DNA from: Streptomyces sp. YPW6
GTDB taxonomy: Bacteria; Actinomycetota; Actinomycetes; Streptomycetales; Streptomycetaceae
Length of the DNA stretch: 64,000 nucleotides
Reading direction: 5' to 3'
Assembly: GCF_018866325.1 (NCBI RefSeq)
Contig: NZ_CP076457.1
Coordinates: 6,173,001 to 6,237,000 of the forward strand
Shown: positions 1 through 64,000 of the stretch, piece by piece
Position numbering within the stretch: the stretch's first letter is position 1
How the letters are laid out: each line of letters opens with the position of its first letter
Program-made: the position numbers and the translations under genes
Notes under the pieces: generated by a model
What the model was told of the DNA's origin: nothing
The model's database searches: none
The model's input: the letters and a program-made list of their open reading frames with translations, nothing else

Positions 1-851
1 CGGGTCGAACACGACCTCCTGCACCAGCTCCGGCGGACTGGTGCGGACCCGCAGGTCCGCGACGGTGGACCGGACGCCCGGCGGGAAGCGGACCGTGTGG
101 GCCACGCGGATGCACTGGCCCGCCCGCAGCTCCCGGTCCAGCAGCAGCTCATAGGCCATGAACCCGCTGTCCGCGTCGAACCGCTGCCGCCCGGGGCGGC
201 ACGCCTGGGTGTCGGTCACCCGGGGGCTGGAACGCAGCTCCGGCTCGTGCAGGGCGACCACCAGCCTCCGTACCCCGTCCCTGGTGGCACGCAGGGTCCG
301 GTGCCGGACGATTCCCGCGTGGCACCGCTCGGCGTCCACCAGGGCCGCGTGGTACGCGCTGAGCGGCACGAACGCGTGCAGGTCGAGCGGGGTGGCGTCG
401 ATCATGGCCAGGACCGCCACGAACGCGGCCGGGTGGTCCCAGACCTGCCGGGTGCTCAGGGAACCCGGGCTGTGACGCAGATGCGGGCCCCGGGGCCGCG
501 GCGGTCCGATGAGCGCCAGCAGCGCACCGGACGGCAGCCCGAGGATCTTCTCCAGAGCCACCACCGCCTGGAGCGACTCGGGCCGCTCCGGCTGGTTCTC
601 GCCGCGCTGCCAGTAGCTGAGCGCCGTGGTGCTGGCCCGGACCCCCTGCCGCTGCAGCCGGTAGCGCAGGCGCTCCAGCGTCAGCCCGCTGTTCCGGATG
701 GCCAGGGACAGCGCCTGGCTGAAGGGCCCGTCGCGAAAGGCCCGGACCCACTCCTCGCCGCCGGGCCTCTCCGCCGGGGGCACCTGGGTACGGGGGGCGG
801 GCGCCTCGCTCGCCGGCCCGGCCGGGCCCGGTCTCGTCGTGTCGCGCACGG
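1..851 (-). CDS. XRE-like helix-turn-helix regulator (C-terminus cut by window edge)
   Basis: The GTG start at 851 is preceded by GGAGG four bases upstream, and the frame stays open to the window edge, so about 283 codons are visible and the C-terminus is missing. Residues about 35-110 look like a DNA-binding helix-turn-helix segment (ALSYWQRGENQPERPESLQ). The rest is a longer domain of unknown function. The protein is clearly homologous to the complete regulator at 48156-49088: both share a GPF..AL opening, an LSYWQ(R/Q)G..P.R.ESL.AV.ALE block, and a later RDGV / ELL.D..LR.G block. It has no close neighbour in the same direction; the next gene upstream of it on this strand ends at 1188. The role is inferred to be transcriptional regulation, with unknown ligand and targets. 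The ordinary product name would be helix-turn-helix domain-containing protein. Confidence 0.72.
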
Positions 852-1020
852 CGCCTCCATCCGACGCGAAGGACTGTGGTGGATTCTCCCGGCCCCTGTC
901 AACGGGCGTCCACCGTGCCACCGGGGGGTTGCGGCGTCGCCGGTCGTGGTCCGGGTGTTCCGCCCCGGGAGGCTGCGGTCGGTGCCGTGGGCTCGGCCGG
1001 GGCCGGTCGAACGGAGTGAG

Positions 1021-1070
1021 GGCCTTCCGGGTCCGGTGGGGACCGCGACGTCCACACCGACCGGAAGGCC
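1021..1070. repeat. Near-perfect inverted repeat in the 336-base gap 852-1187
   Basis: GGCCTTCCGG at 1021 pairs with CCGGAAGGCC ending at 1070, and the pairing continues inward with small mismatches (CCGGTGGG against CCACACCG). It lies about 170 bases upstream of the regulator start at 851 and downstream of the oxidoreductase stop at 1188. It could be a second terminator for the oxidoreductase gene or an operator for the regulator. Apart from this and the palindrome at 1125-1150, I see nothing in the gap 852-1187. Confidence 0.5.
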
Positions 1071-1124
1071 CACCGCCTCACCATCGCGCGTGCCCTGGGC
1101 CGGGGCCGGACGCCTGCGTCCGGC

Positions 1125-1150
1125 CCGCGTGGCCGTGCACGGCCACGCGG
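1125..1150. terminator. Probable terminator of the oxidoreductase gene
   Basis: A perfect 26-base palindrome, two 13-base arms with no loop (CCGCGTGGCCGTG and its complement), lies 38 bases past the stop codon at 1188. There is no U-run, which is usual for Streptomyces terminators. Confidence 0.55.
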
Positions 1151-1187
1151 CGGGCCACGACCACGCACGCTCGGGGCGCGGCGGTGC

Positions 1188-3479
1188 TCAGTCGCTGCCG
1201 GAGGTGCTCCGGGGCTCCTCGAAGCGGATGACGACGGACTTGCTGGCCGGGGTGTTGCTGGTGTCGGCCGTGGAGTCGAGGGGGACCAGGACGTTGGTCT
1301 CCGGGTAGTAGGCGGCGGCACAGCCCCGGGCAGTGGGGTAGTGGACGATGCGGAAACCCTCCGCGCGCCGTTCCACGCCGTCCTTCCACTCGCCGACCAG
1401 GTCGGTGTACCCGCCGTCGGTGAGGCCGAGGGCGGCGGCGTCCTCGGGGTTGACCATGACGATGCGTCGGCCGCCCTTGATGCCCCGGTAGCGGTCGTCG
1501 AGTCCGTAGATGGTGGTGTTGTACTGGTCGTGCGACCGCAGGGTCTGCAACAGCAGCCTGCCGTCGGGGAGTTCGGGGTACTCGACGGGGGCTGCGGTGA
1601 AGTTGGCGCGACCCGTGGCGGTGGGGAAGCGGCGCTCGTCGCGGGGGGCGTGGGGGAGAGTGAAGCCGCCGGGGCGGGCGATGCGGGTGTTGAAGTCCTC
1701 GAAGCCGGGGACGACGCGGGAGATGCGGTCGCGGATGGCGGCGTAGTCCCGCTCGAACCCCTCCCAGTCGGTACGGGAGCGGGCGCCGAGGACCGCGCGG
1801 GCGAGGCGGGCGACGATGGCCGGTTCGGAGAGCAGGTGGGGGCTCGCGGGGGTGAGGTTGCCGCGGGAGGCGTGGACCATCCCCATGGAGTCCTCGACGG
1901 TGACGAACTGCCTGCCGCCCGCCTGGACGTCCTTGTCGGTACGGCCCAGCGTCGGGAGGATCAGGGCCCGGGTCCCGGTGACCGCGTGGCTGCGGTTGAG
2001 CTTGGTCGAGACGTGGACGGTCAGGCGGGCGCGGCGCATCGCCGCCTCGGTGACGGCGGTGTCGGGGGTGGCCGCGACGAAGTTGCCGCCCATGGCGAAG
2101 AAGACCTTCGCCTCGCCGTCGCGGAGCGCCTGGATGGAGCGCACCACGTCCATGCCGTGGTGGCGGGGCGAGGTGATGCCGAACTCCTGGTCGAGGGCGT
2201 CGAGGAAGGCCGGCGCCGGCCGTTCGAAGATGCCCATGGTGCGGTCGCCCTGGACGTTGGAGTGGCCGCGCACCGGGCAGACCCCGGCGCCGGGGCGGCC
2301 GATGTTGCCGCGCAGCAGAAGGAAGTTGACGACTTCACGGATGGTGGGGACGGAGTGCTTGTGCTGGGTGAGGCCCATGGCCCAGCAGACGATGGTGCGC
2401 TCGGAGGCGAGGACGAGGGCGAGCGCCTGCTCGATCTCGGCGCGGGTGAGGCCGGTGGCCCTGAGCGTCCCGTCCCAGTCGGCGGCTTCGGCGGCCTCGG
2501 CGAACTCTGCGTAACCGTGGGTGTGGTCGGCGACGAACGCGGTGTCGACGGCGCCTTCGGTCGCCAGGATCAGCTTGTTGAGGAGGCGGAAGAGGGCCTG
2601 GTCGCCGCCGATGCGGATCTGGAGGAAGAGGTCGTTGAGCGGGGTGCCCTTGAGCAGGCCGTGCGGGGTCTGGGGGTTCTTGAACCGCTCCATGCCGGGC
2701 TCGGGGAGCGGGTTCACCGAGATGATCTTCGCTCCGGACTGCTTGGCCTTCTCCAGGGCGGACAGCATCCGGGGGTGGTTGGTGCCGGGGTTCTGACCGG
2801 CGACGATGATCAGATCGGCCTGGTGGAGGTCCTCCAGGGAGACGCTGCCCTTGCCGACGCCGATGGTCTCGGTGAGCGCCGAGCCGGACGACTCGTGGCA
2901 CATGTTGGAGCAGTCGGGGAGGTTGTTGGTGCCGAACTCGCGGGCGAAGAGCTGGAGGAGGAAGGCGGCCTCGTTGCTCGTGCGGCCCGAGGTGTAGAAG
3001 AGGGCCTCGTCGGGGGAGCCGAGCGCGGTCAGCTCCTCGGCGATGATGGCGAACGCCCGCTCCCAGGTCACGGCCTCGTACCGGTCGGCGCCCTCGGGGA
3101 GGTACACCGGGTGGGTGATCCTGCCCTGCTGGCCCAGCCAGTAGCCGCTGCGCTCCGCGAGGTCGGCGACCGGGTGCGCGGCGAAGAAGCCGGGGGTGAC
3201 CCGGCGCAGGGTCGCCTCCTCGGCCACCGCCTTGGCGCCGTTCTCGCAGAACTCGGCGGTGTGCCGCTCGTCGCCCTCGGGCCAGGCGCAGCCGGGGCAG
3301 TCGAAGCCGTCCTTCTGGTTGACCTTGAGGAGGGTCCGCGCGGTGCGCCGCACACCCATCTGCCGCGTCGCGATGCGCAGCGAGTGGGCGACGGCGGGCA
3401 GCCCGGCGGCGGCGTGCGGGGCCGCTTCGACCTGCGGGGCGTCCTGGACCGGGTCACCGGTCGGCGGCTTGGTGGCCAT
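1188..3479 (-). CDS. FdhF/YdeP-family molybdopterin oxidoreductase
   Basis: This 763-residue protein belongs to the molybdopterin oxidoreductase superfamily, in the group annotated as FdhF/YdeP alpha subunits. Members resemble formate dehydrogenase catalytic subunits but usually act alone, and their substrate is often unknown. Near the N-terminus a CPGCAWP motif (Cys61, Cys64) and a nearby Cys78 mark the YdeP-type cysteine site. The central region carries typical cofactor-binding stretches such as YTSGRTSNEAAFL, NMCHESSG, VAGQNPGTNHPR and WAMGLTQHKHS. The C-terminal region has the barrel that closes on the cofactor. The ATG at 3479 is chosen because GGGGAG lies about nine bases upstream; an open frame runs 27 codons further but has no better ribosome site. 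The gene is divergent from polA, with a 138-base gap. Whether it acts on formate cannot be told from sequence. Confidence 0.9.
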   Translation of the reverse strand: MATKPPTGDPVQDAPQVEAAPHAAAGLPAVAHSLRIATRQMGVRRTARTLLKVNQKDGFDCPGCAWPEGDERHTAEFCENGAKAVAEEATLRRVTPGFFAAHPVADLAERSGYWLGQQGRITHPVYLPEGADRYEAVTWERAFAIIAEELTALGSPDEALFYTSGRTSNEAAFLLQLFAREFGTNNLPDCSNMCHESSGSALTETIGVGKGSVSLEDLHQADLIIVAGQNPGTNHPRMLSALEKAKQSGAKIISVNPLPEPGMERFKNPQTPHGLLKGTPLNDLFLQIRIGGDQALFRLLNKLILATEGAVDTAFVADHTHGYAEFAEAAEAADWDGTLRATGLTRAEIEQALALVLASERTIVCWAMGLTQHKHSVPTIREVVNFLLLRGNIGRPGAGVCPVRGHSNVQGDRTMGIFERPAPAFLDALDQEFGITSPRHHGMDVVRSIQALRDGEAKVFFAMGGNFVAATPDTAVTEAAMRRARLTVHVSTKLNRSHAVTGTRALILPTLGRTDKDVQAGGRQFVTVEDSMGMVHASRGNLTPASPHLLSEPAIVARLARAVLGARSRTDWEGFERDYAAIRDRISRVVPGFEDFNTRIARPGGFTLPHAPRDERRFPTATGRANFTAAPVEYPELPDGRLLLQTLRSHDQYNTTIYGLDDRYRGIKGGRRIVMVNPEDAAALGLTDGGYTDLVGEWKDGVERRAEGFRIVHYPTARGCAAAYYPETNVLVPLDSTADTSNTPASKSVVIRFEEPRSTSGSD

Positions 3480-3587
3480 GATGCTGCTCCCCTTCGAGCG
3501 CTCTTCCACAGGAGCGAGGCGTCTCCCTGTCCTCACCGTTCTCACCACCGATCCTGTCACGGCCGTGCAAGGCCGTGCCGGTCCGGA

Positions 3588-3610
3588 TTGTCAGTGGGGC
3601 GTGGCAGGAT
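3588..3610 (+). promoter_or_regulatory. RecA-NDp type DNA-damage promoter of polA
   Basis: The sequence reads TTGTCAGTGGG, six bases, then CAGGAT. This matches the actinobacterial RecA-independent damage promoter (TTGTCAGTGGC-N6-TAGGGT), which is linked to PafBC in mycobacteria and ClpR in older work. The GTG start of polA follows seven bases after the -10 hexamer, so the transcript is probably leaderless. Three other repair genes in this window (ogt, uvrB, uvrC) have the same layout. Confidence 0.8.
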
Positions 3611-3617
3611 CGGGGGC

Positions 3618-6329
3618 GTGGCTGAGACGGCATCGAAGAAGACGGCAGACAACCGACCGCGCCTGCTCCTCATGGACGGGCACTCCCTGGCGTACCGGGC
3701 GTTCTTCGCCCTGCCCGCGGAGAACTTCACGACGGCGGTGGGGCAGCCGACGAACGCCGTGTACGGCTTCATGTCGATGCTGGCGAACACCCTGCGTGAC
3801 GAGGCGCCCACGCACTTCGCGGTCGCGTTCGACGTGTCCCGCAAGACCTGGCGGGCGCAGGAGTTCCCGGAGTACAAGGCGAACCGCTCCAAGACCCCCG
3901 ACGAGTTCAAGGGGCAGGTCGAGCTCATCGGAGAGCTGCTGGACGCGATGCGCGCGGACCGGTTCGCGGTGGACGGTTTCGAGGCGGACGACGTCATCGC
4001 GACGCTGGCGACGCAGGCCGAGGCGGCCGGGTTCGAGGTGCTGATCGTCACCGGCGACCGGGACTCCTTCCAGCTGATCACGGACAACGTGACCGTGCTG
4101 TACCCCACCAAGGGCGTCTCCGAGCTGACCCGGTTCACCCCGGAGAAGGTCGTCGAGAAGTACGGGCTCACCCCGCAGCAGTATCCGGACTTCGCCGCTC
4201 TGCGCGGCGACCCGTCGGACAACCTCCCGGGCATCCCCGGCGTCGGTGAGAAGACCGCCGCGAAGTGGATCAACCAGTTCGGTTCGTTCGCCGAGCTCGT
4301 CGAACGGGCGGAGGAGGTCAAGGGCAAGGCCGGGCAGAATTTCCGCGACCACCTGGACGCGGTGAGGATGAACCGCGTGCTGACCGAGATGGTCCGGGAC
4401 GTGGAGCTCCCGAAGACCCCGGCCGAGCTGGAGCGCGCCCCGTACGACCGCACCGCGGTCACCGGTGTCCTCGACATACTGGAGATCCGCAACCCGAGCC
4501 TGCGCGAGCGCCTCCTCGCCGTCGACCCGGGGGCGGCCGAGGCCGAGCCGCCCGCGCCCGCCGCCGGGATCGAGCTGGACGGGGCCGTGCTCGGCTCCGG
4601 CGAGGTCGCCCCGTGGCTTCAGGAGCACGGCGCGCAGCCGCTCGGCGTCATGACCGTCGACACCTGGTCACTGGGGGCCGGCACGGTCACCGAGATCGCG
4701 CTCGCCGCCGCCGCCGGGGCCGCCGCGTGGCTGGACCCGACGCAGCTGGAGGAGGCCGACGAGCAGGCGTTCGCCGCCTGGGTGTCGGACCCGGCCCGGC
4801 CCAAGGTCCTGCACAACGCGAAGAACGTCATGCGGGTCCTGCCGGAGCACGGCTGGCGGCTCGAAGGCGTCGCCATGGACACCGCGCTCGCCGCCTATCT
4901 GGTGAAGCCGGGCCGCCGGTCCTTCGCCCTGGACGCGCTGGCCGTGGAGTATCTGGGCCGTGAGCTGGCCCCGGCCGCCGCCTCCGACGGACAGCTGGCC
5001 TTCGGCGCGGACGACCGGGCCGAGCAGGACGCCCTGATGGCCCAGGCCCGCGCCGTCCTCGACCTGGGCGACGCGTTCACCACCCGGCTCAAGGAGGTGG
5101 GCGCGGCGGAGCTGCTGCACGACATGGAGCTGCCGACCTCCATCCTGCTGGCCCGCCTGGAGCGGCACGGCATCGCCGCGGACCGGGCCCATCTGGAAGG
5201 CATGGAGCAGCAGTTCGCCGGGACCGTGCAGCAGGCGGTCAAGGAGGCGCATGCGGCGGTCGGCCGCGAGTTCAACCTCGGATCGCCCAAGCAGCTCCAG
5301 GAGATCCTCTTCAACGAGCTGGGCCTGCCCAAGACGAAGAAGACCAAGACGGGCTACACCACGGACGCGGACGCGCTGGCCTGGCTGGCCGCGCAGACCG
5401 AGCACGAGCTGCCGGTCCTGATGCTGCGCCACCGCGAGCAGGCCAAGCTGCGGGTCACCGTCGAGGGCCTGATCAAGACGATCGCCGCCGACGGCCGGAT
5501 CCACACCACGTTCAACCAGACGGTCGCCGCGACCGGCCGGCTCTCCTCCACCGACCCGAACCTGCAGAACATCCCCGTCCGCACCGACGAGGGCCGGGCG
5601 ATCCGCCGGGGCTTCGTCGTCGGCGAGGGCTTCGAGACGCTGATGACGGCGGACTACAGCCAGATCGAGCTGCGGGTCATGGCGCACCTCTCCGAGGACG
5701 CCGGCCTCATCGAGGCGTTCACCTCCGGCGAGGACCTGCACACCACGGTCGCCTCGCAGGTCTTCGGCGTCGAGAAGGACGCGGTCGACGCCGAGATGCG
5801 CCGCAAGATCAAGGCCATGTCCTACGGTCTGGCCTACGGCCTCTCCGCCTTCGGCCTCTCCCAGCAGCTGGGCATCGACCCCGCCGAGGCCCGGGTGCTG
5901 ATGGACACCTACTTCGAGCGGTTCGGCGGGGTGCGGGACTACCTCCACCGGGTCGTCGAGGAGGCCAGGGCCACCGGCTACACGGAGACGATCCTCGGCC
6001 GTCGCCGCTATCTCCCCGACCTGAACAGCGACAACCGCCAGCGCCGCGAGGCCGCCGAGCGCATGGCGCTCAACGCCCCGATCCAGGGCACCGCGGCGGA
6101 CATCGTGAAGGTCGCGATGCTGCGGGTGGACAAGGCGCTGACCGAGGCCGGCCTGACCTCGCGGATGCTGCTCCAGGTCCACGACGAAATCGTCCTGGAG
6201 ATCGCGAAGGGCGAGCGGAAGCAGGTGGAGGAGATCGTGCGCCACGAGATGGCGAACGCGGTCGAGCTGCGTGCTCCGCTCGACGTCTCGGTCGGCGTCG
6301 GCAAGGACTGGGAGTCCGCCGCCCACTGA
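3618..6329 (+). CDS. polA: DNA polymerase I
   Basis: This 903-residue family A polymerase fills gaps in excision repair and Okazaki fragment processing. Residues 1-320 form the 5'-3' nuclease (MDGHSLAYRAFFALP, DGFEADDVIATLA, GDRDSFQL, GDPSDNLPG). The middle proofreading domain is degenerate: the expected Asp-x-Glu is Asp348-Thr-Trp350, and the second metal-binding Asp is replaced by Val in HNAKNVMRV. The polymerase domain has motif A DYSQIELR with Asp679, the O-helix RRKIKAMSYGLAYG with Tyr736 where E. coli has Phe762, and motif C VHDEIV with Asp856. The GTG at 3618 is chosen because it sits seven bases past a damage-type promoter and because related Streptomyces proteins start at the same MAETASKK-like segment. 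The frame is open much further upstream, but that part is on the opposite side of the promoter. Confidence 0.97.
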   Translation: MAETASKKTADNRPRLLLMDGHSLAYRAFFALPAENFTTAVGQPTNAVYGFMSMLANTLRDEAPTHFAVAFDVSRKTWRAQEFPEYKANRSKTPDEFKGQVELIGELLDAMRADRFAVDGFEADDVIATLATQAEAAGFEVLIVTGDRDSFQLITDNVTVLYPTKGVSELTRFTPEKVVEKYGLTPQQYPDFAALRGDPSDNLPGIPGVGEKTAAKWINQFGSFAELVERAEEVKGKAGQNFRDHLDAVRMNRVLTEMVRDVELPKTPAELERAPYDRTAVTGVLDILEIRNPSLRERLLAVDPGAAEAEPPAPAAGIELDGAVLGSGEVAPWLQEHGAQPLGVMTVDTWSLGAGTVTEIALAAAAGAAAWLDPTQLEEADEQAFAAWVSDPARPKVLHNAKNVMRVLPEHGWRLEGVAMDTALAAYLVKPGRRSFALDALAVEYLGRELAPAAASDGQLAFGADDRAEQDALMAQARAVLDLGDAFTTRLKEVGAAELLHDMELPTSILLARLERHGIAADRAHLEGMEQQFAGTVQQAVKEAHAAVGREFNLGSPKQLQEILFNELGLPKTKKTKTGYTTDADALAWLAAQTEHELPVLMLRHREQAKLRVTVEGLIKTIAADGRIHTTFNQTVAATGRLSSTDPNLQNIPVRTDEGRAIRRGFVVGEGFETLMTADYSQIELRVMAHLSEDAGLIEAFTSGEDLHTTVASQVFGVEKDAVDAEMRRKIKAMSYGLAYGLSAFGLSQQLGIDPAEARVLMDTYFERFGGVRDYLHRVVEEARATGYTETILGRRRYLPDLNSDNRQRREAAERMALNAPIQGTAADIVKVAMLRVDKALTEAGLTSRMLLQVHDEIVLEIAKGERKQVEEIVRHEMANAVELRAPLDVSVGVGKDWESAAH

Positions 6330-6401
6330 GCCACCTCACGCGCTGAGGCATCGCCACGTGCTGAGGAGCCGCCATGCGCCGAGCCGCTGCCTCGCGCCGA
6401 G
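6330..6401 (+). repeat. Degenerate 18-base tandem repeat after polA
   Basis: Four imperfect units of about 18 bases follow the polA stop. Each ends in GCTGAGG or GCCGAG and carries CCACG, CCATG or CCTCG in the middle. They lie before the shared terminator at 6419-6467. No coding function is apparent. Confidence 0.4.
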
Positions 6402-6418
6402 CGGCGGCCATCGACAGG

Positions 6419-6467
6419 GGAGGGGCCCGGAACCGCACCACGCCGCACCACGGTTCCGGGCCCCTCC
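6419..6467. terminator. Bidirectional terminator between polA and the DUF4184 gene
   Basis: A perfect 17-base inverted repeat (GGAGGGGCCCGGAACCG and its complement) with a 15-base loop separates two convergent genes, so it can stop transcription from both sides. Confidence 0.85.
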
Positions 6468-6487
6468 GCTGTCGCGCTCCTCCGTCG

Positions 6488-7357
6488 CTACCCCCGGCCG
6501 GCCGGCGCCGCCGTCCGGGACTCCTCCGGTACGGACCCGGACCGGCCGCGCCCCCGCGCCCCGGGCCGCACCAGCATCCACACCCCGTACAGCAGCAGTC
6601 CGGCCGCCAGCCCCGCGCCCGCGCCGAAGCAGGCCGTCGGAATGATGTCGAGCGGGCTCTCCACCCGGCCGAAGTGCGCGTACCAGCGGACGCACCGGTG
6701 GACGACACCGGCCAGCACGCACAGGGCCAGCAGACCGAGGGCGCCCCACCGCTCCCGGCGGCCGAGCACCGGCACCTCCACCGGCGCGGGGACAGCCGGG
6801 GTCCGCCGCAGTCCGGTGGCGGCGAACCAGCCGATGACCACGAGGGCCAGCGCCGAACTCCCGTACTGCACGAACTGGAACACCGGAAGGCCGCCCACGC
6901 TCCGGTTCAGGAACGGCAGCAGCTCCGTGCCCCACCGGCTGTGGTGGGTGAACGCGTCCCACACCACATGCGTGGCCGCGCCCAGCGCACCCGAGACGGC
7001 GAACCACAGCCAGCCGGAAGGACCGAAGGAGGCCCGCGTCCACCGCCGCCCCCGGACGAACGCGTGGACGCGGCCCCGAACCCGTACCGGCAACAGCGCC
7101 ACCAGTGGCTCACGCAGCAGCGCCCACACCGCGACCAGCACGGCGGCGATGGCCACGTTCACCGTGACGGTCCCGGCGAAGGTGTGCGTGAACGACCCGA
7201 ACTCCATCGCCCCCGGGACCACCGTGTCCGCGAAGTAGGTGATGTCGGGCGCGAACGAACCGGCGACGAGAGCCGAGGGGAACAGCGGCCACCGGCCGGT
7301 CCCGTCCCGGCGGATCGCCGGGAGCACGGCGGCGGCATGACTGAGCGTGAACGGCAT
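6488..7357 (-). CDS. DUF4184 family integral membrane protein
   Basis: This 289-residue protein opens with MPFTLSHAAAVLP, the typical N-terminus of the DUF4184 family. It has about six hydrophobic segments, for example VNVAIAAVLVAVWALL, FVQYGSSALALVVIGWFA, LGLLALCVLAGVV and ACFGAGAGLAAGLLLYGVWM. Conserved polar residues around SHAAAV, FAPDI, FGSFTHTF and HVVWDAFTHHSRWG lie near membrane borders; His and Asp residues like these could bind a metal, and the family shows some resemblance to membrane-bound metal-dependent hydrolases. The function is not known. The frame is open further upstream, but the ATG at 7357 is the family start. It converges with polA across a shared terminator and is divergent from the transglycosylase gene at 7546. 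Confidence 0.85.
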   Translation of the reverse strand: MPFTLSHAAAVLPAIRRDGTGRWPLFPSALVAGSFAPDITYFADTVVPGAMEFGSFTHTFAGTVTVNVAIAAVLVAVWALLREPLVALLPVRVRGRVHAFVRGRRWTRASFGPSGWLWFAVSGALGAATHVVWDAFTHHSRWGTELLPFLNRSVGGLPVFQFVQYGSSALALVVIGWFAATGLRRTPAVPAPVEVPVLGRRERWGALGLLALCVLAGVVHRCVRWYAHFGRVESPLDIIPTACFGAGAGLAAGLLLYGVWMLVRPGARGRGRSGSVPEESRTAAPAGRG

Positions 7358-7545
7358 GGCGGCAAGTATGGGGGACCGCCGGGGCACCCTCGGGTGCCCC
7401 ACCGGACAACGCGCGCCCGTGAACGTGAAAATACAGTAAGAAGCGGTCAGCCCTCGGTGCCCGGGCGACACGAGGTGCCGTAGGGTCGCGGGAGTCGCTG
7501 CGCTGGGGAGCGCGAGCAGCCTTCGAGGGGGAGGGACCGGAACGT

Positions 7546-9420
7546 ATGGCAGCGCACATGCGCCGACGTCTGCGCAGGGGAGCCACGACCACAGCCGTGG
7601 CGGCGGCGGCCGTGGCGGCGCTCGCGGCATCGCAGGCTCCCGCGGCGACCCTGGCCGACGGGTCCGTGGGCAGCGGCGACCCGCAGGCCGCGGGCGAGGA
7701 CACCGCGAACGGCGGGACCGACGGCGCGGCCACCGGCAACTCGCCCTACTACACGGACCTTCCGCCCCTGGTCTCGCCCGACAAGCCCACCGCGTCCAAC
7801 GTCCTCCCGGCGGCGGGCAGCTCGGAAGCCGGCATTCCGGCGTCCGTCCTCGCCGCGTACAAGCAGGCCGAGCGGACCGTCGCGACCACCGACCCCTCCT
7901 GCCGGCTGCCCTGGCAACTCCTCGCGGCCATCGGCAAGGTCGAGTCGGGCCAGGCCCGCGGCGGGCGCGTCGACGCCAACGGCACGGCCAGCCCCCGCAT
8001 TCTCGGCCCCGCTCTCAACGGCCAGGGCTTCGCGCTGATCAAGGACACCGACGGCGGGGCGTACGACGGGGACGCGGTGCACGACCGCGCGGTCGGCCCG
8101 ATGCAGTTCATCCCCTCGACCTGGGCCTCCTGGGGCCAGGACGCCAACGGCGACGGCCGCAAGGACCCCAACAACATCTACGACGCGGCGCTCGCCGCCG
8201 GCCGCTACCTCTGCGCCAACGACCGCGATCTGGCCCTCTCCGCCGACCTCGACCGGGCCGTGCTGAGCTACAACCGGTCGACGGAGTACCTGCGCACGGT
8301 CCGCTCCTGGTTCTCCTACTACCAGCGCGGTACGCACGAGATCCCCGACGGCACCGGCACGCTCCCCAGCTCCCCGAGCACCCCCAGCCCGAGCCCGCGT
8401 CCGGGCACCGGTAGCGGCACGGGCACCACCCCGAGCCCGAAGCCCTCCCCGGCCGAGCCCGGCGGCACGCCGAGCCCGACCCCGTCCAAGCCCGGCGGCA
8501 AGCCGAGCCCGGACCCCTCCAAGCCCGGCGGCGGAGGCTCCACCGACCCGACGCCGAAGCCGCCCACCCCGAAGCCGCCCACCCCCAAGCCGACGCCGCC
8601 GTCCGAGACCCTGGGCTCCCTGGAGAACGCGGGCACCGGCCCGCTGCGCGCCACCGCGGGCCAGGAGTTCGACGAGCGGGTCTCCGTCCTGGCCCGCAAC
8701 GCGGCAGGCGCCCCGCTCGCCAAGGTGCCCGTCACCTTCACCGTCACCGGCGACACCGGCACGCTCTTCGCCGAAGGAAAGAAGACCGTGACGGTGTGGA
8801 CCGGAAGCGACGGCACCGCCACCGCACCGAAGCTCCGGGCCGGCGAGAAGGCCGGAGAGTTCACCGTGACCGCCGTCGCGGGCACCGGCCGGGCGCGTAC
8901 CCTGACGTACGCGGCGAGGGTCACCGCCCGCCAGGCCGACGCGATCGCCCGGACCGACGAGAAGGCGCTCACCGCCGCCCCCGGCGAGAAGTTCGCGGAC
9001 GCCGTCACCGTCAAGGCCACCTACCAGGACGTCGCCGCGGCCGGAGTGGCCGTCACCGCCACCATGGTCAAGGACCGCCTGGGCGCCGTCGAGAACGACA
9101 AGGGCCCGCACTTCGAGGAGGACGCGGACGGCAAGCCGGTCCGCACCCTCACCACGCTGACGACGGACGCCGACGGGCAACTGCGGCTCCCGGAGATCTT
9201 CGCCGACGACCACGAGGGCACCTATCTGCTGCGCCTGACCACCGAGGGCGGCGCCTCGGTCGTCATCGAACTCACCGTCGAGGCCCCGGAGAAGCCGGCC
9301 CCGGGCGAGACGACCGAGCCGGGCGAGACGACCGAGCCGAACGAGCCGGGCGAGGCGCCCACGCCGGGCGAGACGCCCTCCGCGGAACCGACACAGACCC
9401 CCGCGGCCACCAAGCCCTGA
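7546..9420 (+). CDS. Secreted lytic transglycosylase with Ig-like repeats
   Basis: This 624-residue protein should be secreted and cut peptidoglycan glycan strands. Residues 1-34 form a signal peptide with basic residues, a long Ala/Val core and an APAAT cleavage region. Residues about 95-275 are a lytic transglycosylase domain, with probable catalytic Glu133 in AIGKVESGQ and the later AVGPMQFIPSTWASWGQD and NIYDAALAAGRYLC motifs. Residues about 265-355 are a Pro/Ser/Lys/Gly-rich linker that probably crosses the wall. Residues 360-605 look like two Ig-like (invasin/big-type) modules, and the tail is again Pro/Glu/Thr-rich. The ATG at 7546 is preceded by GGGGGAGGGA; an ATG at 7558 is an alternative start. 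The wide intergenic region upstream was checked for the c-di-AMP riboswitch that controls some Streptomyces wall hydrolases, and none was found. Confidence 0.9.
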   Translation: MAAHMRRRLRRGATTTAVAAAAVAALAASQAPAATLADGSVGSGDPQAAGEDTANGGTDGAATGNSPYYTDLPPLVSPDKPTASNVLPAAGSSEAGIPASVLAAYKQAERTVATTDPSCRLPWQLLAAIGKVESGQARGGRVDANGTASPRILGPALNGQGFALIKDTDGGAYDGDAVHDRAVGPMQFIPSTWASWGQDANGDGRKDPNNIYDAALAAGRYLCANDRDLALSADLDRAVLSYNRSTEYLRTVRSWFSYYQRGTHEIPDGTGTLPSSPSTPSPSPRPGTGSGTGTTPSPKPSPAEPGGTPSPTPSKPGGKPSPDPSKPGGGGSTDPTPKPPTPKPPTPKPTPPSETLGSLENAGTGPLRATAGQEFDERVSVLARNAAGAPLAKVPVTFTVTGDTGTLFAEGKKTVTVWTGSDGTATAPKLRAGEKAGEFTVTAVAGTGRARTLTYAARVTARQADAIARTDEKALTAAPGEKFADAVTVKATYQDVAAAGVAVTATMVKDRLGAVENDKGPHFEEDADGKPVRTLTTLTTDADGQLRLPEIFADDHEGTYLLRLTTEGGASVVIELTVEAPEKPAPGETTEPGETTEPNEPGEAPTPGETPSAEPTQTPAATKP

Positions 9421-9461
9421 CCCCGTCCCGCCCCGCCGCGCAGCGGTCGCACGACCTCTGC

Positions 9462-9493
9462 ACAGCCCCTCGGCCACCCGGCCGAGGGGCTGT
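9462..9493 (+). terminator. Terminator of the transglycosylase gene
   Basis: A perfect 14-base stem (ACAGCCCCTCGGCC and its complement) with a very short loop starts about 40 bases past the stop codon. Confidence 0.8.
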
Positions 9494-9590
9494 CCGCTCT
9501 GTTCTCATCTCGCGCCCCGGTTGCTACGGTGCCCCACCCTGACGGCCCATCAGGCAGCCGTCACCGGACCACCGCCCCGGGAGGCCGAGC

Positions 9591-9728
9591 ATGCGTGCCC
9601 TCGCCGCCGCCGCCATCGGACTGGCCGCCGCCCTCGCGCTCGTGTTCACCGTCTCCGCCATCGGCTCCCCGGCCGGGGAGACCTCCCCGAAACCCCTGCT
9701 GACCACCGTCCCGGGACCGAAGAGATAG
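9591..9728 (+). CDS. Small single-helix protein (SPW_0924-like family)
   Basis: This 45-residue frame was read directly from the bases because it is short. It begins MRALAAAAIGLAAALALV and ends TTVPGPKR. Residues 3-25 form one hydrophobic helix that could be a signal peptide or membrane anchor, followed by a Pro/Gly/Thr-rich tail outside the membrane. GGGAGG lies about ten bases upstream of the ATG at 9591. The stop at 9728 is 27 bases before the DUF3068 gene, so the two are probably co-transcribed. I believe it is the small Streptomyces family named SPW_0924, which I recall next to DUF3068 genes, but the name is from memory. Function is unknown. Confidence 0.7.
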   Translation: MRALAAAAIGLAAALALVFTVSAIGSPAGETSPKPLLTTVPGPKR

Positions 9729-9755
9729 CCGCCGCAGAGGGAAGAGGTCACCGCC

Positions 9756-10721
9756 ATGCGCCGCCGAGCCGGTCTCGTACTCCTGGCCTTCGCCGTGTTC
9801 TTCGCCGCCCTGTCCCCGTTGCTGCGCTGGTACGCCTTCCCGCGCCTGGCCAAGGTCCCGCCGGGCCAGTACCAGGAAGTCGTCCTGGAAGCGAAGCCCG
9901 CGACCCTCCTCGACTACACCACCCTCCGGGCGAAGGAGGTCGACAAGGTCACCATCGTGCAGACGCTCAAGGGCAACGTGGAGGAGTCCGAGAAGATCGA
10001 ACGCAGCGCCGGACGCGACGTCGTCGTCTGGGACGCTCTCTCCTACATCCAGGGGCCCGACGGCAGGACCGTCTCCGCCATCCCCGAGCGCTACATCTTC
10101 GACGCCCACACCCAGGCCCCCGTCAACGCCACCGGTGAGATGGTCGACGGCGACCCGGTCCGCCGCGAGGGCATCGAGTTCAAGTGGCCCTTCCTCACCG
10201 AGAAACGGGACTACGCGTACTTCGACGCCCAGACCCGCACCACCGCCCCCATCCACTACAAGGGCACCCGCACCTTCCGCGGCCTGGAGGTCTACTACTT
10301 CGAGCAGACCATCCCGTGGACCGAGGTCCCGATGCCGAAGAAGATGCCCATCGAGGGCGTCACCGCCGAGCAGATCGCGCAGACCGGCATGACCCGCTGG
10401 TACACCACCCGGCGCATGTTCTGGGTCGACCCCGTCACCGGAGCTCCCGTCAACGGCGAGGAGATCCACCGCGAAGAGCTGCGCGACGCCAAGAAGATGG
10501 GCATGCCCGAGGACACCGTCACCGCGTTCGCCGGCCATGTGAAGATGCGCGAGGACTACATCGCCGACACCGTCGACCTGGTCAAGTCCCAGCGCGTCCT
10601 GGTCCTCCTGCTCACCTCGTACCTGCCCCGGGGCTTCCTGGTGCTCGGCGCCGGGCTGCTCGCCCTCGCGCTCTGGCTGGAGGCCCGCTCCCGTCGGCCG
10701 AGGAGCGCTACGAACGCCTGA
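9756..10721 (+). CDS. DUF3068 / PorA-family membrane protein
   Basis: This 321-residue protein has one helix at each end: residues about 5-24 (GLVLLAFAVFFAALSPLL) and about 285-310 (FLVLGAGLLALALWL). Between them lies a large, probably extracellular domain rich in beta structure, with conserved stretches such as TVQTLKGN-like strands, WPFLTEKRDYAYFD, GLEVYYFEQTI and RRMFWVDPVTGAPV. This two-anchor layout is typical of DUF3068, which in newer databases is called the PorA family after a corynebacterial channel protein. A pore role in Streptomyces is not shown. The gene is probably co-transcribed with the 45-residue gene just upstream. Its 3' end overlaps the convergent hrpB gene by 14 bases. 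Confidence 0.85.
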   Translation: MRRRAGLVLLAFAVFFAALSPLLRWYAFPRLAKVPPGQYQEVVLEAKPATLLDYTTLRAKEVDKVTIVQTLKGNVEESEKIERSAGRDVVVWDALSYIQGPDGRTVSAIPERYIFDAHTQAPVNATGEMVDGDPVRREGIEFKWPFLTEKRDYAYFDAQTRTTAPIHYKGTRTFRGLEVYYFEQTIPWTEVPMPKKMPIEGVTAEQIAQTGMTRWYTTRRMFWVDPVTGAPVNGEEIHREELRDAKKMGMPEDTVTAFAGHVKMREDYIADTVDLVKSQRVLVLLLTSYLPRGFLVLGAGLLALALWLEARSRRPRSATNA

Positions 10722-13335
10722 GCCGGGCCGAGGTGTACCGCGTCGCCGGTACGGTCGCGGGGTCCTGCGGCCACGGATGCTTCGGGTAGCGGCCGCGCAG
10801 CTCCGCCCGCACCGCCGAGTAGCCCTCCCGCCAGAACGACGCCAGGTCCGCCGTGACGGCCGCCGGGCGCCCGGCGGGGGAGAGCAGGTGCACCAGGACC
10901 GGCACCCCGGCCACCCGGGGCGTCTCGGACAGCCCGAACAACTCCTGGAGCTTCACCGCCAGTACGGGCTGGTCCCCGCCGTACTCCACCCGGATCCGGG
11001 AGCCGCTCGGCACCTCGATCCGCTCCGGCGCCAGCTCGTCCAGCCGGGCCGCCTCACCGGTCGCCCAGGGAAGCAGCCGCCGCAGGGCCTGACCCGCGTC
11101 GATCCGGCCCAGATCGGACCGGCGCCGGGCCCGCGACAGCTCGGGCTCCAGCCACGCGTCCGGATCCGCCAGCAGCGCCCCGTCCGACACGTCCGGCCAC
11201 GGCGCCCCCAGCACCCGGTGCAGGAACGCCAGGCGCGACCGCAGCTGCTCGGTCTCCCGGTTCCAGCGCAGCAGCCCGAGCCCTTCGCGCCGCAACCCCT
11301 CCACCACAGCCCCGCGCACCAGCTCCGGGTCGGGCTGCTTCAGCGGCCGCACCGCCAGCTCCACCGCCCCCAGCCGGTCCACGGACCGGGCGGCCACCTC
11401 TCCGTCGACCCAGCGGACCTCCTCGCCCCGCACCCGCAGCTGTCCGGCGGCGAGCAGCGCGGTGTCCTCGTCGAGCACCGCCGCCAGCCGCACCCGCGCG
11501 GAGGCCGCGTGGGAGGGCCGGTCCGCGACCGCGACGGCCAGCCAGGGCGAGCGGCGCAGCGGAGACCCCTCCCGCAGCTCCGCGCCCGTGCCCGACACCA
11601 TCAGGAACGCCCCGTCGCCCCGGATCCGCGCCACCCGCTCGGGAAACGCCAGGGCGGCGACCAGCCCGACGACGGCGTCATCGGAGCGACTCTCGCCGGA
11701 GCCGGAGCTGTGCAGCGACTCGGTCGCGGAGCCCGTGGCGGCCCCGGCCCCCGACGATCTGCCGGTGCCGGTGCCCGTCTCAGTACCGGGGCCGGTGCCA
11801 GTACGGGGTCCAGGGCCCGTGCCCGTGCTCCCGCCCTCCACCTGGGCCGACAGCCGCCGCACCTCCTGCTTCCAGCGCGCCGCGTAGGCGTCCTGGCCCC
11901 GGCGGGCCGTCCGCAGCGCCGCCGCCAGGTCGTCCCCGTACTCCCGGGGCGGCTCCTCGCTCAGCAGCGCCACCACCTCCGCCGCCCGCCGCGCCCCGGC
12001 CTCCCGCGCGCCGTCCAGCAGGGCCCGCGCCAGCCGGGGATGCAGCCCCAGCCGGGACATCCGTACGCCCCGGTCGGTGGCCCGGCCGTCCGCGTCCACC
12101 GCGCCGACCGCCTCCAGCACCTGCCGGGCCGCGCCCATCGCCCCGGCCGGCGGCGGGTCCAGCAGGGCGAGCGAGGAGGCGTCCGGATCACCCCAGCACG
12201 CCGCCTGGAGCGCGAACGCCGCGAGGTCGGCCACCTTGATCTCCGGGGCCGGGAAGCGCGCGAGCCGCCCGTCCTCGGCCTGGTCCCAGCACCGGTACAC
12301 CGTCCCCGGAGCCTCCCGCCCCGCCCGCCCGGCGCGCTGCCGTCCGGCCGCCCGGGAGGCCCGGACGGTCGTCAGGGCGCTCAGCCCGCGGGCATGGTCG
12401 GTGCGTGGCTCCCGGGCGAGCCCCGAGTCCACGACGACCCGGACGCCCGGGACCGTCAGCGACGATTCCGCCACCGAGGTCGCCAGCACCACCCGCCGCC
12501 CCTCGGCGGACCCGGCCAGCACCGCGTCCTGCACGGCGGCCGGAGCCCGCCCGTGCACCTGGAGCACCTCCGCGTCCACCCCGGTGAGCTGCCCGGCCAC
12601 CCGGCCGATCTCCCCGACGCCGGGCAGGAAGCAGAGCACGTCCCCCTCCCGCTCCGCCAGCGCCCGCCGCACGGTCGCCGCCACATGCGTCAGCAGCGCC
12701 GGATCGACCCTCATCCCGTGCGGAGGCTTCACCGGCCGCGCGGGCGGCGCCCAGAGGACCTCCACCGGGTACGAGACGCCCTCGGCCTCGATCACCGGAG
12801 CGTCGCCCAGCAGCCACGCCCAGCCCTCCGCGTCCGTGGTCGCGGACGCGGCCACCAGCCGCAGATCCGGCCGGAGGGTCTCCCGTACGTCCAGGAGGAA
12901 GGCGGCCACCGTGTCCGCGTCCAGATGGCGTTCGTGGCATTCGTCGATGATCACCACATCGACCCCGGGCAGCTCCTGGTCGCGCTGGAGCCGCTGGAGC
13001 AGCACCCCCGTGGTCACGACCTCCACCACCGTCTCCCGCCCCACCACGCGCTCGCCGCGCACCGTGAAGCCCACCCGCCGGCCCGGCCGCTCGCCCAGCA
13101 GCCAGGCCATCCGCCGCGCCGCCGCCCGCGCGGCGATCCGGCGCGGCTCGGCGACCAGGACCCGGCGCACCGGCCGCTCCCCGGTCAGCCCGGCCAGCAC
13201 CAGCGGGACGAGCGTCGTCTTGCCGGTGCCGGGCGGGGCGCACAGGACGGCGACGCCCCGGTCGTCGAGCGCGCGCCGGAGGGCCGGCACGGCGGTGCGG
13301 ACGGGCAGGCGGTCCAGGGCTTCGGTACGGATCAC
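10708..13335 (-). CDS. hrpB: ATP-dependent RNA helicase HrpB
   Basis: This 875-residue DEAH-type helicase has Walker A APPGTGKTT, DEAH-box variant DECHER, motif III SATTD, and C-terminal motifs TSVAESSLTVPGV and RAGRAGREAPG. These are followed by helicase-associated and HrpB-type C-terminal domains. HrpB proteins are RNA-dependent ATPases with a poorly defined cellular role. Residues about 495-548 form a Gly/Thr/Ser-rich low-complexity insertion (GTGPGPRTGTGPG and similar) between the helicase core and the C-terminal domain. The coding DNA there is a GCC/GGT/GCC-type simple repeat around 11690-11850. The ATG at 13335 gives the normal family N-terminus. The stop overlaps the convergent DUF3068 gene. 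Confidence 0.93.
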   Translation of the reverse strand: MIRTEALDRLPVRTAVPALRRALDDRGVAVLCAPPGTGKTTLVPLVLAGLTGERPVRRVLVAEPRRIAARAAARRMAWLLGERPGRRVGFTVRGERVVGRETVVEVVTTGVLLQRLQRDQELPGVDVVIIDECHERHLDADTVAAFLLDVRETLRPDLRLVAASATTDAEGWAWLLGDAPVIEAEGVSYPVEVLWAPPARPVKPPHGMRVDPALLTHVAATVRRALAEREGDVLCFLPGVGEIGRVAGQLTGVDAEVLQVHGRAPAAVQDAVLAGSAEGRRVVLATSVAESSLTVPGVRVVVDSGLAREPRTDHARGLSALTTVRASRAAGRQRAGRAGREAPGTVYRCWDQAEDGRLARFPAPEIKVADLAAFALQAACWGDPDASSLALLDPPPAGAMGAARQVLEAVGAVDADGRATDRGVRMSRLGLHPRLARALLDGAREAGARRAAEVVALLSEEPPREYGDDLAAALRTARRGQDAYAARWKQEVRRLSAQVEGGSTGTGPGPRTGTGPGTETGTGTGRSSGAGAATGSATESLHSSGSGESRSDDAVVGLVAALAFPERVARIRGDGAFLMVSGTGAELREGSPLRRSPWLAVAVADRPSHAASARVRLAAVLDEDTALLAAGQLRVRGEEVRWVDGEVAARSVDRLGAVELAVRPLKQPDPELVRGAVVEGLRREGLGLLRWNRETEQLRSRLAFLHRVLGAPWPDVSDGALLADPDAWLEPELSRARRRSDLGRIDAGQALRRLLPWATGEAARLDELAPERIEVPSGSRIRVEYGGDQPVLAVKLQELFGLSETPRVAGVPVLVHLLSPAGRPAAVTADLASFWREGYSAVRAELRGRYPKHPWPQDPATVPATRYTSARLRRS

Positions 13336-13372
13336 GCCCCCAGTGTCGTACGGGCGGCCGCGGCCGGAGCGG

Positions 13373-14212
13373 TCAGTCCCGCTCGCAGACGAAGATCGCC
13401 GTGCCCGGGATCAGGTTGCCGCGCAGCGGGGACCAGCCGCCCCACTCCTGGTTGTTCCAGGCGGGCCATTCCGGTTCGACCAGATCGACCAGCCGGAAAC
13501 CGCCAGCCACCACGTCCCGGACCCGGTCGCCGAGCGTTCGGTGGTGTTCCACATAGACGGCGTTGCCGGCCTCGTCCTGCTCGACGTAGGGGACGCGGTC
13601 GAAGTAGGAGGCGGCGACGGAGAGCCCCTCGGGTCCGGGCTCGTCCGGGAACGCCCAGCGGACCGGGTGCGTCACGGAGAACACCCAGCGCCCGCCGGGC
13701 CGCAGCACCCGGTGGACCTCGCGGAAGACCCGTACGGGATCGGCGACGAACGGCACCGCCCCGTACGCGGAGCAGGCCAGGTCGAAGGAGGCGTCCCGGA
13801 AGGGCAGCAGGCCCGCGTCCGCCTCCACGAGGGGGATCCCCTCGCCGATGCGCAGGGCGTGCTGGAGCTGGCGGTGGGAGAGGTCCAGCGCCACCGGGCG
13901 CGCGCCCCGGGCGGCCAGCCAGCGCGAGCACTGGGCGGCCCCGGCCCCGACCTCCAGGACGTCCAGGCCCTGGAGAGCGGCGGCGGGCCCCAGCAGGGCG
14001 GCGTCCGCCTCGTCCAGCCCTTCGGGGCCCCAGACGAAGCGGTCGTCGCCCAGGAAGCCGCCGTGGTCGCTCTGGTACGCGTCGGCGTTGCGGTCCCACC
14101 AGCCGCGGCTGGCCCGGCTGCTCTCGGCCTCGTCCGCCGCCCGGCGCGTGGCTTCCGGCTCCGGGGACTCGGCGGGTTCCGGGGAGAAGGCCCCGTGGAT
14201 CTCTTGGCTCAT
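13373..14212 (-). CDS. Class I SAM-dependent methyltransferase
   Basis: This 279-residue protein has the methyltransferase-11 type Rossmann fold. Motif I is LDVLEVGAGAAQCSRWLA, followed by the acidic strand PVALDLSHRQLQHA, motif II around EADAGLLPFRDASFDLA, and the post-motif region HRVLRPGGRWVFSVTHPVRW. The C-terminal third, with WNNQEWGGWSPLRG, probably shapes the substrate pocket; the substrate is unknown. The N-terminal 40 residues are acidic and Pro/Ala-rich and look disordered. The gene ends 37 bases before the hrpB start, so the two may form a transcript in the order methyltransferase-hrpB. Confidence 0.87.
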   Translation of the reverse strand: MSQEIHGAFSPEPAESPEPEATRRAADEAESSRASRGWWDRNADAYQSDHGGFLGDDRFVWGPEGLDEADAALLGPAAALQGLDVLEVGAGAAQCSRWLAARGARPVALDLSHRQLQHALRIGEGIPLVEADAGLLPFRDASFDLACSAYGAVPFVADPVRVFREVHRVLRPGGRWVFSVTHPVRWAFPDEPGPEGLSVAASYFDRVPYVEQDEAGNAVYVEHHRTLGDRVRDVVAGGFRLVDLVEPEWPAWNNQEWGGWSPLRGNLIPGTAIFVCERD

Positions 14213-14391
14213 CGTGCCCGTCGTTGTAGTTTGCCTTCACCCGCCGCGTGCGGTCCGGACCCCGGGGTACCCGGGAGTGCGGAGGTGCGCCCGCGGCGCC
14301 GTGCCGTAGTGTTCTCGGGCCGATGTGGCCTCGGACAACACGAGTTGCGCCGGGTTTGGGGCGATGCGCCCCGGGTGTGCGTCTTCGCGCA

Positions 14392-14420
14392 TTGACCCTG
14401 TCCGGCTGCCCCCGTATGCT
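14392..14420 (+). promoter_or_regulatory. Consensus vegetative promoter of rpsA
   Basis: TTGACC and TATGCT are separated by exactly 17 bases, close to the ideal principal-sigma (HrdB) promoter. The start site would be near 14427, giving a leader of about 190 bases before rpsA, in which no known riboswitch was recognised. The rest of the 14213-14618 gap holds GC-rich sequence around 14255-14275 with a GGGTACCC palindrome, and nothing else that I can name. Confidence 0.8.
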
Positions 14421-14618
14421 ACAAGTTGCGCTGCGAGCCTGCGCGCCTCAGACCTAGCAGGCCGCGCTCGCGTCTGTTGCATGTCCCCTCGGTTGTCGAG
14501 GCGCCTCTCCGGAAACGGATTGCGCGCTTTCCAGGCTGTCCGGCTTCTGCAGAGGCGATACGGGCTTTCGGCGTAGCAGTACCTACGACTCTCTGTCCGT
14601 ACCGGAGCCCTTTCCCAC

Positions 14619-16136
14619 ATGACGAGCAGCACCGAGACCACCGCCACCACTCCGCAGGTTGCGGTCAACGACATCGGCGACGCGGACGCGTTCCTCGCGG
14701 CGATCGACGAGACGATCAAGTACTTCAACGACGGCGACATCGTTGACGGTGTCATCGTCAAGGTTGACCGGGACGAGGTTCTCCTCGACATCGGTTACAA
14801 GACCGAAGGTGTCATCCCGAGCCGCGAGCTCTCGATCAAGCACGACGTCGACCCGAACGAGGTCGTCAAGGTCGGCGACGAGATCGAGGCCCTGGTTCTC
14901 CAGAAGGAGGACAAGGAAGGCCGCCTGATCCTCTCGAAGAAGCGCGCTCAGTACGAGCGTGCCTGGGGCACCATCGAGAAGATCAAGGAAGAGGACGGCA
15001 TCGTCACCGGTACCGTCATCGAGGTCGTCAAGGGTGGTCTCATCCTCGACATCGGCCTCCGCGGCTTCCTCCCGGCGTCGCTCGTCGAGATGCGTCGTGT
15101 CCGCGACCTCCAGCCCTACGTGGGCAAGGAGCTCGAGGCGAAGATCATCGAGCTGGACAAGAACCGCAACAACGTGGTCCTGTCCCGCCGTGCCTGGCTC
15201 GAGCAGACCCAGTCCGAGGTTCGCCAGACGTTCCTCACCACCCTGCAGAAGGGTCAGGTCCGCTCCGGCGTCGTCTCCTCGATCGTCAACTTCGGTGCCT
15301 TCGTGGACCTGGGTGGCGTCGACGGTCTCGTGCACGTCTCCGAGCTGTCCTGGAAGCACATCGACCACCCCTCCGAGGTTGTCGAGGTCGGCCAGGAAGT
15401 CACCGTCGAGGTCCTCGACGTCGACATGGACCGCGAGCGCGTCTCCCTGTCGCTCAAGGCGACGCAGGAAGACCCGTGGCAGCAGTTCGCCCGTACGCAC
15501 CAGATCGGTCAGGTCGTCCCGGGTAAGGTCACCAAGCTCGTTCCGTTCGGTGCGTTCGTCCGCGTCGACGAGGGCATCGAGGGTCTGGTCCACATCTCCG
15601 AGCTGGCCGAGCGCCACGTGGAGATCCCGGAGCAGGTCGTCCAGGTCAACGACGAGATCTTCGTCAAGGTCATCGACATCGACCTCGAGCGCCGTCGCAT
15701 CAGCCTCTCGCTGAAGCAGGCCAACGAGTCCTTCGGCGGCGACCCGGCCTCGGTCGAGTTCGACCCGACGCTGTACGGCATGGCCGCGTCGTACGACGAC
15801 CAGGGCAACTACATCTACCCCGAGGGCTTCGACCCCGAGACCAACGACTGGCTCGAGGGCTTCGAGGCGCAGCGCGAGATCTGGGAGACCCAGTACGCCG
15901 AGGCGCAGCAGCGCTTCGAGCAGCACCAGGCCCAGGTCATCAAGTCCCGCGAGGCCGACGAGGCCGCTGCGGCCGAGGGTGCTGCGGCCCCGGCCGGCGC
16001 TGCTCCGGCCGCCTCCGGCGGCAGCGGTGGCGGCGGCGGTTCGTACTCCTCGGAGTCGGCGGACAACTCCGGCGCCCTGGCGTCGGACGAGGCCCTGGCC
16101 GCGCTGCGCGAGAAGCTCGCGGGCGGCCAGAGCTGA
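14619..16136 (+). CDS. rpsA: 30S ribosomal protein S1
   Basis: This 505-residue protein binds mRNA and helps the ribosome start translation. It contains four S1 RNA-binding repeats, at about residues 36-105, 120-190, 208-276 and 293-362. They are recognisable by G..V.G.V..... GAFV.. G..GL(V/I)H(V/I)SEL patterns such as VNFGAFVDLGGVDGLVHVSEL and VPFGAFVRVDEGIEGLVHISEL-type segments. The C-terminal 100 residues are acidic and then Ala/Gly/Ser-rich, as in other actinobacterial S1 proteins. Codon choice is less GC-extreme than in its neighbours (GGT, GTT and GCT codons are frequent), as expected for a highly expressed gene. It is transcribed from the consensus promoter at 14392. Confidence 0.98.
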   Translation: MTSSTETTATTPQVAVNDIGDADAFLAAIDETIKYFNDGDIVDGVIVKVDRDEVLLDIGYKTEGVIPSRELSIKHDVDPNEVVKVGDEIEALVLQKEDKEGRLILSKKRAQYERAWGTIEKIKEEDGIVTGTVIEVVKGGLILDIGLRGFLPASLVEMRRVRDLQPYVGKELEAKIIELDKNRNNVVLSRRAWLEQTQSEVRQTFLTTLQKGQVRSGVVSSIVNFGAFVDLGGVDGLVHVSELSWKHIDHPSEVVEVGQEVTVEVLDVDMDRERVSLSLKATQEDPWQQFARTHQIGQVVPGKVTKLVPFGAFVRVDEGIEGLVHISELAERHVEIPEQVVQVNDEIFVKVIDIDLERRRISLSLKQANESFGGDPASVEFDPTLYGMAASYDDQGNYIYPEGFDPETNDWLEGFEAQREIWETQYAEAQQRFEQHQAQVIKSREADEAAAAEGAAAPAGAAPAASGGSGGGGGSYSSESADNSGALASDEALAALREKLAGGQS

Positions 16137-16182
16137 CGCTCTGACCCCGGCGGCTGATCGGTCGCGGTAGCTGCGGAGCATG

Positions 16183-16220
16183 GAGTGAGGCCCGTTCCCT
16201 TCGGGGGGCGGGCCTCACTC
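16183..16220 (+). terminator. Terminator of rpsA
   Basis: A perfect 12-base stem (GAGTGAGGCCCG and its complement) with a 14-base loop lies about 46 bases past the rpsA stop and 14 bases before the end of the convergent beta-helix gene. Confidence 0.82.
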
Positions 16221-16234
16221 GCGTGGTCGGTCCG

Positions 16235-17194
16235 TCACGGTGTGACGGCGATGTTGGTCAGTCCCCTGCCGCCGGTGACGGTGTTGCTCGCGTGGACCGT
16301 GGTGCGGCAACTGGAGCTCTGGTTCGTCACGTTGATGGCGAGCCGCCGGTCGCCGGTGGCGCCGGTCAGGTCCGAGGAGTTGTTCCGGAAGACGGTGCCG
16401 CACCCCCAGCCGCTCTGCTGGGTGTGCGTCTCGTAGCCGTTGTTGGTGGTGCGCGACCCCCTGTTGCCCTCGACCAGGACGTCGTTGCCCTTCACATCGA
16501 CCCATGAGTCGTCGTAGTTGGCGCCGGTCAGCCCCCGGCCGTCGAAGGTGTTGCCGATGATCCGCGCGCCGGTCGTGCCCTCCTTGATGTCGACGGACTC
16601 GCCGCCGACGTCCGGCCCGATGGTGTTGTTCAGGATCTGCGCGTTGTCGCTCCGGTCGGACAGGTCGCCGGCGGAACCGACGTACACACCCTCGCCCATG
16701 CCGCGCCCGTTCTGCCCGGTGTCGTGGATCCGGGAGTTCTTCAGGACGCCGTTCCTGCTGGACCTGCGGAAGTGGACTCCTTCCATGTCGAGGTCGTGCA
16801 CGGTCACCCCGTCGATCACGACACCGTTCGCCGCGTCGGTCACGATGCCCTTCTGCCCGCCCCTGACCGTGACCCCGTGGACCGTCCAGTACGAGGCGCC
16901 GTTGAGGTGCAGCCCGTAGCCTCCGCCCGCGGTGAGCACCGCCCCGCTGGAACCGGTCAGGGTGATCCGCGCCCCGGAGGTGCCGGGGCGGGTGGCCTTG
17001 AAGTTACCGGTGTACGTGCCGTCGGCGAGCCGGATCGTGTCGCCGGGGGAGACGGTGGTGAGCGCCGACTTGAGCTGGGCCGCGGTGCTCACGTCGATGA
17101 CCGCGGCGTGCGCGGGTGCGGCGCCGGCCAGGGTGAGGCCACCGGCGGCCAGGGCGGCGGCGAGCAGAACGGTGAGGGGGGATCGGGTGCGCAT
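16235..17194 (-). CDS. Secreted right-handed parallel beta-helix protein
   Basis: This 319-residue protein has a clear signal peptide (residues 1-30, ending APAHA-A). The mature part starts with STAAQLKSALTTVSPGDTIRLADGTY, the usual first turn of pectate-lyase-like beta helices. It then shows repeated short turns such as GVTVRGGQKGIVTD, GVVIDGVTVHDLDMEGVHF, NSRIHDTGQNGRG, AQILNNTIGPDVGGESVDIKEG-type segments and IIGNTFDGRGL. Such proteins bind or cut extracellular polysaccharides (polysaccharide lyase or related); the exact substrate cannot be read from sequence. The mature protein holds a probable Cys pair near the C-terminus (WGCGTVF and SSSCRTT). The ATG at 17194 is preceded by GGGAAGG. 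The promoter at 17274-17302 lies upstream. Confidence 0.85.
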   Translation of the reverse strand: MRTRSPLTVLLAAALAAGGLTLAGAAPAHAAVIDVSTAAQLKSALTTVSPGDTIRLADGTYTGNFKATRPGTSGARITLTGSSGAVLTAGGGYGLHLNGASYWTVHGVTVRGGQKGIVTDAANGVVIDGVTVHDLDMEGVHFRRSSRNGVLKNSRIHDTGQNGRGMGEGVYVGSAGDLSDRSDNAQILNNTIGPDVGGESVDIKEGTTGARIIGNTFDGRGLTGANYDDSWVDVKGNDVLVEGNRGSRTTNNGYETHTQQSGWGCGTVFRNNSSDLTGATGDRRLAINVTNQSSSCRTTVHASNTVTGGRGLTNIAVTP

Positions 17195-17273
17195 GGGGGT
17201 GCCTTCCCGTGGGAGGAGTCCAGATGTTCCCGTACATGAATGAGGGGCGTGTCTCTGAACGTGCTGCCCAGTG

Positions 17274-17302
17274 ACGGTAGGGACGGTGACAGGGTGCGTC
17301 AA
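17274..17302 (-). promoter_or_regulatory. Promoter of the beta-helix gene
   Basis: On the minus strand TTGACG and TACCGT are separated by 17 bases, a good principal-sigma arrangement. The leader would be about 73 bases long. Confidence 0.6.
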
Positions 17303-17428
17303 GGTCTGGACCAATATCGGCGGGTGGTGGCGCACCCGGTGAAAGGTCCCTGCGGCGGCGGCAACTGACGTGCTGTGCCCTGTCCCGGAGGGGAAGGATC
17401 AGAGGTGGGGAATGCGTGCGCCGCCGGC

Positions 17429-17450
17429 CGTGTTCTTGCCTAGGAACACG
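17429..17450. promoter_or_regulatory. Inverted repeat just before the PAC2 gene
   Basis: CGTGTTC and GAACACG, eight bases apart, end one base before the ribosome binding site GAGGAGGAG. This could be an operator or an RNA hairpin affecting translation start. Confidence 0.4.
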
Positions 17451-17466
17451 AGGAGGAGCGGTAACC

Positions 17467-18405
17467 GTGCCTGATCCGCAGAGTTTGTACGAATGGGAGC
17501 CGAAGGGCCTGGCCGTCGTCGACATGGCGTTGGCGCAGGAGTCGGCCGGCCTGGTCATGCTCTACCACTTCGACGGCTACATCGACGCGGGCGAGACCGG
17601 CGAGCAGATCGTCGAGGGCCTGCTGGAGACGCTGCCGCACCAGGTCGTCGCGCGTTTCGACCACGACCGGCTCGTCGACTACCGCGCACGGCGCCCCCTG
17701 CTCACCTTCCGGCGCGACCGCTGGGCGTCCTTCGAGGCGCCCTCCCTGGAGGTCCGGGTGGTCCAGGACGCGACCGGCGCGCCCTTCCTGCTGCTGTCGG
17801 GCCCGGAGCCGGACGTGGAGTGGGAGCGGTTCGCGGCCGCCGTCGAGCAGATCGTCGAGCGCCTCGGCGTCCGGCTCGCGGTGAACTTCCACGGCATCCC
17901 CATGGGCGTCCCGCACACCCGCCCCGTCGGCATCACCCCGCACGGCAACCGCACCGACCTGATGCCCGGCCACCGCAGCCCCTTCGACGAGGCCCAGGTG
18001 CCGGGATCCGCCGAGGCCCTCGTGGAGTACCGGCTGATGGAGGCCGGCCACGACGTCCTCGGGGTCGCCACCCACGTACCGCACTACGTGGCCCGCTCCG
18101 CCTACCCGGACGCGGCGCTCACCGCGCTGGAGGCGATCACCGCCGCCACCGGTCTGGTGCTGCCCGCTCTCGCGCACTCCCTGCGCACCGAGGCGCACCG
18201 CACGCAGACCGAGATCGACCGGCAGGTCCGGCAGGGCGACGAGGAACTCGTCTCCCTCGTCGAGGGCCTTGAGCACCAGTACGACGCCGTCGCCGGCTCC
18301 GAGACGCGTGGCAACCTCGTCGCCGAGCCGGCCGACCTGCCGTCCGCCGACGAGATCGGCCGCGAGTTCGAGCGGTTCCTCGCCGAGCGGGAGGGCGAGG
18401 GCTGA
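17467..18405 (+). CDS. PAC2 family protein
   Basis: This 312-residue protein belongs to the PAC2 family, named after a proteasome assembly chaperone and widespread in actinobacteria. Typical stretches are [21 protein letters not shown] at the start, [51 protein letters not shown] and [22 protein letters not shown]. The function in Streptomyces is not established; a role with proteasome or nucleoside-binding partners has been suggested for the family. The GTG at 17467 is chosen because GAGGAGGAG lies seven bases upstream; an open frame starts 17 codons earlier but without such a site. The stop is only 31 bases before coaE. Confidence 0.88.
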
Positions 18406-18423
18406 CCGGCCGGGACCGGCCCG

Positions 18424-18429
18424 TAGGCT
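18424..18429 (+). promoter_or_regulatory. Possible -10 element of a leaderless coaE transcript
   Basis: TAGGCT lies seven bases before the coaE ATG, and CTGACC sits 16 bases upstream of it. No Shine-Dalgarno sequence is visible, so coaE may be translated from a leaderless mRNA. Confidence 0.45.
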
Positions 18430-18436
18430 GCGGCCC

Positions 18437-19039
18437 ATGCTGAAAGTGGGCCTGACCGGCGGCATCGGCGCCGGCAAGAGCGAAGTGTCGCGGCTGCTCG
18501 TCTCGTACGGTGCCGTCCTCATCGACTCCGACCTGATCTCCCGCGAGGTCGTCGAGCCCGGAACGCCCGGACTCGCGGCCGTCGTCGAGGAGTTCGGGCC
18601 GGCCGTCCTGACCGCGGAGGGCGCCCTGGACCGTCCGGCGCTCGGCGCGCTCGTCTTCGCCGACGACGGGCGCCGGGCCGCCCTCAACGCGATCGTCCAC
18701 CCCCTGGTGGGCGCCCGCGCCGCCGAGCTGGAACGGGCGGCTCCCGAGGACGCCGTCGTCGTCCACGACGTCCCCCTCCTCACCGAGAACAAGCTGGCTC
18801 CCCTCTACGACCTGGTCGTGGTCGTCGACGCCTCCGCCGAGACCCGGCTCGACCGGCTCGTGACGCTGCGCGGCATGACGGAGGCCGACGCCCGTGCCAG
18901 GATGGCCGCCCAGGCGACCCGCGAGGAGCGCCGGGCCGTCGCCGACCTGATCGTGGACAACGACGGACCGCGCGAGGCGCTGGACGCCCGGGTCCGCGAG
19001 GTCTGGGACGAGCTGGTCCGCAGAGCCGCCGCCCGCTGA
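18437..19039 (+). CDS. coaE: Dephospho-CoA kinase
   Basis: This 200-residue enzyme catalyses the last step of coenzyme A synthesis, phosphorylating dephospho-CoA with ATP in the cytoplasm. The P-loop GGIGAGKS covers residues 8-15. [16 protein letters not shown] is the substrate-binding region, and [10 protein letters not shown] and [10 protein letters not shown] match conserved CoaE segments. The lid region follows with [20 protein letters not shown]. The length is normal for a stand-alone CoaE. The ATG at 18437 has a -10-like TAGGCT just upstream and no Shine-Dalgarno sequence. The PAC2 gene ends 31 bases upstream and the TPR gene follows 96 bases downstream. Confidence 0.96.
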
Positions 19040-19135
19040 GCGCGGCCCGGCGGGACCGCTCCTGCCGGAACAACGCGACCGGGCCGGATGTTCCACCCGT
19101 GCGACGAGAGCGCCAGGAGAGGAAGGGACACGACC

Positions 19136-19504
19136 GTGCCCGAAAGGAACCCGGAGACCGACGTCATCGACTTCCGTGCGGCCGAGCGACTGCTCGACGC
19201 CCGGGACCCCCGGGGCGCCGTCAAGCTCCTCGACTCGGTGATCGCCGCGCACCCGGAGAACACCGCGGCCCGGCTGCTGAGGGCCCGCGCCTTCTTCGCC
19301 GCCGCCCAACTGCGCCCTGCCGAGCTGGAATTCGAGCTGGTGCTGGAGCGCGAGCCGGACAACGCGTTCGCCCACTTCGCTCTGGCCCGCACCTTCGAAC
19401 GGTCCGGCAACCCGGAACGGGCGACCCGGCACTTCCGCCTGGCCGCGGCGCTGGACCCGAAGCCGGAGTACCTGCGGGCGGCGAGGTTCGAGGAGCGGGA
19501 CTGA
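19136..19504 (+). CDS. Small TPR-repeat protein
   Basis: This 122-residue protein consists mostly of three tetratricopeptide-like helix pairs: residues about 12-45 (RAAERLLDARDPRGAVKLL), 46-80 (NTAARLLRARAFFAAAQL) and 81-115 (NAFAHFALARTFERSGN). Such repeats bind partner proteins; the partner is unknown. The GTG at 19136 is chosen because GAGAGGAAGGG lies just upstream; an ATG at 19088 opens the frame 16 codons earlier but has no ribosome site. It is in the same direction as coaE and may share its transcript. The following genes point the other way. Confidence 0.82.
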   Translation: MPERNPETDVIDFRAAERLLDARDPRGAVKLLDSVIAAHPENTAARLLRARAFFAAAQLRPAELEFELVLEREPDNAFAHFALARTFERSGNPERATRHFRLAAALDPKPEYLRAARFEERD

Positions 19505-19513
19505 GGAGGCGTA

Positions 19514-19849
19514 TCAGGGGCGCCGGGAGGGCGGATCGGTTCGTCCGCCGCCCGGCCGTCCGCCGTCGGCAAGCCGCCCGCGCGTCCGGCCCTCGCCGCG
19601 GTCCGGCTCGTACGGCGGGACGTCCCGCCCCGGCTGGTAGCGCGGGCCCTGGCGCATGCGGTACGTGATCACGCCGAGATCCACCACGGCGAGGACCAGC
19701 ACCACCGCGCAGGCCGCCGCCCAGCCCGGCCGCCCGTTCATCGCGAAGGCCACCAGGCCGAAAAGCGCCCAGGCCGTTCCCCACAGGCTCAGCCAGAGCC
19801 GCATCCGCAGGGGACTGCGGGCGGTCACGGGTTCACTGCCCGTACGCAT
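19514..19849 (-). CDS. DUF6343 family small membrane protein
   Basis: This 111-residue protein starts MRTGSEPVTARSPLRMRLWL, the usual opening of DUF6343. It has two membrane helices at about residues 17-37 (WLSLWGTAWALFGLVAFAM) and 43-63 (WAAACAVVLVLAVVDLGVI). The C-terminal 45 residues are Arg/Gly/Pro-rich and probably cytoplasmic. Function is unknown. The ATG at 19849 is chosen because GAGGTGA lies six bases upstream; an in-frame ATG eight codons earlier is possible. It ends ten bases after the TPR gene stop, so the two are convergent. It is divergent from the frameshifted gene at 19954. Confidence 0.78.
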   Translation of the reverse strand: MRTGSEPVTARSPLRMRLWLSLWGTAWALFGLVAFAMNGRPGWAAACAVVLVLAVVDLGVITYRMRQGPRYQPGRDVPPYEPDRGEGRTRGRLADGGRPGGGRTDPPSRRP

Positions 19850-19953
19850 GGCGATCACCTCACCCTCCAGCATGGACCCACCCGGCGCCGGAACGGAAAG
19901 GCGCCGGAAGAGAGGGCGGCGGAAGGGGCGGCGGCGGTGCGGGAACCGCACCC

Positions 19954-20330
19954 GTGGACGGCTCGTTCCTGCTCCTCGCGGGCGAGCACCGGGTGCGCGA
20001 CGGGGTGCTGCGCGCCTGCCGCGCCCAGGTGCGGGACGACGGGATCGTCCTCGTCCCGCGCGAGGGCGCGGCGCACCGCTCGGGGCTTCCGTGGGAGCGG
20101 ACCGACCCCTCCGGCTGCCTGGTCCGGATCGTCTCGGTGCTTGCGGTGGGCGACGGTGCGCGCTCGGTACGCGCCGGGTGTCACGTCGACGACGCGCGGT
20201 GGACGCGGACCTTCCTGTCGGGGAGCTGTCCGACGAGGACCTGACCGGACACCTCGCGGCGGCCGGTCTCCCGGTGGACCGCACCCTGACCGACGACGGC
20301 ACCTGGCTGACGGCCCGCCCGGCGCCCTGA
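19954..20330 (+). pseudogene. Small gene with an apparent -1 frameshift
   Basis: Two overlapping frames both show strong Streptomyces coding character. The first starts at GTG 19954 (VDGSFLLLAGEHRVRDGV) and reaches a stop at 20244. The second frame, one base back, carries VDADLPVGELSDEDLTGHLA and continues to a stop at 20330. Joining them around 20207-20213 (DDAR then VDADLPVG) gives one protein of about 125 residues; restoring a single G in CGGTGG would do it. The protein matches no family that I recognise; it looks like a small soluble protein with alternating beta strands. The break could be a real mutation, a sequencing error or a programmed slip. There is no slippery heptamer, which makes the last option unlikely. 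Confidence 0.55.
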
Positions 20331-20445
20331 CCCGGACCGGCCCTGCCCCGCTCGACGCGCCGGCGGGACCGGACCGACCCTGCCCTGCTCGACGCGCCGG
20401 CGGGACCGACCGGGGCCGGGCCCTGCTCGACGCGTCGGCGTCCGC
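20331..20445. repeat. Three imperfect tandem repeats between convergent genes
   Basis: The core CCCTGC(C/T)(C/-)(C/T)GCTCGACGCG(C/T)CGGCG occurs three times at about 40-50 base intervals, each preceded by a GACCGG-type run. The array fills the space between the frameshifted gene and the lipoprotein gene. It has no coding potential that I can see. Confidence 0.6.
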
Positions 20446-20448
20446 CGG

Positions 20449-20805
20449 TCAGTGCACGAAGCTGTAGCTGCGCCACGGGCCGCTGCCCGGCGCCGTCACA
20501 TCGCTGAACCGGGTCGGCACATAGGTCGTCCCCGCACCCGTGCAGTCACGGGTGCGGTAGAGGATCACGTCGACCAGCGTCCCGTTCTCCACCTCGTGGG
20601 CCCCCGCCGGGGCGATCCGGTGGCAGCCGCGTACCGACGGGCTGTTCACCTGGATCACCGCTTCGCGCTCCGTCGTGTAGGTCACCGGGCCCACCGCGGT
20701 GCGGCCCAGCCCGGAACAGCCCGTGGCGGCGAGGGCGAGCAGCGTGACTCCGGCGGCGAGTCCGAGACGGTGTCGGCGGCGGGGAACGGTAGCGGTCACG
20801 GACAT
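20449..20805 (-). CDS. Small secreted lipoprotein, function unknown
   Basis: This 118-residue protein has a lipoprotein signal peptide: basic start PRRRHRLG, a hydrophobic core LAAGVTLLALA and lipobox ATGC with the lipidated Cys near residue 30. The mature part is about 90 residues and has two more Cys residues (RGCHRIAP and RDCTGAG) that could form a disulfide, plus the aromatic end PWRSYSFVH. It matches no family that I recognise. The ATG at 20805 is preceded by GAGGA seven bases upstream. The region between it and the SNF2 helicase gene (20806-21209) holds no other gene. Confidence 0.75.
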   Translation of the reverse strand: MSVTATVPRRRHRLGLAAGVTLLALAATGCSGLGRTAVGPVTYTTEREAVIQVNSPSVRGCHRIAPAGAHEVENGTLVDVILYRTRDCTGAGTTYVPTRFSDVTAPGSGPWRSYSFVH

Positions 20806-20925
20806 GGGCGGGTCCTCGTCTGCTCGTCCGGTGCTCGTCCGGCGAAGTCGGAACGTCGGAAAAGACGTGCTGGCGCTGGCCACCCTGCCCGGCCCGGCGG
20901 CCGGCGGCATCCCGGACGCGGCCGA

Positions 20926-21046
20926 CCGGGCGAGCCGCCGCATGACGGGGGACACCCACCGCAGCCCTCCGGCCCTCACCGAGCGTGGCGGGCCGCTCGC
21001 GGAGCCGGGGCGCACAGGACGTGCTCCTGGCCGGGCGAGCCGCCGC
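20926..21046 (+). repeat. 16-base direct repeat in the 20806-21209 gap
   Basis: CCGGGCGAGCCGCCGC occurs at 20926-20941 and again at 21031-21046. This 404-base gap holds no recognisable gene; besides this repeat it contains the possible damage promoter at 21077-21099. Confidence 0.5.
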
Positions 21047-21076
21047 TGACCTGGAGCGATGCGCCGGGCATCCGCG

Positions 21077-21099
21077 GTGTCAGACCTCCCGCCTAGACT
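21077..21099 (+). promoter_or_regulatory. Possible damage-type promoter of the SNF2 helicase gene
   Basis: GTGTCAGACCT, six bases, then TAGACT has the same spacing as the RecA-NDp motif but fewer matches in the upstream block than polA, ogt or uvrB. The helicase start is 110 bases downstream, so this would not be leaderless. Confidence 0.4.
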
Positions 21100-21209
21100 C
21101 GCTGAGTCAGTACGTTCCGTGCGGACGGAGAGGACTCCGTGCCGACGGAGACCGGAGCCCCGGCCATCGGGGTCTCGGGCGCCGGAGATCGAGCGGGAGG
21201 GGAGTGGGC

Positions 21210-24200
21210 ATGACGGAGCGGACCCGTGAGGACACGGCCCCGGACACCGCTGGCGCGCCCCGGACCGCCGGTGCGCCCCGGACCGCCGACGCGGCCCGCC
21301 TGCTGCGCCACCCCGCGGTCTTCCTGCCCGGACCGGTGCCCAGGGAAGGCCGCATCGCCTTCTGGGACCCCCACACCGACGGCGGCCCCCTCCCCGACGG
21401 CGGCCCGTGGGAGTCCGGCTGCGCGCCCGAGCGGAGCGGGACCCCCTCGGCGTACGCCGACGCCACCGTGCGCCACGACACCGTCCCGTACACCTCCGTC
21501 CGGCTCACGGTCGTCCGGCCGGACGACACCGCGGGGCCCGGAGGTGTCCGCTCCACCGAGGTGCCCGCCGCCCTGCTGTCCGTGGCCGACGCGCTGCCGC
21601 TGCTCGTCCGGGCCCGGCAGCAGGCGTCCGCCCACCCCGCCACGCGCTGCTGGGGCGCGGCGGCCCTGCACGCCCTGCACCTCGTGGCGCGCGGCCGGAT
21701 CCTCCCCGGGCTCACGGCGGACGGCCACGACGCCTGGCGGGCCGGCCCGTCGGACGCCGAGGACGTGGCGCATCTGCGGGCGATCGCCGCCGCCCTGCCC
21801 CCCGAGGGGCACGCCGTGCCGGTCCCCGGCTCCGAGCCGCCCGGGCTGCCCGATCCCCAGACGCTGGCCGGTGCGTTCCTGGACGCCGTCGCCGACACGC
21901 TGCCGCGCACGCCGGCCGCCGCGTTCGCGATGGGCGCGCCGTTCGCCGCCCGGGAGCCCCAGCATCTGCCCCGGGCCGCCGCCTGGGCCGTCGAGGTGGC
22001 TTCCGGCCTGGACGCGGGCGTGCGGGTCTCGCTGCGCCTGGATCTCTCCGCGTACGAGCTGTTCGACACCGCCGACACCTACGCGCTCACCGTCGGCCGC
22101 GAGGAGGCGGAGACCGCCGGCGGCCCCGCCCGGCCGCAGAGCGCGGACGACCCGGCGGCCCGCCCCGCCGCCGCGGCGATCGTGCAGGTGCACAGCCTCG
22201 CCGACCCGACCCACGTGGTGGACGCGGCGGCCTTGTGGAACGGCGGGGCGGACGAGCCGTTCGGGCCGCGCTCCCAGGTCGACGCGGTGCTGGCGCTGCG
22301 CCGTGCCGCCCGTGTCTGGACCCCGCTGGAACGACTCCTGGGTCAGCCCGTCCCCGATGTGCTCACGATCACCGAGGACGAGCTGTACGAGCTGCTGGGC
22401 GACGCCGGGGCCCGGCTGGCCGCCGCCGGGGTCGAGGTGCGCTGGCCGCGCGAGCTGGCCCGCTCGCTCACCGCGGCCGCCGTCGTGCGGCCCGCGCCCG
22501 GATCGGCCACCGACGGCACGTCCTTCTTCGACGCCGAGCACCTGTTCGCCTTCGACTGGCAGCTGTCCCTGGGCGACGAGCGGCTGACCGAGGCCGAGAT
22601 GGACCTCCTGGCCGAGGCGCACCGCCCGGTGGTGCGGCTGCGCGACCAGTGGGTGGTCGTCGACCCCGCCCTCGTACGCAAGGCGCGCAAGCGGGAGCTG
22701 GGGCTCCTGGATCCGGTGGACGCGCTGGCCGTCGCGCTCACCGGCAGCGCCGAGGTGGACGGCGAGCGGGTGGACGCCGTCCCGGCCGGGGCGCTCGCCG
22801 CGCTCCGGACCCGCCTCCTCGCCGACGACACGGCCGTCGTTCCGCCGCCCGGTCTGGACGCGACCCTGCGCGACTACCAACTGCGCGGCCTGGCCTGGCT
22901 GGACCGGATGACGTCGCTGGGGCTCGGCGGCTGCCTCGCCGACGACATGGGCCTCGGCAAGACCATCACCCTCATCGCCCTCCATCTGCACCGGGCGCAC
23001 CCCTCGCCCACCCTCGTCGTCTGCCCCGCCTCCCTCCTCGGCAACTGGCACCGCGAGATCAACCGCTTCGCTCCCGGCGTGCCCGTGCGCCGCTTCCACG
23101 GCTCGGACCGGAGCCTGAGCGACCCGGACGGCGGTTTCGTCCTCACCACCTACGGCACGATGCGCTCCAGCGCAGCCCAGCTCGCCGGGCAGAGCTGGGG
23201 CCTGGTCGTCGCCGACGAGGCCCAGCACGTCAAGAATCCGCACTCCTCCACCGCCAAGGCGCTGCGCACCATCCCGGCCCCCGCCCGGGTCGCCCTCACC
23301 GGCACCCCCGTCGAGAACAACCTCTCCGAGCTGTGGGCGCTCCTCGACTGGACGACCCCCGGACTGCTCGGCCCGCTCAAGGCGTTCCGTGCCCGGCACG
23401 CCCGGATCGTGGAGAGCACGGACACCGCCGCCGGCCTCGGCAACGACGAGGCGGTCGAGCGGCTGTCCCGGCTGGTGCGCCCCTTCCTCCTGCGCCGCAA
23501 GAAGTCCGACCCCGGCATCGCCCCCGAGCTGCCGCCCAAGACGGAGACCGACCACCCCGTCTCCCTCACCCGTGAGCAGGTCACGCTCTACGAGGCTGCG
23601 GTCCGCGAGACGATGGCGCAGATCGAGGCGGCCGAGGGCATCGCCCGCCGGGGTCTGATCATGAAGCTGCTGACCTCGCTCAAGCAGATCTGCAACCACC
23701 CGGCGCAGTATCTGAAGGAGGGGCCCACCCGGCTCAGCGGCCGCTCCGGCAAGCTCGCCCTCCTCGACGAACTGCTCGACACGATCCTGTCCGAGGACGG
23801 CTCGGTCCTCATCTTCACCCAGTACGTGTCGATGGCGCAGCTCCTCTCCGCGCACCTCGCCTCCCGCGCGATTCCCTCCCAGCTCCTGCACGGCGGTACG
23901 CCGGTGGCCGAGCGGGAGCGGATGGTGGACCGCTTCCAGTCCGCCGAGGTTCCCGTCTTCCTGCTCTCCCTCAAAGCGGCCGGCACGGGGCTGAATCTCA
24001 CCCGCGCCGCCCATGTCGTCCACTTCGACCGCTGGTGGAACCCGGCCGTGGAGGAGCAGGCGACCGACCGGGCGTACCGGATCGGCCAGACCCAGCCCGT
24101 CCAGGTCCACCGGATCATCGCCGAGGGCACGGTGGAGGACCGGATCGCCGAGCTGCTGGAGTCCAAGCGGGCTCTGGCGGACGCGGTCCTCGGCAGCGGG

Positions 24201-24269
24201 GAGAGCGCCCTGACCGAGCTGAGCGACCGTGACCTCGCCGACCTCGTGTCCCTGCGGAGGCCCGCATGA
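21210..24269 (+). CDS. SNF2-family DEAD/DEAH helicase
   Basis: This 1019-residue protein is a Swi2/Snf2-type DNA translocase. Residues 1-530 are a family-specific N-terminal region with the SNF2-associated bacterial domain. The motor has motif I CLADDMGLGKT, motif II DEAQHVKN, motif III LTGTPVENNLSELW, motif IV-like LIFTQYVSMAQLL, motif V LKAAGTGLNLTRA and motif VI ATDRAYRIGQ. Bacterial members remodel nucleic acid-protein complexes and several respond to DNA damage (mycobacterial HelZ is one relative). GGGAGGGG precedes the ATG at 21210, and a GTG two codons upstream is also possible. The stop overlaps the start of the SWIM-finger gene (ATGA), so the two are translationally coupled and probably act together. 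Confidence 0.93.
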   Translation: MTERTREDTAPDTAGAPRTAGAPRTADAARLLRHPAVFLPGPVPREGRIAFWDPHTDGGPLPDGGPWESGCAPERSGTPSAYADATVRHDTVPYTSVRLTVVRPDDTAGPGGVRSTEVPAALLSVADALPLLVRARQQASAHPATRCWGAAALHALHLVARGRILPGLTADGHDAWRAGPSDAEDVAHLRAIAAALPPEGHAVPVPGSEPPGLPDPQTLAGAFLDAVADTLPRTPAAAFAMGAPFAAREPQHLPRAAAWAVEVASGLDAGVRVSLRLDLSAYELFDTADTYALTVGREEAETAGGPARPQSADDPAARPAAAAIVQVHSLADPTHVVDAAALWNGGADEPFGPRSQVDAVLALRRAARVWTPLERLLGQPVPDVLTITEDELYELLGDAGARLAAAGVEVRWPRELARSLTAAAVVRPAPGSATDGTSFFDAEHLFAFDWQLSLGDERLTEAEMDLLAEAHRPVVRLRDQWVVVDPALVRKARKRELGLLDPVDALAVALTGSAEVDGERVDAVPAGALAALRTRLLADDTAVVPPPGLDATLRDYQLRGLAWLDRMTSLGLGGCLADDMGLGKTITLIALHLHRAHPSPTLVVCPASLLGNWHREINRFAPGVPVRRFHGSDRSLSDPDGGFVLTTYGTMRSSAAQLAGQSWGLVVADEAQHVKNPHSSTAKALRTIPAPARVALTGTPVENNLSELWALLDWTTPGLLGPLKAFRARHARIVESTDTAAGLGNDEAVERLSRLVRPFLLRRKKSDPGIAPELPPKTETDHPVSLTREQVTLYEAAVRETMAQIEAAEGIARRGLIMKLLTSLKQICNHPAQYLKEGPTRLSGRSGKLALLDELLDTILSEDGSVLIFTQYVSMAQLLSAHLASRAIPSQLLHGGTPVAERERMVDRFQSAEVPVFLLSLKAAGTGLNLTRAAHVVHFDRWWNPAVEEQATDRAYRIGQTQPVQVHRIIAEGTVEDRIAELLESKRALADAVLGSGESALTELSDRDLADLVSLRRPA

Positions 24270-25621
24270 GCCCCCGTCCGACCACCGGCCCGGCCGCCCG
24301 GAGATCCGCCCCGCGTGCCCGGATCGGCCCGGACGACCTGCGGCGCACCTTCGAGGCGGTGCCCGCCCGTACCTCCGCCGAGGGCGAGCCCTTCGCGGCC
24401 AGCTGGTGGGGCCGGGCCTGGGTGGAAGCGCTGGAGTCCCTGTCGATGGACGAGGCCCGCCTCGCCCGCGGCCGGGCGTACGCCGACGACGGTCAGGTCG
24501 CCGCGATCACCGTCACTCCGGGCCGCGTCGTCGCCTATGTGCACGGCAGCCGGGCCCGCCCCTACCGCGCCGAACTGCGCCTGCGCACCTTCGCCGACCC
24601 GGGCTGGGAGGCTCTGCTCGACGCGGTCGCCGAGCGGCCCGGCCATCTGTCCGCGCTGCTCGCCAAGGAGATGCCGCACTCCCTGGCCCGTACGGCCGAG
24701 GAGGCCGGGGTCCGGCTGCTGCCCGCCGCCGACGACCTCGACCCCAGCTGCACCTGCCCCGACCACGGGCGGCCCTGCAAGCATGTCGCCGCTCTCTGCT
24801 TCCAGACGGCGCTGCTGCTCGACCGTGACCCGTTCGTTCTGCTGCTGATGCGGGGCCGGGGCGAGCGCGAGCTCCTGGAGGCGCTCGGCCGGCGCAACGC
24901 CGAGCACTCCGCCCGCGAGCGGCCCGCCGCCCCGGCCATGCCCTCGGTCGATGCGGGCGAGGCCTTCGCCACCCGCTTCCTGCCGCAGCTCCCGCCGCCC
25001 CGGCCCGTTCCGCCGCACCCCGGACAGCCACCGTCGTATCCGGACCTGCCCGGTGCCCGTGACCCGCTGGGCCTGGATCACCTGGCCACCGACGCCGTCG
25101 CCCGCGCCCACGCGCTGCTGGTCACCGGCCGCGATCCGCTGGCCGGGCTCTCCGCATGGCAGGACGCCGTCCGTATCGCCGCCGCGCGTCCGACCGCCGG
25201 ACTCACCGCCTCCACCCGCGCGCTCTACCGCGAGCTGGCGTACGCCACCGGGCGCACCACCACCGACCTGGCCCGTGCCGTCGCCGCCTGGCGCCAGGGC
25301 GAGGCCGAGGGCCTGGCCGCCCTGGAGACGCCGTGGGACCCGCCGGCCGGTCCCTTCGACCGGGCCCGGCCCGCGCTCTTCACCGCCGGCTTCCCGCGCT
25401 TCACGCCGTGGCGCAACCACCTCACCCACCCGGCCGGTTCGCTCCAGCTCCGCTTCGGCCAGGACCTGCGCTGGTACGGCTACGAGTCCGACCCCGGCGT
25501 CGACGACTGGTGGCCGCGCGCCGCCCCGGACCCCGACCCGGTGTCCGCCCTCGAAGCCCTGCTCGCCGGCGACTTCGTCCCGGACACGGCCGGGGACGAC
25601 GACCCGCACTACGTACGGTGA
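24266..25621 (+). CDS. SWIM zinc-finger protein
   Basis: This 451-residue protein has a SWIM zinc-binding motif, CxCx(n)CxH, seen as CTCPDHGRPCKH at about residues 155-170. The N-terminal segment SWWGRAWVEALES is typical of the family. The C-terminal half is rich in Ala/Pro and conserved aromatic residues (WRNHLTHPAGSLQLRFG-type segments) without a known domain. SWIM fingers bind DNA or proteins, and bacterial versions are very often encoded next to SNF2 helicases, as here with a 4-base overlap. It is probably an accessory subunit of that helicase. Confidence 0.9.
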   Translation: MSPRPTTGPAARRSAPRARIGPDDLRRTFEAVPARTSAEGEPFAASWWGRAWVEALESLSMDEARLARGRAYADDGQVAAITVTPGRVVAYVHGSRARPYRAELRLRTFADPGWEALLDAVAERPGHLSALLAKEMPHSLARTAEEAGVRLLPAADDLDPSCTCPDHGRPCKHVAALCFQTALLLDRDPFVLLLMRGRGERELLEALGRRNAEHSARERPAAPAMPSVDAGEAFATRFLPQLPPPRPVPPHPGQPPSYPDLPGARDPLGLDHLATDAVARAHALLVTGRDPLAGLSAWQDAVRIAAARPTAGLTASTRALYRELAYATGRTTTDLARAVAAWRQGEAEGLAALETPWDPPAGPFDRARPALFTAGFPRFTPWRNHLTHPAGSLQLRFGQDLRWYGYESDPGVDDWWPRAAPDPDPVSALEALLAGDFVPDTAGDDDPHYVR

Positions 25622-25764
25622 AAAAGCCCTGGTCAGCGGCGAGTCGCCCCTCTTTCCGGGGAAGCGGCTGACCGGCCTCGACACCTTCGTCCGCAAGCTG
25701 CCCGCCCTGGAAGCGGCCGAGGCATGGGCCCAGGGCCCCCACCCGCCGGCTCCCGGAGGACCGA

Positions 25765-25790
25765 GCCGGTCCCCTCTACGGGGGACCGGC
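25765..25790. terminator. Bidirectional terminator between the SWIM and aminotransferase genes
   Basis: A perfect 10-base stem (GCCGGTCCCC and its complement) with a six-base loop lies between two convergent genes. The rest of the gap 25622-25864 shows nothing else. Confidence 0.7.
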
Positions 25791-25864
25791 CATGGATGCC
25801 CCGGCCGGCGTCCCGGGCGACCGGGGTGTGCGAGGAGCGCACGCCGGAGAGGACGGGCGGGGGC

Positions 25865-27076
25865 TCACTGTCGGTATCCGCTGAGGAAGCGGCCGATGCG
25901 GCTGATCGCCGCGTCGAGGTCGTCGGCGTACGGGAGGGTCAGGATGCGGAAGTGGTCCGGGCGCGGCCAGCTGAAGCCGGTGCCCTGCACCACCTGGATC
26001 TTCTCCCGCAGCAGCAGGTCGAGCACGAACTTCTCGTCGTCGACGATCTCGTGCACCTTCGGATCGATCCGCGGGAAGGCGTAGAGCGCGCCCTTCGGCT
26101 TCACGCACGAGACGCCGGGGATCTCGTTCAGCCGCTCCCAGGCCCGGTCGCGCTGCTCGTGCAGCCGCCCGCCCGGGGCCACCAGCTCCTTGATGGACTG
26201 CCGGCCCCCGAGCGCGGCCTGAATGGCGTACTGCGCGGGCGCGTTGGGACACAGCCGCATGGAGGCCAGCATGGTCAGGCCCTCCAGGTAGTTGCGGGCG
26301 TGCTGGCGCGGGCCGGACACCACCATCCAGCCTGAGCGGAACCCGGCCACCCGGTACGTCTTCGACAGGCCGCTGAAGGTCAGGCAGACCAGGTCCGGGG
26401 CGAGGACGGCGGCACTGTGGTGCTCGGCGCCGTCGTACAGGATCTGGTCGTAGATCTCGTCGGCGAACACCATCAGCCCGTGGCGCCGGGCCAGATCGAG
26501 GATGCCTTCCAGGATCTCGCGCGGATAGACCGCGCCGGTGGGGTTGTTCGGGTTGATGATCACGACGGCCTTCGTCCGGTCGGTGATCCTGGCGGCCATG
26601 TCGGCGAGATCCGGGTTCCAGTCGGACTCCTCGTCGCAGACGTAGTGCACGGCCCTGCCGCCCGCGAGCGTGGTCACCGCCGTCCACAGGGGGAAGTCCG
26701 GAGCCGGGATCAGCACCTCGTCGCCGTCCTCCAGCAGCGCCTGCACGGCCATCGAGATCAGCTCGGAGACCCCGTTGCCGAGGAACACGTCGTCCACGCC
26801 GACCTCGGTCAGCCCCATCGACTGGTAGCGCTGGGCCACCGCCCGCCGGGCCGAGAGGACGCCGCGCGAATCGGTGTAGCCGTGGGCCTGCGGCAGCATC
26901 CGGATCATGTCCTGGACGATCTCCTCGGGCGCCTCGAAGCCGAAGAGCGCGGGGTTGCCCGTGTTGAGCCGGAGGACGCTGTGGCCCGCTTCCTCCAGGG
27001 CGTTGGCGTGCTCGATGACCGGGCCCCGGATCTCGTAGCAGACCTCGTTGAGCTTGCTGGACTGCCGGAACTCCAT
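25865..27076 (-). CDS. PLP-dependent aminotransferase (AlaA-like)
   Basis: This 403-residue enzyme is a fold-type I aminotransferase close to the AlaA alanine transaminase group, which moves amino groups between alanine and 2-oxoglutarate. It starts MEFRQSSKLNEVCYEIRGP, characteristic of that group. NTGNPALFGF, DVFLGNGVSELI and IINPNNPTGAVYPRE contact cofactor and substrate; FADEIYDQILYD supplies the cofactor-ring Asp and Tyr; the Schiff-base Lys is in FSGLSKTYRVAGFRSGW. The C-terminal Arg for the substrate carboxylate lies in HFRILTLPY. The ATG at 27076 is preceded by GGGAGG six bases upstream. It is divergent from the HxlR gene, whose product probably binds the palindromes between them. Confidence 0.88.
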   Translation of the reverse strand: MEFRQSSKLNEVCYEIRGPVIEHANALEEAGHSVLRLNTGNPALFGFEAPEEIVQDMIRMLPQAHGYTDSRGVLSARRAVAQRYQSMGLTEVGVDDVFLGNGVSELISMAVQALLEDGDEVLIPAPDFPLWTAVTTLAGGRAVHYVCDEESDWNPDLADMAARITDRTKAVVIINPNNPTGAVYPREILEGILDLARRHGLMVFADEIYDQILYDGAEHHSAAVLAPDLVCLTFSGLSKTYRVAGFRSGWMVVSGPRQHARNYLEGLTMLASMRLCPNAPAQYAIQAALGGRQSIKELVAPGGRLHEQRDRAWERLNEIPGVSCVKPKGALYAFPRIDPKVHEIVDDEKFVLDLLLREKIQVVQGTGFSWPRPDHFRILTLPYADDLDAAISRIGRFLSGYRQ

Positions 27077-27103
27077 GCGCTGCCTCCCGAGCCGAATTGC
27101 GAT

Positions 27104-27131
27104 ACTTGGTTTTACCAAGCTGGAGCTTGGA
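27104..27131. promoter_or_regulatory. Overlapping palindromes, probable HxlR operator
   Basis: CTTGGTTTTACCAAG (six-base arms) runs directly into CCAAGCTGGAGCTTGG (seven-base arms, perfect), so the two share one CCAAG arm. The pair sits between the aminotransferase gene and the HxlR regulator and overlaps the -35 of the latter. Confidence 0.7.
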
Positions 27132-27154
27132 AAGTCCAACAACATGTCTAGACT
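27127..27154 (+). promoter_or_regulatory. Promoter of a leaderless hxlR-type transcript
   Basis: TTGGAA and TAGACT are 16 bases apart. The predicted start site is at about 27161 and the ATG is at 27162, with no Shine-Dalgarno sequence, so the mRNA is probably leaderless. The TTGGAA overlaps the operator palindromes. Confidence 0.6.
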
Positions 27155-27161
27155 GCGTCGC

Positions 27162-27866
27162 ATGCCACGTCAGCAGCAGCCAGCAGCACGTCCAGCAGCA
27201 CGCCCCGTCCGTCGCCGGAGCTACGACCAGTTCGACGCGACCGCCCGCGCCCTCGACTCCGTCGGGGACCGGTGGACGCTGCTGATCGTCCGTGAACTGC
27301 TGGGCGGGCCGCGCCGGTACACGGACCTGCACGCCGACCTGCCCGGCGTCAGCACCGACGTGCTGGCCTCCCGGCTGAAGGACATGGAGCAGTCGGGACT
27401 CGCCCTGCGCCGCAAGCTGCCGCCCCCGTCGGCGGCCTCCGTCTACGAGCTGACCGAGCGCGGCCACGGCCTCCTGCCCGTCCTCACCGCCCTCGCCGCA
27501 TGGGGCGCCCCCGCCCTCGCCGAGCGCCGCCCCACCGACGCGGTGCGGGCCCACTGGTCCGCCCTGCCGCTGCTCGGCGCTGTCACCGGACTCACCCGGG
27601 AAGGCATCCTCGAAGTCCGTCTCGACGAGGGCGTGTTCCACCTCCGCGTCGGCGGGGGAGCGGAGTTCGCGCCGCCGGGCCCCGAGCCGTACGCGGCGGT
27701 GTACGGCTACGGTCCCGCCGACCGCCCCGACGCCCGGATCGTCCTCGGTGCGGAGGTCTGCCTGGAGCTGGCGCGGGGTGAGGCGACCCTCGTCGAGGCG
27801 GTGAAGGACGGCCGCGCGCAGGTGCTGGGCGACGGCCCGCTCGCGGCGGAGCTGCGCGGGGAGTGA
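27162..27866 (+). CDS. HxlR-family winged-helix regulator
   Basis: This 234-residue protein has an HxlR (DUF24) winged helix at residues 25-110: ALDSVGDRWTLLIVRELL, then GGPRRYTDLHADLPGVSTDVLASRLKDME-type helix and wing. The family often senses redox or aldehyde stress. The C-terminal 110 residues form an extra domain with FHLRVGGGAEFAPPG, which may bind a lipid-like ligand (SCP2-like). No cysteine is found at the N-terminal position used by YodB-type redox sensors. The ATG at 27162 lies eight bases after a -10 element, so translation is probably leaderless. It is divergent from the aminotransferase gene and most likely represses itself and that gene through the palindromes at 27104-27131. 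Confidence 0.85.
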   Translation: MPRQQQPAARPAARPVRRRSYDQFDATARALDSVGDRWTLLIVRELLGGPRRYTDLHADLPGVSTDVLASRLKDMEQSGLALRRKLPPPSAASVYELTERGHGLLPVLTALAAWGAPALAERRPTDAVRAHWSALPLLGAVTGLTREGILEVRLDEGVFHLRVGGGAEFAPPGPEPYAAVYGYGPADRPDARIVLGAEVCLELARGEATLVEAVKDGRAQVLGDGPLAAELRGE

Positions 27867-27937
27867 CCCCCGGCGATGCCGTTCCTCCGGAGTTCACGCC
27901 CGGAGAAGTCTTCCGCCGGACCGGCGATGATGGAGCC

Positions 27938-28585
27938 GTGCGACTCGAAGCGATCACCTGGGAACGGCTGGCCCGCGAACTGGCCCGGTACGGCGACGGG
28001 CTGTCCGCGGACGGCGGCGGCCCCCGGCTCGCCCTCGGGGTTGACGGTGCGCCCGCCGCCCGGACCGGCGAGGCCGCCGAGCGCCTCGCCGAGGAACTGC
28101 GGCTGCTCGGCCGCTCGGTCCTGGTGGTCCCCACCGAGGGGTTCCTGCGCCCGGCGAGTCTGCGCTTCGAGTACGGGAAGCAGGACGCGGACGCCTACCT
28201 CGACGGCTGGTTCGACACCGGGGCGCTGTGGCGCGAGGTGTTCGGGCCGCTGGAGGCGGGAGGCTCCGGGCGGGTGCTGCCCGATCTCTGGGACTCCGTG
28301 ACGGACCGTGCCACCCGCACCCCGTACCACGCGCTGCCCGAGGGCGGGGTGGTCGTCGTGCACGGCCCGTTCCTGCTGGGGCACTGGTTCCCGTTCGCGC
28401 TCACCGTCCATCTGCGGCTGTCGCCGGGGGCGCTGCGGCGGCGCACGGCGGAGCCGGACCGCTGGACCCTGCCCGCCTTCGCCCGGTACGAGGACGAGGC
28501 GGCGCCCACGGAACGGGCGGACGTGGTGGTCCGGGCGGATGATCCCGCGCACCCGGCCTGGTCGGGGCTGCCGACGAGCGGGTGA
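27938..28585 (+). CDS. Uridine-kinase-like protein without a canonical P-loop
   Basis: This 215-residue protein resembles the Streptomyces family annotated as uridine kinase, with EAITWERLARELARYG at the start and RPASLRFEYGKQDADAYLDGWFDTGALW in the middle, then VLPDLWDSVTDRATRTPYH and VVVVHGPFLLGHWFPF. Normal uridine kinases have a GxxxxGK(S/T) P-loop; here the equivalent position reads GVDGAPAARTGE, so ATP binding by the usual loop is not supported. It may be a nucleotide-binding relative with a changed function. The GTG at 27938 gives the family N-terminus; a GTG at 27863 that overlaps the hxlR stop would add 25 residues. Either way it probably shares the hxlR transcript. Confidence 0.7.
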   Translation: MRLEAITWERLARELARYGDGLSADGGGPRLALGVDGAPAARTGEAAERLAEELRLLGRSVLVVPTEGFLRPASLRFEYGKQDADAYLDGWFDTGALWREVFGPLEAGGSGRVLPDLWDSVTDRATRTPYHALPEGGVVVVHGPFLLGHWFPFALTVHLRLSPGALRRRTAEPDRWTLPAFARYEDEAAPTERADVVVRADDPAHPAWSGLPTSG

Positions 28586-28717
28586 GCCGCGCGGTGCCGG
28601 GCCGGCGGTGGGCTTCGCCGTGTGCGTGGGTGCTCGGTCGATCGTGGGCCCCGCCGACCGTGCTGCGATGCCCGGCCGGTGTCGGGCGCCGTCGTGCGCG
28701 TGGTCAGGCACCTGTCC

Positions 28718-29800
28718 TCAGTGCACCGGCGGCCGCCCGCCCACCGTGGCCACGGCCGCCGCCCCCGCCCGGCAGCCCTCGGTCGCGGCGGTCACCTCGT
28801 CCGCGCCGGCCAGCAGGGCCGCCAGGAACCCGCCGGTGAACGCGTCACCCGCGCCCGTCGAGTCGACCGGCTCGGGCACCGGCGGGGCGGCAACGCGGCC
28901 GATCACCTCACCCCCGGCGGCCACCACGGCACCCCCCGCGCCCAGGGTGACCACGACCAGCGGGAACCACCGGCTCAGCTCGGCCGCCGAGGCGTCCGGT
29001 TCGGGCAGACCGGTGAGCAGCCGGGCCTCGTCCGCGTTCGGCAGGAGCAACTCCGCTCCCTCCGCGAACTCCAGGAAGCGCTTCGGCCCCAGCTCCCCGA
29101 GGAATCCGGCCGACGCCGGGTCCACGCTCACCGGAATTCCCCGCTCCACGGCGGTGCGCAGGGCGAGCAGGGCGGCTGCCCGGCTCACCGCGGCGAACAG
29201 GAGATAGCCGGAGAGATGCAGCCGTCCCACGCCGTCGAGCATCGTGGGCGCGAAGTCCTCGGCGGCGAGCCGCAGGACCGCCCCGCCATCGGTCAGAAAC
29301 GTGCGCTCCGCCGCCGCGTCGACCAGGGCGATGACGGTCGCCGTAGGCACCTCGTCGTCCACCGCGAGGAACGCCCGTACCCCCGCCGCCTCCAGCGCTT
29401 CCCGGTGCCAGGCTGCGGACTCCGCCCCGGCCCGGGCGAGCAGCCGGACCTCCGGACAGCCCGAACGCACGGCCCAGCAGGCGACGTTGGCGCCCGCGCC
29501 GCCCGGCAGAGTGCGGATCCGGGCCTTCGTGTCCGTACCGTGCGTGAGCGCCGCACCGTGCCGCGCCACCACATCGGTGACCACGTCCCCCACCACCAGG
29601 AGCCCACCCCCGGCCTCCGGGCGGTTCACGCGGTGTCCGGGGCCCACGGGTTGTCCGGGGCCTATGGGGTGACCTGCACTCACCGGGTGCCCGAGGCCCA
29701 CGGGGTGCCCGGCGCCCACGGGGTGTCCGGGGTCGTCGCCGCTCGGCGGGACCGCTTCACCGCGACCACGCACCGCGCCTCCACCGCCGGGACCGTTCAT
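28718..29800 (-). CDS. PfkB-family carbohydrate kinase, probable pseudouridine kinase
   Basis: This 360-residue protein is a ribokinase-like PfkB kinase. The core begins LLVVGDVVTDVVARHG at about residue 57 and has the GG motif LPGGAGANVACWAV, the adenosine-contact region LLLPNADEARLL, and PfkB signature 2 DSTGAGDAFTGGFLAAL with the catalytic Asp. The first 55 residues are unusual: they include six units of the type G-H-P-V-G-x, encoded by the 18-base repeats at 29631-29738. The ATG at 29800 overlaps the stop of the upstream psuG-like gene (ATGA), so the two are coupled. By that context it is probably the kinase that makes pseudouridine 5'-phosphate, the substrate of the neighbour enzyme. Confidence 0.82.
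   Translation of the reverse strand: MNGPGGGGAVRGRGEAVPPSGDDPGHPVGAGHPVGLGHPVSAGHPIGPGQPVGPGHRVNRPEAGGGLLVVGDVVTDVVARHGAALTHGTDTKARIRTLPGGAGANVACWAVRSGCPEVRLLARAGAESAAWHREALEAAGVRAFLAVDDEVPTATVIALVDAAAERTFLTDGGAVLRLAAEDFAPTMLDGVGRLHLSGYLLFAAVSRAAALLALRTAVERGIPVSVDPASAGFLGELGPKRFLEFAEGAELLLPNADEARLLTGLPEPDASAAELSRWFPLVVVTLGAGGAVVAAGGEVIGRVAAPPVPEPVDSTGAGDAFTGGFLAALLAGADEVTAATEGCRAGAAAVATVGGRPPVH
29631..29738 (-). repeat. Six 18-base tandem repeats inside the kinase gene
   Basis: Six imperfect 18-base units of the form GGGTG(T/C)CCGG(G/C)GCCCACG run head to tail, read here on the plus strand. On the coding strand each gives six residues (GHPVGx). Because units are 18 bases, a change in copy number keeps the reading frame. 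Confidence 0.8.
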
Positions 29801-30732
29801 GGGGTGTCCGTCGCCGTGACGGCGATCCGCGCCGCGAGCGTCACGTTCCCGCGTACGGCCGCGAGGTTCGCCTCCAGCGACGCGCCTCCGGTCCTCCGCA
29901 TCAACTGGTCCAGCAGGAACGGCGTCACGCCCTGCCCCGAGATGCCCCGCTCCCGGCACGCGTCCAGCGCCTCCGCCAGCACCCGGTCGTGCAGGGCCGG
30001 ATCCAGCTGGTCCGCCTCCGCCACGGGGTTGGCGACGATCAGCGCGGAGGCCGGCCCGCCCAGCGCCTCTCTCGCCCGGATCACCTCCACCACCTCCTCG
30101 GGGCTGCGCACCGTCCAGTCGACGGGTTCACCGGAGCTGCTCAGATAGAAGCCGGGGAAGTGCCCGGTGCCGTAGCCGACGACGCAGACGCCGAGGGTTT
30201 CCAGCCGCTGGAGGGTCGCCGGGACGTCGAGGATCGACTTGATCCCCGCGCAGACCACGGTGATCCCGGTACGGGCGAGCAGCCGCAGATCGGCCGACTC
30301 GTCCTGGTCGGCGGCCCATTCCCGGTGTACGCCGCCGAGCCCGCCCGTGGCGAAGACGCCGACGCCCGCCCGTGCCGCCAGGAACGCCGTCGCGGACACC
30401 GTCGTCGCCCCGCTCGCCCCGGCGGCGAGAGCCGGGGCGAGATCACGGTGCCCCAGCTTGCGTACCGCTGGGTCCTCGGCGACCCGCTCCAACTGGTCCT
30501 CGCCGAGGCCCACACGGGCCCGGCCGTCGAGAACGGCGACGGTGGCCGGAACGGCGCCCGCGGACCGTACGAGCCCCTCCAGCTCGCGGGCGACGGAGAG
30601 GTTGCGGGGGCGCGGCAGACCGTGCGCGATGATCGTCGACTCCAGCGCCACGACGGGCAGACCGGTATGCAGCGCCGAGCGCACCTCCGCCGAGAGCACC
30701 GGCTCGTAGGGTTCTGGTGAGTTCTGAGGCAT
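29797..30732 (-). CDS. psuG: Pseudouridine-5'-phosphate glycosidase
   Basis: This 311-residue enzyme splits pseudouridine 5'-phosphate into uracil and ribose 5-phosphate. Family hallmarks are LPVVALESTIIAHGLPRPRN near residue 25, VPATVAVLDGRARVGL, KLGHRDLAPALAAGASGATTV, GVFATGGLGGVHREW and IVANPVAEADQLD. The probable catalytic Lys is in the CAGIKSILDVPATLQRLET segment. The length is normal. The ATG at 30732 is chosen as the family start; an open frame extends upstream but overlaps the divergent cupin gene promoter region. The kinase gene downstream overlaps by four bases. Confidence 0.93.
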   Translation of the reverse strand: MPQNSPEPYEPVLSAEVRSALHTGLPVVALESTIIAHGLPRPRNLSVARELEGLVRSAGAVPATVAVLDGRARVGLGEDQLERVAEDPAVRKLGHRDLAPALAAGASGATTVSATAFLAARAGVGVFATGGLGGVHREWAADQDESADLRLLARTGITVVCAGIKSILDVPATLQRLETLGVCVVGYGTGHFPGFYLSSSGEPVDWTVRSPEEVVEVIRAREALGGPASALIVANPVAEADQLDPALHDRVLAEALDACRERGISGQGVTPFLLDQLMRRTGGASLEANLAAVRGNVTLAARIAVTATDTP

Positions 30733-30836
30733 GCCCCATCCCTGTCGCGGGTGCGAGGGGCGCAAACCACGGCCGGACGTTCTCCGACGGGTCCCGGTCA
30801 CCAGCTGGCCGGAAGTGGTCGCTAAGGTGACCGGCC

Positions 30837-31199
30837 ATGACGACACATGACCAGGCCCCCGCCTCCTTCGCCGTGCACATCCCGGATGCCGAACTCGTAC
30901 CGGAACCCCTCGATCCGGCGCAGGTCGTCTCGGGGGACCCCGTGGTGACGGGCAAGGTGCTGTGGGAGTCGCCCGACGGCCGGCAGATCCGGGGCATCTG
31001 GCAGATCACGCCCGGTGTGGTCACCGACACGGAGGCGAACGAGCTGTTCGTGGTCGTGAGCGGCCGGGCGACGGTCGCGGTCGAGGGCGGGGCGACGCTG
31101 GAGGTCGGCCCGGGGGACGCCTGCGTCCTGCGCGAGGGTGACCGGACGACCTGGACCGTTCACGAGACGCTCCGCAAGGCGTACCACATCAGCCTCTGA
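30837..31199 (+). CDS. Cupin-domain protein (DUF861-like)
   Basis: This 120-residue protein is a single small cupin of the Cupin_3 (DUF861) type. GIWQITPGVVTDTEANELFVVVSGRATV and EVGPGDACVLREGDRTTWTVHETLRKAYHI-type stretches are characteristic, with the family end RKAYHISL. The usual metal-binding His residues are partly missing (TDTEANE instead of an HxH), as in many DUF861 proteins. A catalytic role is unknown. It is divergent from psuG with a 104-base gap, so it could be co-regulated with pseudouridine breakdown, but this is only a positional argument. Confidence 0.82.
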   Translation: MTTHDQAPASFAVHIPDAELVPEPLDPAQVVSGDPVVTGKVLWESPDGRQIRGIWQITPGVVTDTEANELFVVVSGRATVAVEGGATLEVGPGDACVLREGDRTTWTVHETLRKAYHISL

Positions 31200-31200
31200 G

Positions 31201-31237
31201 GGCAGGTCGGCAGGTCGGCAGGCAGGTCGGCAGGCGG
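31201..31237. repeat. Short GGCAGGTC tandem repeat
   Basis: Four to five copies of GGCAGGTC or GGCAG lie directly after the cupin stop and before the convergent MFS gene end. Confidence 0.6.
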
Positions 31238-31284
31238 ACGGGTCGATCGGCTGTTCGGCCGTTCCGCCGGTCGTGCGGCGCGGG

Positions 31285-32559
31285 TCAGCCGTCGGCCGCT
31301 GCCGGCCGCCGCAGGCTCCGGCGCAGGGCGAGCGCGGCGACCGGGAGCAGCAGCGCGGCGCCGAGCGCGTTGAGGAGCCCGTACCCCCACTGGGCGACGA
31401 TCACTCCGGCCGCCGCCCCGCCGATGCCCGCCGCCGCGCTCATGGTCAGGTCACTCAGCCCCTGGACCGCCGCCTGGGCGGACCGGGGCACCGCGTCGGT
31501 GAGCAGCGCCGAACCGGCGATCATCCCCGCCGACCAGCCGAGCCCCAGCACGAAGAGGCCCGCCGCGGTCTGCCCGTGCCGGGGCCCGGCCGTGCCCGCG
31601 AGCAGCGCGGCGCAGGTCAGCAGTCCGACGGCGAGCCCGATCACGGTCAGTCGGCCGAACCGGTCGGCCAGCCACCCCATCACCGGCGAGAACGCGTACA
31701 TGCCCGCGATGTGCCCGCTGATGACGAGCCCGATCAGCTGGAGACCGGCACCGTGCCGGCTCAGGTCGACCGGGGTCATCACCATGATCGACACCATGGC
31801 GGTGTGCGACACGGTGATCGTCACCAGGGCGAGCCGCGCCATGGGGGACACGCGCACGGCCTCGATCCCGGAGCGCAGGGAGCGCTTCGGCGGCCCCGCC
31901 GGGCCCTCGGGAGCCAGGGCCCGGGCGGTGAGGAGCGGATCCGGGCGCAGCGCGAGCGCCACGACGAGTGCGGCGACCAGAAAGACCGCGGCCGAGCAGA
32001 GGAAGGGCCCGGCCGCCTCGGGCACCGGCGTACCGCGGAACAGCCGGCTCGCCGGGGCCGAGATGTTGGGGCCCAGGACCGAGCCGATCGTGGTCGCCCA
32101 GACCACGGTGGAGATCGCCCGCCCCCGCCGCTCCGGCCCCACGAGGTCGGCCGCGGCGAACCGTGCCTGAAGACCGGCCAGCGACCCCGCGCCGAACCCC
32201 GCCATGCCGAGCAGCAGCAGCGGGAAGCTCGGCAGCATCGTGGCCAGGACCACCAGCCCGCCGCCCAGCGCACCGATCAGATAGGCCACCGTCAGTCCGG
32301 CCCGGCGGCCCCGGGAGGTCATCAGGGCGGCCAGTGGCAGAGACAGCAGCGCCGTGCCGAGGACGGACGCGGTCGGCGCAAGGCCGGACAGCGCCTCCGA
32401 TCCGCTCACCTCGGCGGCGAGCATCGGGGCCAGGGCGATCCCGATGGCCACGCCGAGGCCGCCGAGTATCTGGCTGATGACGAGCACGGCCGACGTCCGC
32501 CGCTGCAGAGCGGGCAGGCCGACGGCCGGGACCGGGGGAGAGGAGAGGGGACGCGTCAC
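31285..32559 (-). CDS. MFS transporter
   Basis: This 424-residue protein has 12 predicted membrane helices typical of the major facilitator superfamily. The loop between helices 2 and 3 has the partly conserved LAALMTSRGRRAGLTVAYLIG (motif A-like), and the equivalent loop in the second half is GWLADRFGRLTVIGLA, the classic motif A. A longer cytoplasmic loop follows helix 6 (RPDPLLTARALAPEGPAGPPKRS). Such proteins usually export drugs or small metabolites; the substrate is not readable here. The start is GTG at 32559. There is no obvious partner or regulator gene nearby. The 330-base gap on its 5' side holds only repeats. Confidence 0.88.
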   Translation of the reverse strand: MTRPLSSPPVPAVGLPALQRRTSAVLVISQILGGLGVAIGIALAPMLAAEVSGSEALSGLAPTASVLGTALLSLPLAALMTSRGRRAGLTVAYLIGALGGGLVVLATMLPSFPLLLLGMAGFGAGSLAGLQARFAAADLVGPERRGRAISTVVWATTIGSVLGPNISAPASRLFRGTPVPEAAGPFLCSAAVFLVAALVVALALRPDPLLTARALAPEGPAGPPKRSLRSGIEAVRVSPMARLALVTITVSHTAMVSIMVMTPVDLSRHGAGLQLIGLVISGHIAGMYAFSPVMGWLADRFGRLTVIGLAVGLLTCAALLAGTAGPRHGQTAAGLFVLGLGWSAGMIAGSALLTDAVPRSAQAAVQGLSDLTMSAAAGIGGAAAGVIVAQWGYGLLNALGAALLLPVAALALRRSLRRPAAADG

Positions 32560-32705
32560 CGGCGCAGTGTGTCACCGCCCGGCCGCCGCCGTGCACCCGG
32601 GAGGGTGAAGCGCCCTCGCGAGGAGCGCCCCGACGCTGCCGGCCCTCTTGGCCGGAGCCCCGGCGCCGTGCGGCTGAACCGGCCTCCCGGAACCCTCGCC
32701 CCCGG

Positions 32706-32852
32706 AACGCCCAGCCCTCCGGCACACGCAGGCCCTTGGACCTCCCGAACATCCGGCCTCTCAGCCCCCTCCGGGCATCCCTGGTCCCCGAACACCCCTG
32801 TCCTCGCCCGGAACGCCCGGCCCTGCGCAACGCCCAGCCCTCCGGCACACGC
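32706..32852. repeat. 24-base perfect direct repeat in the 32560-32889 gap
   Basis: AACGCCCAGCCCTCCGGCAC and the next four bases occur identically at 32706-32729 and 32829-32852. Weaker copies (GGAACGCCCGGCCC) lie between them. The 330-base gap has no gene that I can support; the rest is C-rich sequence with many short CCC-type runs. Confidence 0.7.
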
Positions 32853-32889
32853 GGCCACTCGGCCCCTGGAACCCCGGGCCGGTGTGGAC

Positions 32890-33447
32890 CTAGAACAGCG
32901 GCTGCGGCAGCACCCCCTCCAGTGCCAGCAGCCGTCGCTTGGTCTCCGTACCGCCGCCGAACCCGCCCAGGCCCCCGTCGCTCTCCACCACCCGGTGGCA
33001 CGGCACCACCACCGGCAGCGGGTTGGCGCCCATGGCCGCGCCCACCGCCTGCGCCCCCTCCGGCCGGCCCACCCGCGCGGCCAGCTCGCCGTACCCGACG
33101 ACCGTCCCGTAGGGCACCCCGGACGCCAGCTCGCGGAGCACCTCACGCTGGAAGCCGGAGGTCAGCGACCAGTCCAGGGCGAGGTCGAAGTCCCGCGCCG
33201 CGCCCGCGAAGTACGCCGCGAGCTCGCGTATCGGCTCGGCGAGCCGGGCGGAGCCGGGGGCCGCCACCGGTTCCGTGCCGAACCTGGTCCGCAACCGGTC
33301 GAGTGTCGCGTCGCGGACGGCGGGGCGGGCGTGGAAGGCCACGGTCACCAGGCCGGTCGCGGTCGCCGCGAGCAGCAGCGGGCCGACGCCGCTGTCCACG
33401 ACGTCCCATGCGACGGTCGGCTCTCCTCCGACCTCGTAGCTGTCCAT
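32890..33447 (-). CDS. ogt: Methylated-DNA--protein-cysteine methyltransferase
   Basis: This 185-residue suicide enzyme removes methyl groups from O6-methylguanine in DNA onto its own cysteine. The active site is PCHRVV with Cys150. The helix-turn-helix that enters the DNA minor groove is QREVLRELASGVPYGTVVGYGELAARVG, and the asparagine hinge is GANPLPVVVPCHR. The N-terminal domain is a ribonuclease H-like fold. There is no Ada-type regulatory domain, so this is a stand-alone Ogt. The ATG at 33447 is seven bases past a damage-type -10 element and has no Shine-Dalgarno sequence, which supports this start over the longer open frame and implies a leaderless mRNA. Confidence 0.95.
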   Translation of the reverse strand: MDSYEVGGEPTVAWDVVDSGVGPLLLAATATGLVTVAFHARPAVRDATLDRLRTRFGTEPVAAPGSARLAEPIRELAAYFAGAARDFDLALDWSLTSGFQREVLRELASGVPYGTVVGYGELAARVGRPEGAQAVGAAMGANPLPVVVPCHRVVESDGGLGGFGGGTETKRRLLALEGVLPQPLF

Positions 33448-33454
33448 GCCCACC

Positions 33455-33477
33455 ACCGTAGGACCCGCCACTGACAG
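33455..33477 (-). promoter_or_regulatory. RecA-NDp type DNA-damage promoter of ogt
   Basis: On the minus strand CTGTCAGTGGC, six bases, then TACGGT. Ten of eleven upstream positions match the published motif. The ogt ATG follows the -10 by seven bases. Confidence 0.82.
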
Positions 33478-33561
33478 CGACGGGCCGGTCGGTGCGGACA
33501 GGCCGCCGGCGGAAGGCGCGACGGCGTGCCCCCGTCGCGACGACGTGACCGCCCCTCCGCG

Positions 33562-33699
33562 ACGCCGGCCCGCCGCGACGCCGGCCCGACGCAACAGCGC
33601 CGGCCCGACGCAACAGCGCCGGCCCGACGCAACAGCGCCGGCCCGACGTGACTGCGTCAGCTGGACAGCACGGCGTCAGTTCGACAGCACGGCGTCAGC
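33562..33699. repeat. 19-base tandem repeat array between ogt and the phosphodiesterase gene
   Basis: GCCGGCCCGACGCAACAGC occurs three times in perfect register at 33580, 33599 and 33618, with degenerate copies on the left and a partial one at 33637. Next to it is a second 19-base pair, GACAGCACGGCGTCAG plus three bases, twice at 33664 and 33683. The array reaches into the last codons of the phosphodiesterase gene. Confidence 0.85.
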
Positions 33700-34582
33700 T
33701 CGTCGCGTCGCGCACCACGTCGGGGAAGTTGGTGATGATGCCGTCGACTCCGTAGTCACGCGCCTTCACCGCGTCCGCGGCCTTGTTGACCGTCCACGTG
33801 TTCACCCGCAGACGCTTGCCGTGCGGGCCCTTCAGCCGCTGGACCGCCGCCACGTAGTCGGCGCCGATCGTCGCGTACGACGGGTTGATCTGGTCGGTGA
33901 ACGCCGCGTACGAGGGCAGATCCGCCACCGCCGGAGTGCCCAGGAAGCCGGTCGTGATGTCGGGGCGCAGGGCGTGCACCGTCTTCACGCTGTCGGCGCC
34001 GAAGCTCTGGATGACCAGCCGGTTCCGCACGTGGGAGCGGTCCAGCCACCCCGACCGGCCCAGGGTCCGGATGATGTCGCGCTCGATGCCCGGGTAGGTC
34101 GCCGGGCTCTTGATCTCCAGGAGCAGCTTCTGCCGGTTGCGCTCCAGGCGGTGCAGGAACTGGGTGAGCGTCGGGATCCGGGCCCCGGCGAACTGCTCCC
34201 CGAACCAGCTGCCCGCGTCGAGTTCCGCCAGCTCCGCCGCGGTGAAGTCCTTCACCGCCCACGGCGCCCGGTCGGGGAAGACCTCCTCGACGTCCGTCGT
34301 GCGCTTCAGGTTGGTGTCGTGCAGCACGACGAGCACGCCGTCGCGGCTGCGCTGGACGTCGTTCTCGACCCAGTCGATGCCGAGCGCGTCCGCGGCGTCG
34401 GCGGCGGCGAGGGTGTTCTCCGGGGCGTAGCCCGACGCTCCCCGGTGGGCCACGACGACCGGGTTCGCCCGCTGCGCGGAGACCGGATCCGGGGTCTCGG
34501 GCCGGTCGGCGGGCAGCAGCAGGGCGCCTGCGCCGAGCAGGGCGACGGCCGTGGTGGAGGCGGTTGCGGTACGGACGAACAC
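33695..34582 (-). CDS. Secreted glycerophosphodiester phosphodiesterase
   Basis: This 295-residue enzyme hydrolyses glycerophosphodiesters from phospholipids to glycerol 3-phosphate and an alcohol. A signal peptide covers about residues 1-25 (TAVALLGAGALLLPA), so it acts outside the membrane. The GDPD barrel has VVAHRGASGYAPENTLAA with the catalytic His and metal-binding Glu, then GIDWVENDVQRSRDGVLVVLHD with the second His, LLLEIKSP with the metal Glu, and C-terminal RVNTWTVNKAAD and GVDGIITNFPDVV. The start is GTG at 34582 with GAGGAG eight bases upstream. It is divergent from the MHYT gene. Confidence 0.93.
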   Translation of the reverse strand: MFVRTATASTTAVALLGAGALLLPADRPETPDPVSAQRANPVVVAHRGASGYAPENTLAAADAADALGIDWVENDVQRSRDGVLVVLHDTNLKRTTDVEEVFPDRAPWAVKDFTAAELAELDAGSWFGEQFAGARIPTLTQFLHRLERNRQKLLLEIKSPATYPGIERDIIRTLGRSGWLDRSHVRNRLVIQSFGADSVKTVHALRPDITTGFLGTPAVADLPSYAAFTDQINPSYATIGADYVAAVQRLKGPHGKRLRVNTWTVNKAADAVKARDYGVDGIITNFPDVVRDATS

Positions 34583-34813
34583 GGGGACTCCTCACGTCGG
34601 GAGTGTGCGGACACGCAGAGAGTGACAGCGGCCCGCCAACACCCGGCGGGGTGGCGATGGCCGCGACATGAACGGAACCCTCGGTCCCGGGGACCACCGC
34701 CGGAGCACGGCGTGCGGCCGTGCCGATAAGATGCGCCTTCTTTTGTCTGTCTGCCGGGACTCGCCCCTTGGGGACCCTCCTCGACCCCGGGCCTTCTCGA
34801 AGGGCGTACGCGT

Positions 34814-35722
34814 ATGCAGGGAACAGTCGACGGGTTCACCTACGGCCTGGTGACTCCGGTCGCGGCGTTCCTCATGGCCGCCCTGGGAGCCGCCCTCGGG
34901 CTCCGCTGCACCACCCGGTCCCTGCACGCCACACGCTCCTGTCGGGTCGGCTGGCTGGCGCTGGGCTCGCTGTCCATCGGATCCGGGGTGTGGACCATGC
35001 ACTTCGTCGCGATGACGGGCTTCACCGTCCAGGAGACGCCGATCTCCTACGACAAGCCCCTCACCTTCGCCGGCCTTGCCGTGGCCGTGGTGATGACCGG
35101 CATCGGCATCTTCATTGTCGGGTACCGGGGCGCGACCCGCATGGCGTTGATCACGGGCGGCACGATCACCGGCCTCGGAATCGCCTCGATGCACTATCTC
35201 GGCATGGCGGGCATGCGCATGGCCGCCAGGTTCGCGTACGACATCCCCCTGGTCGTCCTCTCGGTGCTGATCGCCGGGTGCGCCGCCACGGCCGCGCTGT
35301 GGGCGGCCGTCACACTGCGGGGAGCCCTCTCCGGCCTCGGCGCGAGCGTCCTGATGGCCGTCGCGGTCACCGGGATGCACTACACCGGCATGGCGGCGCT
35401 CGACGTGCACCTGCACCTGCCGGCCACCTTGTCCTCCGACCTGTCCGCCGTCCTGCCCGGAGACCGGCCCGCCGAGATGATCGGCCCGATGCTGGTGGGC
35501 CCCGGCTGCTTCCTGCTCCTCGCCGCCGTGGTGCTCCTGTTCGACCCCAGGGCGGTGGCGGGCGGGCCCGGTCCGGACCTCCGCCTCCGAGGCCGCCCGG
35601 GGGACACCCGGGACCGCATGGTCCCGCGGGCGCGACGGCACGTGCGGCAGGATCCGCGCGGGCGCGGGCGGCGCCCGCGGAGCACCGCCCGGGAGGACGC
35701 GGGAAGAGCCTGGTACCGCTGA
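34814..35722 (+). CDS. MHYT-domain seven-helix membrane protein
   Basis: This 302-residue protein is a stand-alone MHYT sensor domain with seven membrane helices. Three signature motifs sit near the outer face: MHFVAMTG, MHYLGMAGM and MHYTGMAAL. The His and Met residues there are thought to bind copper and perhaps sense oxygen, CO or NO. Unlike many relatives, there is no GGDEF, EAL or kinase domain; the C-terminal 60 residues are Arg/Gly-rich and cytoplasmic, without a known domain. The ATG at 34814 starts MQGTVDGFTYG. The gap of 231 bases to the divergent phosphodiesterase gene includes a TAAGAT that could be a -10 element, but no matching -35 is clear. Confidence 0.88.
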   Translation: MQGTVDGFTYGLVTPVAAFLMAALGAALGLRCTTRSLHATRSCRVGWLALGSLSIGSGVWTMHFVAMTGFTVQETPISYDKPLTFAGLAVAVVMTGIGIFIVGYRGATRMALITGGTITGLGIASMHYLGMAGMRMAARFAYDIPLVVLSVLIAGCAATAALWAAVTLRGALSGLGASVLMAVAVTGMHYTGMAALDVHLHLPATLSSDLSAVLPGDRPAEMIGPMLVGPGCFLLLAAVVLLFDPRAVAGGPGPDLRLRGRPGDTRDRMVPRARRHVRQDPRGRGRRPRSTAREDAGRAWYR

Positions 35723-35732
35723 TCCGAGGCCG

Positions 35733-35755
35733 TTGTCAGTGGGGAGCCGTACGGT
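35733..35755 (+). promoter_or_regulatory. RecA-NDp type DNA-damage promoter of uvrB
   Basis: TTGTCAGTGGG, six bases, then TACGGT, followed six bases later by the uvrB ATG. The spacing is identical to that before polA, ogt and uvrC. Confidence 0.82.
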
Positions 35756-35761
35756 GGTTGC

Positions 35762-37903
35762 ATGCGGCCCGTTTCCCACATCGAACGTTCCATGCGGCCC
35801 TTCGAGGTCGTCAGCCCCTACCAGCCCAGCGGTGACCAGCCGACGGCCATCGCCGAGCTGGAGCGGCGTATCCGCGCCGATGAGAAGGACGTCGTCCTGC
35901 TCGGCGCGACCGGCACCGGAAAGTCGGCGACCACCGCCTGGATGATCGAGAAGCTGCAGCGCCCCACCCTGGTGATGGCGCCGAACAAGACGCTCGCCGC
36001 CCAGCTGGCCAACGAGTTCCGTGAGCTCCTCCCGAACAACGCGGTGGAGTATTTCGTCTCGTACTACGACTACTACCAGCCCGAGGCGTACGTCCCGCAG
36101 TCGGACACCTACATCGAGAAGGACTCCTCCATCAACGAGGAGGTCGAGCGGCTGCGCCACTCCGCGACCAATTCGCTGCTCACCCGGCGCGACGTCGTCG
36201 TGGTCGCCTCCGTCTCCTGCATCTACGGACTCGGGACGCCCCAGGAGTACGTGGACCGCATGGTCCAGCTCAAGGTCGGCGAGGAGATCGACCGCGACCA
36301 GCTGCTGCGCCGCTTCGTCGAGATGCAGTACACCCGCAACGACCTGGCGTTCACGCGCGGCACCTTCCGGGTCCGGGGCGACACCATCGAGATCTTCCCG
36401 GTCTACGAGGAGCTCGCCGTCCGCATCGAGATGTTCGGCGACGAGATCGAGAACCTCTCCACGCTCCACCCGCTCACCGGCGAGATCATCAGCGAGGACC
36501 CCACCGTCCACGTCTTCCCCGCCAGCCACTACGTCGCCGGGCCCGAGCGCATGGAGCGGGCCGTCAGCGGCATCGAGCAGGAGCTGGAGCAGCGTCTGGC
36601 CGAGCTGGAGAAGCAGGGCAAGATGCTGGAGGCCCAGCGCCTGCGCATGCGCACCACGTACGACATCGAGATGCTCCGCCAGATCGGCACCTGCTCCGGC
36701 GTCGAGAACTACTCGATGCACTTCGACGACCGCGCGCCCGGCACCGCCCCCAACACCCTCCTCGACTACTTCCCGGACGACTTCCTGCTCGTCCTGGACG
36801 AGTCCCACGTCACCGTCCCGCAGATCGGCGCGATGTACGAGGGCGACGCCTCCCGCAAGCGGACCCTCGTGGACCACGGGTTCCGGCTGCCCTCCGCCAT
36901 GGACAACCGGCCGCTGAAGTGGGAGGAGTTCCTGGAGCGGATCGACCAGACGGTCTACCTCTCCGCCACCCCGGGGAAGTACGAGCTCTCGCGTGGCGAC
37001 GGGTTCGTCGAGCAGATCATCCGCCCCACCGGCCTCGTCGACCCCGAGGTCGTGGTCAAGCCCACCGAGGGCCAGATCGACGACCTGGTCCACGAGATCC
37101 GGGAGCGCACCGAGCGCGACGAGCGGGTCCTGGTCACCACGCTCACCAAGAAGATGGCCGAGGACCTCACCGACTACTTCCTGGAGCTCGGCATCCAGGT
37201 CCGCTATCTGCACAGCGACGTCGACACCCTGCGCCGCATCGAGCTGCTGCGCGAGCTGCGCTCCGGTGAGTACGACGTGCTCGTCGGCATCAACCTGCTG
37301 CGCGAGGGCCTCGACCTCCCCGAGGTGTCCCTCGTGGCCATTCTCGACGCCGACAAGCAGGGCTTCCTGCGCTCCGGCACCTCGCTCATCCAGACCATCG
37401 GCCGCGCCGCCCGCAACGTCTCCGGCCAGGTCCACATGTACGCCGACAAGGTCACCCCGGCCATGGAGCAGGCGATCGACGAGACGAACCGGCGCCGCGA
37501 GAAGCAGATCGCCTACAACACCGAGCGGGGCATCGACCCGCAGCCGCTGCGCAAGAAGATCAACGACATCGTCGCGACGATCGCCCGCGAGGAGATCGAC
37601 ACCGAACAGCTTCTCGGCACCGGCTACCGGCAGGGCAAGGAGACCAAGGCCCCGGTGCCCGCGCTCGGCGGCCAGGCGGCCAAGGGCGGGGCGAAGGGGG
37701 CGGCGAAGGGCAAGGCCGCCGGGCCCGGCGCGGTGACCGGCGACCGGCCCGCGACCGAACTGGCCGGGATCATCGAGGAGATGACCGACCGGATGCGGGC
37801 TGCCGCCGCGGATCTGCAGTTCGAGGTGGCCGCCCGGCTGCGCGACGAGGTCGGCGAACTGAAGAAGGAGCTGCGGCAGATGAAGGAAGCGGGCATGGCC
37901 TGA
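35762..37903 (+). CDS. uvrB: Excinuclease ABC subunit UvrB
   Basis: This 713-residue protein is the damage-verifying helicase-like subunit of nucleotide excision repair. It receives DNA from UvrA and recruits UvrC. The P-loop GATGTGKS is at residues 48-55. The beta-hairpin that inserts between strands is [20 protein letters not shown]. Later motifs include [30 protein letters not shown] and [10 protein letters not shown] Lys/Ala/Gly-rich linker (residues about 635-660) leads to the C-terminal UVR motif [16 protein letters not shown]. The ATG at 35762 is six bases past a damage-type -10 element, so the mRNA is probably leaderless; an ATG ten codons later is less likely. Confidence 0.98.
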
Positions 37904-38125
37904 TCCTGCCGTTCGTCGGAGGCCGCCGCCGACGCTCGCCGCCGCCCGTCCGGTGCCCGCGCGGTGGCGTGCGCCGTTTCCGCCGGCACCGGGCGGGACG
38001 CGCCCGGTGTGTTGCAAGACCGACACGAAAACGGACCGAACCTGCTGCCGCCCGGGGTGGAATGCGTAGGGTGCGGGGAAACCGCACACGGATGGCTGCG
38101 GGGCAATGCCGAGAGGGGACAGCGC

Positions 38126-38704
38126 GTGACGGTCAATATGACCAAGGGGCAGGCCATCAGCCTGGAGAAGACCGACGGGGGGACCCTGACCGCGGTACGC
38201 ATGGGGCTCGGCTGGCAGGCGGCTCCGCGCCGTGGCCTGTTCGGTTCGCGCACCCGTGAGGTCGACCTGGACGCCTCGGCGGTGCTCTTCGCCGACAAGC
38301 AGCCCGTCGACGTCGTGTTCTTCCGCCACCTCGTCAGCGACGACGGCTCGGTCAAGCACACCGGTGACAACCTGGTCGGCGGGGCCGGCTCCGGCGGCGA
38401 CGACGAGGCGATCCTCGTCGACCTCCAGCGCGTCCCGGTCCACATCGACCAGATCGTCTTCACGGTGAACTCCTTCACCGGGCAGACGTTCCAGGAGGTC
38501 CAGAACGCCTTCTGCCGCATCGTCGACGAGACCAACGGCCAGGAGCTCGCCCGGTACACGCTCGACGGCGGCGGCCAGTACACCGCCCAGATCATGGCGA
38601 AGGTGCACCGCGCGGGCAGCGGCTGGAAGATGACGGCCCTCGGGAACCCGGCCAACGGCCGCACCTTCCAGGACCTGATGCCGTCGATCCTTCCGCACCT
38701 GTAG
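38126..38704 (+). CDS. TerD-family stress protein
   Basis: This 192-residue protein is a full-length TerD domain. It starts VTVNMTKGQAISLEK and contains MGLGWQ, REVDLDASAVLF, DDEAILVDLQRVP and VNSFTGQTFQEVQNAFCRIVD, with conserved acidic residues that bind calcium in TerD structures. TerD proteins act in the cytoplasm in tellurite, phage and general stress responses and in Streptomyces affect differentiation. The GTG at 38126 is preceded by GAGAGGGGA and gives the family N-terminus; the longer open frame has no ribosome site. A strong terminator follows at 38747, before the TerD fusion gene. Confidence 0.93.
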   Translation: MTVNMTKGQAISLEKTDGGTLTAVRMGLGWQAAPRRGLFGSRTREVDLDASAVLFADKQPVDVVFFRHLVSDDGSVKHTGDNLVGGAGSGGDDEAILVDLQRVPVHIDQIVFTVNSFTGQTFQEVQNAFCRIVDETNGQELARYTLDGGGQYTAQIMAKVHRAGSGWKMTALGNPANGRTFQDLMPSILPHL

Positions 38705-38746
38705 GAACCGGACACGCCCGGGGCCTGGCCGGCGTGGCGCCAGGCG

Positions 38747-38786
38747 GGGGCGGCTCCCGGCGGCACAGGCCGCCGGGAGCCGCCCC
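38747..38786 (+). terminator. Terminator between the two TerD-type genes
   Basis: A perfect 18-base stem (GGGGCGGCTCCCGGCGGC and its complement) with a four-base ACAG loop. Confidence 0.88.
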
Positions 38787-38887
38787 ACGCACAGCACGGC
38801 AGTAGGCAGCAGAAGCAGCAGCAACACGGCATCGCACGGCCCGGCGCCCGCAGCGGCGCACGGGCGCTCGTCGAGGGGGACAGGGCA

Positions 38888-40936
38888 ATGACGGCCGAGC
38901 TGGTCCGGGGGCAGAACCACGTCCTGCCCCAGACCCGTCTGGAGATCCGGGTGTCGGCGGGCACGCCTGTCGTGGCCGGGGCCACCCTCGGCGACGAACG
39001 GGGCACGGTGCACGGCATCGAGTGGATCGCCCACCCCGGCTCGCCCCAGCTCCCCGGGCTCGACGTCTCCCAGCAGGCGGCGGCCGACCACCGGCTGGCC
39101 GTCGATCTGGAGGCCCTGCCCACCGGCGTCCACCGGGTCACCGTGCTGCTCGCGCTGCCCGTCGGAGTCGGCGGCCCGGTGCGGTTCGGCGCCGTCCCCG
39201 CTCCCTTCGTCGCCGTCACCGGAGTCGACGGCACCGGCATCGCCACCTTCACGCTCACCGATCTGGACGCCGAGTCCGCGGTCAGCGCCCTGGAGCTCTA
39301 CCGCCGCCAGGCCGCCTGGAAGGTCCGGGCCGTCGGACAGGGGTATGCGGGCGGGCTCGCCGAGATGCTCGCTGACCAGGGCGTGACCGACGCCGCCGCC
39401 CTGGCCGCCACGGTCCAGGAGGCCGTCGCCCGGGGCCTGACCCGCGCGGTGGCCCCGCCACCGCCCCGGACTCCGGAAGGCGACCGCGTACGGCACGCGA
39501 CGGGCTCCGCCGACCTCCGTCCGACCGCGCCGCCCCCGGCCCCGGGGACTCCCGGGCCGCCGGCCGACCCGGCCACCACCGGAGCGACGCCCGCCACCCG
39601 GCCGCAGGGCCCCTCCGGCCCGGCGCACACCACTCAGCCGCACAGCACCCAGCCGCGCACCGCCCCCGGACCGGCTGCCGCGGGGACTCCCACCGCGGGA
39701 TCCTCCACCGGAGGGCCCATCGACTACGTGCACCCGCGGCGACAGCACGCCGCGCCCCCCACTCCGCCTCCCAGCGCGCCCCCCGCCCAGCCGGGACAGC
39801 CCGCTCAGCCGGTTGCGGGTGACGCCACCGGCTGGTCGATGGACGAGCGCCTCTACAACCAGATCTGGGGCATGTTCGAGGATCTGGCCCGCGCCGTCGC
39901 CGCCCACCGCAGCGCCGTGGACTTCGCCGAGTCCCGGATGGACCAGGAGCTCGACCGCGCCCTGTCCGACCCGCGCAACCGGATCGGCGGTGCGGGCGAC
40001 CACGCCCGCGAGGCGGCCCGTGCCAAGCGCGACGAGCTGGCCTCCCGGGCCCGGGAGGCCCTCGACCGGGATCTGGACCAGCTGTCCGCCGAGGCGGCCG
40101 TCGTCGAGCCCGCGCTCCCGGCGGCGTACGCCGGCTGGGGCAACCCCGTCTGGCACGCCCACCGCATCCCCATGGAGATGCCGATGGCCCTGCGCATCGG
40201 AGATCTTCATCTGCCCGAGCGCACCGACCTGCGTATCCCGCTGCTCGTCCGGCTGCCCCTGGAGCGCGGGATGTGGGTGGACAGTGGCCGGACCGCGTCC
40301 GAGGCCGCCGCCGTCATCGAGCCGGACCGGCTGCGCGGCCGGGCGATGGAGACCGCGGTCGCCCACGCGGCCCGGCTGCTGGCGGTGTACCCGCCCGGGG
40401 AGTTCGCGGTACACGTCATCGACCCCGCGGGGTCGGCGGCGGGCCCCCTCGCACCGCTGGTCGACGCGGGCGTCCTCGCCGGACCGCCCGCCGCCGGGCC
40501 CGGGGGAGTGGCCTCGGTTCTCGCCCACCTCACCCGGCGGGTGGACCTGGTGCAGATGGCGGTGCGGGGCGGGGCGGCCGACTCGCTCCCGCCCGACCTG
40601 GACACCGGCGAGCAGCTCCTGGTCGTCAACGACTTCCCCCACGGCTTTGACGACCGCGCCGTCACCCAGCTCCGCTACCTCGCCGACGAGGGACCGGCGG
40701 TCGGGGTGCACCTCCTGATGGTCGCGGACCGGGAGGAGGCCCGTGCGTACGGGCCGGTCCTCGATCCGCTGTGGCGTTCGCTGCTGCGGATCACCCCGGT
40801 CGCCGACAACCACCTCGCCGACCCCTGGGTCGGGCACGCCTGGACGTACGAGCCGCTGACGATCCCGCAGGGCAGCCGCGTCCTGGAGCAGGTCCTGGCC
40901 GCGGTGGCAGCGGCCCGCAGAGCCGCCGGCCGCTGA
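38888..40936 (+). CDS. TerD-domain fusion protein with a degenerate FtsK-like region
   Basis: This 682-residue protein starts with a TerD domain (residues 1-180: LVRGQNHVLPQTRLEIRV, GIEWIAHPGSPQLPGLDV, FTLTDLDAESAVSALELYRR). Residues about 188-315 are a Pro/Ala/Thr-rich linker. A charged, helical, probably coiled-coil stretch follows (residues 330-410, RSAVDFAESRMDQELDRAL, REAARAKRDELASRAREAL). The last 270 residues resemble the FtsK/SpoIIIE-type region found in Ter-system and secretion ATPases: LLVVNDFPHGFDD at the Walker B position and GVHLLMVADREEA after it. No Walker A motif is present in IPLLVRLPLERGMWVDSGRT, so ATP hydrolysis is doubtful. It probably works with TerD and TerC in metal or envelope stress. 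Confidence 0.83.
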   Translation: MTAELVRGQNHVLPQTRLEIRVSAGTPVVAGATLGDERGTVHGIEWIAHPGSPQLPGLDVSQQAAADHRLAVDLEALPTGVHRVTVLLALPVGVGGPVRFGAVPAPFVAVTGVDGTGIATFTLTDLDAESAVSALELYRRQAAWKVRAVGQGYAGGLAEMLADQGVTDAAALAATVQEAVARGLTRAVAPPPPRTPEGDRVRHATGSADLRPTAPPPAPGTPGPPADPATTGATPATRPQGPSGPAHTTQPHSTQPRTAPGPAAAGTPTAGSSTGGPIDYVHPRRQHAAPPTPPPSAPPAQPGQPAQPVAGDATGWSMDERLYNQIWGMFEDLARAVAAHRSAVDFAESRMDQELDRALSDPRNRIGGAGDHAREAARAKRDELASRAREALDRDLDQLSAEAAVVEPALPAAYAGWGNPVWHAHRIPMEMPMALRIGDLHLPERTDLRIPLLVRLPLERGMWVDSGRTASEAAAVIEPDRLRGRAMETAVAHAARLLAVYPPGEFAVHVIDPAGSAAGPLAPLVDAGVLAGPPAAGPGGVASVLAHLTRRVDLVQMAVRGGAADSLPPDLDTGEQLLVVNDFPHGFDDRAVTQLRYLADEGPAVGVHLLMVADREEARAYGPVLDPLWRSLLRITPVADNHLADPWVGHAWTYEPLTIPQGSRVLEQVLAAVAAARRAAGR

Positions 40937-40987
40937 CCGGTCGAACCGCCCCGACCTGGCGTTTTGGCGATCCCTTTACCCTTTTCT

Positions 40988-41016
40988 TTACCAAACCTTG
41001 GTGATGCCTGTACTCT
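40988..41016 (+). promoter_or_regulatory. Promoter of the terC riboswitch transcript
   Basis: TTACCA and TACTCT lie 17 bases apart in an unusually AT-rich patch. The start site would be close to 41022, just before the riboswitch aptamer. Confidence 0.55.
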
Positions 41017-41025
41017 TCGGAGAAC

Positions 41026-41129
41026 GGAGGGGAGTACTCCTTACGCGACGTACCCGTCAATACGGACCGCAGTCGGTCCCGGGGCGTCGGTCCAGGCGTG
41101 CACGGCACGCAGGGATGGAAGAGACCTCC
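41026..41129 (+). ncRNA. yybP-ykoY manganese riboswitch before terC
   Basis: The RNA has the three conserved blocks of the Mn2+ riboswitch: GGGGAGUA at the 5' side, CCGUCAAUACGG in the middle (CGUCAAUUCG in the Lactococcus example) and GAGACCUCC at the 3' side. Helix P1 pairs GGAGG at 41026-41030 with CCUCC at 41125-41129. The bases 41125-41134 are also complementary to 41165-41174, which contain the terC Shine-Dalgarno sequence. P1 and the sequestering hairpin therefore cannot both form. TerC/MntP-type manganese export genes are the usual targets of this riboswitch. Confidence 0.88.
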
Positions 41130-41174
41130 GGCAGCGACGACGCTGATTCAGTAGCCGTAGCGAACTGCCGGAGG
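41125..41174 (+). promoter_or_regulatory. Shine-Dalgarno sequestering hairpin of the terC riboswitch
   Basis: CCTCCGGCAG (41125-41134) and CTGCCGGAGG (41165-41174) form a perfect 10-base stem with a 30-base loop. The right arm ends in GGAGG four bases before the GTG start. Without Mn2+ this stem would hide the ribosome site; with Mn2+ the left arm is taken into P1. Confidence 0.8.
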
Positions 41175-41178
41175 CGCA

Positions 41179-42195
41179 GTGGACGTTTCATGGACCGTAT
41201 GGGCCCTGACCATCGTTGGTCTGTCGGCCCTCATCGCCGTCGACTTCTTCATCGGGCGCAAGCCCCATGACGTGTCGACCAAGGAAGCCGGGATCTGGAC
41301 GGTCGTCTGGATCGCGCTGGCCATCCTCTTCGGGATCGGCCTCATGGTCGTCGGCGAGAGCCAGGCCTCCGGTGAGTTCTTCGCCGGATTCATCACCGAG
41401 AAGTCGCTGAGCGTCGACAACCTCTTCGTCTTCGTCCTGATCATGGCGAAGTTCTCGGTGCCCTCGCACCTCCAGCAGCGTGTGCTGCTGATCGGTGTGC
41501 TCATCGCCCTGGTGCTCCGGGCGATCTTCATCGCCGCGGGTGCCGCCGTGATCGCGAACTTCTCGTGGGTGTTCTACATCTTCGGCGCGTTCCTGATCTA
41601 CACCGCCTGGAAGCTCATCCAGGAGGCCCGTGCCGGCGAGGAGGAAGAGGAGTTCGAGGAGAACCGCCTCCTCAAGAAGATCGAGCAGCGTTTCGGCGTC
41701 GCCGACCAGTACCACGGCACGAAGCTCTTCATCCAGAAGAACGGCAAGCGCATCATGACGCCCCTGATGGTGGTCATGCTCGCCATCGGTATGACCGACG
41801 TGCTGTTCGCCCTGGACTCCATCCCGGCGATCTTCGGCCTGACCCAGGACCCGTACATCGTCTTCACGGCCAACGCGTTCGCGCTGATGGGCCTGCGTCA
41901 GCTGTACTTCCTCATCGGCGGTCTGCTGAAGAAGCTGGTCCACCTCAGCTACGGCCTGTCGGTGATCCTCGGCTTCATCGGCGTCAAGCTGGTGCTGCAC
42001 GCCCTGCACGAGTCCGGGGTGCACACGCCCGAGATCTCCATCCCGTTCTCGCTCTCCGTCATCTGCGGTGTCCTGGTGATCACCACGATCACCAGCCTCA
42101 TCGCGAGCAAGAAGCAGGCGGCGGCCGAGGCGGAGGAGGCCGCGAAGGCCGAGACCGCGGGCTCCGCCGACGAGGAGAGCAAGACCCTCAACTGA
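41179..42195 (+). CDS. terC: TerC-family membrane protein, probable Mn2+ exporter
   Basis: This 338-residue protein has about nine membrane helices of the TerC/Alx type. Conserved acidic residues inside helices are visible in ALIAVDFFIGRKPHDVS, ITEKSLSVDNLFVFVLIM and MTDVLFALDSIPAIFG, which form the probable metal path. A charged cytoplasmic loop EEEEEFEENRLLKKIEQRFG splits the two halves, and the C-terminus is Ala/Glu-rich. Members export manganese and protect against metal and alkaline stress; TerC is also part of tellurite resistance loci. The GTG at 41179 has GGAGG four bases upstream, and that site is masked by the riboswitch hairpin. A terminator follows at 42234. Confidence 0.95.
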   Translation: MDVSWTVWALTIVGLSALIAVDFFIGRKPHDVSTKEAGIWTVVWIALAILFGIGLMVVGESQASGEFFAGFITEKSLSVDNLFVFVLIMAKFSVPSHLQQRVLLIGVLIALVLRAIFIAAGAAVIANFSWVFYIFGAFLIYTAWKLIQEARAGEEEEEFEENRLLKKIEQRFGVADQYHGTKLFIQKNGKRIMTPLMVVMLAIGMTDVLFALDSIPAIFGLTQDPYIVFTANAFALMGLRQLYFLIGGLLKKLVHLSYGLSVILGFIGVKLVLHALHESGVHTPEISIPFSLSVICGVLVITTITSLIASKKQAAAEAEEAAKAETAGSADEESKTLN

Positions 42196-42233
42196 CCCGG
42201 AGCCGCCCCGGGCGGCCCAGGGAGACACCGGCG

Positions 42234-42275
42234 GCGGCCGGGGTGGACACGGTGAATTCCGTCCACTCCGGCCGC
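42234..42275 (+). terminator. Terminator of terC
   Basis: A 15-base stem (GCGGCCGGGGTGGAC with one G-U pair) with a short loop, followed by TTTCG. The remaining gap to 42395 contains short repeated TGCG(C)GGAAG elements and no gene. Confidence 0.78.
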
Positions 42276-42395
42276 TTTCGTATGCGTGGAACGCGCGTAC
42301 GCACGGGGAGGGCGCCTGCGCGGAAGATGCGCGCGCCCAGTGGGCGCGTGCGCGGAAGCCGCGGGTGTGCGGAAGGTGCGGCCGGGGGCGCGGTG

Positions 42396-43052
42396 TCACC
42401 AGCCGCGGGCGCGCCAGGCGGGCAGCTGGGGACGCTCGGCGCCGAGCGTCGTGTCGTGCCCGTGGCCCGGGTAGACCCACGTCTCGTCGGGCAGCACGTC
42501 GAACAGCTTCGTCTCGACGTCGCTCAGGAGGCTCGCGAAGGCCTCGGGGTCCTGGTGCGTGTTCCCGACCCCGCCCGGGAAGAGGCAGTCCCCGGTGAAC
42601 AGGTGCGGGGCGCCGTGCGGGTCGTCGTAGACCAGGGCGATGGAGCCGGGGGTGTGGCCGACCAGGTGGCGTGCGGTCAGCTCGACCCGGCCGACGGTGA
42701 TGGTGTCGCCGTCCTCGACCAGGACATCGGTCGGCACGGGGATGCCCTCGGCGTCGTAGCGGCCCGCGTACGTCCGGGCGCCCGTCGCCCCGGCCACCTG
42801 GGCCAGCGCCTGCCAGTGGTCCCCGTGCCGATGGGTGGTGACGACGGACGCGATCCCGTCGTCACCGATCAGCGCGAGCAGGGTCTCCGGCTCGGCGGCC
42901 GCGTCGATCAGCAACTGCTCGCCGGTGGCCCGGCAGCGCAGCAGATACGCGTTGTTGTCCATCGCGCCGACGGCGACCTTGGAGATCATCAGATCCGTCA
43001 GTTCGTGCACGCTCGCCGGTCCGCCGACCTTCACCGCTCCGCTGTACGTCAT
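42396..43052 (-). CDS. MBL-fold metallo-hydrolase (glyoxalase II-like)
   Basis: This 218-residue protein has the metallo-beta-lactamase fold with the zinc motif THRHGDHW, later LVGHTPGSIALV (metal His), FTGDCLFPGGVGN (bridging Asp) and VYPGHGHDTTLG (last His). This pattern resembles hydroxyacylglutathione hydrolase-like enzymes that act on thioesters. In Streptomyces the low-molecular thiol is mycothiol, which fits the neighbouring mycothiol-dependent isomerase-like gene only ten bases upstream. The two are probably one operon. The exact substrate is not known. Confidence 0.88.
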   Translation of the reverse strand: MTYSGAVKVGGPASVHELTDLMISKVAVGAMDNNAYLLRCRATGEQLLIDAAAEPETLLALIGDDGIASVVTTHRHGDHWQALAQVAGATGARTYAGRYDAEGIPVPTDVLVEDGDTITVGRVELTARHLVGHTPGSIALVYDDPHGAPHLFTGDCLFPGGVGNTHQDPEAFASLLSDVETKLFDVLPDETWVYPGHGHDTTLGAERPQLPAWRARGW

Positions 43053-43062
43053 ACGGCTCAGC

Positions 43063-43752
43063 CTATAGCGGGGGCAGCGTGGGCAGCGGGCCTCCGGCCA
43101 CCGTCAGGGCGGAGCCGTCACGGCGCCCGCAGAGCCAGCCCAGCAGCTCCGCGGCGGGCCCCTGCACGGTCACCAGGTCGCTCGGCGGTCCGCCGCCCGT
43201 GCTCCAGGTGCGGCCGTCGAGATCGGTCAGCCCGGTGGCGGGCACGCTCTCGTTGCCCAGGAAGCGATCGGCGAGGAAGGCGATCTCCCGCTCCGTGAAC
43301 TCGGCGGGGAGGTCCTCCAGCTCGTAGCCGATGCCGAGGTCGACGTGGTGCAGCTCCACCTCGACCCAGCGCCGGAAGGGGACCCGGGACGCGGAATCCG
43401 TCACCCCGTTGCGCAGGGTGACCGTCCGGGACCAGTCGGCCGGTTCGCCGCTGACCGCCCGCAGGGCGTCCGCGGTCTCCCGCAGGTCGGCCAGCTGCTC
43501 GGCGACCGGGCGGGACGCGCCGTCGGCGATGTCGGCGTCGCGGGTTTCGCTGCTCGCGTACATCGGGAGGCCCCGGAGAACATTTCCGAGCGCGTCGGCG
43601 TTACGTGACAGGTGGGCCAGAACATGGCCCCGACTCCATCCGGGCAGCCGTGACGGCTCGGTGACAGCGGCGTCGTCCAGTTTTCCGACTGCGTCGAGCA
43701 GCCGTTCGGTCGCTTCGCGTACAGCTCCCAGGTCGTGCGCATGATCCATCAT
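43063..43752 (-). CDS. Maleylpyruvate isomerase family mycothiol-dependent protein
   Basis: This 229-residue protein belongs to the DinB-like MDMPI group. The N-terminal four-helix bundle has [24 protein letters not shown], where the two His residues normally bind zinc together with another His or Glu, and [20 protein letters not shown] holds a further His pair. The C-terminal domain with [21 protein letters not shown] is the MDMPI-C type. Related enzymes use mycothiol as cofactor to isomerise or detoxify small molecules. The start has two adjacent ATG codons (43752 and 43749), with TAGGCT seven bases before, so a leaderless mRNA is possible. It is divergent from uvrA and probably co-transcribed with the metallo-hydrolase gene. 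Confidence 0.85.
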
Positions 43753-43927
43753 GCGGCCGAGCCTAGCCCCGCCACTCATTCGGGTGAAGGAGGGGAAGCA
43801 TGGCCGTAAATCGAATGTACGTGCTATACGCTCGGAATCGAAAGCTTCGTACACCGCTGTGGCGCCCCCCATACCCTGGGAGAGGGGCTCAGTTCCCCCG
43901 CTTCTCTCTAGAAAGGTGCGGACCGGC

Positions 43928-46969
<3,042 letters not shown>

Positions 46970-46982
46970 GCCTCCGGGATCA

Positions 46983-47028
46983 CCGACGGCGGCCCCCCCG
47001 GGAGGGCGACGGGGGGCGCCGCCGTCGG
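46983..47028 (+). terminator. Terminator of uvrA
   Basis: CCGACGGCGG and CCGCCGTCGG frame additional C/G runs that pair, starting about 14 bases past the stop. The rest of the gap 47029-47367 holds short repeated CGATCCCGGG elements and no gene that I can support. Confidence 0.75.
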
Positions 47029-47367
47029 CGTGGGCGGCCTGCCCCGGCCGCCCCGGGCAGGCCACGCGGCGGCCGGGGGCGATCCCGGGCGTTGCTGCGT
47101 TCCTGGACGATCCCGGGACTGTCCTGGGCCTCCGGGGGCTGCGCTGGGACCGCCCCCGGGGGTCGCCCCACTCCACTTCGGCGCTCGGTTCCGGCCGTGG
47201 CCGTCCCCCCTCTCGACCGGCCCGGCCACAAGGCTCCCGTTCCCCGCCGGTATCGTCGGTTCTGTCACCGGTGCACGCGGCCGCCGTCGTCGCTCCGCGC
47301 CCGTCCGGCGACCCCGACTGCCGTGATCCACCGCGATCCGCCTCGAACGACACCCCGTGGAGTCCGC

Positions 47368-47796
47368 ATGCCCGGCCTGCCCGCCGCCCGCCGTACCGTG
47401 CTGAAGGGCGCCGCGCTCGCCGGTGCCGCCGGCCTCGGAGCGGCCGCCTGCTCGACCGAGTCCAAGCTCGGGCATGCCAAGAACCCCACACCGACCGCAC
47501 CCGTCGCCCTCGGTGCGGCCTCCGAGGTGCCGGTCGGCGGCGCCAAGCTCTACCGGGAACAGCGCCTCCTCGTGAGCTGCCCGGCCCAGGGCGAGTACAA
47601 GGCGTTCAGCGCCCAGTGCACCCACGGCGGCTGCGTCCTGACCAAGATCGAAGGCACCGAGGGCCACTGCCCCTGCCACGGCAGCCGCTTCGACACGACC
47701 ACCGGCGAGGTCATCGAGGGCCCGGCCACCGTGCCGCTCCCCGCCGTCCCGGTCACCGCCGAGGGCGGAAAGCTCGTCGCGGGCCCCGACGCCTGA
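47368..47796 (+). CDS. Rieske [2Fe-2S] protein with Tat-type signal
   Basis: This 142-residue protein has a twin-arginine type signal (AARRTVLKGAALAGAAGLGAA) that ends in a lipobox-like AAAC, so it is probably exported folded and lipid-anchored. The Rieske cluster ligands are CTHGGC and CPCHGSRF (Cys-x-His and Cys-x-x-His). The end GEVIEGPATVPLPAVPV is usual for the fold. It probably carries electrons to a membrane or extracellular redox partner, but no such partner is next to it. The ATG at 47368 has no strong Shine-Dalgarno sequence (TGGAGT nine bases upstream). Confidence 0.88.
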   Translation: MPGLPAARRTVLKGAALAGAAGLGAAACSTESKLGHAKNPTPTAPVALGAASEVPVGGAKLYREQRLLVSCPAQGEYKAFSAQCTHGGCVLTKIEGTEGHCPCHGSRFDTTTGEVIEGPATVPLPAVPVTAEGGKLVAGPDA

Positions 47797-47922
47797 ACCA
47801 CGAGCGCCGGACGGCCGGGCCCCAGCCCGGCACCCCGAGAGGCACGGCGCCGCCGGCCGCGCCGCAGTCCGGCCCCTCCGGAGCAGCACACGGGGCTCGT
47901 CCGCCCCGCAGGCATCAGCCGC

Positions 47923-48130
47923 CAGGCTCACCAGCTCCCCGGGCCCGGCCACGCCCCAGGCACCAGCCGCCAGGCATACCGGCCGCCAGGCTCACCAGCT
48001 CACGGGACCCGGCCACGCCCCAGGCACTCGGCCGCGAGGCACACCGGCCCGCAGGCTCACCGGGGCCCGGCCACGCCGCAGGCACCGGGCGGAAACGCAC
48101 ACCGCGGGCCCCGCAGGCACACCAGCCGGC
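47923..48130. repeat. Three ~65-base imperfect tandem repeats
   Basis: CAGGCTCACC followed by a (C/A)CCCGG-type run and GGCCACGCC(C/G)CAGGCA occurs at 47923, 47987 and 48052, so the period is 64-65 bases. The array fills most of the 359-base gap between the Rieske gene and the end of the convergent XRE gene (47797-48155). I see no gene there. Confidence 0.75.
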
Positions 48131-48155
48131 GGGAGCCCGGTGGCCGGCCGGACCT

Positions 48156-49088
48156 TCACTCCCAGTCCCAGTCGATCCCGATCAGGCCCGGCCGTACGCC
48201 CTCCTCCACCAGGTGCACGGTCCGGTGCCGGCCGGTCAGCGTGAGGTCCCCGCGGGCCCCGCGCGCCGCCCCCGCCGTCGCCTGGACGAAGCGGCGGCAC
48301 CGCACCGGGAGCGCGGCCTCGTCGAACCCGACCTGGAGCACGTACTGGCCGCCCCCGAAGGTGAAGCCGCGCACGTACTCGCCGCTCGATCCCCCCGTAC
48401 CGTCGTGGAAGCCGTATCCGAAGAGGTACGTCTCGCCGGACCGCAGCCGGGTGTCGAACAGCAGCTCCGCCACCAGCACCCCCGTGTCCCCGTCCCAGCG
48501 GACCCGGCCCGTCCGGCAGTTCTCCAGCGCCCGCACCGCGATCCGCGAAGGGTCGCAGCCGGGGTCGCCCCGGTACACCGCGAGATAGCGGTCCACGCCG
48601 TCCCGGTGCGCGCGCACCACATGCCGGGAGGTGCGGCCGGCCAGCTCCCGGCGGGCCCCGATCCGTACCCGCTCCTGGTGTCCCACCGTGTGCAGCCCGC
48701 CGTCCACGGGGGACTCCATCGCGGCGAGGAGCCGTTCCACCGAGCCCGACGCCTCCATCAGCGACCGGTACGAACGCCCCGCCGGGCGGTCCGTCTCGCC
48801 CGGCGCGTCGCCGTCGCGCAGCAGCCTCGACAGTGAGTCCTCCGGCAGTGCGAGCACCTCCTCCAGTGCCCGAACGGCCCGCAGGGACTCGGCCCGCCGG
48901 GGGCGGCGCACCCCCTGCTGCCAGTAACTGAGGCTGGTCACCCCGAGCTTGACGCCCCGGTGCGCCAGGTGGTGCTGCACCCGCTGGAGCGGCAGCCCGC
49001 GCACCGACAGGGCCGTGCGCAACGCCAGATGGAACGGTCCGGTCCGCAGAACCCGCGCCAGTTCGGTGTCGGTCTCGGTCTGCCGCAT
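48156..49088 (-). CDS. XRE-like helix-turn-helix regulator
   Basis: This 310-residue protein is the complete relative of the regulator at the left edge of the window. The helix-turn-helix region is about residues 20-90 (LSVRGLPLQRVQHHLAHRG, LGVTSLSYWQQGVRRPRRAES). The remaining 200 residues form a conserved domain with AHRDGVDRYLAVYRGDPG, CRTGRVRWDGDTGVLVAELLFD and GRHRTVHLVEEGVRPG, function unknown. It ends with an acidic WDWE. It is divergent from a secreted protease gene; the space between them holds a perfect 12-base palindrome and two direct repeats with the same GTTCAC core, which are probable binding sites. Both genes are therefore likely under its control. Confidence 0.8.
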   Translation of the reverse strand: MRQTETDTELARVLRTGPFHLALRTALSVRGLPLQRVQHHLAHRGVKLGVTSLSYWQQGVRRPRRAESLRAVRALEEVLALPEDSLSRLLRDGDAPGETDRPAGRSYRSLMEASGSVERLLAAMESPVDGGLHTVGHQERVRIGARRELAGRTSRHVVRAHRDGVDRYLAVYRGDPGCDPSRIAVRALENCRTGRVRWDGDTGVLVAELLFDTRLRSGETYLFGYGFHDGTGGSSGEYVRGFTFGGGQYVLQVGFDEAALPVRCRRFVQATAGAARGARGDLTLTGRHRTVHLVEEGVRPGLIGIDWDWE

Positions 49089-49101
49089 GGGCGGGCCTCC
49101 G

Positions 49102-49203
49102 GTGAACGTTCACGTGGGGAGTGGCGACACCGACCCCGGGGGATGCGGGGGAGCAGGTGACCGGGGCGGTGCCGTTCACACCGACGCCGTGCCGTTCACA
49201 CCG
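49102..49203. promoter_or_regulatory. GTTCAC elements between the XRE and protease genes
   Basis: A perfect palindrome GTGAACGTTCAC at 49102-49113 lies 14 bases upstream of the XRE start, and GCCGTTCACACCG occurs twice at 49171-49183 and 49191-49203, exactly 20 bases apart. A 20-base period puts the two direct copies on nearly the same DNA face. They are probable operators of the XRE-like regulator. Confidence 0.6.
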
Positions 49204-49315
49204 TGATGTCACCTCGCATTGAAGCGTGTTGACCTGCTCCGGACAACGCCGGATGCTCTTCGTCAGCGTCCGGACGCGCTCCTCCGATCCCCACCCCCGT
49301 TTCGGGAGGAACGCC

Positions 49316-49966
49316 ATGCGCAACCGAAAAGTCAGCCCCAGACGGCACGGAAGGTCAGGGAGGTCCGGGAGGCGCGAAAGGCTCTCGTTCACCGCCCTCG
49401 TGGCCGCCGCGCTGCTCGCCGTCCCCGCTGCCACCGCCACCGCCACCGCCGCCCAGCCCCCCGCCACGACCGGCTCCAGCGTCGCCGCCGCTCAGCGGCT
49501 CAACATCACCATGCAGGCGCAGCAGCAGAGCAACTGGTGCTGGGCGGCCGGCGGCAACACCATCGCCACCTGGTTCGGGCGCGGCTACTCCCAGAACCAG
49601 TTCTGCAACGCCGCCTTCAATCGCAGCCAGAACACCCAGTGCCCCAACTCCCAGGCCACCCTGGGCCATGTCCAGACCGGCCTGTCCTGGGCCGGGATCA
49701 GGCCCGGCAGCTACGTCACCGGCTGGCTGCGCTATACGACCGTGCAGACCGAGATATCCGCCCGGCGCCCCGTCGAGACCCGGATCCAGTGGTCGTCCGG
49801 CGGCGGCCACATGCATGTCATCTACGGGTACGACGACGCCAACAGCTGGGTCTACTGGGGCGATCCCTGGCCCTCCAGCGACCGCTACAACTGGGCCTCG
49901 CACGCCTGGTACGTGAACAACAACCAGTTCTCCTGGACCCACTCGCTCTACCGGATCGGGGCGTGA
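49316..49966 (+). CDS. Secreted papain-like cysteine protease (AvrRpt2/C70-like)
   Basis: This 216-residue protein has a signal peptide of about 48 residues with a long basic start (RNRKVSPRRHGRSGRSGRR) and a hydrophobic core TALVAAALLAVPAATATATA. The mature part contains the C70-type active site: QQQSNWCWAAGGNTIATWF with the nucleophile Cys, GGGHMHVIYGY with the His, and VYWGDPW with the Asp or Asn. This is the pattern of AvrRpt2-like papain family proteases. Extra Cys residues (QFCNAAF and TQCPNSQ) may form a disulfide. The ATG at 49316 has GGGAGGA five bases upstream. Four bases after its stop the next secreted protein starts, so the two are co-transcribed. Confidence 0.87.
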   Translation: MRNRKVSPRRHGRSGRSGRRERLSFTALVAAALLAVPAATATATAAQPPATTGSSVAAAQRLNITMQAQQQSNWCWAAGGNTIATWFGRGYSQNQFCNAAFNRSQNTQCPNSQATLGHVQTGLSWAGIRPGSYVTGWLRYTTVQTEISARRPVETRIQWSSGGGHMHVIYGYDDANSWVYWGDPWPSSDRYNWASHAWYVNNNQFSWTHSLYRIGA

Positions 49967-49970
49967 GGAC

Positions 49971-50978
49971 ATGAACTCCACCACCCGGCGGACCTCCACC
50001 GCACGGAGCACCGCGACCACCCGGCGCACGCCCGCCGCGCGGCAGGCGGCCACCACCCGGCGCCTCGCCGTCGCCACCGCGCTCACCGCGACCGCCCTGT
50101 TCACCGCCGCCGCTCCCGCCCTCGCCGACGACGGCCGCGCGGCCCCGCCGAAACTGAGCGCGTCGACCCTCGAAGCCGCCCACGAGGCCGCGACCGAGCC
50201 GGCCACCCTGGCCACCCTGTCCCGGTTCTTCGCCCGGGAGGGCGCGGTGAGCAGGAAGGCGAGCGCACCGCGGATCGCGGGCGAGGCCGTGCCCGTGCGC
50301 ACGCTCTCGGCCGCCTTCGTCGCCGGAGAGCCCGGAGCCGCCCCGAGCACCTTGGACTACCTGGCCAGCACCGCCGTCTCCTCCGACGGCCAGAAGGCCT
50401 CCCTGTGGACCCTTCCCGAGGCGGGCGCCGACGGCGACTGGCAGGTGGTGAACATCGCCACCGGCGACGACGAGGCCCGCTACGCCGCCCGGGGCGCCCG
50501 CGCACTCCCCGGCGGCACGGTCTTCCGTGAACCGCAGATCGACGCCTGGTACGTCCACGACGACTCCCGGGTCCTCCCGCTCGACCAGGACGCGAGGACC
50601 GCTGTGGGAGCGAAGGGCACCACGCTCGACGCCTACCGGACCCGGGTGAAAGAGGCGTACGGCGACAAGCTGCCCGGGTCCGGATACGCCCGCTCCGGCC
50701 AGGCGGGCGGCTACGGCCCCCAAGCGGCCCCGGGCCCCGAAGCAGCCACCGGACCCGCACCGGCCCCCGGCCCCGTCTCCGGCCCGGCGGCGGACCGGGC
50801 GACCCCGGACCGCGCCGAGGGCGCCGCACTCGCGAATGCGGCCCAGGGCCCCGACACGGCCCTGACCGCGGTCTCCACCACCGCCGGGGCCGGGGCGCTG
50901 CTCGCCCTGGCCCTGTGCGGGGCCGCCGCGCTGCGCCGCCGGAGCCGTACCGGGCGATCCCCGGCCACGGACGCCTGA
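49971..50978 (+). CDS. Secreted, C-terminally anchored protein of unknown function
   Basis: This 335-residue protein has a long Thr/Arg-rich signal region (residues 1-52, with hydrophobic core LAVATALTATALFTAAAPA before ALADD). The mature part, about 180 residues, is a domain without a family that I recognise; it has segments such as PATLATLSRFFAREG, DGQKASLWTLPEAGADGDWQVVNIATG and PQIDAWYVHDDSRVLPLD. Then follows a Pro/Ala/Gly-rich spacer, a hydrophobic helix (GALLALALCGAAAL) and a basic end RRRSRTGR, typical of a membrane anchor. It starts four bases after the protease stop and probably works with it, for example as substrate, inhibitor or anchor. Confidence 0.7.
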   Translation: MNSTTRRTSTARSTATTRRTPAARQAATTRRLAVATALTATALFTAAAPALADDGRAAPPKLSASTLEAAHEAATEPATLATLSRFFAREGAVSRKASAPRIAGEAVPVRTLSAAFVAGEPGAAPSTLDYLASTAVSSDGQKASLWTLPEAGADGDWQVVNIATGDDEARYAARGARALPGGTVFREPQIDAWYVHDDSRVLPLDQDARTAVGAKGTTLDAYRTRVKEAYGDKLPGSGYARSGQAGGYGPQAAPGPEAATGPAPAPGPVSGPAADRATPDRAEGAALANAAQGPDTALTAVSTTAGAGALLALALCGAAALRRRSRTGRSPATDA

Positions 50979-51003
50979 GCACCGGCTCCAGCGGCCCACC
51001 GGC

Positions 51004-51048
51004 CCGCGCTCCGGGGTGCGGAGCACCCCACGGCACTCCGGAGCGCGG
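51004..51048 (+). terminator. Terminator before the uvrC promoter
   Basis: A perfect 11-base outer stem (CCGCGCTCCGG and its complement) encloses a second small hairpin GGTGC...GCACC. It ends 20 bases before the uvrC promoter and insulates it. Confidence 0.78.
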
Positions 51049-51068
51049 CACCACGCGAGGACGACGCG

Positions 51069-51091
51069 CTGTCACTGCCCGCAAGTAGGGT
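51069..51091 (+). promoter_or_regulatory. RecA-NDp type DNA-damage promoter of uvrC
   Basis: CTGTCACTGCC, six bases, then TAGGGT. The -10 matches the published motif exactly and the upstream block matches at eight of eleven positions. The uvrC ATG is seven bases after the -10. Confidence 0.72.
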
Positions 51092-51098
51092 GTGAGAC

Positions 51099-53270
51099 AT
51101 GGCAGACCCCTCCAGCTACCGCCCCAAGCCGGGACAGATCCCCGACTCCCCGGGGGTCTACAGGTTCCGCGACGAGCACCGCCGGGTGATCTACGTCGGG
51201 AAGGCCAAGAACCTGCGCCAGCGCGTGGCCAACTACTTCCAGGACCTGGCGGGCCTGCACCCGCGTACGCGCACGATGGTCACCACCGCCGCCTCCGTCG
51301 AGTGGACCGTCGTCTCCACCGAGGTCGAGGCGCTCCAGCTGGAGTATTCCTGGATCAAGGAGTTCGACCCCCGGTTCAACGTCAAGTACCGCGACGACAA
51401 GAGCTATCCCTACCTCGCGGTCACGCTCAACGAGGAGTTCCCCCGCGTCCAGGTCATGCGCGGCGCCAAGAAGAAGGGCGTGCGCTACTTCGGTCCGTAC
51501 GGCCACGCCTGGGCGATCCGCGAGACCGTCGACCTGATGCTCCGGGTCTTCCCCGTCCGCACCTGCTCCGCCGGAGTCTTCAAGAACGCCGCGCGCACCG
51601 GCCGCCCCTGCCTGCTGGGCTACATCGGCAAGTGCTCGGCCCCCTGCGTCGGACGGGTCACCCCCGAGGAACACCGCGAGCTGGCCGAGGACTTCTGCGC
51701 CTTCATGACCGGGCGCACCGGCACCTACATCCGCCGCCTGGAGAAGGACATGATGCAGGCGGCCGAGGAGATGGAGTACGAGCGGGCCGCCCGGCTCCGG
51801 GACGACGCCGAGGCCCTCAAGCGGGCCATGGAGAAGAGCGCCGTCGTCCTGGCCGACGCCACCGACGCCGATCTGATCGCCGTCGCCGAGGACGAGCTGG
51901 AGGCCGCCCTCCAGATCTTCCACGTACGCGGTGGCCGGGTGCGAGGCCAGCGCGGCTGGGTCACGGACAAGGTCGAGGCGGTCGACACCTCCGGCCTCGT
52001 CGAGCACGCCCTCCAGCAGCTGTACGGGGAGGAGCGCGGCGACGCCGTCCCCAAGGAGGTCCTGGTCCCCGCCCTGCCCGAGGACCCCGAAGCGGTCTCC
52101 CAGTGGCTCGCCGAGCGCCGGGGCTCCCAGGTCAGCCTGCGCGTCCCGCAGCGCGGCGACAAGAAGGACCTCATGGCCACGGTCCAGCGCAACGCCCAGC
52201 AGGCCCTCGGGCTGCACAAGACCAAGCGCGCCTCCGATCTGACCACCCGCTCCCGCGCCCTGGAGGAGATCGCCGAGGCGCTGGGTCTCGACAGCGCGCC
52301 GCTGCGCATCGAGTGCTACGACATCTCCCACCTCCAGGGCGACGACGTGGTGGCCTCCATGGTGGTCTTCGAGGACGGTCTGGCCCGCAAGAGCGAGTAC
52401 CGCCGCTTCCAGATCAAGGGCTTCGAGGGCCAGGACGACGTCCGCTCGATGCACGAGGTGATCGGCCGCCGGTTCAAGCGCTACCTCCAGGAGAAGGAAC
52501 GCACGGGGGAGTGGGAGGAGCAGCCGGAGGACACCCCGGCGGGGGGCCCCGCCCCCACGGGCTCCGCGCCCGGTCCCACCCTCACCGGCAGCGCACCCGG
52601 CCCGGCCCCCGCCGCCCCGGCCACGGTTCCCGTCTACGGCCCAGCCTCCGCCGCCCCGGACCTCAGCACCGTCGGCACCGCCGCCCCGGCCCCCGGAGAC
52701 GGCGCGTCCCCGGAGGACGCCCGTGCCGAGCCCCGGGAGGACGACGGCCGTCCCAAGCGGTTCGCCTACCCGCCGCAGCTCGTCGTCGTCGACGGCGGGC
52801 AGCCCCAGGTCGCCGCCGCCCGGCGCGCCCTGGACGAGCTGGGCATCGACGACATCGCCGTCTGCGGCCTCGCCAAGCGCCTCGAAGAGGTCTGGCTCCC
52901 CGACGACGACGATCCCGTGGTCCTGCCCCGCTCCAGCGAGGGCCTCTACCTCCTCCAGCGCGTCCGGGACGAGGCGCACCGCTTCGCCATCACGTATCAG
53001 CGCGCCAAGCGCGCCAAGCGCATCCGCTCCGGCCCCCTCGACGAGGTGTCCGGCCTCGGCGAGACCCGCAAGCAGGCGCTGATCAAGCATTTCGGCTCGG
53101 TGAAGAAGCTCCGGCAAGCGACAATCGACGAGATCTGCGAGGTCCCCGGGATAGGGCGAAGGACGGCGGAATCGGTGGCCGCCGCCCTCGCCTCGACCGC
53201 TCCCGCGGCCCCGGCCGTGAACACGGCCACAGGAGAGATCATGGAAGAGGACGACGGGGGCAGCTCATGA
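51099..53270 (+). CDS. uvrC: Excinuclease ABC subunit UvrC
   Basis: This 723-residue nuclease cuts the damaged strand on both sides of a lesion. The N-terminal GIY-YIG domain has [25 protein letters not shown] and cuts 3' of the damage. A UVR motif ([24 protein letters not shown]-type) contacts UvrB. The RNase H-like domain has [22 protein letters not shown] and [14 protein letters not shown] with the catalytic Asp residues, and the end is a tandem helix-hairpin-helix ([32 protein letters not shown]). Residues about 473-548 form a Pro/Ala/Gly-rich insertion between the two halves of the RNase H-like part. The stop overlaps the rapZ start (ATGA). Confidence 0.98.
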
Positions 53271-54235
53271 CCGAGAACAGCCACGAGACCACACAGAACA
53301 CCGCAGACCGAGCACACCGAGCAGACGGAGCAGCACACGTGAGTACGAACACCCCGAACGAGACGGGTGACGCGGCCATCCCCGAGCTGGTGATCATCTC
53401 CGGGATGTCGGGCGCCGGGCGCAGCACCGCCGCCAAGTGTCTGGAGGACCTCGGCTGGTTCGTCGTCGACAACCTGCCGCCCGCGCTGATCCCCACCATG
53501 GTCGAGCTGGGAGCCCGCTCCCAGGGCAACGTGGCCCGGATCGCCGTCGTCGTCGACGTACGCGGCCGGCGCTTCTTCGACAACCTCCGCGAGTCCCTCG
53601 CCGACCTGGAGGCCAAGCACGTCACCCGCCGGATCGTCTTCCTGGAGTCCTCCGACGACGCCCTCGTGCGCCGCTTCGAGTCCGTGCGCCGCCCGCACCC
53701 CCTCCAGGGCGACGGGCGCATCGTCGACGGCATCGCGGCCGAGCGCGACCTGCTCCGTGAGCTGCGCGGCGACGCCGACCTGGTCATCGACACCTCCAGC
53801 CTCAACGTGCACGAGCTGCGGGCCAAGATGGACGCCCAGTTCGCGGGCGAGTCCGAGCCGGAGCTGCGGGCCACGGTGATGTCCTTCGGCTACAAGTACG
53901 GCCTGCCCGTCGACGCCGACCTGGTCGTCGACTGCCGCTTCCTGCCCAACCCCCACTGGGTCCCCGAGCTGCGCCCCTTCACCGGCGTCAACGAGGAGGT
54001 GTCCGACTACGTCTTCGACCAGCCGGGAGCCAAGGAGTTCCTCAACCAGTACACCGAGCTGCTCCAGCTGATCGCCGCGGGCTACCGCCGCGAGGGCAAG
54101 CGGTACGTGACCATCGCCGTGGGCTGCACCGGCGGCAAGCACCGCTCGGTCGCCATGTCCGAGAAGCTCTCCGCCCGCCTCGCCGCCGAAGGCATCGAGA
54201 CCGTCCTCGTCCACCGCGACATGGGGCGAGAGTGA
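53267..54235 (+). CDS. rapZ: RNase adapter RapZ / nucleotide-binding protein
   Basis: This 322-residue protein is the actinobacterial RapZ (YvcJ) type. The Walker A motif is [17 protein letters not shown], the B-like segment is [13 protein letters not shown], and the C-terminal domain has [24 protein letters not shown] and [17 protein letters not shown], where RapZ binds sugar-phosphate or second messenger. In E. coli RapZ controls glucosamine-6-phosphate synthesis through small RNAs; in actinobacteria the link is unclear but the gene cluster is constant. The first 35 residues are polar, Thr/Ala-rich and of a kind not found in E. coli. A GTG at 53340 is an alternative start. The stop overlaps the yvcK start (GTGA). 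Confidence 0.95.
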
Positions 54236-55266
54236 CCGGACGCAATCTGCGGATGCGGCGCCTGAGCCGCGCCACCTCGGCGCTCTCGGGCCGCAAGCGC
54301 GGTGCTCAGCCCAAGGTCGTCGCGCTCGGCGGCGGCATGGGCCTCTCGGCGTCCCTGACGGCGCTGCGCCGGATCACCGGCGATCTCACGGCCGTGGTCA
54401 CCGTCGCCGACGACGGCGGCTCCAGCGGCCGGCTGCGCGAGGAGCTGGGCGTGCTGCCGCCCGGCGACCTCCGCAAGGCGCTCGCCGCCCTGTGCGGCGA
54501 CGACGACTGGGGCCGCACCTGGTCCCGGGTCGTCCAGCACCGGTTCGAGTCCAAGGGCGACCTCCACGACCACGCGGTCGGCAATCTGCTGATCGTCGCC
54601 CTGTGGGAGCAGCTCGGCGACCACGTGCAGGCACTGGACCTGGTCGGCAAGCTGCTCGGCGCGCACGGGCGGGTGCTCCCGATGTCGGCCGTCCCGCTGG
54701 AGCTCCAGGCGCTGGTCAAGGGCCACGACCCCGAGCTGCCCGACGCGATCGTCACCGTGCGCGGCCAGGCCACGGTGGCGCTCACGCCCGGTGAGGTGCA
54801 GTCCGTGCACGTGGTCCCGCCCGACCCGCCTGCCGTCCCGGAGGCCGTCGCGGCGGTCCTGGACGCCGACTGGGTGGTCCTCGGCCCCGGCTCCTGGTTC
54901 TCCTCCGTGATCCCGCACCTGCTCGTGCCGGAGCTGCTCGACGCCCTGGTCACCACGAAGGCCCGCAAGGTCCTCTCGCTGAACCTCGCGCCCCAGCCCG
55001 GCGAAACAGAAGGCTTCTCACCGCAGCGTCATTTGGAGGTTTTGGGGCGACACGCCCCTAAACTCGCCTTGGACGTGGTGCTGGCCGACGAGGCCGCCGT
55101 GCCCGACCGTGAGTCCCTCGCCGACGCCGCCCAGCGGCTCGGAGCCGCGGTCGAGCTGGCGCCGGTGGCATCGCCCGACGGCGTTCCGGTCCATGATCAG
55201 GAGCTGTTGGCCGCCGCGTACGACCGTATTTTCCGGATGCATGGAAGGATCGGCCCATGGCGATGA
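54232..55266 (+). CDS. yvcK: YvcK/CofD-like protein
   Basis: This 344-residue protein belongs to the gluconeogenesis factor YvcK group, related to CofD 2-phospho-lactate transferase. Conserved segments are [63 protein letters not shown] and [19 protein letters not shown]. In Bacillus YvcK binds UDP-sugars and helps cell wall shape; mycobacterial CuvA is its relative. The start GTG overlaps the rapZ stop. At 55041-55062 the gene carries a T-rich patch and a GACAC motif in a short hairpin, unusual for this gene, which may be part of the whiA promoter. It overlaps whiA by ten bases. Confidence 0.94.
55041..55062 (+). promoter_or_regulatory. T-rich hairpin with a GACAC motif inside yvcK, upstream of whiA
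   Basis: TTTGGGGCGACACGCCCCTAAA pairs GGGGCG with CGCCCC almost completely, with the GACAC at 55049-55053 in the middle. WhiA is known to bind GACAC motifs and to act on its own promoter. This site is about 200 bases upstream of the whiA start. Confidence 0.4.
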
Positions 55267-56246
55267 CGCCAGCGGTGAAGAACGAAATCTCTCATCTTCC
55301 CGTCACCCGGACCTGCTGCAGGAAGGCAGAGGTCTCGGCGATTCTTCGGTTCGCGGGCGGACTGCACCTGGTGAGCGGCCGCATCGTGATCGAGGCGGAG
55401 CTGGACACGGGCAACGCCGCCCGCCGCCTCAAGCGCGACATCCTGGAGATCTTCGGGCACAGCTCGGAGCTGATCGTGATGGCCCCCGGCGGACTGCGGC
55501 GCGGGTCGCGCTATGTCGTCCGCGTGGTGGCGGGCGGCGACCAGCTGGCCCGCCAGACCGGTCTGGTCGACGGCCGCGGCCGGCCGATCCGCGGGCTGCC
55601 CCCGCAGGTGGTCTCGGGGGCCACCTGCGACGCCGAGGCGGCCTGGCGCGGCGCCTTCCTCGCCCACGGCTCGCTCACCGAGCCCGGCCGCTCCTCCTCC
55701 CTGGAGGTCACCTGCCCGGGGCCCGAGGCGGCCCTCGCCCTGGTCGGCGCGGCCCGCCGGCTCTCCATCGCGGCCAAGGCCCGCGAGGTGCGCGGCGTGG
55801 ACCGCGTCGTCGTCCGCGACGGCGACGCCATCGGCGCCCTCCTGACCCGGCTCGGCGCCCACGACGCCGTGCTCGCCTGGGAGGAGCGCCGGATGCGGCG
55901 CGAGGTCCGCGCCACGGCCAACCGCCTCGCCAACTTCGACGACGCGAACCTGCGCCGCTCGGCCCGTGCGGCGGTCGCCGCCGGAGCCCGGGTGGGGCGC
56001 GCGCTGGAGATCCTCGGCGAGGAGGTCCCCGAGCACCTCGCCGCCGCGGGACGGCTGCGCATGGAGCACAAGCAGGCGTCCCTGGAGGAGCTGGGCGCCC
56101 TCGCCGACCCGCCGCTGACCAAGGACGCGGTCGCCGGCCGGATCCGCCGGCTGCTCGCGATGGCCGACAAGCGGGCCCAGGACCTGGGCATCCCGGGGAC
56201 CGAGGCGACCCTCAGCGAGGAGCTCGCCGACGGCCTGGTCGGCTGA
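55257..56246 (+). CDS. whiA: Sporulation regulator WhiA
   Basis: This 329-residue regulator is needed for sporulation septation in Streptomyces, where it acts together with WhiB. The N-terminal half is a LAGLIDADG homing-endonuclease-like fold without the catalytic acids ([43 protein letters not shown]). The C-terminal half is a helix-turn-helix ([29 protein letters not shown]) that recognises DNA. The two candidate starts, ATG at 55257 and at 55263, lie within the end of yvcK. GAAGGATCGGCCC precedes them. It is the last gene of the uvrC-rapZ-yvcK-whiA operon and has a strong terminator. Confidence 0.97.
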
Positions 56247-56329
56247 CTCGTCGGCGGGCGAGGGACGTTGGTCCCCGACCCGCCGGGACCTCGGTCCCGC
56301 GTCACCGGGACCCCTGCCCCGGCGGGCGA

Positions 56330-56371
56330 ACCGGAGACCCGTACTCCTACTGGCGAGTACGGGTCTCCGGT
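56330..56371 (+). terminator. Terminator of the uvrC-whiA operon
   Basis: A perfect 17-base stem (ACCGGAGACCCGTACTC and its complement) with an eight-base loop, followed by CGTTTCC. It is the strongest hairpin in the window. Confidence 0.9.
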
Positions 56372-56492
56372 CGTTTCCGGTGGCGCACAGTGCACCTCTC
56401 GATGTCACTCCCCGGCCCTCGGAGAGGTAGGGTCGGAACCGGTCGGGGACATCCCTATACAACTCGCCGGCGTCGAAAACCGGCGTACCTAA

Positions 56493-57518
<1,026 letters not shown>

Positions 57519-57551
57519 TCCTCGGGTCGGCAGGCACAACGATGTGAGCGG

Positions 57552-57589
57552 GAGGCTCGACCGGCGCAACGACGCGTCGGTCGAGCCTC
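57552..57589 (+). terminator. Hairpin between gap and pgk
   Basis: GAGGCTCGACCG and CGGTCGAGCCTC form a perfect 12-base stem, followed by TTAGCATGTT. It is either a terminator of gap or a partial attenuator that makes gap more abundant than pgk. Confidence 0.8.
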
Positions 57590-57632
57590 TTAGCATGTTC
57601 ATCCGTCCTTGCAAGGAGTAACGGAAGACCAG

Positions 57633-58844
57633 ATGAAGACGATCGACGAACTTCTCGCCGAAGGGGTCGCGGGCAAGCGGGTATTCGTCCGCGCCGACCT
57701 CAACGTGCCGCTCGACGGCACCACGATCACCGACGACGGCCGCATCCGCGCCGTCCTCCCGACGGTCGCCAAGCTCGCCGAGGCCGGCGCGCGGGTCGTC
57801 GTCGCCTCGCACCTCGGCCGCCCCAAGGGCGCCCCGGACCCGGCCTTCTCGCTGGCCCCCGCCGCCGCCCGCCTCGGGGAGCTCCTCGGCGCCGACGTCG
57901 CCTTCGCCACCGACACGGTCGGCCCGTCCGCCCGCGCCGCGGTCGCCGGCCTCGCCGACGGCCGGGTCGCCGTCATCGAGAACCTGCGCTTCAACGCCGG
58001 CGAGACCTCGAAGGACGACGCCGAGCGCGGCGCCTTCGCCGATCAGCTGGCCGAGCTCGCGGACGCGTACGTGGGCGACGGCTTCGGCGCCGTCCACCGC
58101 AAGCACGCCTCGGTCTTCGACCTCCCGGCCCGGCTGCCGCACTACGCGGGCTACCTCATCGCCACCGAGGTCGGCGTCCTGAAGAAGCTGACCACCGACG
58201 TCCGGCGCCCGTACGCGGTCGTCCTCGGCGGCGCCAAGGTCTCCGACAAGCTCGGTGTGATCGACCACCTGCTGGAGCGGGCCGACCGCATCCTCATCGG
58301 CGGCGGCATGGCGTACACCTTCCTCAAGGCCAAGGGCTACGAGGTCGGCAGCTCGCTGCTCCAGGAGGACCAGATCCCCGCCGTGCAGGAGTACCTGCGC
58401 CGGGCCGAGGAGAAGGGCGTGGAGTTCGTCCTCCCCGTCGACGTCGTCGTCGCCCCCGCCTTCCCCGACCTCAAGACCAAGGCCCCGGCCCACCCCGCCA
58501 CCGTCGCCGCCGACGCCATGCCGGAAGGGCAGATGGGGCTGGACAACGGGCCCGAGACCAACAAGCTCTACGCATCGAAGCTCGCCGACGCGGCCACCGT
58601 CTTCTGGAACGGCCCGATGGGCGTCTTCGAGCACCCCGACTTCGCCGACGGCACCCGCGCGGTCGCCCAGGCGCTCGTCGACTCCCCGGCCTTCAGCGTC
58701 GTCGGCGGCGGCGACTCCGCCGCGGCCGTCCGCATCCTGGGCTTCGACGAGAATGCTTTCGGACACATTTCGACCGGTGGCGGCGCGAGCCTCGAATACC
58801 TCGAGGGCAAGACGCTTCCCGGGCTCGCCGCACTGGAGGACTGA
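57633..58844 (+). CDS. pgk: Phosphoglycerate kinase
   Basis: This 403-residue glycolytic enzyme makes ATP from 1,3-bisphosphoglycerate. [14 protein letters not shown] near residue 20 and [11 protein letters not shown] are substrate-binding; [40 protein letters not shown] and [15 protein letters not shown] are characteristic, with the last being the nucleotide loop. The start ATG at 57633 has GGAAG five bases upstream; an ATG eight codons earlier is less likely. It is followed by tpiA after only six bases. Confidence 0.97.
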
Positions 58845-58850
58845 CCTTTC

Positions 58851-59627
58851 ATGACCACCCGCACCCCGCTGATGGCGGGCAACTGGAAGATGAACCTCAA
58901 CCACCTCGAGGCCATCGCCCACGTCCAGAAGCTCTCCTTCGCGCTGACCGACAAGGACTACGAGGACGTCGAGGTCGCCGTCCTCGCGCCCTTCACCGAC
59001 CTGCGCTCCGTGCAGACCCTGGTCGACGGCGACAAGCTGAAGATCAAGTACGGTGCCCAGGACATCTCGGCGCACGAGTCCGGTGCGTACACCGGTGAGA
59101 TCTCCGGCCCCATGCTGGCCAAGCTGCGCTGCACCTACGTGGCCGTCGGCCACAGCGAGCGCCGCCAGTACCACGGCGAGAGCGACGAGATCTGCAACGC
59201 CAAGGTGAAGGCCGCCTATCTGAACGGTCTGACCCCGATCCTCTGCGTCGGCGAGGGCCTGGACATCCGCAAGGCCGGTGACCAGGTCTCCTACACCCTC
59301 GCGCAGCTCGACGGCGCCCTGAAGGACATCCCGGCCGAGCAGGCCGAGACCATCGTCATCGCCTACGAGCCGGTCTGGGCCATCGGGACCGGCGAGGTCG
59401 CCACCCCCGAGGACGCCCAGGAGGTGTGCGGCGCGATCCGTCGCCGTCTCGCCGAGCTGTACTCGCAGGAGCTGGCCGACGCCGTCCGCATCCAGTACGG
59501 CGGCTCCGTCAAGTCCGGCAACGTCGCCGCCATCATGGCGCAGCCCGACGTGGACGGCGCCCTCATCGGCGGCGCCGCGCTGGACGCCGACGAGTTCGTC
59601 AAGATCGTCCGCTTCCGCGACCAGTGA
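58851..59627 (+). CDS. tpiA: Triosephosphate isomerase
   Basis: This 258-residue enzyme interconverts glyceraldehyde 3-phosphate and dihydroxyacetone phosphate. The catalytic residues are the Lys in GNWKMN, the His in VGHSERR and the Glu in [12 protein letters not shown]. The phosphate loop is [11 protein letters not shown] and [10 protein letters not shown]. Its start lies six bases after pgk, so the two are co-transcribed. A strong hairpin between tpiA and secG follows. Confidence 0.98.
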
Positions 59628-59658
59628 GTATGCGGTAGCGCCGATCCGTCGTACCCTT

Positions 59659-59695
59659 GCGGGGGCCGAGAGGGTGGTCATCCTCCGGCCCCCGC
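59659..59695 (+). terminator. Hairpin between tpiA and secG
   Basis: GCGGGGGCCG and CGGCCCCCGC form a perfect 10-base stem with a loop of 17 bases that contains a second small stem (AGGG/TCCT-type). Confidence 0.75.
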
Positions 59696-59742
59696 AGTAC
59701 GTACAGGCAGTATTCGAGAAATCCGGAAAGTAGGGACCAGCC

Positions 59743-59976
59743 GTGATTCTGGCGTTCCAGATCGCCCTGATCGTCTTCAGCCTGCTGCTGATGCTGCTGG
59801 TGCTCATGCACAAGGGCAAGGGCGGCGGCCTCTCCGACATGTTCGGTGGCGGAATGCAGTCCTCCGTCGGTGGCTCCTCGGTCGCCGAGCGTAACCTCGA
59901 CCGGATCACCGTGGTGGTCGGTCTGGTCTGGTTCGCGTGCATCGTCGTCCTCGGTCTGCTCATCAAGCTCGACTGA
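59743..59976 (+). CDS. secG: Preprotein translocase subunit SecG
   Basis: This 77-residue protein has two membrane helices (residues 2-22, ILAFQIALIVFSLLLMLLVL, and 54-74, ITVVVGLVWFACIVVLGLLI), joined by the conserved Gly-rich loop KGKGGGLSDMFGGG. It is the small accessory subunit of the SecYEG channel. The GTG at 59743 has TAGGGA seven bases before. Gene order tpiA-secG is common in actinobacteria. Confidence 0.95.
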   Translation: MILAFQIALIVFSLLLMLLVLMHKGKGGGLSDMFGGGMQSSVGGSSVAERNLDRITVVVGLVWFACIVVLGLLIKLD

Positions 59977-60087
59977 ACGACCCGTTCCGCGATTCCGGTA
60001 ACGGTGTAACTCCTTCCACTGGACGCGCGTTGGGCCTTACGTAGACTGGGGCATCCTTCGAGCACCATCACGCAGGGAGTTACGACC

Positions 60088-60423
60088 GTGGCAAGTGGCA
60101 ACGCGATCCGGGGAAGCCGGGTCGGAGCGGGGCCGATGGGGGAGGCAGAGCGCGGCGAGTCGGCGCCGCGCCTCCGCATCTCCTTCTGGTGCTCGAACGG
60201 GCACGAGACGCAGCCGAGCTTCGCCCATGACGCGCAGGTGCCGGACACCTGGGACTGCCCGCGCTGCGGCTTCCCGGCCGGCCAGGACAAGGACAGCCCG
60301 CCCGACCCGCCCCGCACCGAGCCGTACAAGACGCATCTGGCGTACGTACGCGAGCGGCGCAGCGACGAGGACGGCGAAGCGATCCTCGCCGAGGCACTGG
60401 CCAAACTCCGCGGCGAGATCTGA
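60088..60423 (+). CDS. rbpA: RNA polymerase-binding protein RbpA
   Basis: This 111-residue protein binds RNA polymerase and the principal sigma factor, stabilises the open complex and affects rifampicin tolerance. The N-terminal tail has NAIRGSRVGAGPMGEAERGE, the core zinc-type fold has FWCSNGHE and WDCPRCGFPAG, and the C-terminal sigma-interaction helix follows with YKTHLAYVRERRSDEDGEAILAEALAKL. The GTG at 60088 has AGGGAG seven bases before. A possible promoter with TAGACT as -10 lies upstream at about 60046. A strong hairpin ends the gene. Confidence 0.95.
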   Translation: MASGNAIRGSRVGAGPMGEAERGESAPRLRISFWCSNGHETQPSFAHDAQVPDTWDCPRCGFPAGQDKDSPPDPPRTEPYKTHLAYVRERRSDEDGEAILAEALAKLRGEI

Positions 60424-60464
60424 CACCTCGCCCGCACAGCTCCACGGAAACCCCCGTCGTTCAC

Positions 60465-60493
60465 CGGCCGGACACCCCACGGGTGTCCGGCCG
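60465..60493 (+). terminator. Terminator of rbpA
   Basis: A perfect 13-base stem CGGCCGGACACCC and its complement with a three-base loop. Confidence 0.88.
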
Positions 60494-60605
60494 TATCGCG
60501 TTCCCGCGCCACCCTCCTCCTCCACGCCGCCGGCCTCCTCGATCAATTAGGTTGGAGGGGCAGCGGGGATGCTGATGACGAGTGAGAAGTGGGCTGATAT
60601 CCCGG

Positions 60606-62264
60606 ATGAACGCAGCAAGCCGAACCAAGCTCAACCAGACGCCCGAGTGGACGGCTCTCGCCAAGCACCGTGAGGAGTTCGGCGCGCCCCAGCTGCGCGA
60701 GCTGTTCGCGCGGCAGCCGGACCGGGGCACCGCCTACACCCTGCGGGTCGGCGACCTCCACCTCGACTACTCCAAGCACCTGGTCACCGACGAGACGCTG
60801 CGCCTGCTGCGCGAGCTCGCCGCCGCCACCGGGGTCGCGGAGCTGCGGGACGCCATGTTCCGCGGCGAGAAGATCAACACCACCGAGGACCGGGCCGTCC
60901 TGCACACCGCGCTCCGCGCCCCGCGCGACGCGGTCGTCGAGGTCGACGGCGAGAACGTCGTGCCGGCGGTGCACGCCGTCCTGGACAAGATGGCCTCCTT
61001 CGCCGACCAGGTCCGCTCCGGGCAGTGGACCGGCCACACCGGCAAGCCCGTCAAGAACATCGTCAACATCGGCATCGGCGGCTCCGACCTCGGCCCCGCC
61101 ATGGCCTACGAGGTGCTGCGCTCCTTCACGGACCGCGACCTCACCCTCCGCTTCGTCTCCAACGTCGACGGCGCCGACCTCCACGAGGCCGTCCGCGACC
61201 TCGACCCGGCCGAGACGCTCTTCGTCATCGCCTCGAAGACGTTCACGACGATCGAGACCATCACCAACGCCACCTCCGCCCGGGACTGGCTGCTCACCGA
61301 ACTGAGGGCCGGTCAGGACGCCGTCGCGAAGCACTTCGTTGCGCTGTCGACCAACGCCGAGAAGGTCGAAGAGTTCGGCATCGACACGGCCAACATGTTC
61401 GAGTTCTGGGACTGGGTCGGCGGCCGCTACAGCTACGACTCGGCGATCGGCCTCTCGCTGATGGTCGCCATCGGCCCGGACCGCTTCCGCGAGATGCTGG
61501 AGGGCTTCCACCTCGTCGACGAGCACTTCCGCACGGCCCCCGCCGAGCGGAACGCCCCCCTTCTGCTGGGCCTCCTCGGGGTCTGGTACGGCAACTTCTT
61601 CGACGCCCAGTCCCACGCGGTGCTGCCCTACAGCCACTACCTGTCCAAGTTCACCGCGTATCTCCAGCAGCTCGACATGGAGTCCAACGGCAAGTCCGTC
61701 GACCGCGAGGGCGACCGCGTGGACTGGCAGACCGGTCCGGTCGTCTGGGGCACGCCCGGCACCAACGGGCAGCACGCCTACTACCAGTTGATCCACCAGG
61801 GCACCAAGCTGATCCCGGCGGACTTCATCGGCTTCGCCGCCCCGGTCCACGACCTGCTGCCCGGCCTGATCGCCCAGCACGACCTGCTGATGGCCAACTT
61901 CTTCGCGCAGACGCAGGCCCTGGCCTTCGGCAAGACGCCCGAGGAGGTCCGGGCCGAGGGCGTGCCCGAGGAGCTGGTCCCGCACAAGACGTTCCGCGGC
62001 AACCACCCCACGACGACGATCCTCGCCGACAAGCTGACCCCCTCGGTCCTCGGCCAGCTCATCGCGCTGTACGAGCACAAGGTCTTCGTCCAGGGCGCCA
62101 TCTGGAACATCGACTCCTTCGACCAGTGGGGCGTCGAACTCGGCAAGGTCCTCGCGAAGAAGATCGAGCCGCTGCTGACCGGTGACGGAAGCACGGACGC
62201 CGGGCAGCTCGACAGCTCCACCGCCGCCCTGGTCGACGCCTACCGCACCCTGCGCGGACGCTGA
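60606..62264 (+). CDS. pgi: Glucose-6-phosphate isomerase
   Basis: This 552-residue enzyme interconverts glucose 6-phosphate and fructose 6-phosphate. Conserved segments are [41 protein letters not shown] (phosphate binding), [17 protein letters not shown], and the catalytic Glu region [12 protein letters not shown] and [18 protein letters not shown]. The start ATG at 60606 gives [18 protein letters not shown], the family N-terminus in Streptomyces. It has no clear Shine-Dalgarno sequence; GGAGGGG lies about 40 bases upstream. An ATG eight codons earlier is possible. The next gene starts four bases after its stop. Confidence 0.97.
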
Positions 62265-62268
62265 GCCG

Positions 62269-62775
62269 ATGCCACAGGGGGAGGGGGAGACGGTCCGGCT
62301 GCGACCGCCGCGCAACACGCTGAACGGGCGCGCCGTCGGCTGGTGGCGGGCCCAGTGGCTGCTGACGACCGCCGTGCCCGTCGTGCCGCTCGCGGTGCTG
62401 GGCGCGCTGATCGAGCCGGCCCGCCTCTGGCTGCTGCTGCCCGCCGCCGTCCTGGCCGCGGCGGGCACGGCGATCGCCCTCCTCCTCCCTCTGTGGTGGT
62501 TCCGCACGCACCGCTGGGAGATCACCGAGGACGCGGTGTACGTCCGCACCGGGTACTTCCGGCAGGAGTGGCGGATCGCCCCGATGTCCCGGATCCAGAC
62601 CGTGGACACCGTGCGCGGCCCGCTGGAGCAGCTCTTCCGGCTCGCCACCGTCACGGTCACCACCGCCTCCGCGAAGGGCGCGGTACGGATCGAGGGCCTG
62701 GACCACGAGGTCGCCGCCGGCCTGGCCGAGCGGCTCACCCGCATCACCCGTGACACCCCCGGCGACGCCACATGA
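62269..62775 (+). CDS. PH-domain membrane protein (bPH_2, YdbS-like)
   Basis: This 168-residue protein has two membrane helices (about residues 30-48 and 52-72) followed by a bacterial PH domain: RTHRWEITEDAVYVRTGYF, WRIAPMSRIQTVDTVRGPLEQLFRLATVTVTT and GLDHEVAAGLAERL. This is the YdbS-type layout. Its function is not known, but members are thought to act at the cell surface in stress or antimicrobial peptide response. It starts four bases after pgi and overlaps the next PH gene by four bases, so the pair is coupled. Confidence 0.9.
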   Translation: MPQGEGETVRLRPPRNTLNGRAVGWWRAQWLLTTAVPVVPLAVLGALIEPARLWLLLPAAVLAAAGTAIALLLPLWWFRTHRWEITEDAVYVRTGYFRQEWRIAPMSRIQTVDTVRGPLEQLFRLATVTVTTASAKGAVRIEGLDHEVAAGLAERLTRITRDTPGDAT

Positions 62776-64000
62776 GCACCGCCGCCCCGCCCGCCGACTG
62801 GCACCGCCTCGACCCCCGTACGGTCCTGGTCACCGCCCTCGTCGTGGCGGGGGTCGTCGCGGGCGCCGCCGTCCCCGTCACACTCGGCCTCACCCGCTGG
62901 TCCAGCCTCCCCGCCGCCGTGCTCCAGGTGTTCGCCGGAGCTGTCCTGGTCATCGGGGTCGCGGCGGGCGCCGACCGGGTCCGCTGGCACCGCACCCGCT
63001 ACCGCGTCGGTGAGGAGCGCGTCGACCTCCACACCGGTCTTCTCCTGGTCAAGCGCCGCTCCCTGGCCCGCGACCGCATCCGTACGGTCGACCTCACCGC
63101 CAACCTGATGCTCCGTCTCCTCGGTCTGGTCACCGTCCGGATCGGCACCGGCGAACAGGGCTCCGAGTCCACCCTCGAACTGGATCCGGTCGCACGCGCC
63201 GAGGGCGAACGACTGCGCCGCCTCCTCCTGGAGCGCGCTGCCGCCGTACCGACCGGAGGCGTTCACCGCGAGGGCGAACTCGCCGTCCTGGACCCCCGCT
63301 GGATCCGCTACGCCCCGGTCTCCTTCGTCGCCCCCATGCTCGGCGGGGCCGCCGCCGGGGCCGTGCTGCAGGTCAGCGACTGGATCGGGGCCCAGGGCCA
63401 GGTCATCGCGTGGGCCGGCGACCGCTTCCGGGAGACTCCGCTGCCCTGGGTGGTCGTCGTCCTCTTCCTGGCCGCCCTGGTCGCGGGCGTCGTCGGGGCG
63501 CTCGGCCTCTGGGTCGAGATGTGGTGGAACTACCGCCTGGAGCGCGAACCGGGCGGCACGCTGCGGGTCCGGCGCGGCCTGTTCACCTCCCGGTCCCTCT
63601 CCGTCGAGGAGGCCCGGCTGCGCGGCGTCGACCTGGTCGAGCCGCTGGGCGTCCGGCTGTTCGGCGCGGCCCGCCTCGACGCCATCACCACCGGCCTGGC
63701 CCAGGACCACGAGGCCAGGAACGCCGACCACAACACCCTGCTCCCGGCCGCACCCCGGCCCCGGGCCGACTCCGTCGCCGCCGGCGTCCTGCGGGAGGCG
63801 GCCACCCCGACCGGTGCGGCGCTCACCCCGCACCCCCGCGCCGCCCGGGGCCGCCGGCTGCGCCGGTCCCTCGCCGCGGCCCTCGGCCCGGTCCTGTTGC
63901 TCGCCCTTCTCGGGGTGCTCCTCACGCCCGTGCTGCTGTGGATCGCGCTCGGCTGCGCGCTGGTCCTCGTGCCGCTGGCGGTGGTGCTCGCCCTGGACGC
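62772..64000 (+). CDS. PH-domain membrane protein (YdbT-like), cut by window edge
   Basis: The frame starts at ATG 62772, overlapping the stop of the previous gene, and is open to the end of the window (409 codons seen). It has several membrane helices and at least two bacterial PH domains: HRTRYRVGEERVDLHTGLL and RDRIRTVDLTANLMLRLLGLVTVRIG in the first, and YRLEREPGGTLRVRRGLF and LRGVDLVEPLGVRLFGAARLDAI in the second. This is the YdbT-type partner of the YdbS-like protein just upstream; such pairs are common. The C-terminus is missing, and a further PH domain is expected beyond the window. Confidence 0.88.
   Translation, partial: MSTAAPPADWHRLDPRTVLVTALVVAGVVAGAAVPVTLGLTRWSSLPAAVLQVFAGAVLVIGVAAGADRVRWHRTRYRVGEERVDLHTGLLLVKRRSLARDRIRTVDLTANLMLRLLGLVTVRIGTGEQGSESTLELDPVARAEGERLRRLLLERAAAVPTGGVHREGELAVLDPRWIRYAPVSFVAPMLGGAAAGAVLQVSDWIGAQGQVIAWAGDRFRETPLPWVVVVLFLAALVAGVVGALGLWVEMWWNYRLEREPGGTLRVRRGLFTSRSLSVEEARLRGVDLVEPLGVRLFGAARLDAITTGLAQDHEARNADHNTLLPAAPRPRADSVAAGVLREAATPTGAALTPHPRAARGRRLRRSLAAALGPVLLLALLGVLLTPVLLWIALGCALVLVPLAVVLALD

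Follow-up and report, generated by a model that had tools for sequence, protein, structure and literature searches.

A putative manganese-responsive yybP-ykoY riboswitch with a Shine-Dalgarno-hiding stem in the terC leader of Streptomyces

The leader of terC in Streptomyces sp. YPW6 is very probably a yybP-ykoY-class riboswitch that senses Mn2+ and activates the translation of terC, where the ligand and the switching are what we infer, and it is well supported as an additional member, missed by current Rfam, of a known Mn2+ riboswitch class. The window, which denotes the whole analysed stretch of 64 kb, belongs to a 7.7 Mb genome in one contig. On its forward strand, terC occupies 41179-42195, starts with GTG and encodes 338 aa (ORF listing), with a TerC domain (PF03741) recognised by Pfam at 179 bits. 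Two genes with a TerD domain (PF02342; ORF listing and Pfam) are located directly upstream, at 37964-38704 and 38888-40936, and we take uvrB to be their neighbour. A probable terC promoter is located at 40987-41016 on the same strand as terC, with a -35-like TTTACC (40987-40992), an 18-nt spacer and a -10-like TACTCT (41011-41016), and the transcript start is expected near 41020-41025. A scan of the terC upstream region for the TTGACA/TATAAT consensus returned no site; the CTTTAC, TTGG and GTA blocks of the promoter region are kept in the alignment of 30 Streptomyces, and the placement was helped by two loci (L155 and L166) where the promoter motif abuts the GTG of terC directly. The blocks of the leader follow in the order GGAGG (41026-41030), GGGGAGUA (41029-41036), GUCAAUACGG (41056-41065), CCCGG (41078-41082), GAGACC (41121-41126), CCUCCGGCAG (41125-41134), CUGCCGGAGG (41165-41174) and the GTG at 41179.

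A yybP-ykoY-type Mn2+ aptamer lacking helix P2 was delimited at 41025-41130 on the forward strand, as indicated by two covariance models and by covariation in 61 sequences. The initial annotation had set the aptamer at 41026-41129 with three conserved blocks; all the blocks are present, while the bounds had to be shifted by a base. P1 is formed by GGAGG (41026-41030) with CCUCC (41125-41129) and is extended by the pair C41025-G41130, with CGGAGG (41025-41030) as the 5' strand of P1.1 and 41125-41130 as its partner, and this helix covaries outside Streptomyces. Bases 41130-41134, formerly read as the CCUCC of P1, are in fact the distal half of the anti-Shine-Dalgarno (anti-SD) strand. The 5' side of L1, GGAGUA (41031-41036), has each base identical in 60 or 61 of the 61 sequences, and within its 3' side, GAGA (41121-41124), positions 41122-41124 are identical in all 61. 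P1.2 pairs UCC (41038-41040) with GGA (41117-41119), the P3 arm (41046-41089) comprises P3.1 (41046-41050/41085-41089) and P3.2 (41064-41067/41076-41079), which are marked by covariation, and the P4 hairpin (41090-41116) is closed at its base by 41090-41093/41113-41116. L3 lies within the P3 arm at 41055-41063 and 41080-41082, and its A41059, found in 60 of the 61 sequences with a gap in the remaining one, corresponds by analogy to the adenosine that, in crystal structures of the class, contacts Mn2+ through its N7 (PMC6754395). Helix P2 of the four-way junction is absent, with five bases between P1.2 and P3 in the window's element and about 3-9 across Streptomyces; because a three-way junction has been described for a Streptococcus member of the class (PMC9495176), P2 was not treated as a class requirement. 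The claim that the structure could be drawn without gap or guess was too strong, since there is no P2 and, in the minimum fold without ligand, the L1 strand is paired locally.

Little or no variation is seen in L1, L3 and the 3' block, either among the 30 Streptomyces or among the 61 actinobacterial sequences. Within Streptomyces alone, P1 and P1.2 are invariant and both partners vary in just three pairs, so that covariation inside the genus was counted as conservation support and was not decisive, and the comparison was widened to actinobacteria. Across the 61 sequences, 93% of the pair cells are standard and both partners vary in 19 of the 24 aptamer pairs, giving 231 both-side-change cells against 71 in shuffled and 9-49 in slid controls, a margin that is large even though fitting the alignment to the structure gives the count an advantage. 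P1.2 is paired in 97.8% of cells, with a U-A to C-G exchange in 26 of the 61 sequences, and P4 in 98.3%, with all four pairs varying on both sides. Judged from this alignment, all five aptamer helices covary across actinobacteria. The aptamer also folds better than expected (z = -3.1), as none of 200 shuffles was as good.

The class assignment was examined with covariance models, and differential outcomes were observed. The Rfam model RF00080 (Rfam 15) matched nothing in the 64-kb window at its gathering threshold, nor anything in the terC leader at E up to 10; its sole match in the whole genome was the leader of a GDT1-family gene (L138; 19.8 bits, E 0.0066), not the terC leader. This search had been named by the initial annotation as a refuting test, and the same model under-scores the E. 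coli mntP riboswitch, which reaches 41.6 bits against the model's own cut-off of 45, so that an RF00080 score is not family-defining in practice. The model passes its cut-off in one of 297 actinobacterial genomes and thus reaches poorly into this phylum. Aligned to L031:662-758, RF00080 (Rfam 15) displays a consensus with a long 3' filler and a structure line without P1 pairing. Two further models were built, R1 from 30 Streptomyces terC leaders, with the window's own sequence included, and R2 from 20 GDT1 leaders without any terC leader. R2 ranks the terC leader as its best match in the 64-kb window (41025-41131, 31.6 bits; next 13.8), matches the E. coli mntP riboswitch at 19.7 bits and recovers RF00080-detected loci in place, the best two at 35.9 and 33.9 bits. 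With R1, the window's terC leader, itself among the 30 sequences of the model, scores 104.7 bits and the GDT1 leader 46.1 bits, and several RF00080 loci are matched in place with lower scores. The sequence models thereby support that the terC leader belongs to the yybP-ykoY Mn2+ riboswitch class, in agreement with the earlier assignment. A second R1 match in the window, at 61364-61452 (22.9 bits), was rejected as chance, being inside the long coding frame 60582-62264 (presumably glucose-6-phosphate isomerase) and without core blocks, and the R1 matches L104, L105, L108 and L109 (E 0.07 to 0.7) were discarded for incomplete core blocks.

It could be argued that the leader is a plain hairpin hiding the Shine-Dalgarno (SD) sequence, or a decayed leader, whose likeness to the aptamer arose by chance, as RF00080 is without score at the site and three related leaders (L154, L161 and L165) lack the core but retain P1 and the SD stem. 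This seems hardly credible, for a plain hairpin leaves the R2 match, the conservation of the loops and the covariation of P1.2, P3 and P4 unexplained.

Likenesses to known members of the class were also observed. The E. coli mntP riboswitch, of the RF00080 class, shares with the window's element the L1 sequence GGGGAGUA, the UCA...CGG of L3, the GAGACC block, the helix order P1, P3, P4 and the match by R2, whereas the window's element differs from the RF00080 class in lacking P2 and in being unscored by RF00080, and its L3 belongs to the shorter UCAAUAC type, the E. coli L3 being UCAACAUAC. The terC leader of another actinobacterium, Corynebacterium glutamicum (cg2157), is of the same class with the same kind of downstream gene, and it was reported at 49 bits with an earlier Rfam release, its transcript being seen by RNA-seq (PMC3890552). 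In the Lactococcus lactis Mn2+ riboswitch, P1.1 is the switch helix stabilised by Mn2+, to which the P1.1 of the window can be likened, and its L3 UCAAUUC resembles the UCAAUAC of the window (PMC6754395, PMC11087558); the L. lactis element controls an intrinsic terminator, whereas the competing stem in the window contains the SD. The Mn2+/Ca2+ riboswitch of Streptococcus pneumoniae mgtA has been described with a three-way junction (PMC9495176), as expected for the window's element, and differs in that it is described as acting on mgtA transcription.

The switch region follows directly on the aptamer. The switch strand CCUCCGGCAG (41125-41134) has its first six bases as the 3' strand of P1.1 and all ten as the anti-SD, and it matches the reverse complement of CUGCCGGAGG (41165-41174) at every base, so that the perfect 10-bp stem with the SD region described in the initial annotation was recovered, as was the SD core GGAGG (41170-41174) four bases 5' of the GTG (41179-41181). 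P1 and the anti-SD/SD stem are mutually exclusive because six bases, CCUCCG (41125-41130), are common to both, which bears out the earlier reading of competing pairings. The stem folds at -24.6 kcal/mol (z = -4.1; 0 of 200 shuffles as good). Without Mn2+, CCUCCGGCAG would pair with CUGCCGGAGG and hide the SD; with Mn2+ present, L1 and L3 would dock and P1 would be held, CCUCC would be taken into P1, GGAGG would be exposed and TerC would be made at high Mn2+. In folding calculations, the SD-hidden fold was favoured in the ligand-free state by 5.7 kcal/mol (MFE) or 7.9 kcal/mol (ensemble), with an SD pairing probability of about 1, whereas with the aptamer imposed on the fold four of the five SD bases became 63-75% free and the bases between the SD and the start codon remained partly paired. 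As the SD is predicted to be hidden without ligand and freed with the aptamer imposed, Mn2+ holding P1 would switch terC on, a direction that agrees with reports for the class (PMC11087558, PMC6754395). The aptamer-constrained fold also displays a possible small hairpin, CAGCG-ACGA-CGCUG (41132-41145), that might keep the distal anti-SD occupied when the switch is on, and its sequence GCGACGACGCUG is nearly invariant in Streptomyces.

Natural variation points to the same pairing. In 52 non-Streptomyces loci, where start codons were chosen from the reading frame and the fit to the 16S tail with the leader ignored, the duplexes of each anti-SD with its own SD region averaged -18.2 kcal/mol, compared with -14.4 kcal/mol for the SD regions of other species, and none of 2000 permutations of the partners reached the native mean energy, a count that is not a strict probability as the species are related and not independent. 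The duplex comparison is a better test than a fixed-register column count, which misplaces the stem at loci with an SD core other than GGAGG; the column counts show G-C to A-U exchanges in P1 of the non-Streptomyces set. Matched changes were observed in L134 (P1 GAAGG, switch strand CCUUCGGCA, SD side UGCCGAAGG), in L088 and L128 (SD = GAAGG), and as the matched pairs CCUCGAACA/UGUUCGAGG in L125, CCUCAGAC/GUCUGAGG in L146 and CCUCCAGC/GCUGGAGG in L119; in L118, L121, L139, L144 and L152, the anti-SD/SD pairing was weak or absent with the automatic choice of start site. By these comparisons the anti-SD/SD stem covaries across actinobacteria, and the matched changes that occur naturally in P1, anti-SD and SD provide ready-made pairs for tests of SD release.

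The same Mn2+ aptamer might instead control transcription, with the stem 41125-41174 acting as a terminator that lacks a U-tract or with the untranslated transcript being exposed to Rho. Terminators without U-tracts are reported in actinobacteria. The stem is strong at the above energy, and antitermination is the mode of control of the class member in L. lactis (PMC11087558). However, a scan of 40930-41300 for intrinsic terminators with a U-tract found no terminator-like site, the stem includes the SD, and changes on the SD side track the switch strand across species as SD release predicts, so that transcriptional control is considered improbable. The covariation of P1 and of the anti-SD/SD stem, together with the terminator scan, thus favours a translational switch before terC, as was initially suggested.

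Mn2+ is the probable ligand by analogy with the class, and its binding would shift the balance between the two folds; TerC presumably exports Mn2+ or passes it to exported enzymes. There is only a slight chance that the yybP-ykoY fold responds mainly to another ion or signal, such as Ca2+ or pH via metal levels: a Streptococcus member has been described as binding Ca2+ besides Mn2+ (PMC9495176), but the published class members respond to Mn2+, the metal-contacting adenosine and the loops are conserved here, and the class also precedes GDT1 and P-type ATPase genes, which fits Mn2+ export.

Within the host's order, 231 of 247 genomes, covering seven of eight genera, carry the element recognised by R1, as do 39 of the 297 genomes surveyed phylum-wide; both counts are lower bounds, since the genome search missed the GDT1 leader, which reaches 46 bits in a direct search. 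Most species of a genus that is a major source of antibiotics would thus carry a Mn2+ switch on terC, overlooked by Rfam-based annotation, and the main text of the Streptomyces transcriptome papers examined makes no mention of a Streptomyces Mn2+ riboswitch. Outside Streptomyces, the element precedes TerC genes of 36-74% identity and also a P-type ATPase gene recognised by Pfam (L123), and the genes downstream of L127, L134 and L136 are presumably P-type ATPases as well. R1 matches at L106:1501-1602 and L107:1501-1635 precede small, probably membrane, proteins, the former without a Pfam match, which may be unrecognised members of a Mn2+ regulon. Another match, L118:1501-1595 (65.9 bits with R1), precedes a 283-aa protein without a Pfam match and has no clear anti-SD/SD stem.

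A second yybP-ykoY-type leader was observed in the host genome outside the window, before a GDT1-family (PF01169) gene (L138, G000:C1:938221-938329), and a similar element precedes GDT1 homologues in most relatives examined, so that the terC switch would be paired with a second one on GDT1. The two leaders are of the same class, and P2 is also absent from the GDT1 leader by sequence reading, whereas the L3 of the latter, GUCGACACACUG, is nearer the E. coli and X. oryzae type, and its aptamer is followed by a long leader with no evident SD pairing.

Sixteen genomes of the order have no R1 match; 15 of these belong to the same genus as the window and one to a different genus within the family. 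Thirteen of them carry a terC of 70-83% identity without the aptamer (leaders L154-L166), two have a distant TerC only (38-41% identity) and one has no TerC. Differential forms of loss were observed among these 13 leaders: CGGAGG...CCUCCGGCAG and the SD stem are kept in L154, L161 and L165, where the core is replaced by an unrelated insert; a remnant that is shortened but includes the SD stem is kept in L159, L160 and L162; the SD-proximal part alone is kept in L156-L158; L163 and L164 have a different terC leader; and the terC mRNAs of L155 and L166 are probably leaderless, as the conserved promoter lies directly before the GTG. On the TerC tree, whose bootstrap support is rough, the losses are clustered and do not represent a single event, the shortened form making up one clade and the two leaderless cases lying apart. 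More tentatively, Streptomyces might possess two Mn2+ riboswitches that differ in L3 (L. lactis-like for terC, X. oryzae-like for GDT1) and in Mn2+ set-point, along with lineages that cut out the terC core and keep the P1/SD platform sensor-less and others that became leaderless, which together would represent stepwise loss of a riboswitch, a picture that we regard as possible rather than likely. Several of the aptamer-less genomes retain the GDT1 element, and the aptamer-less species offer natural controls for the worth of the switch.
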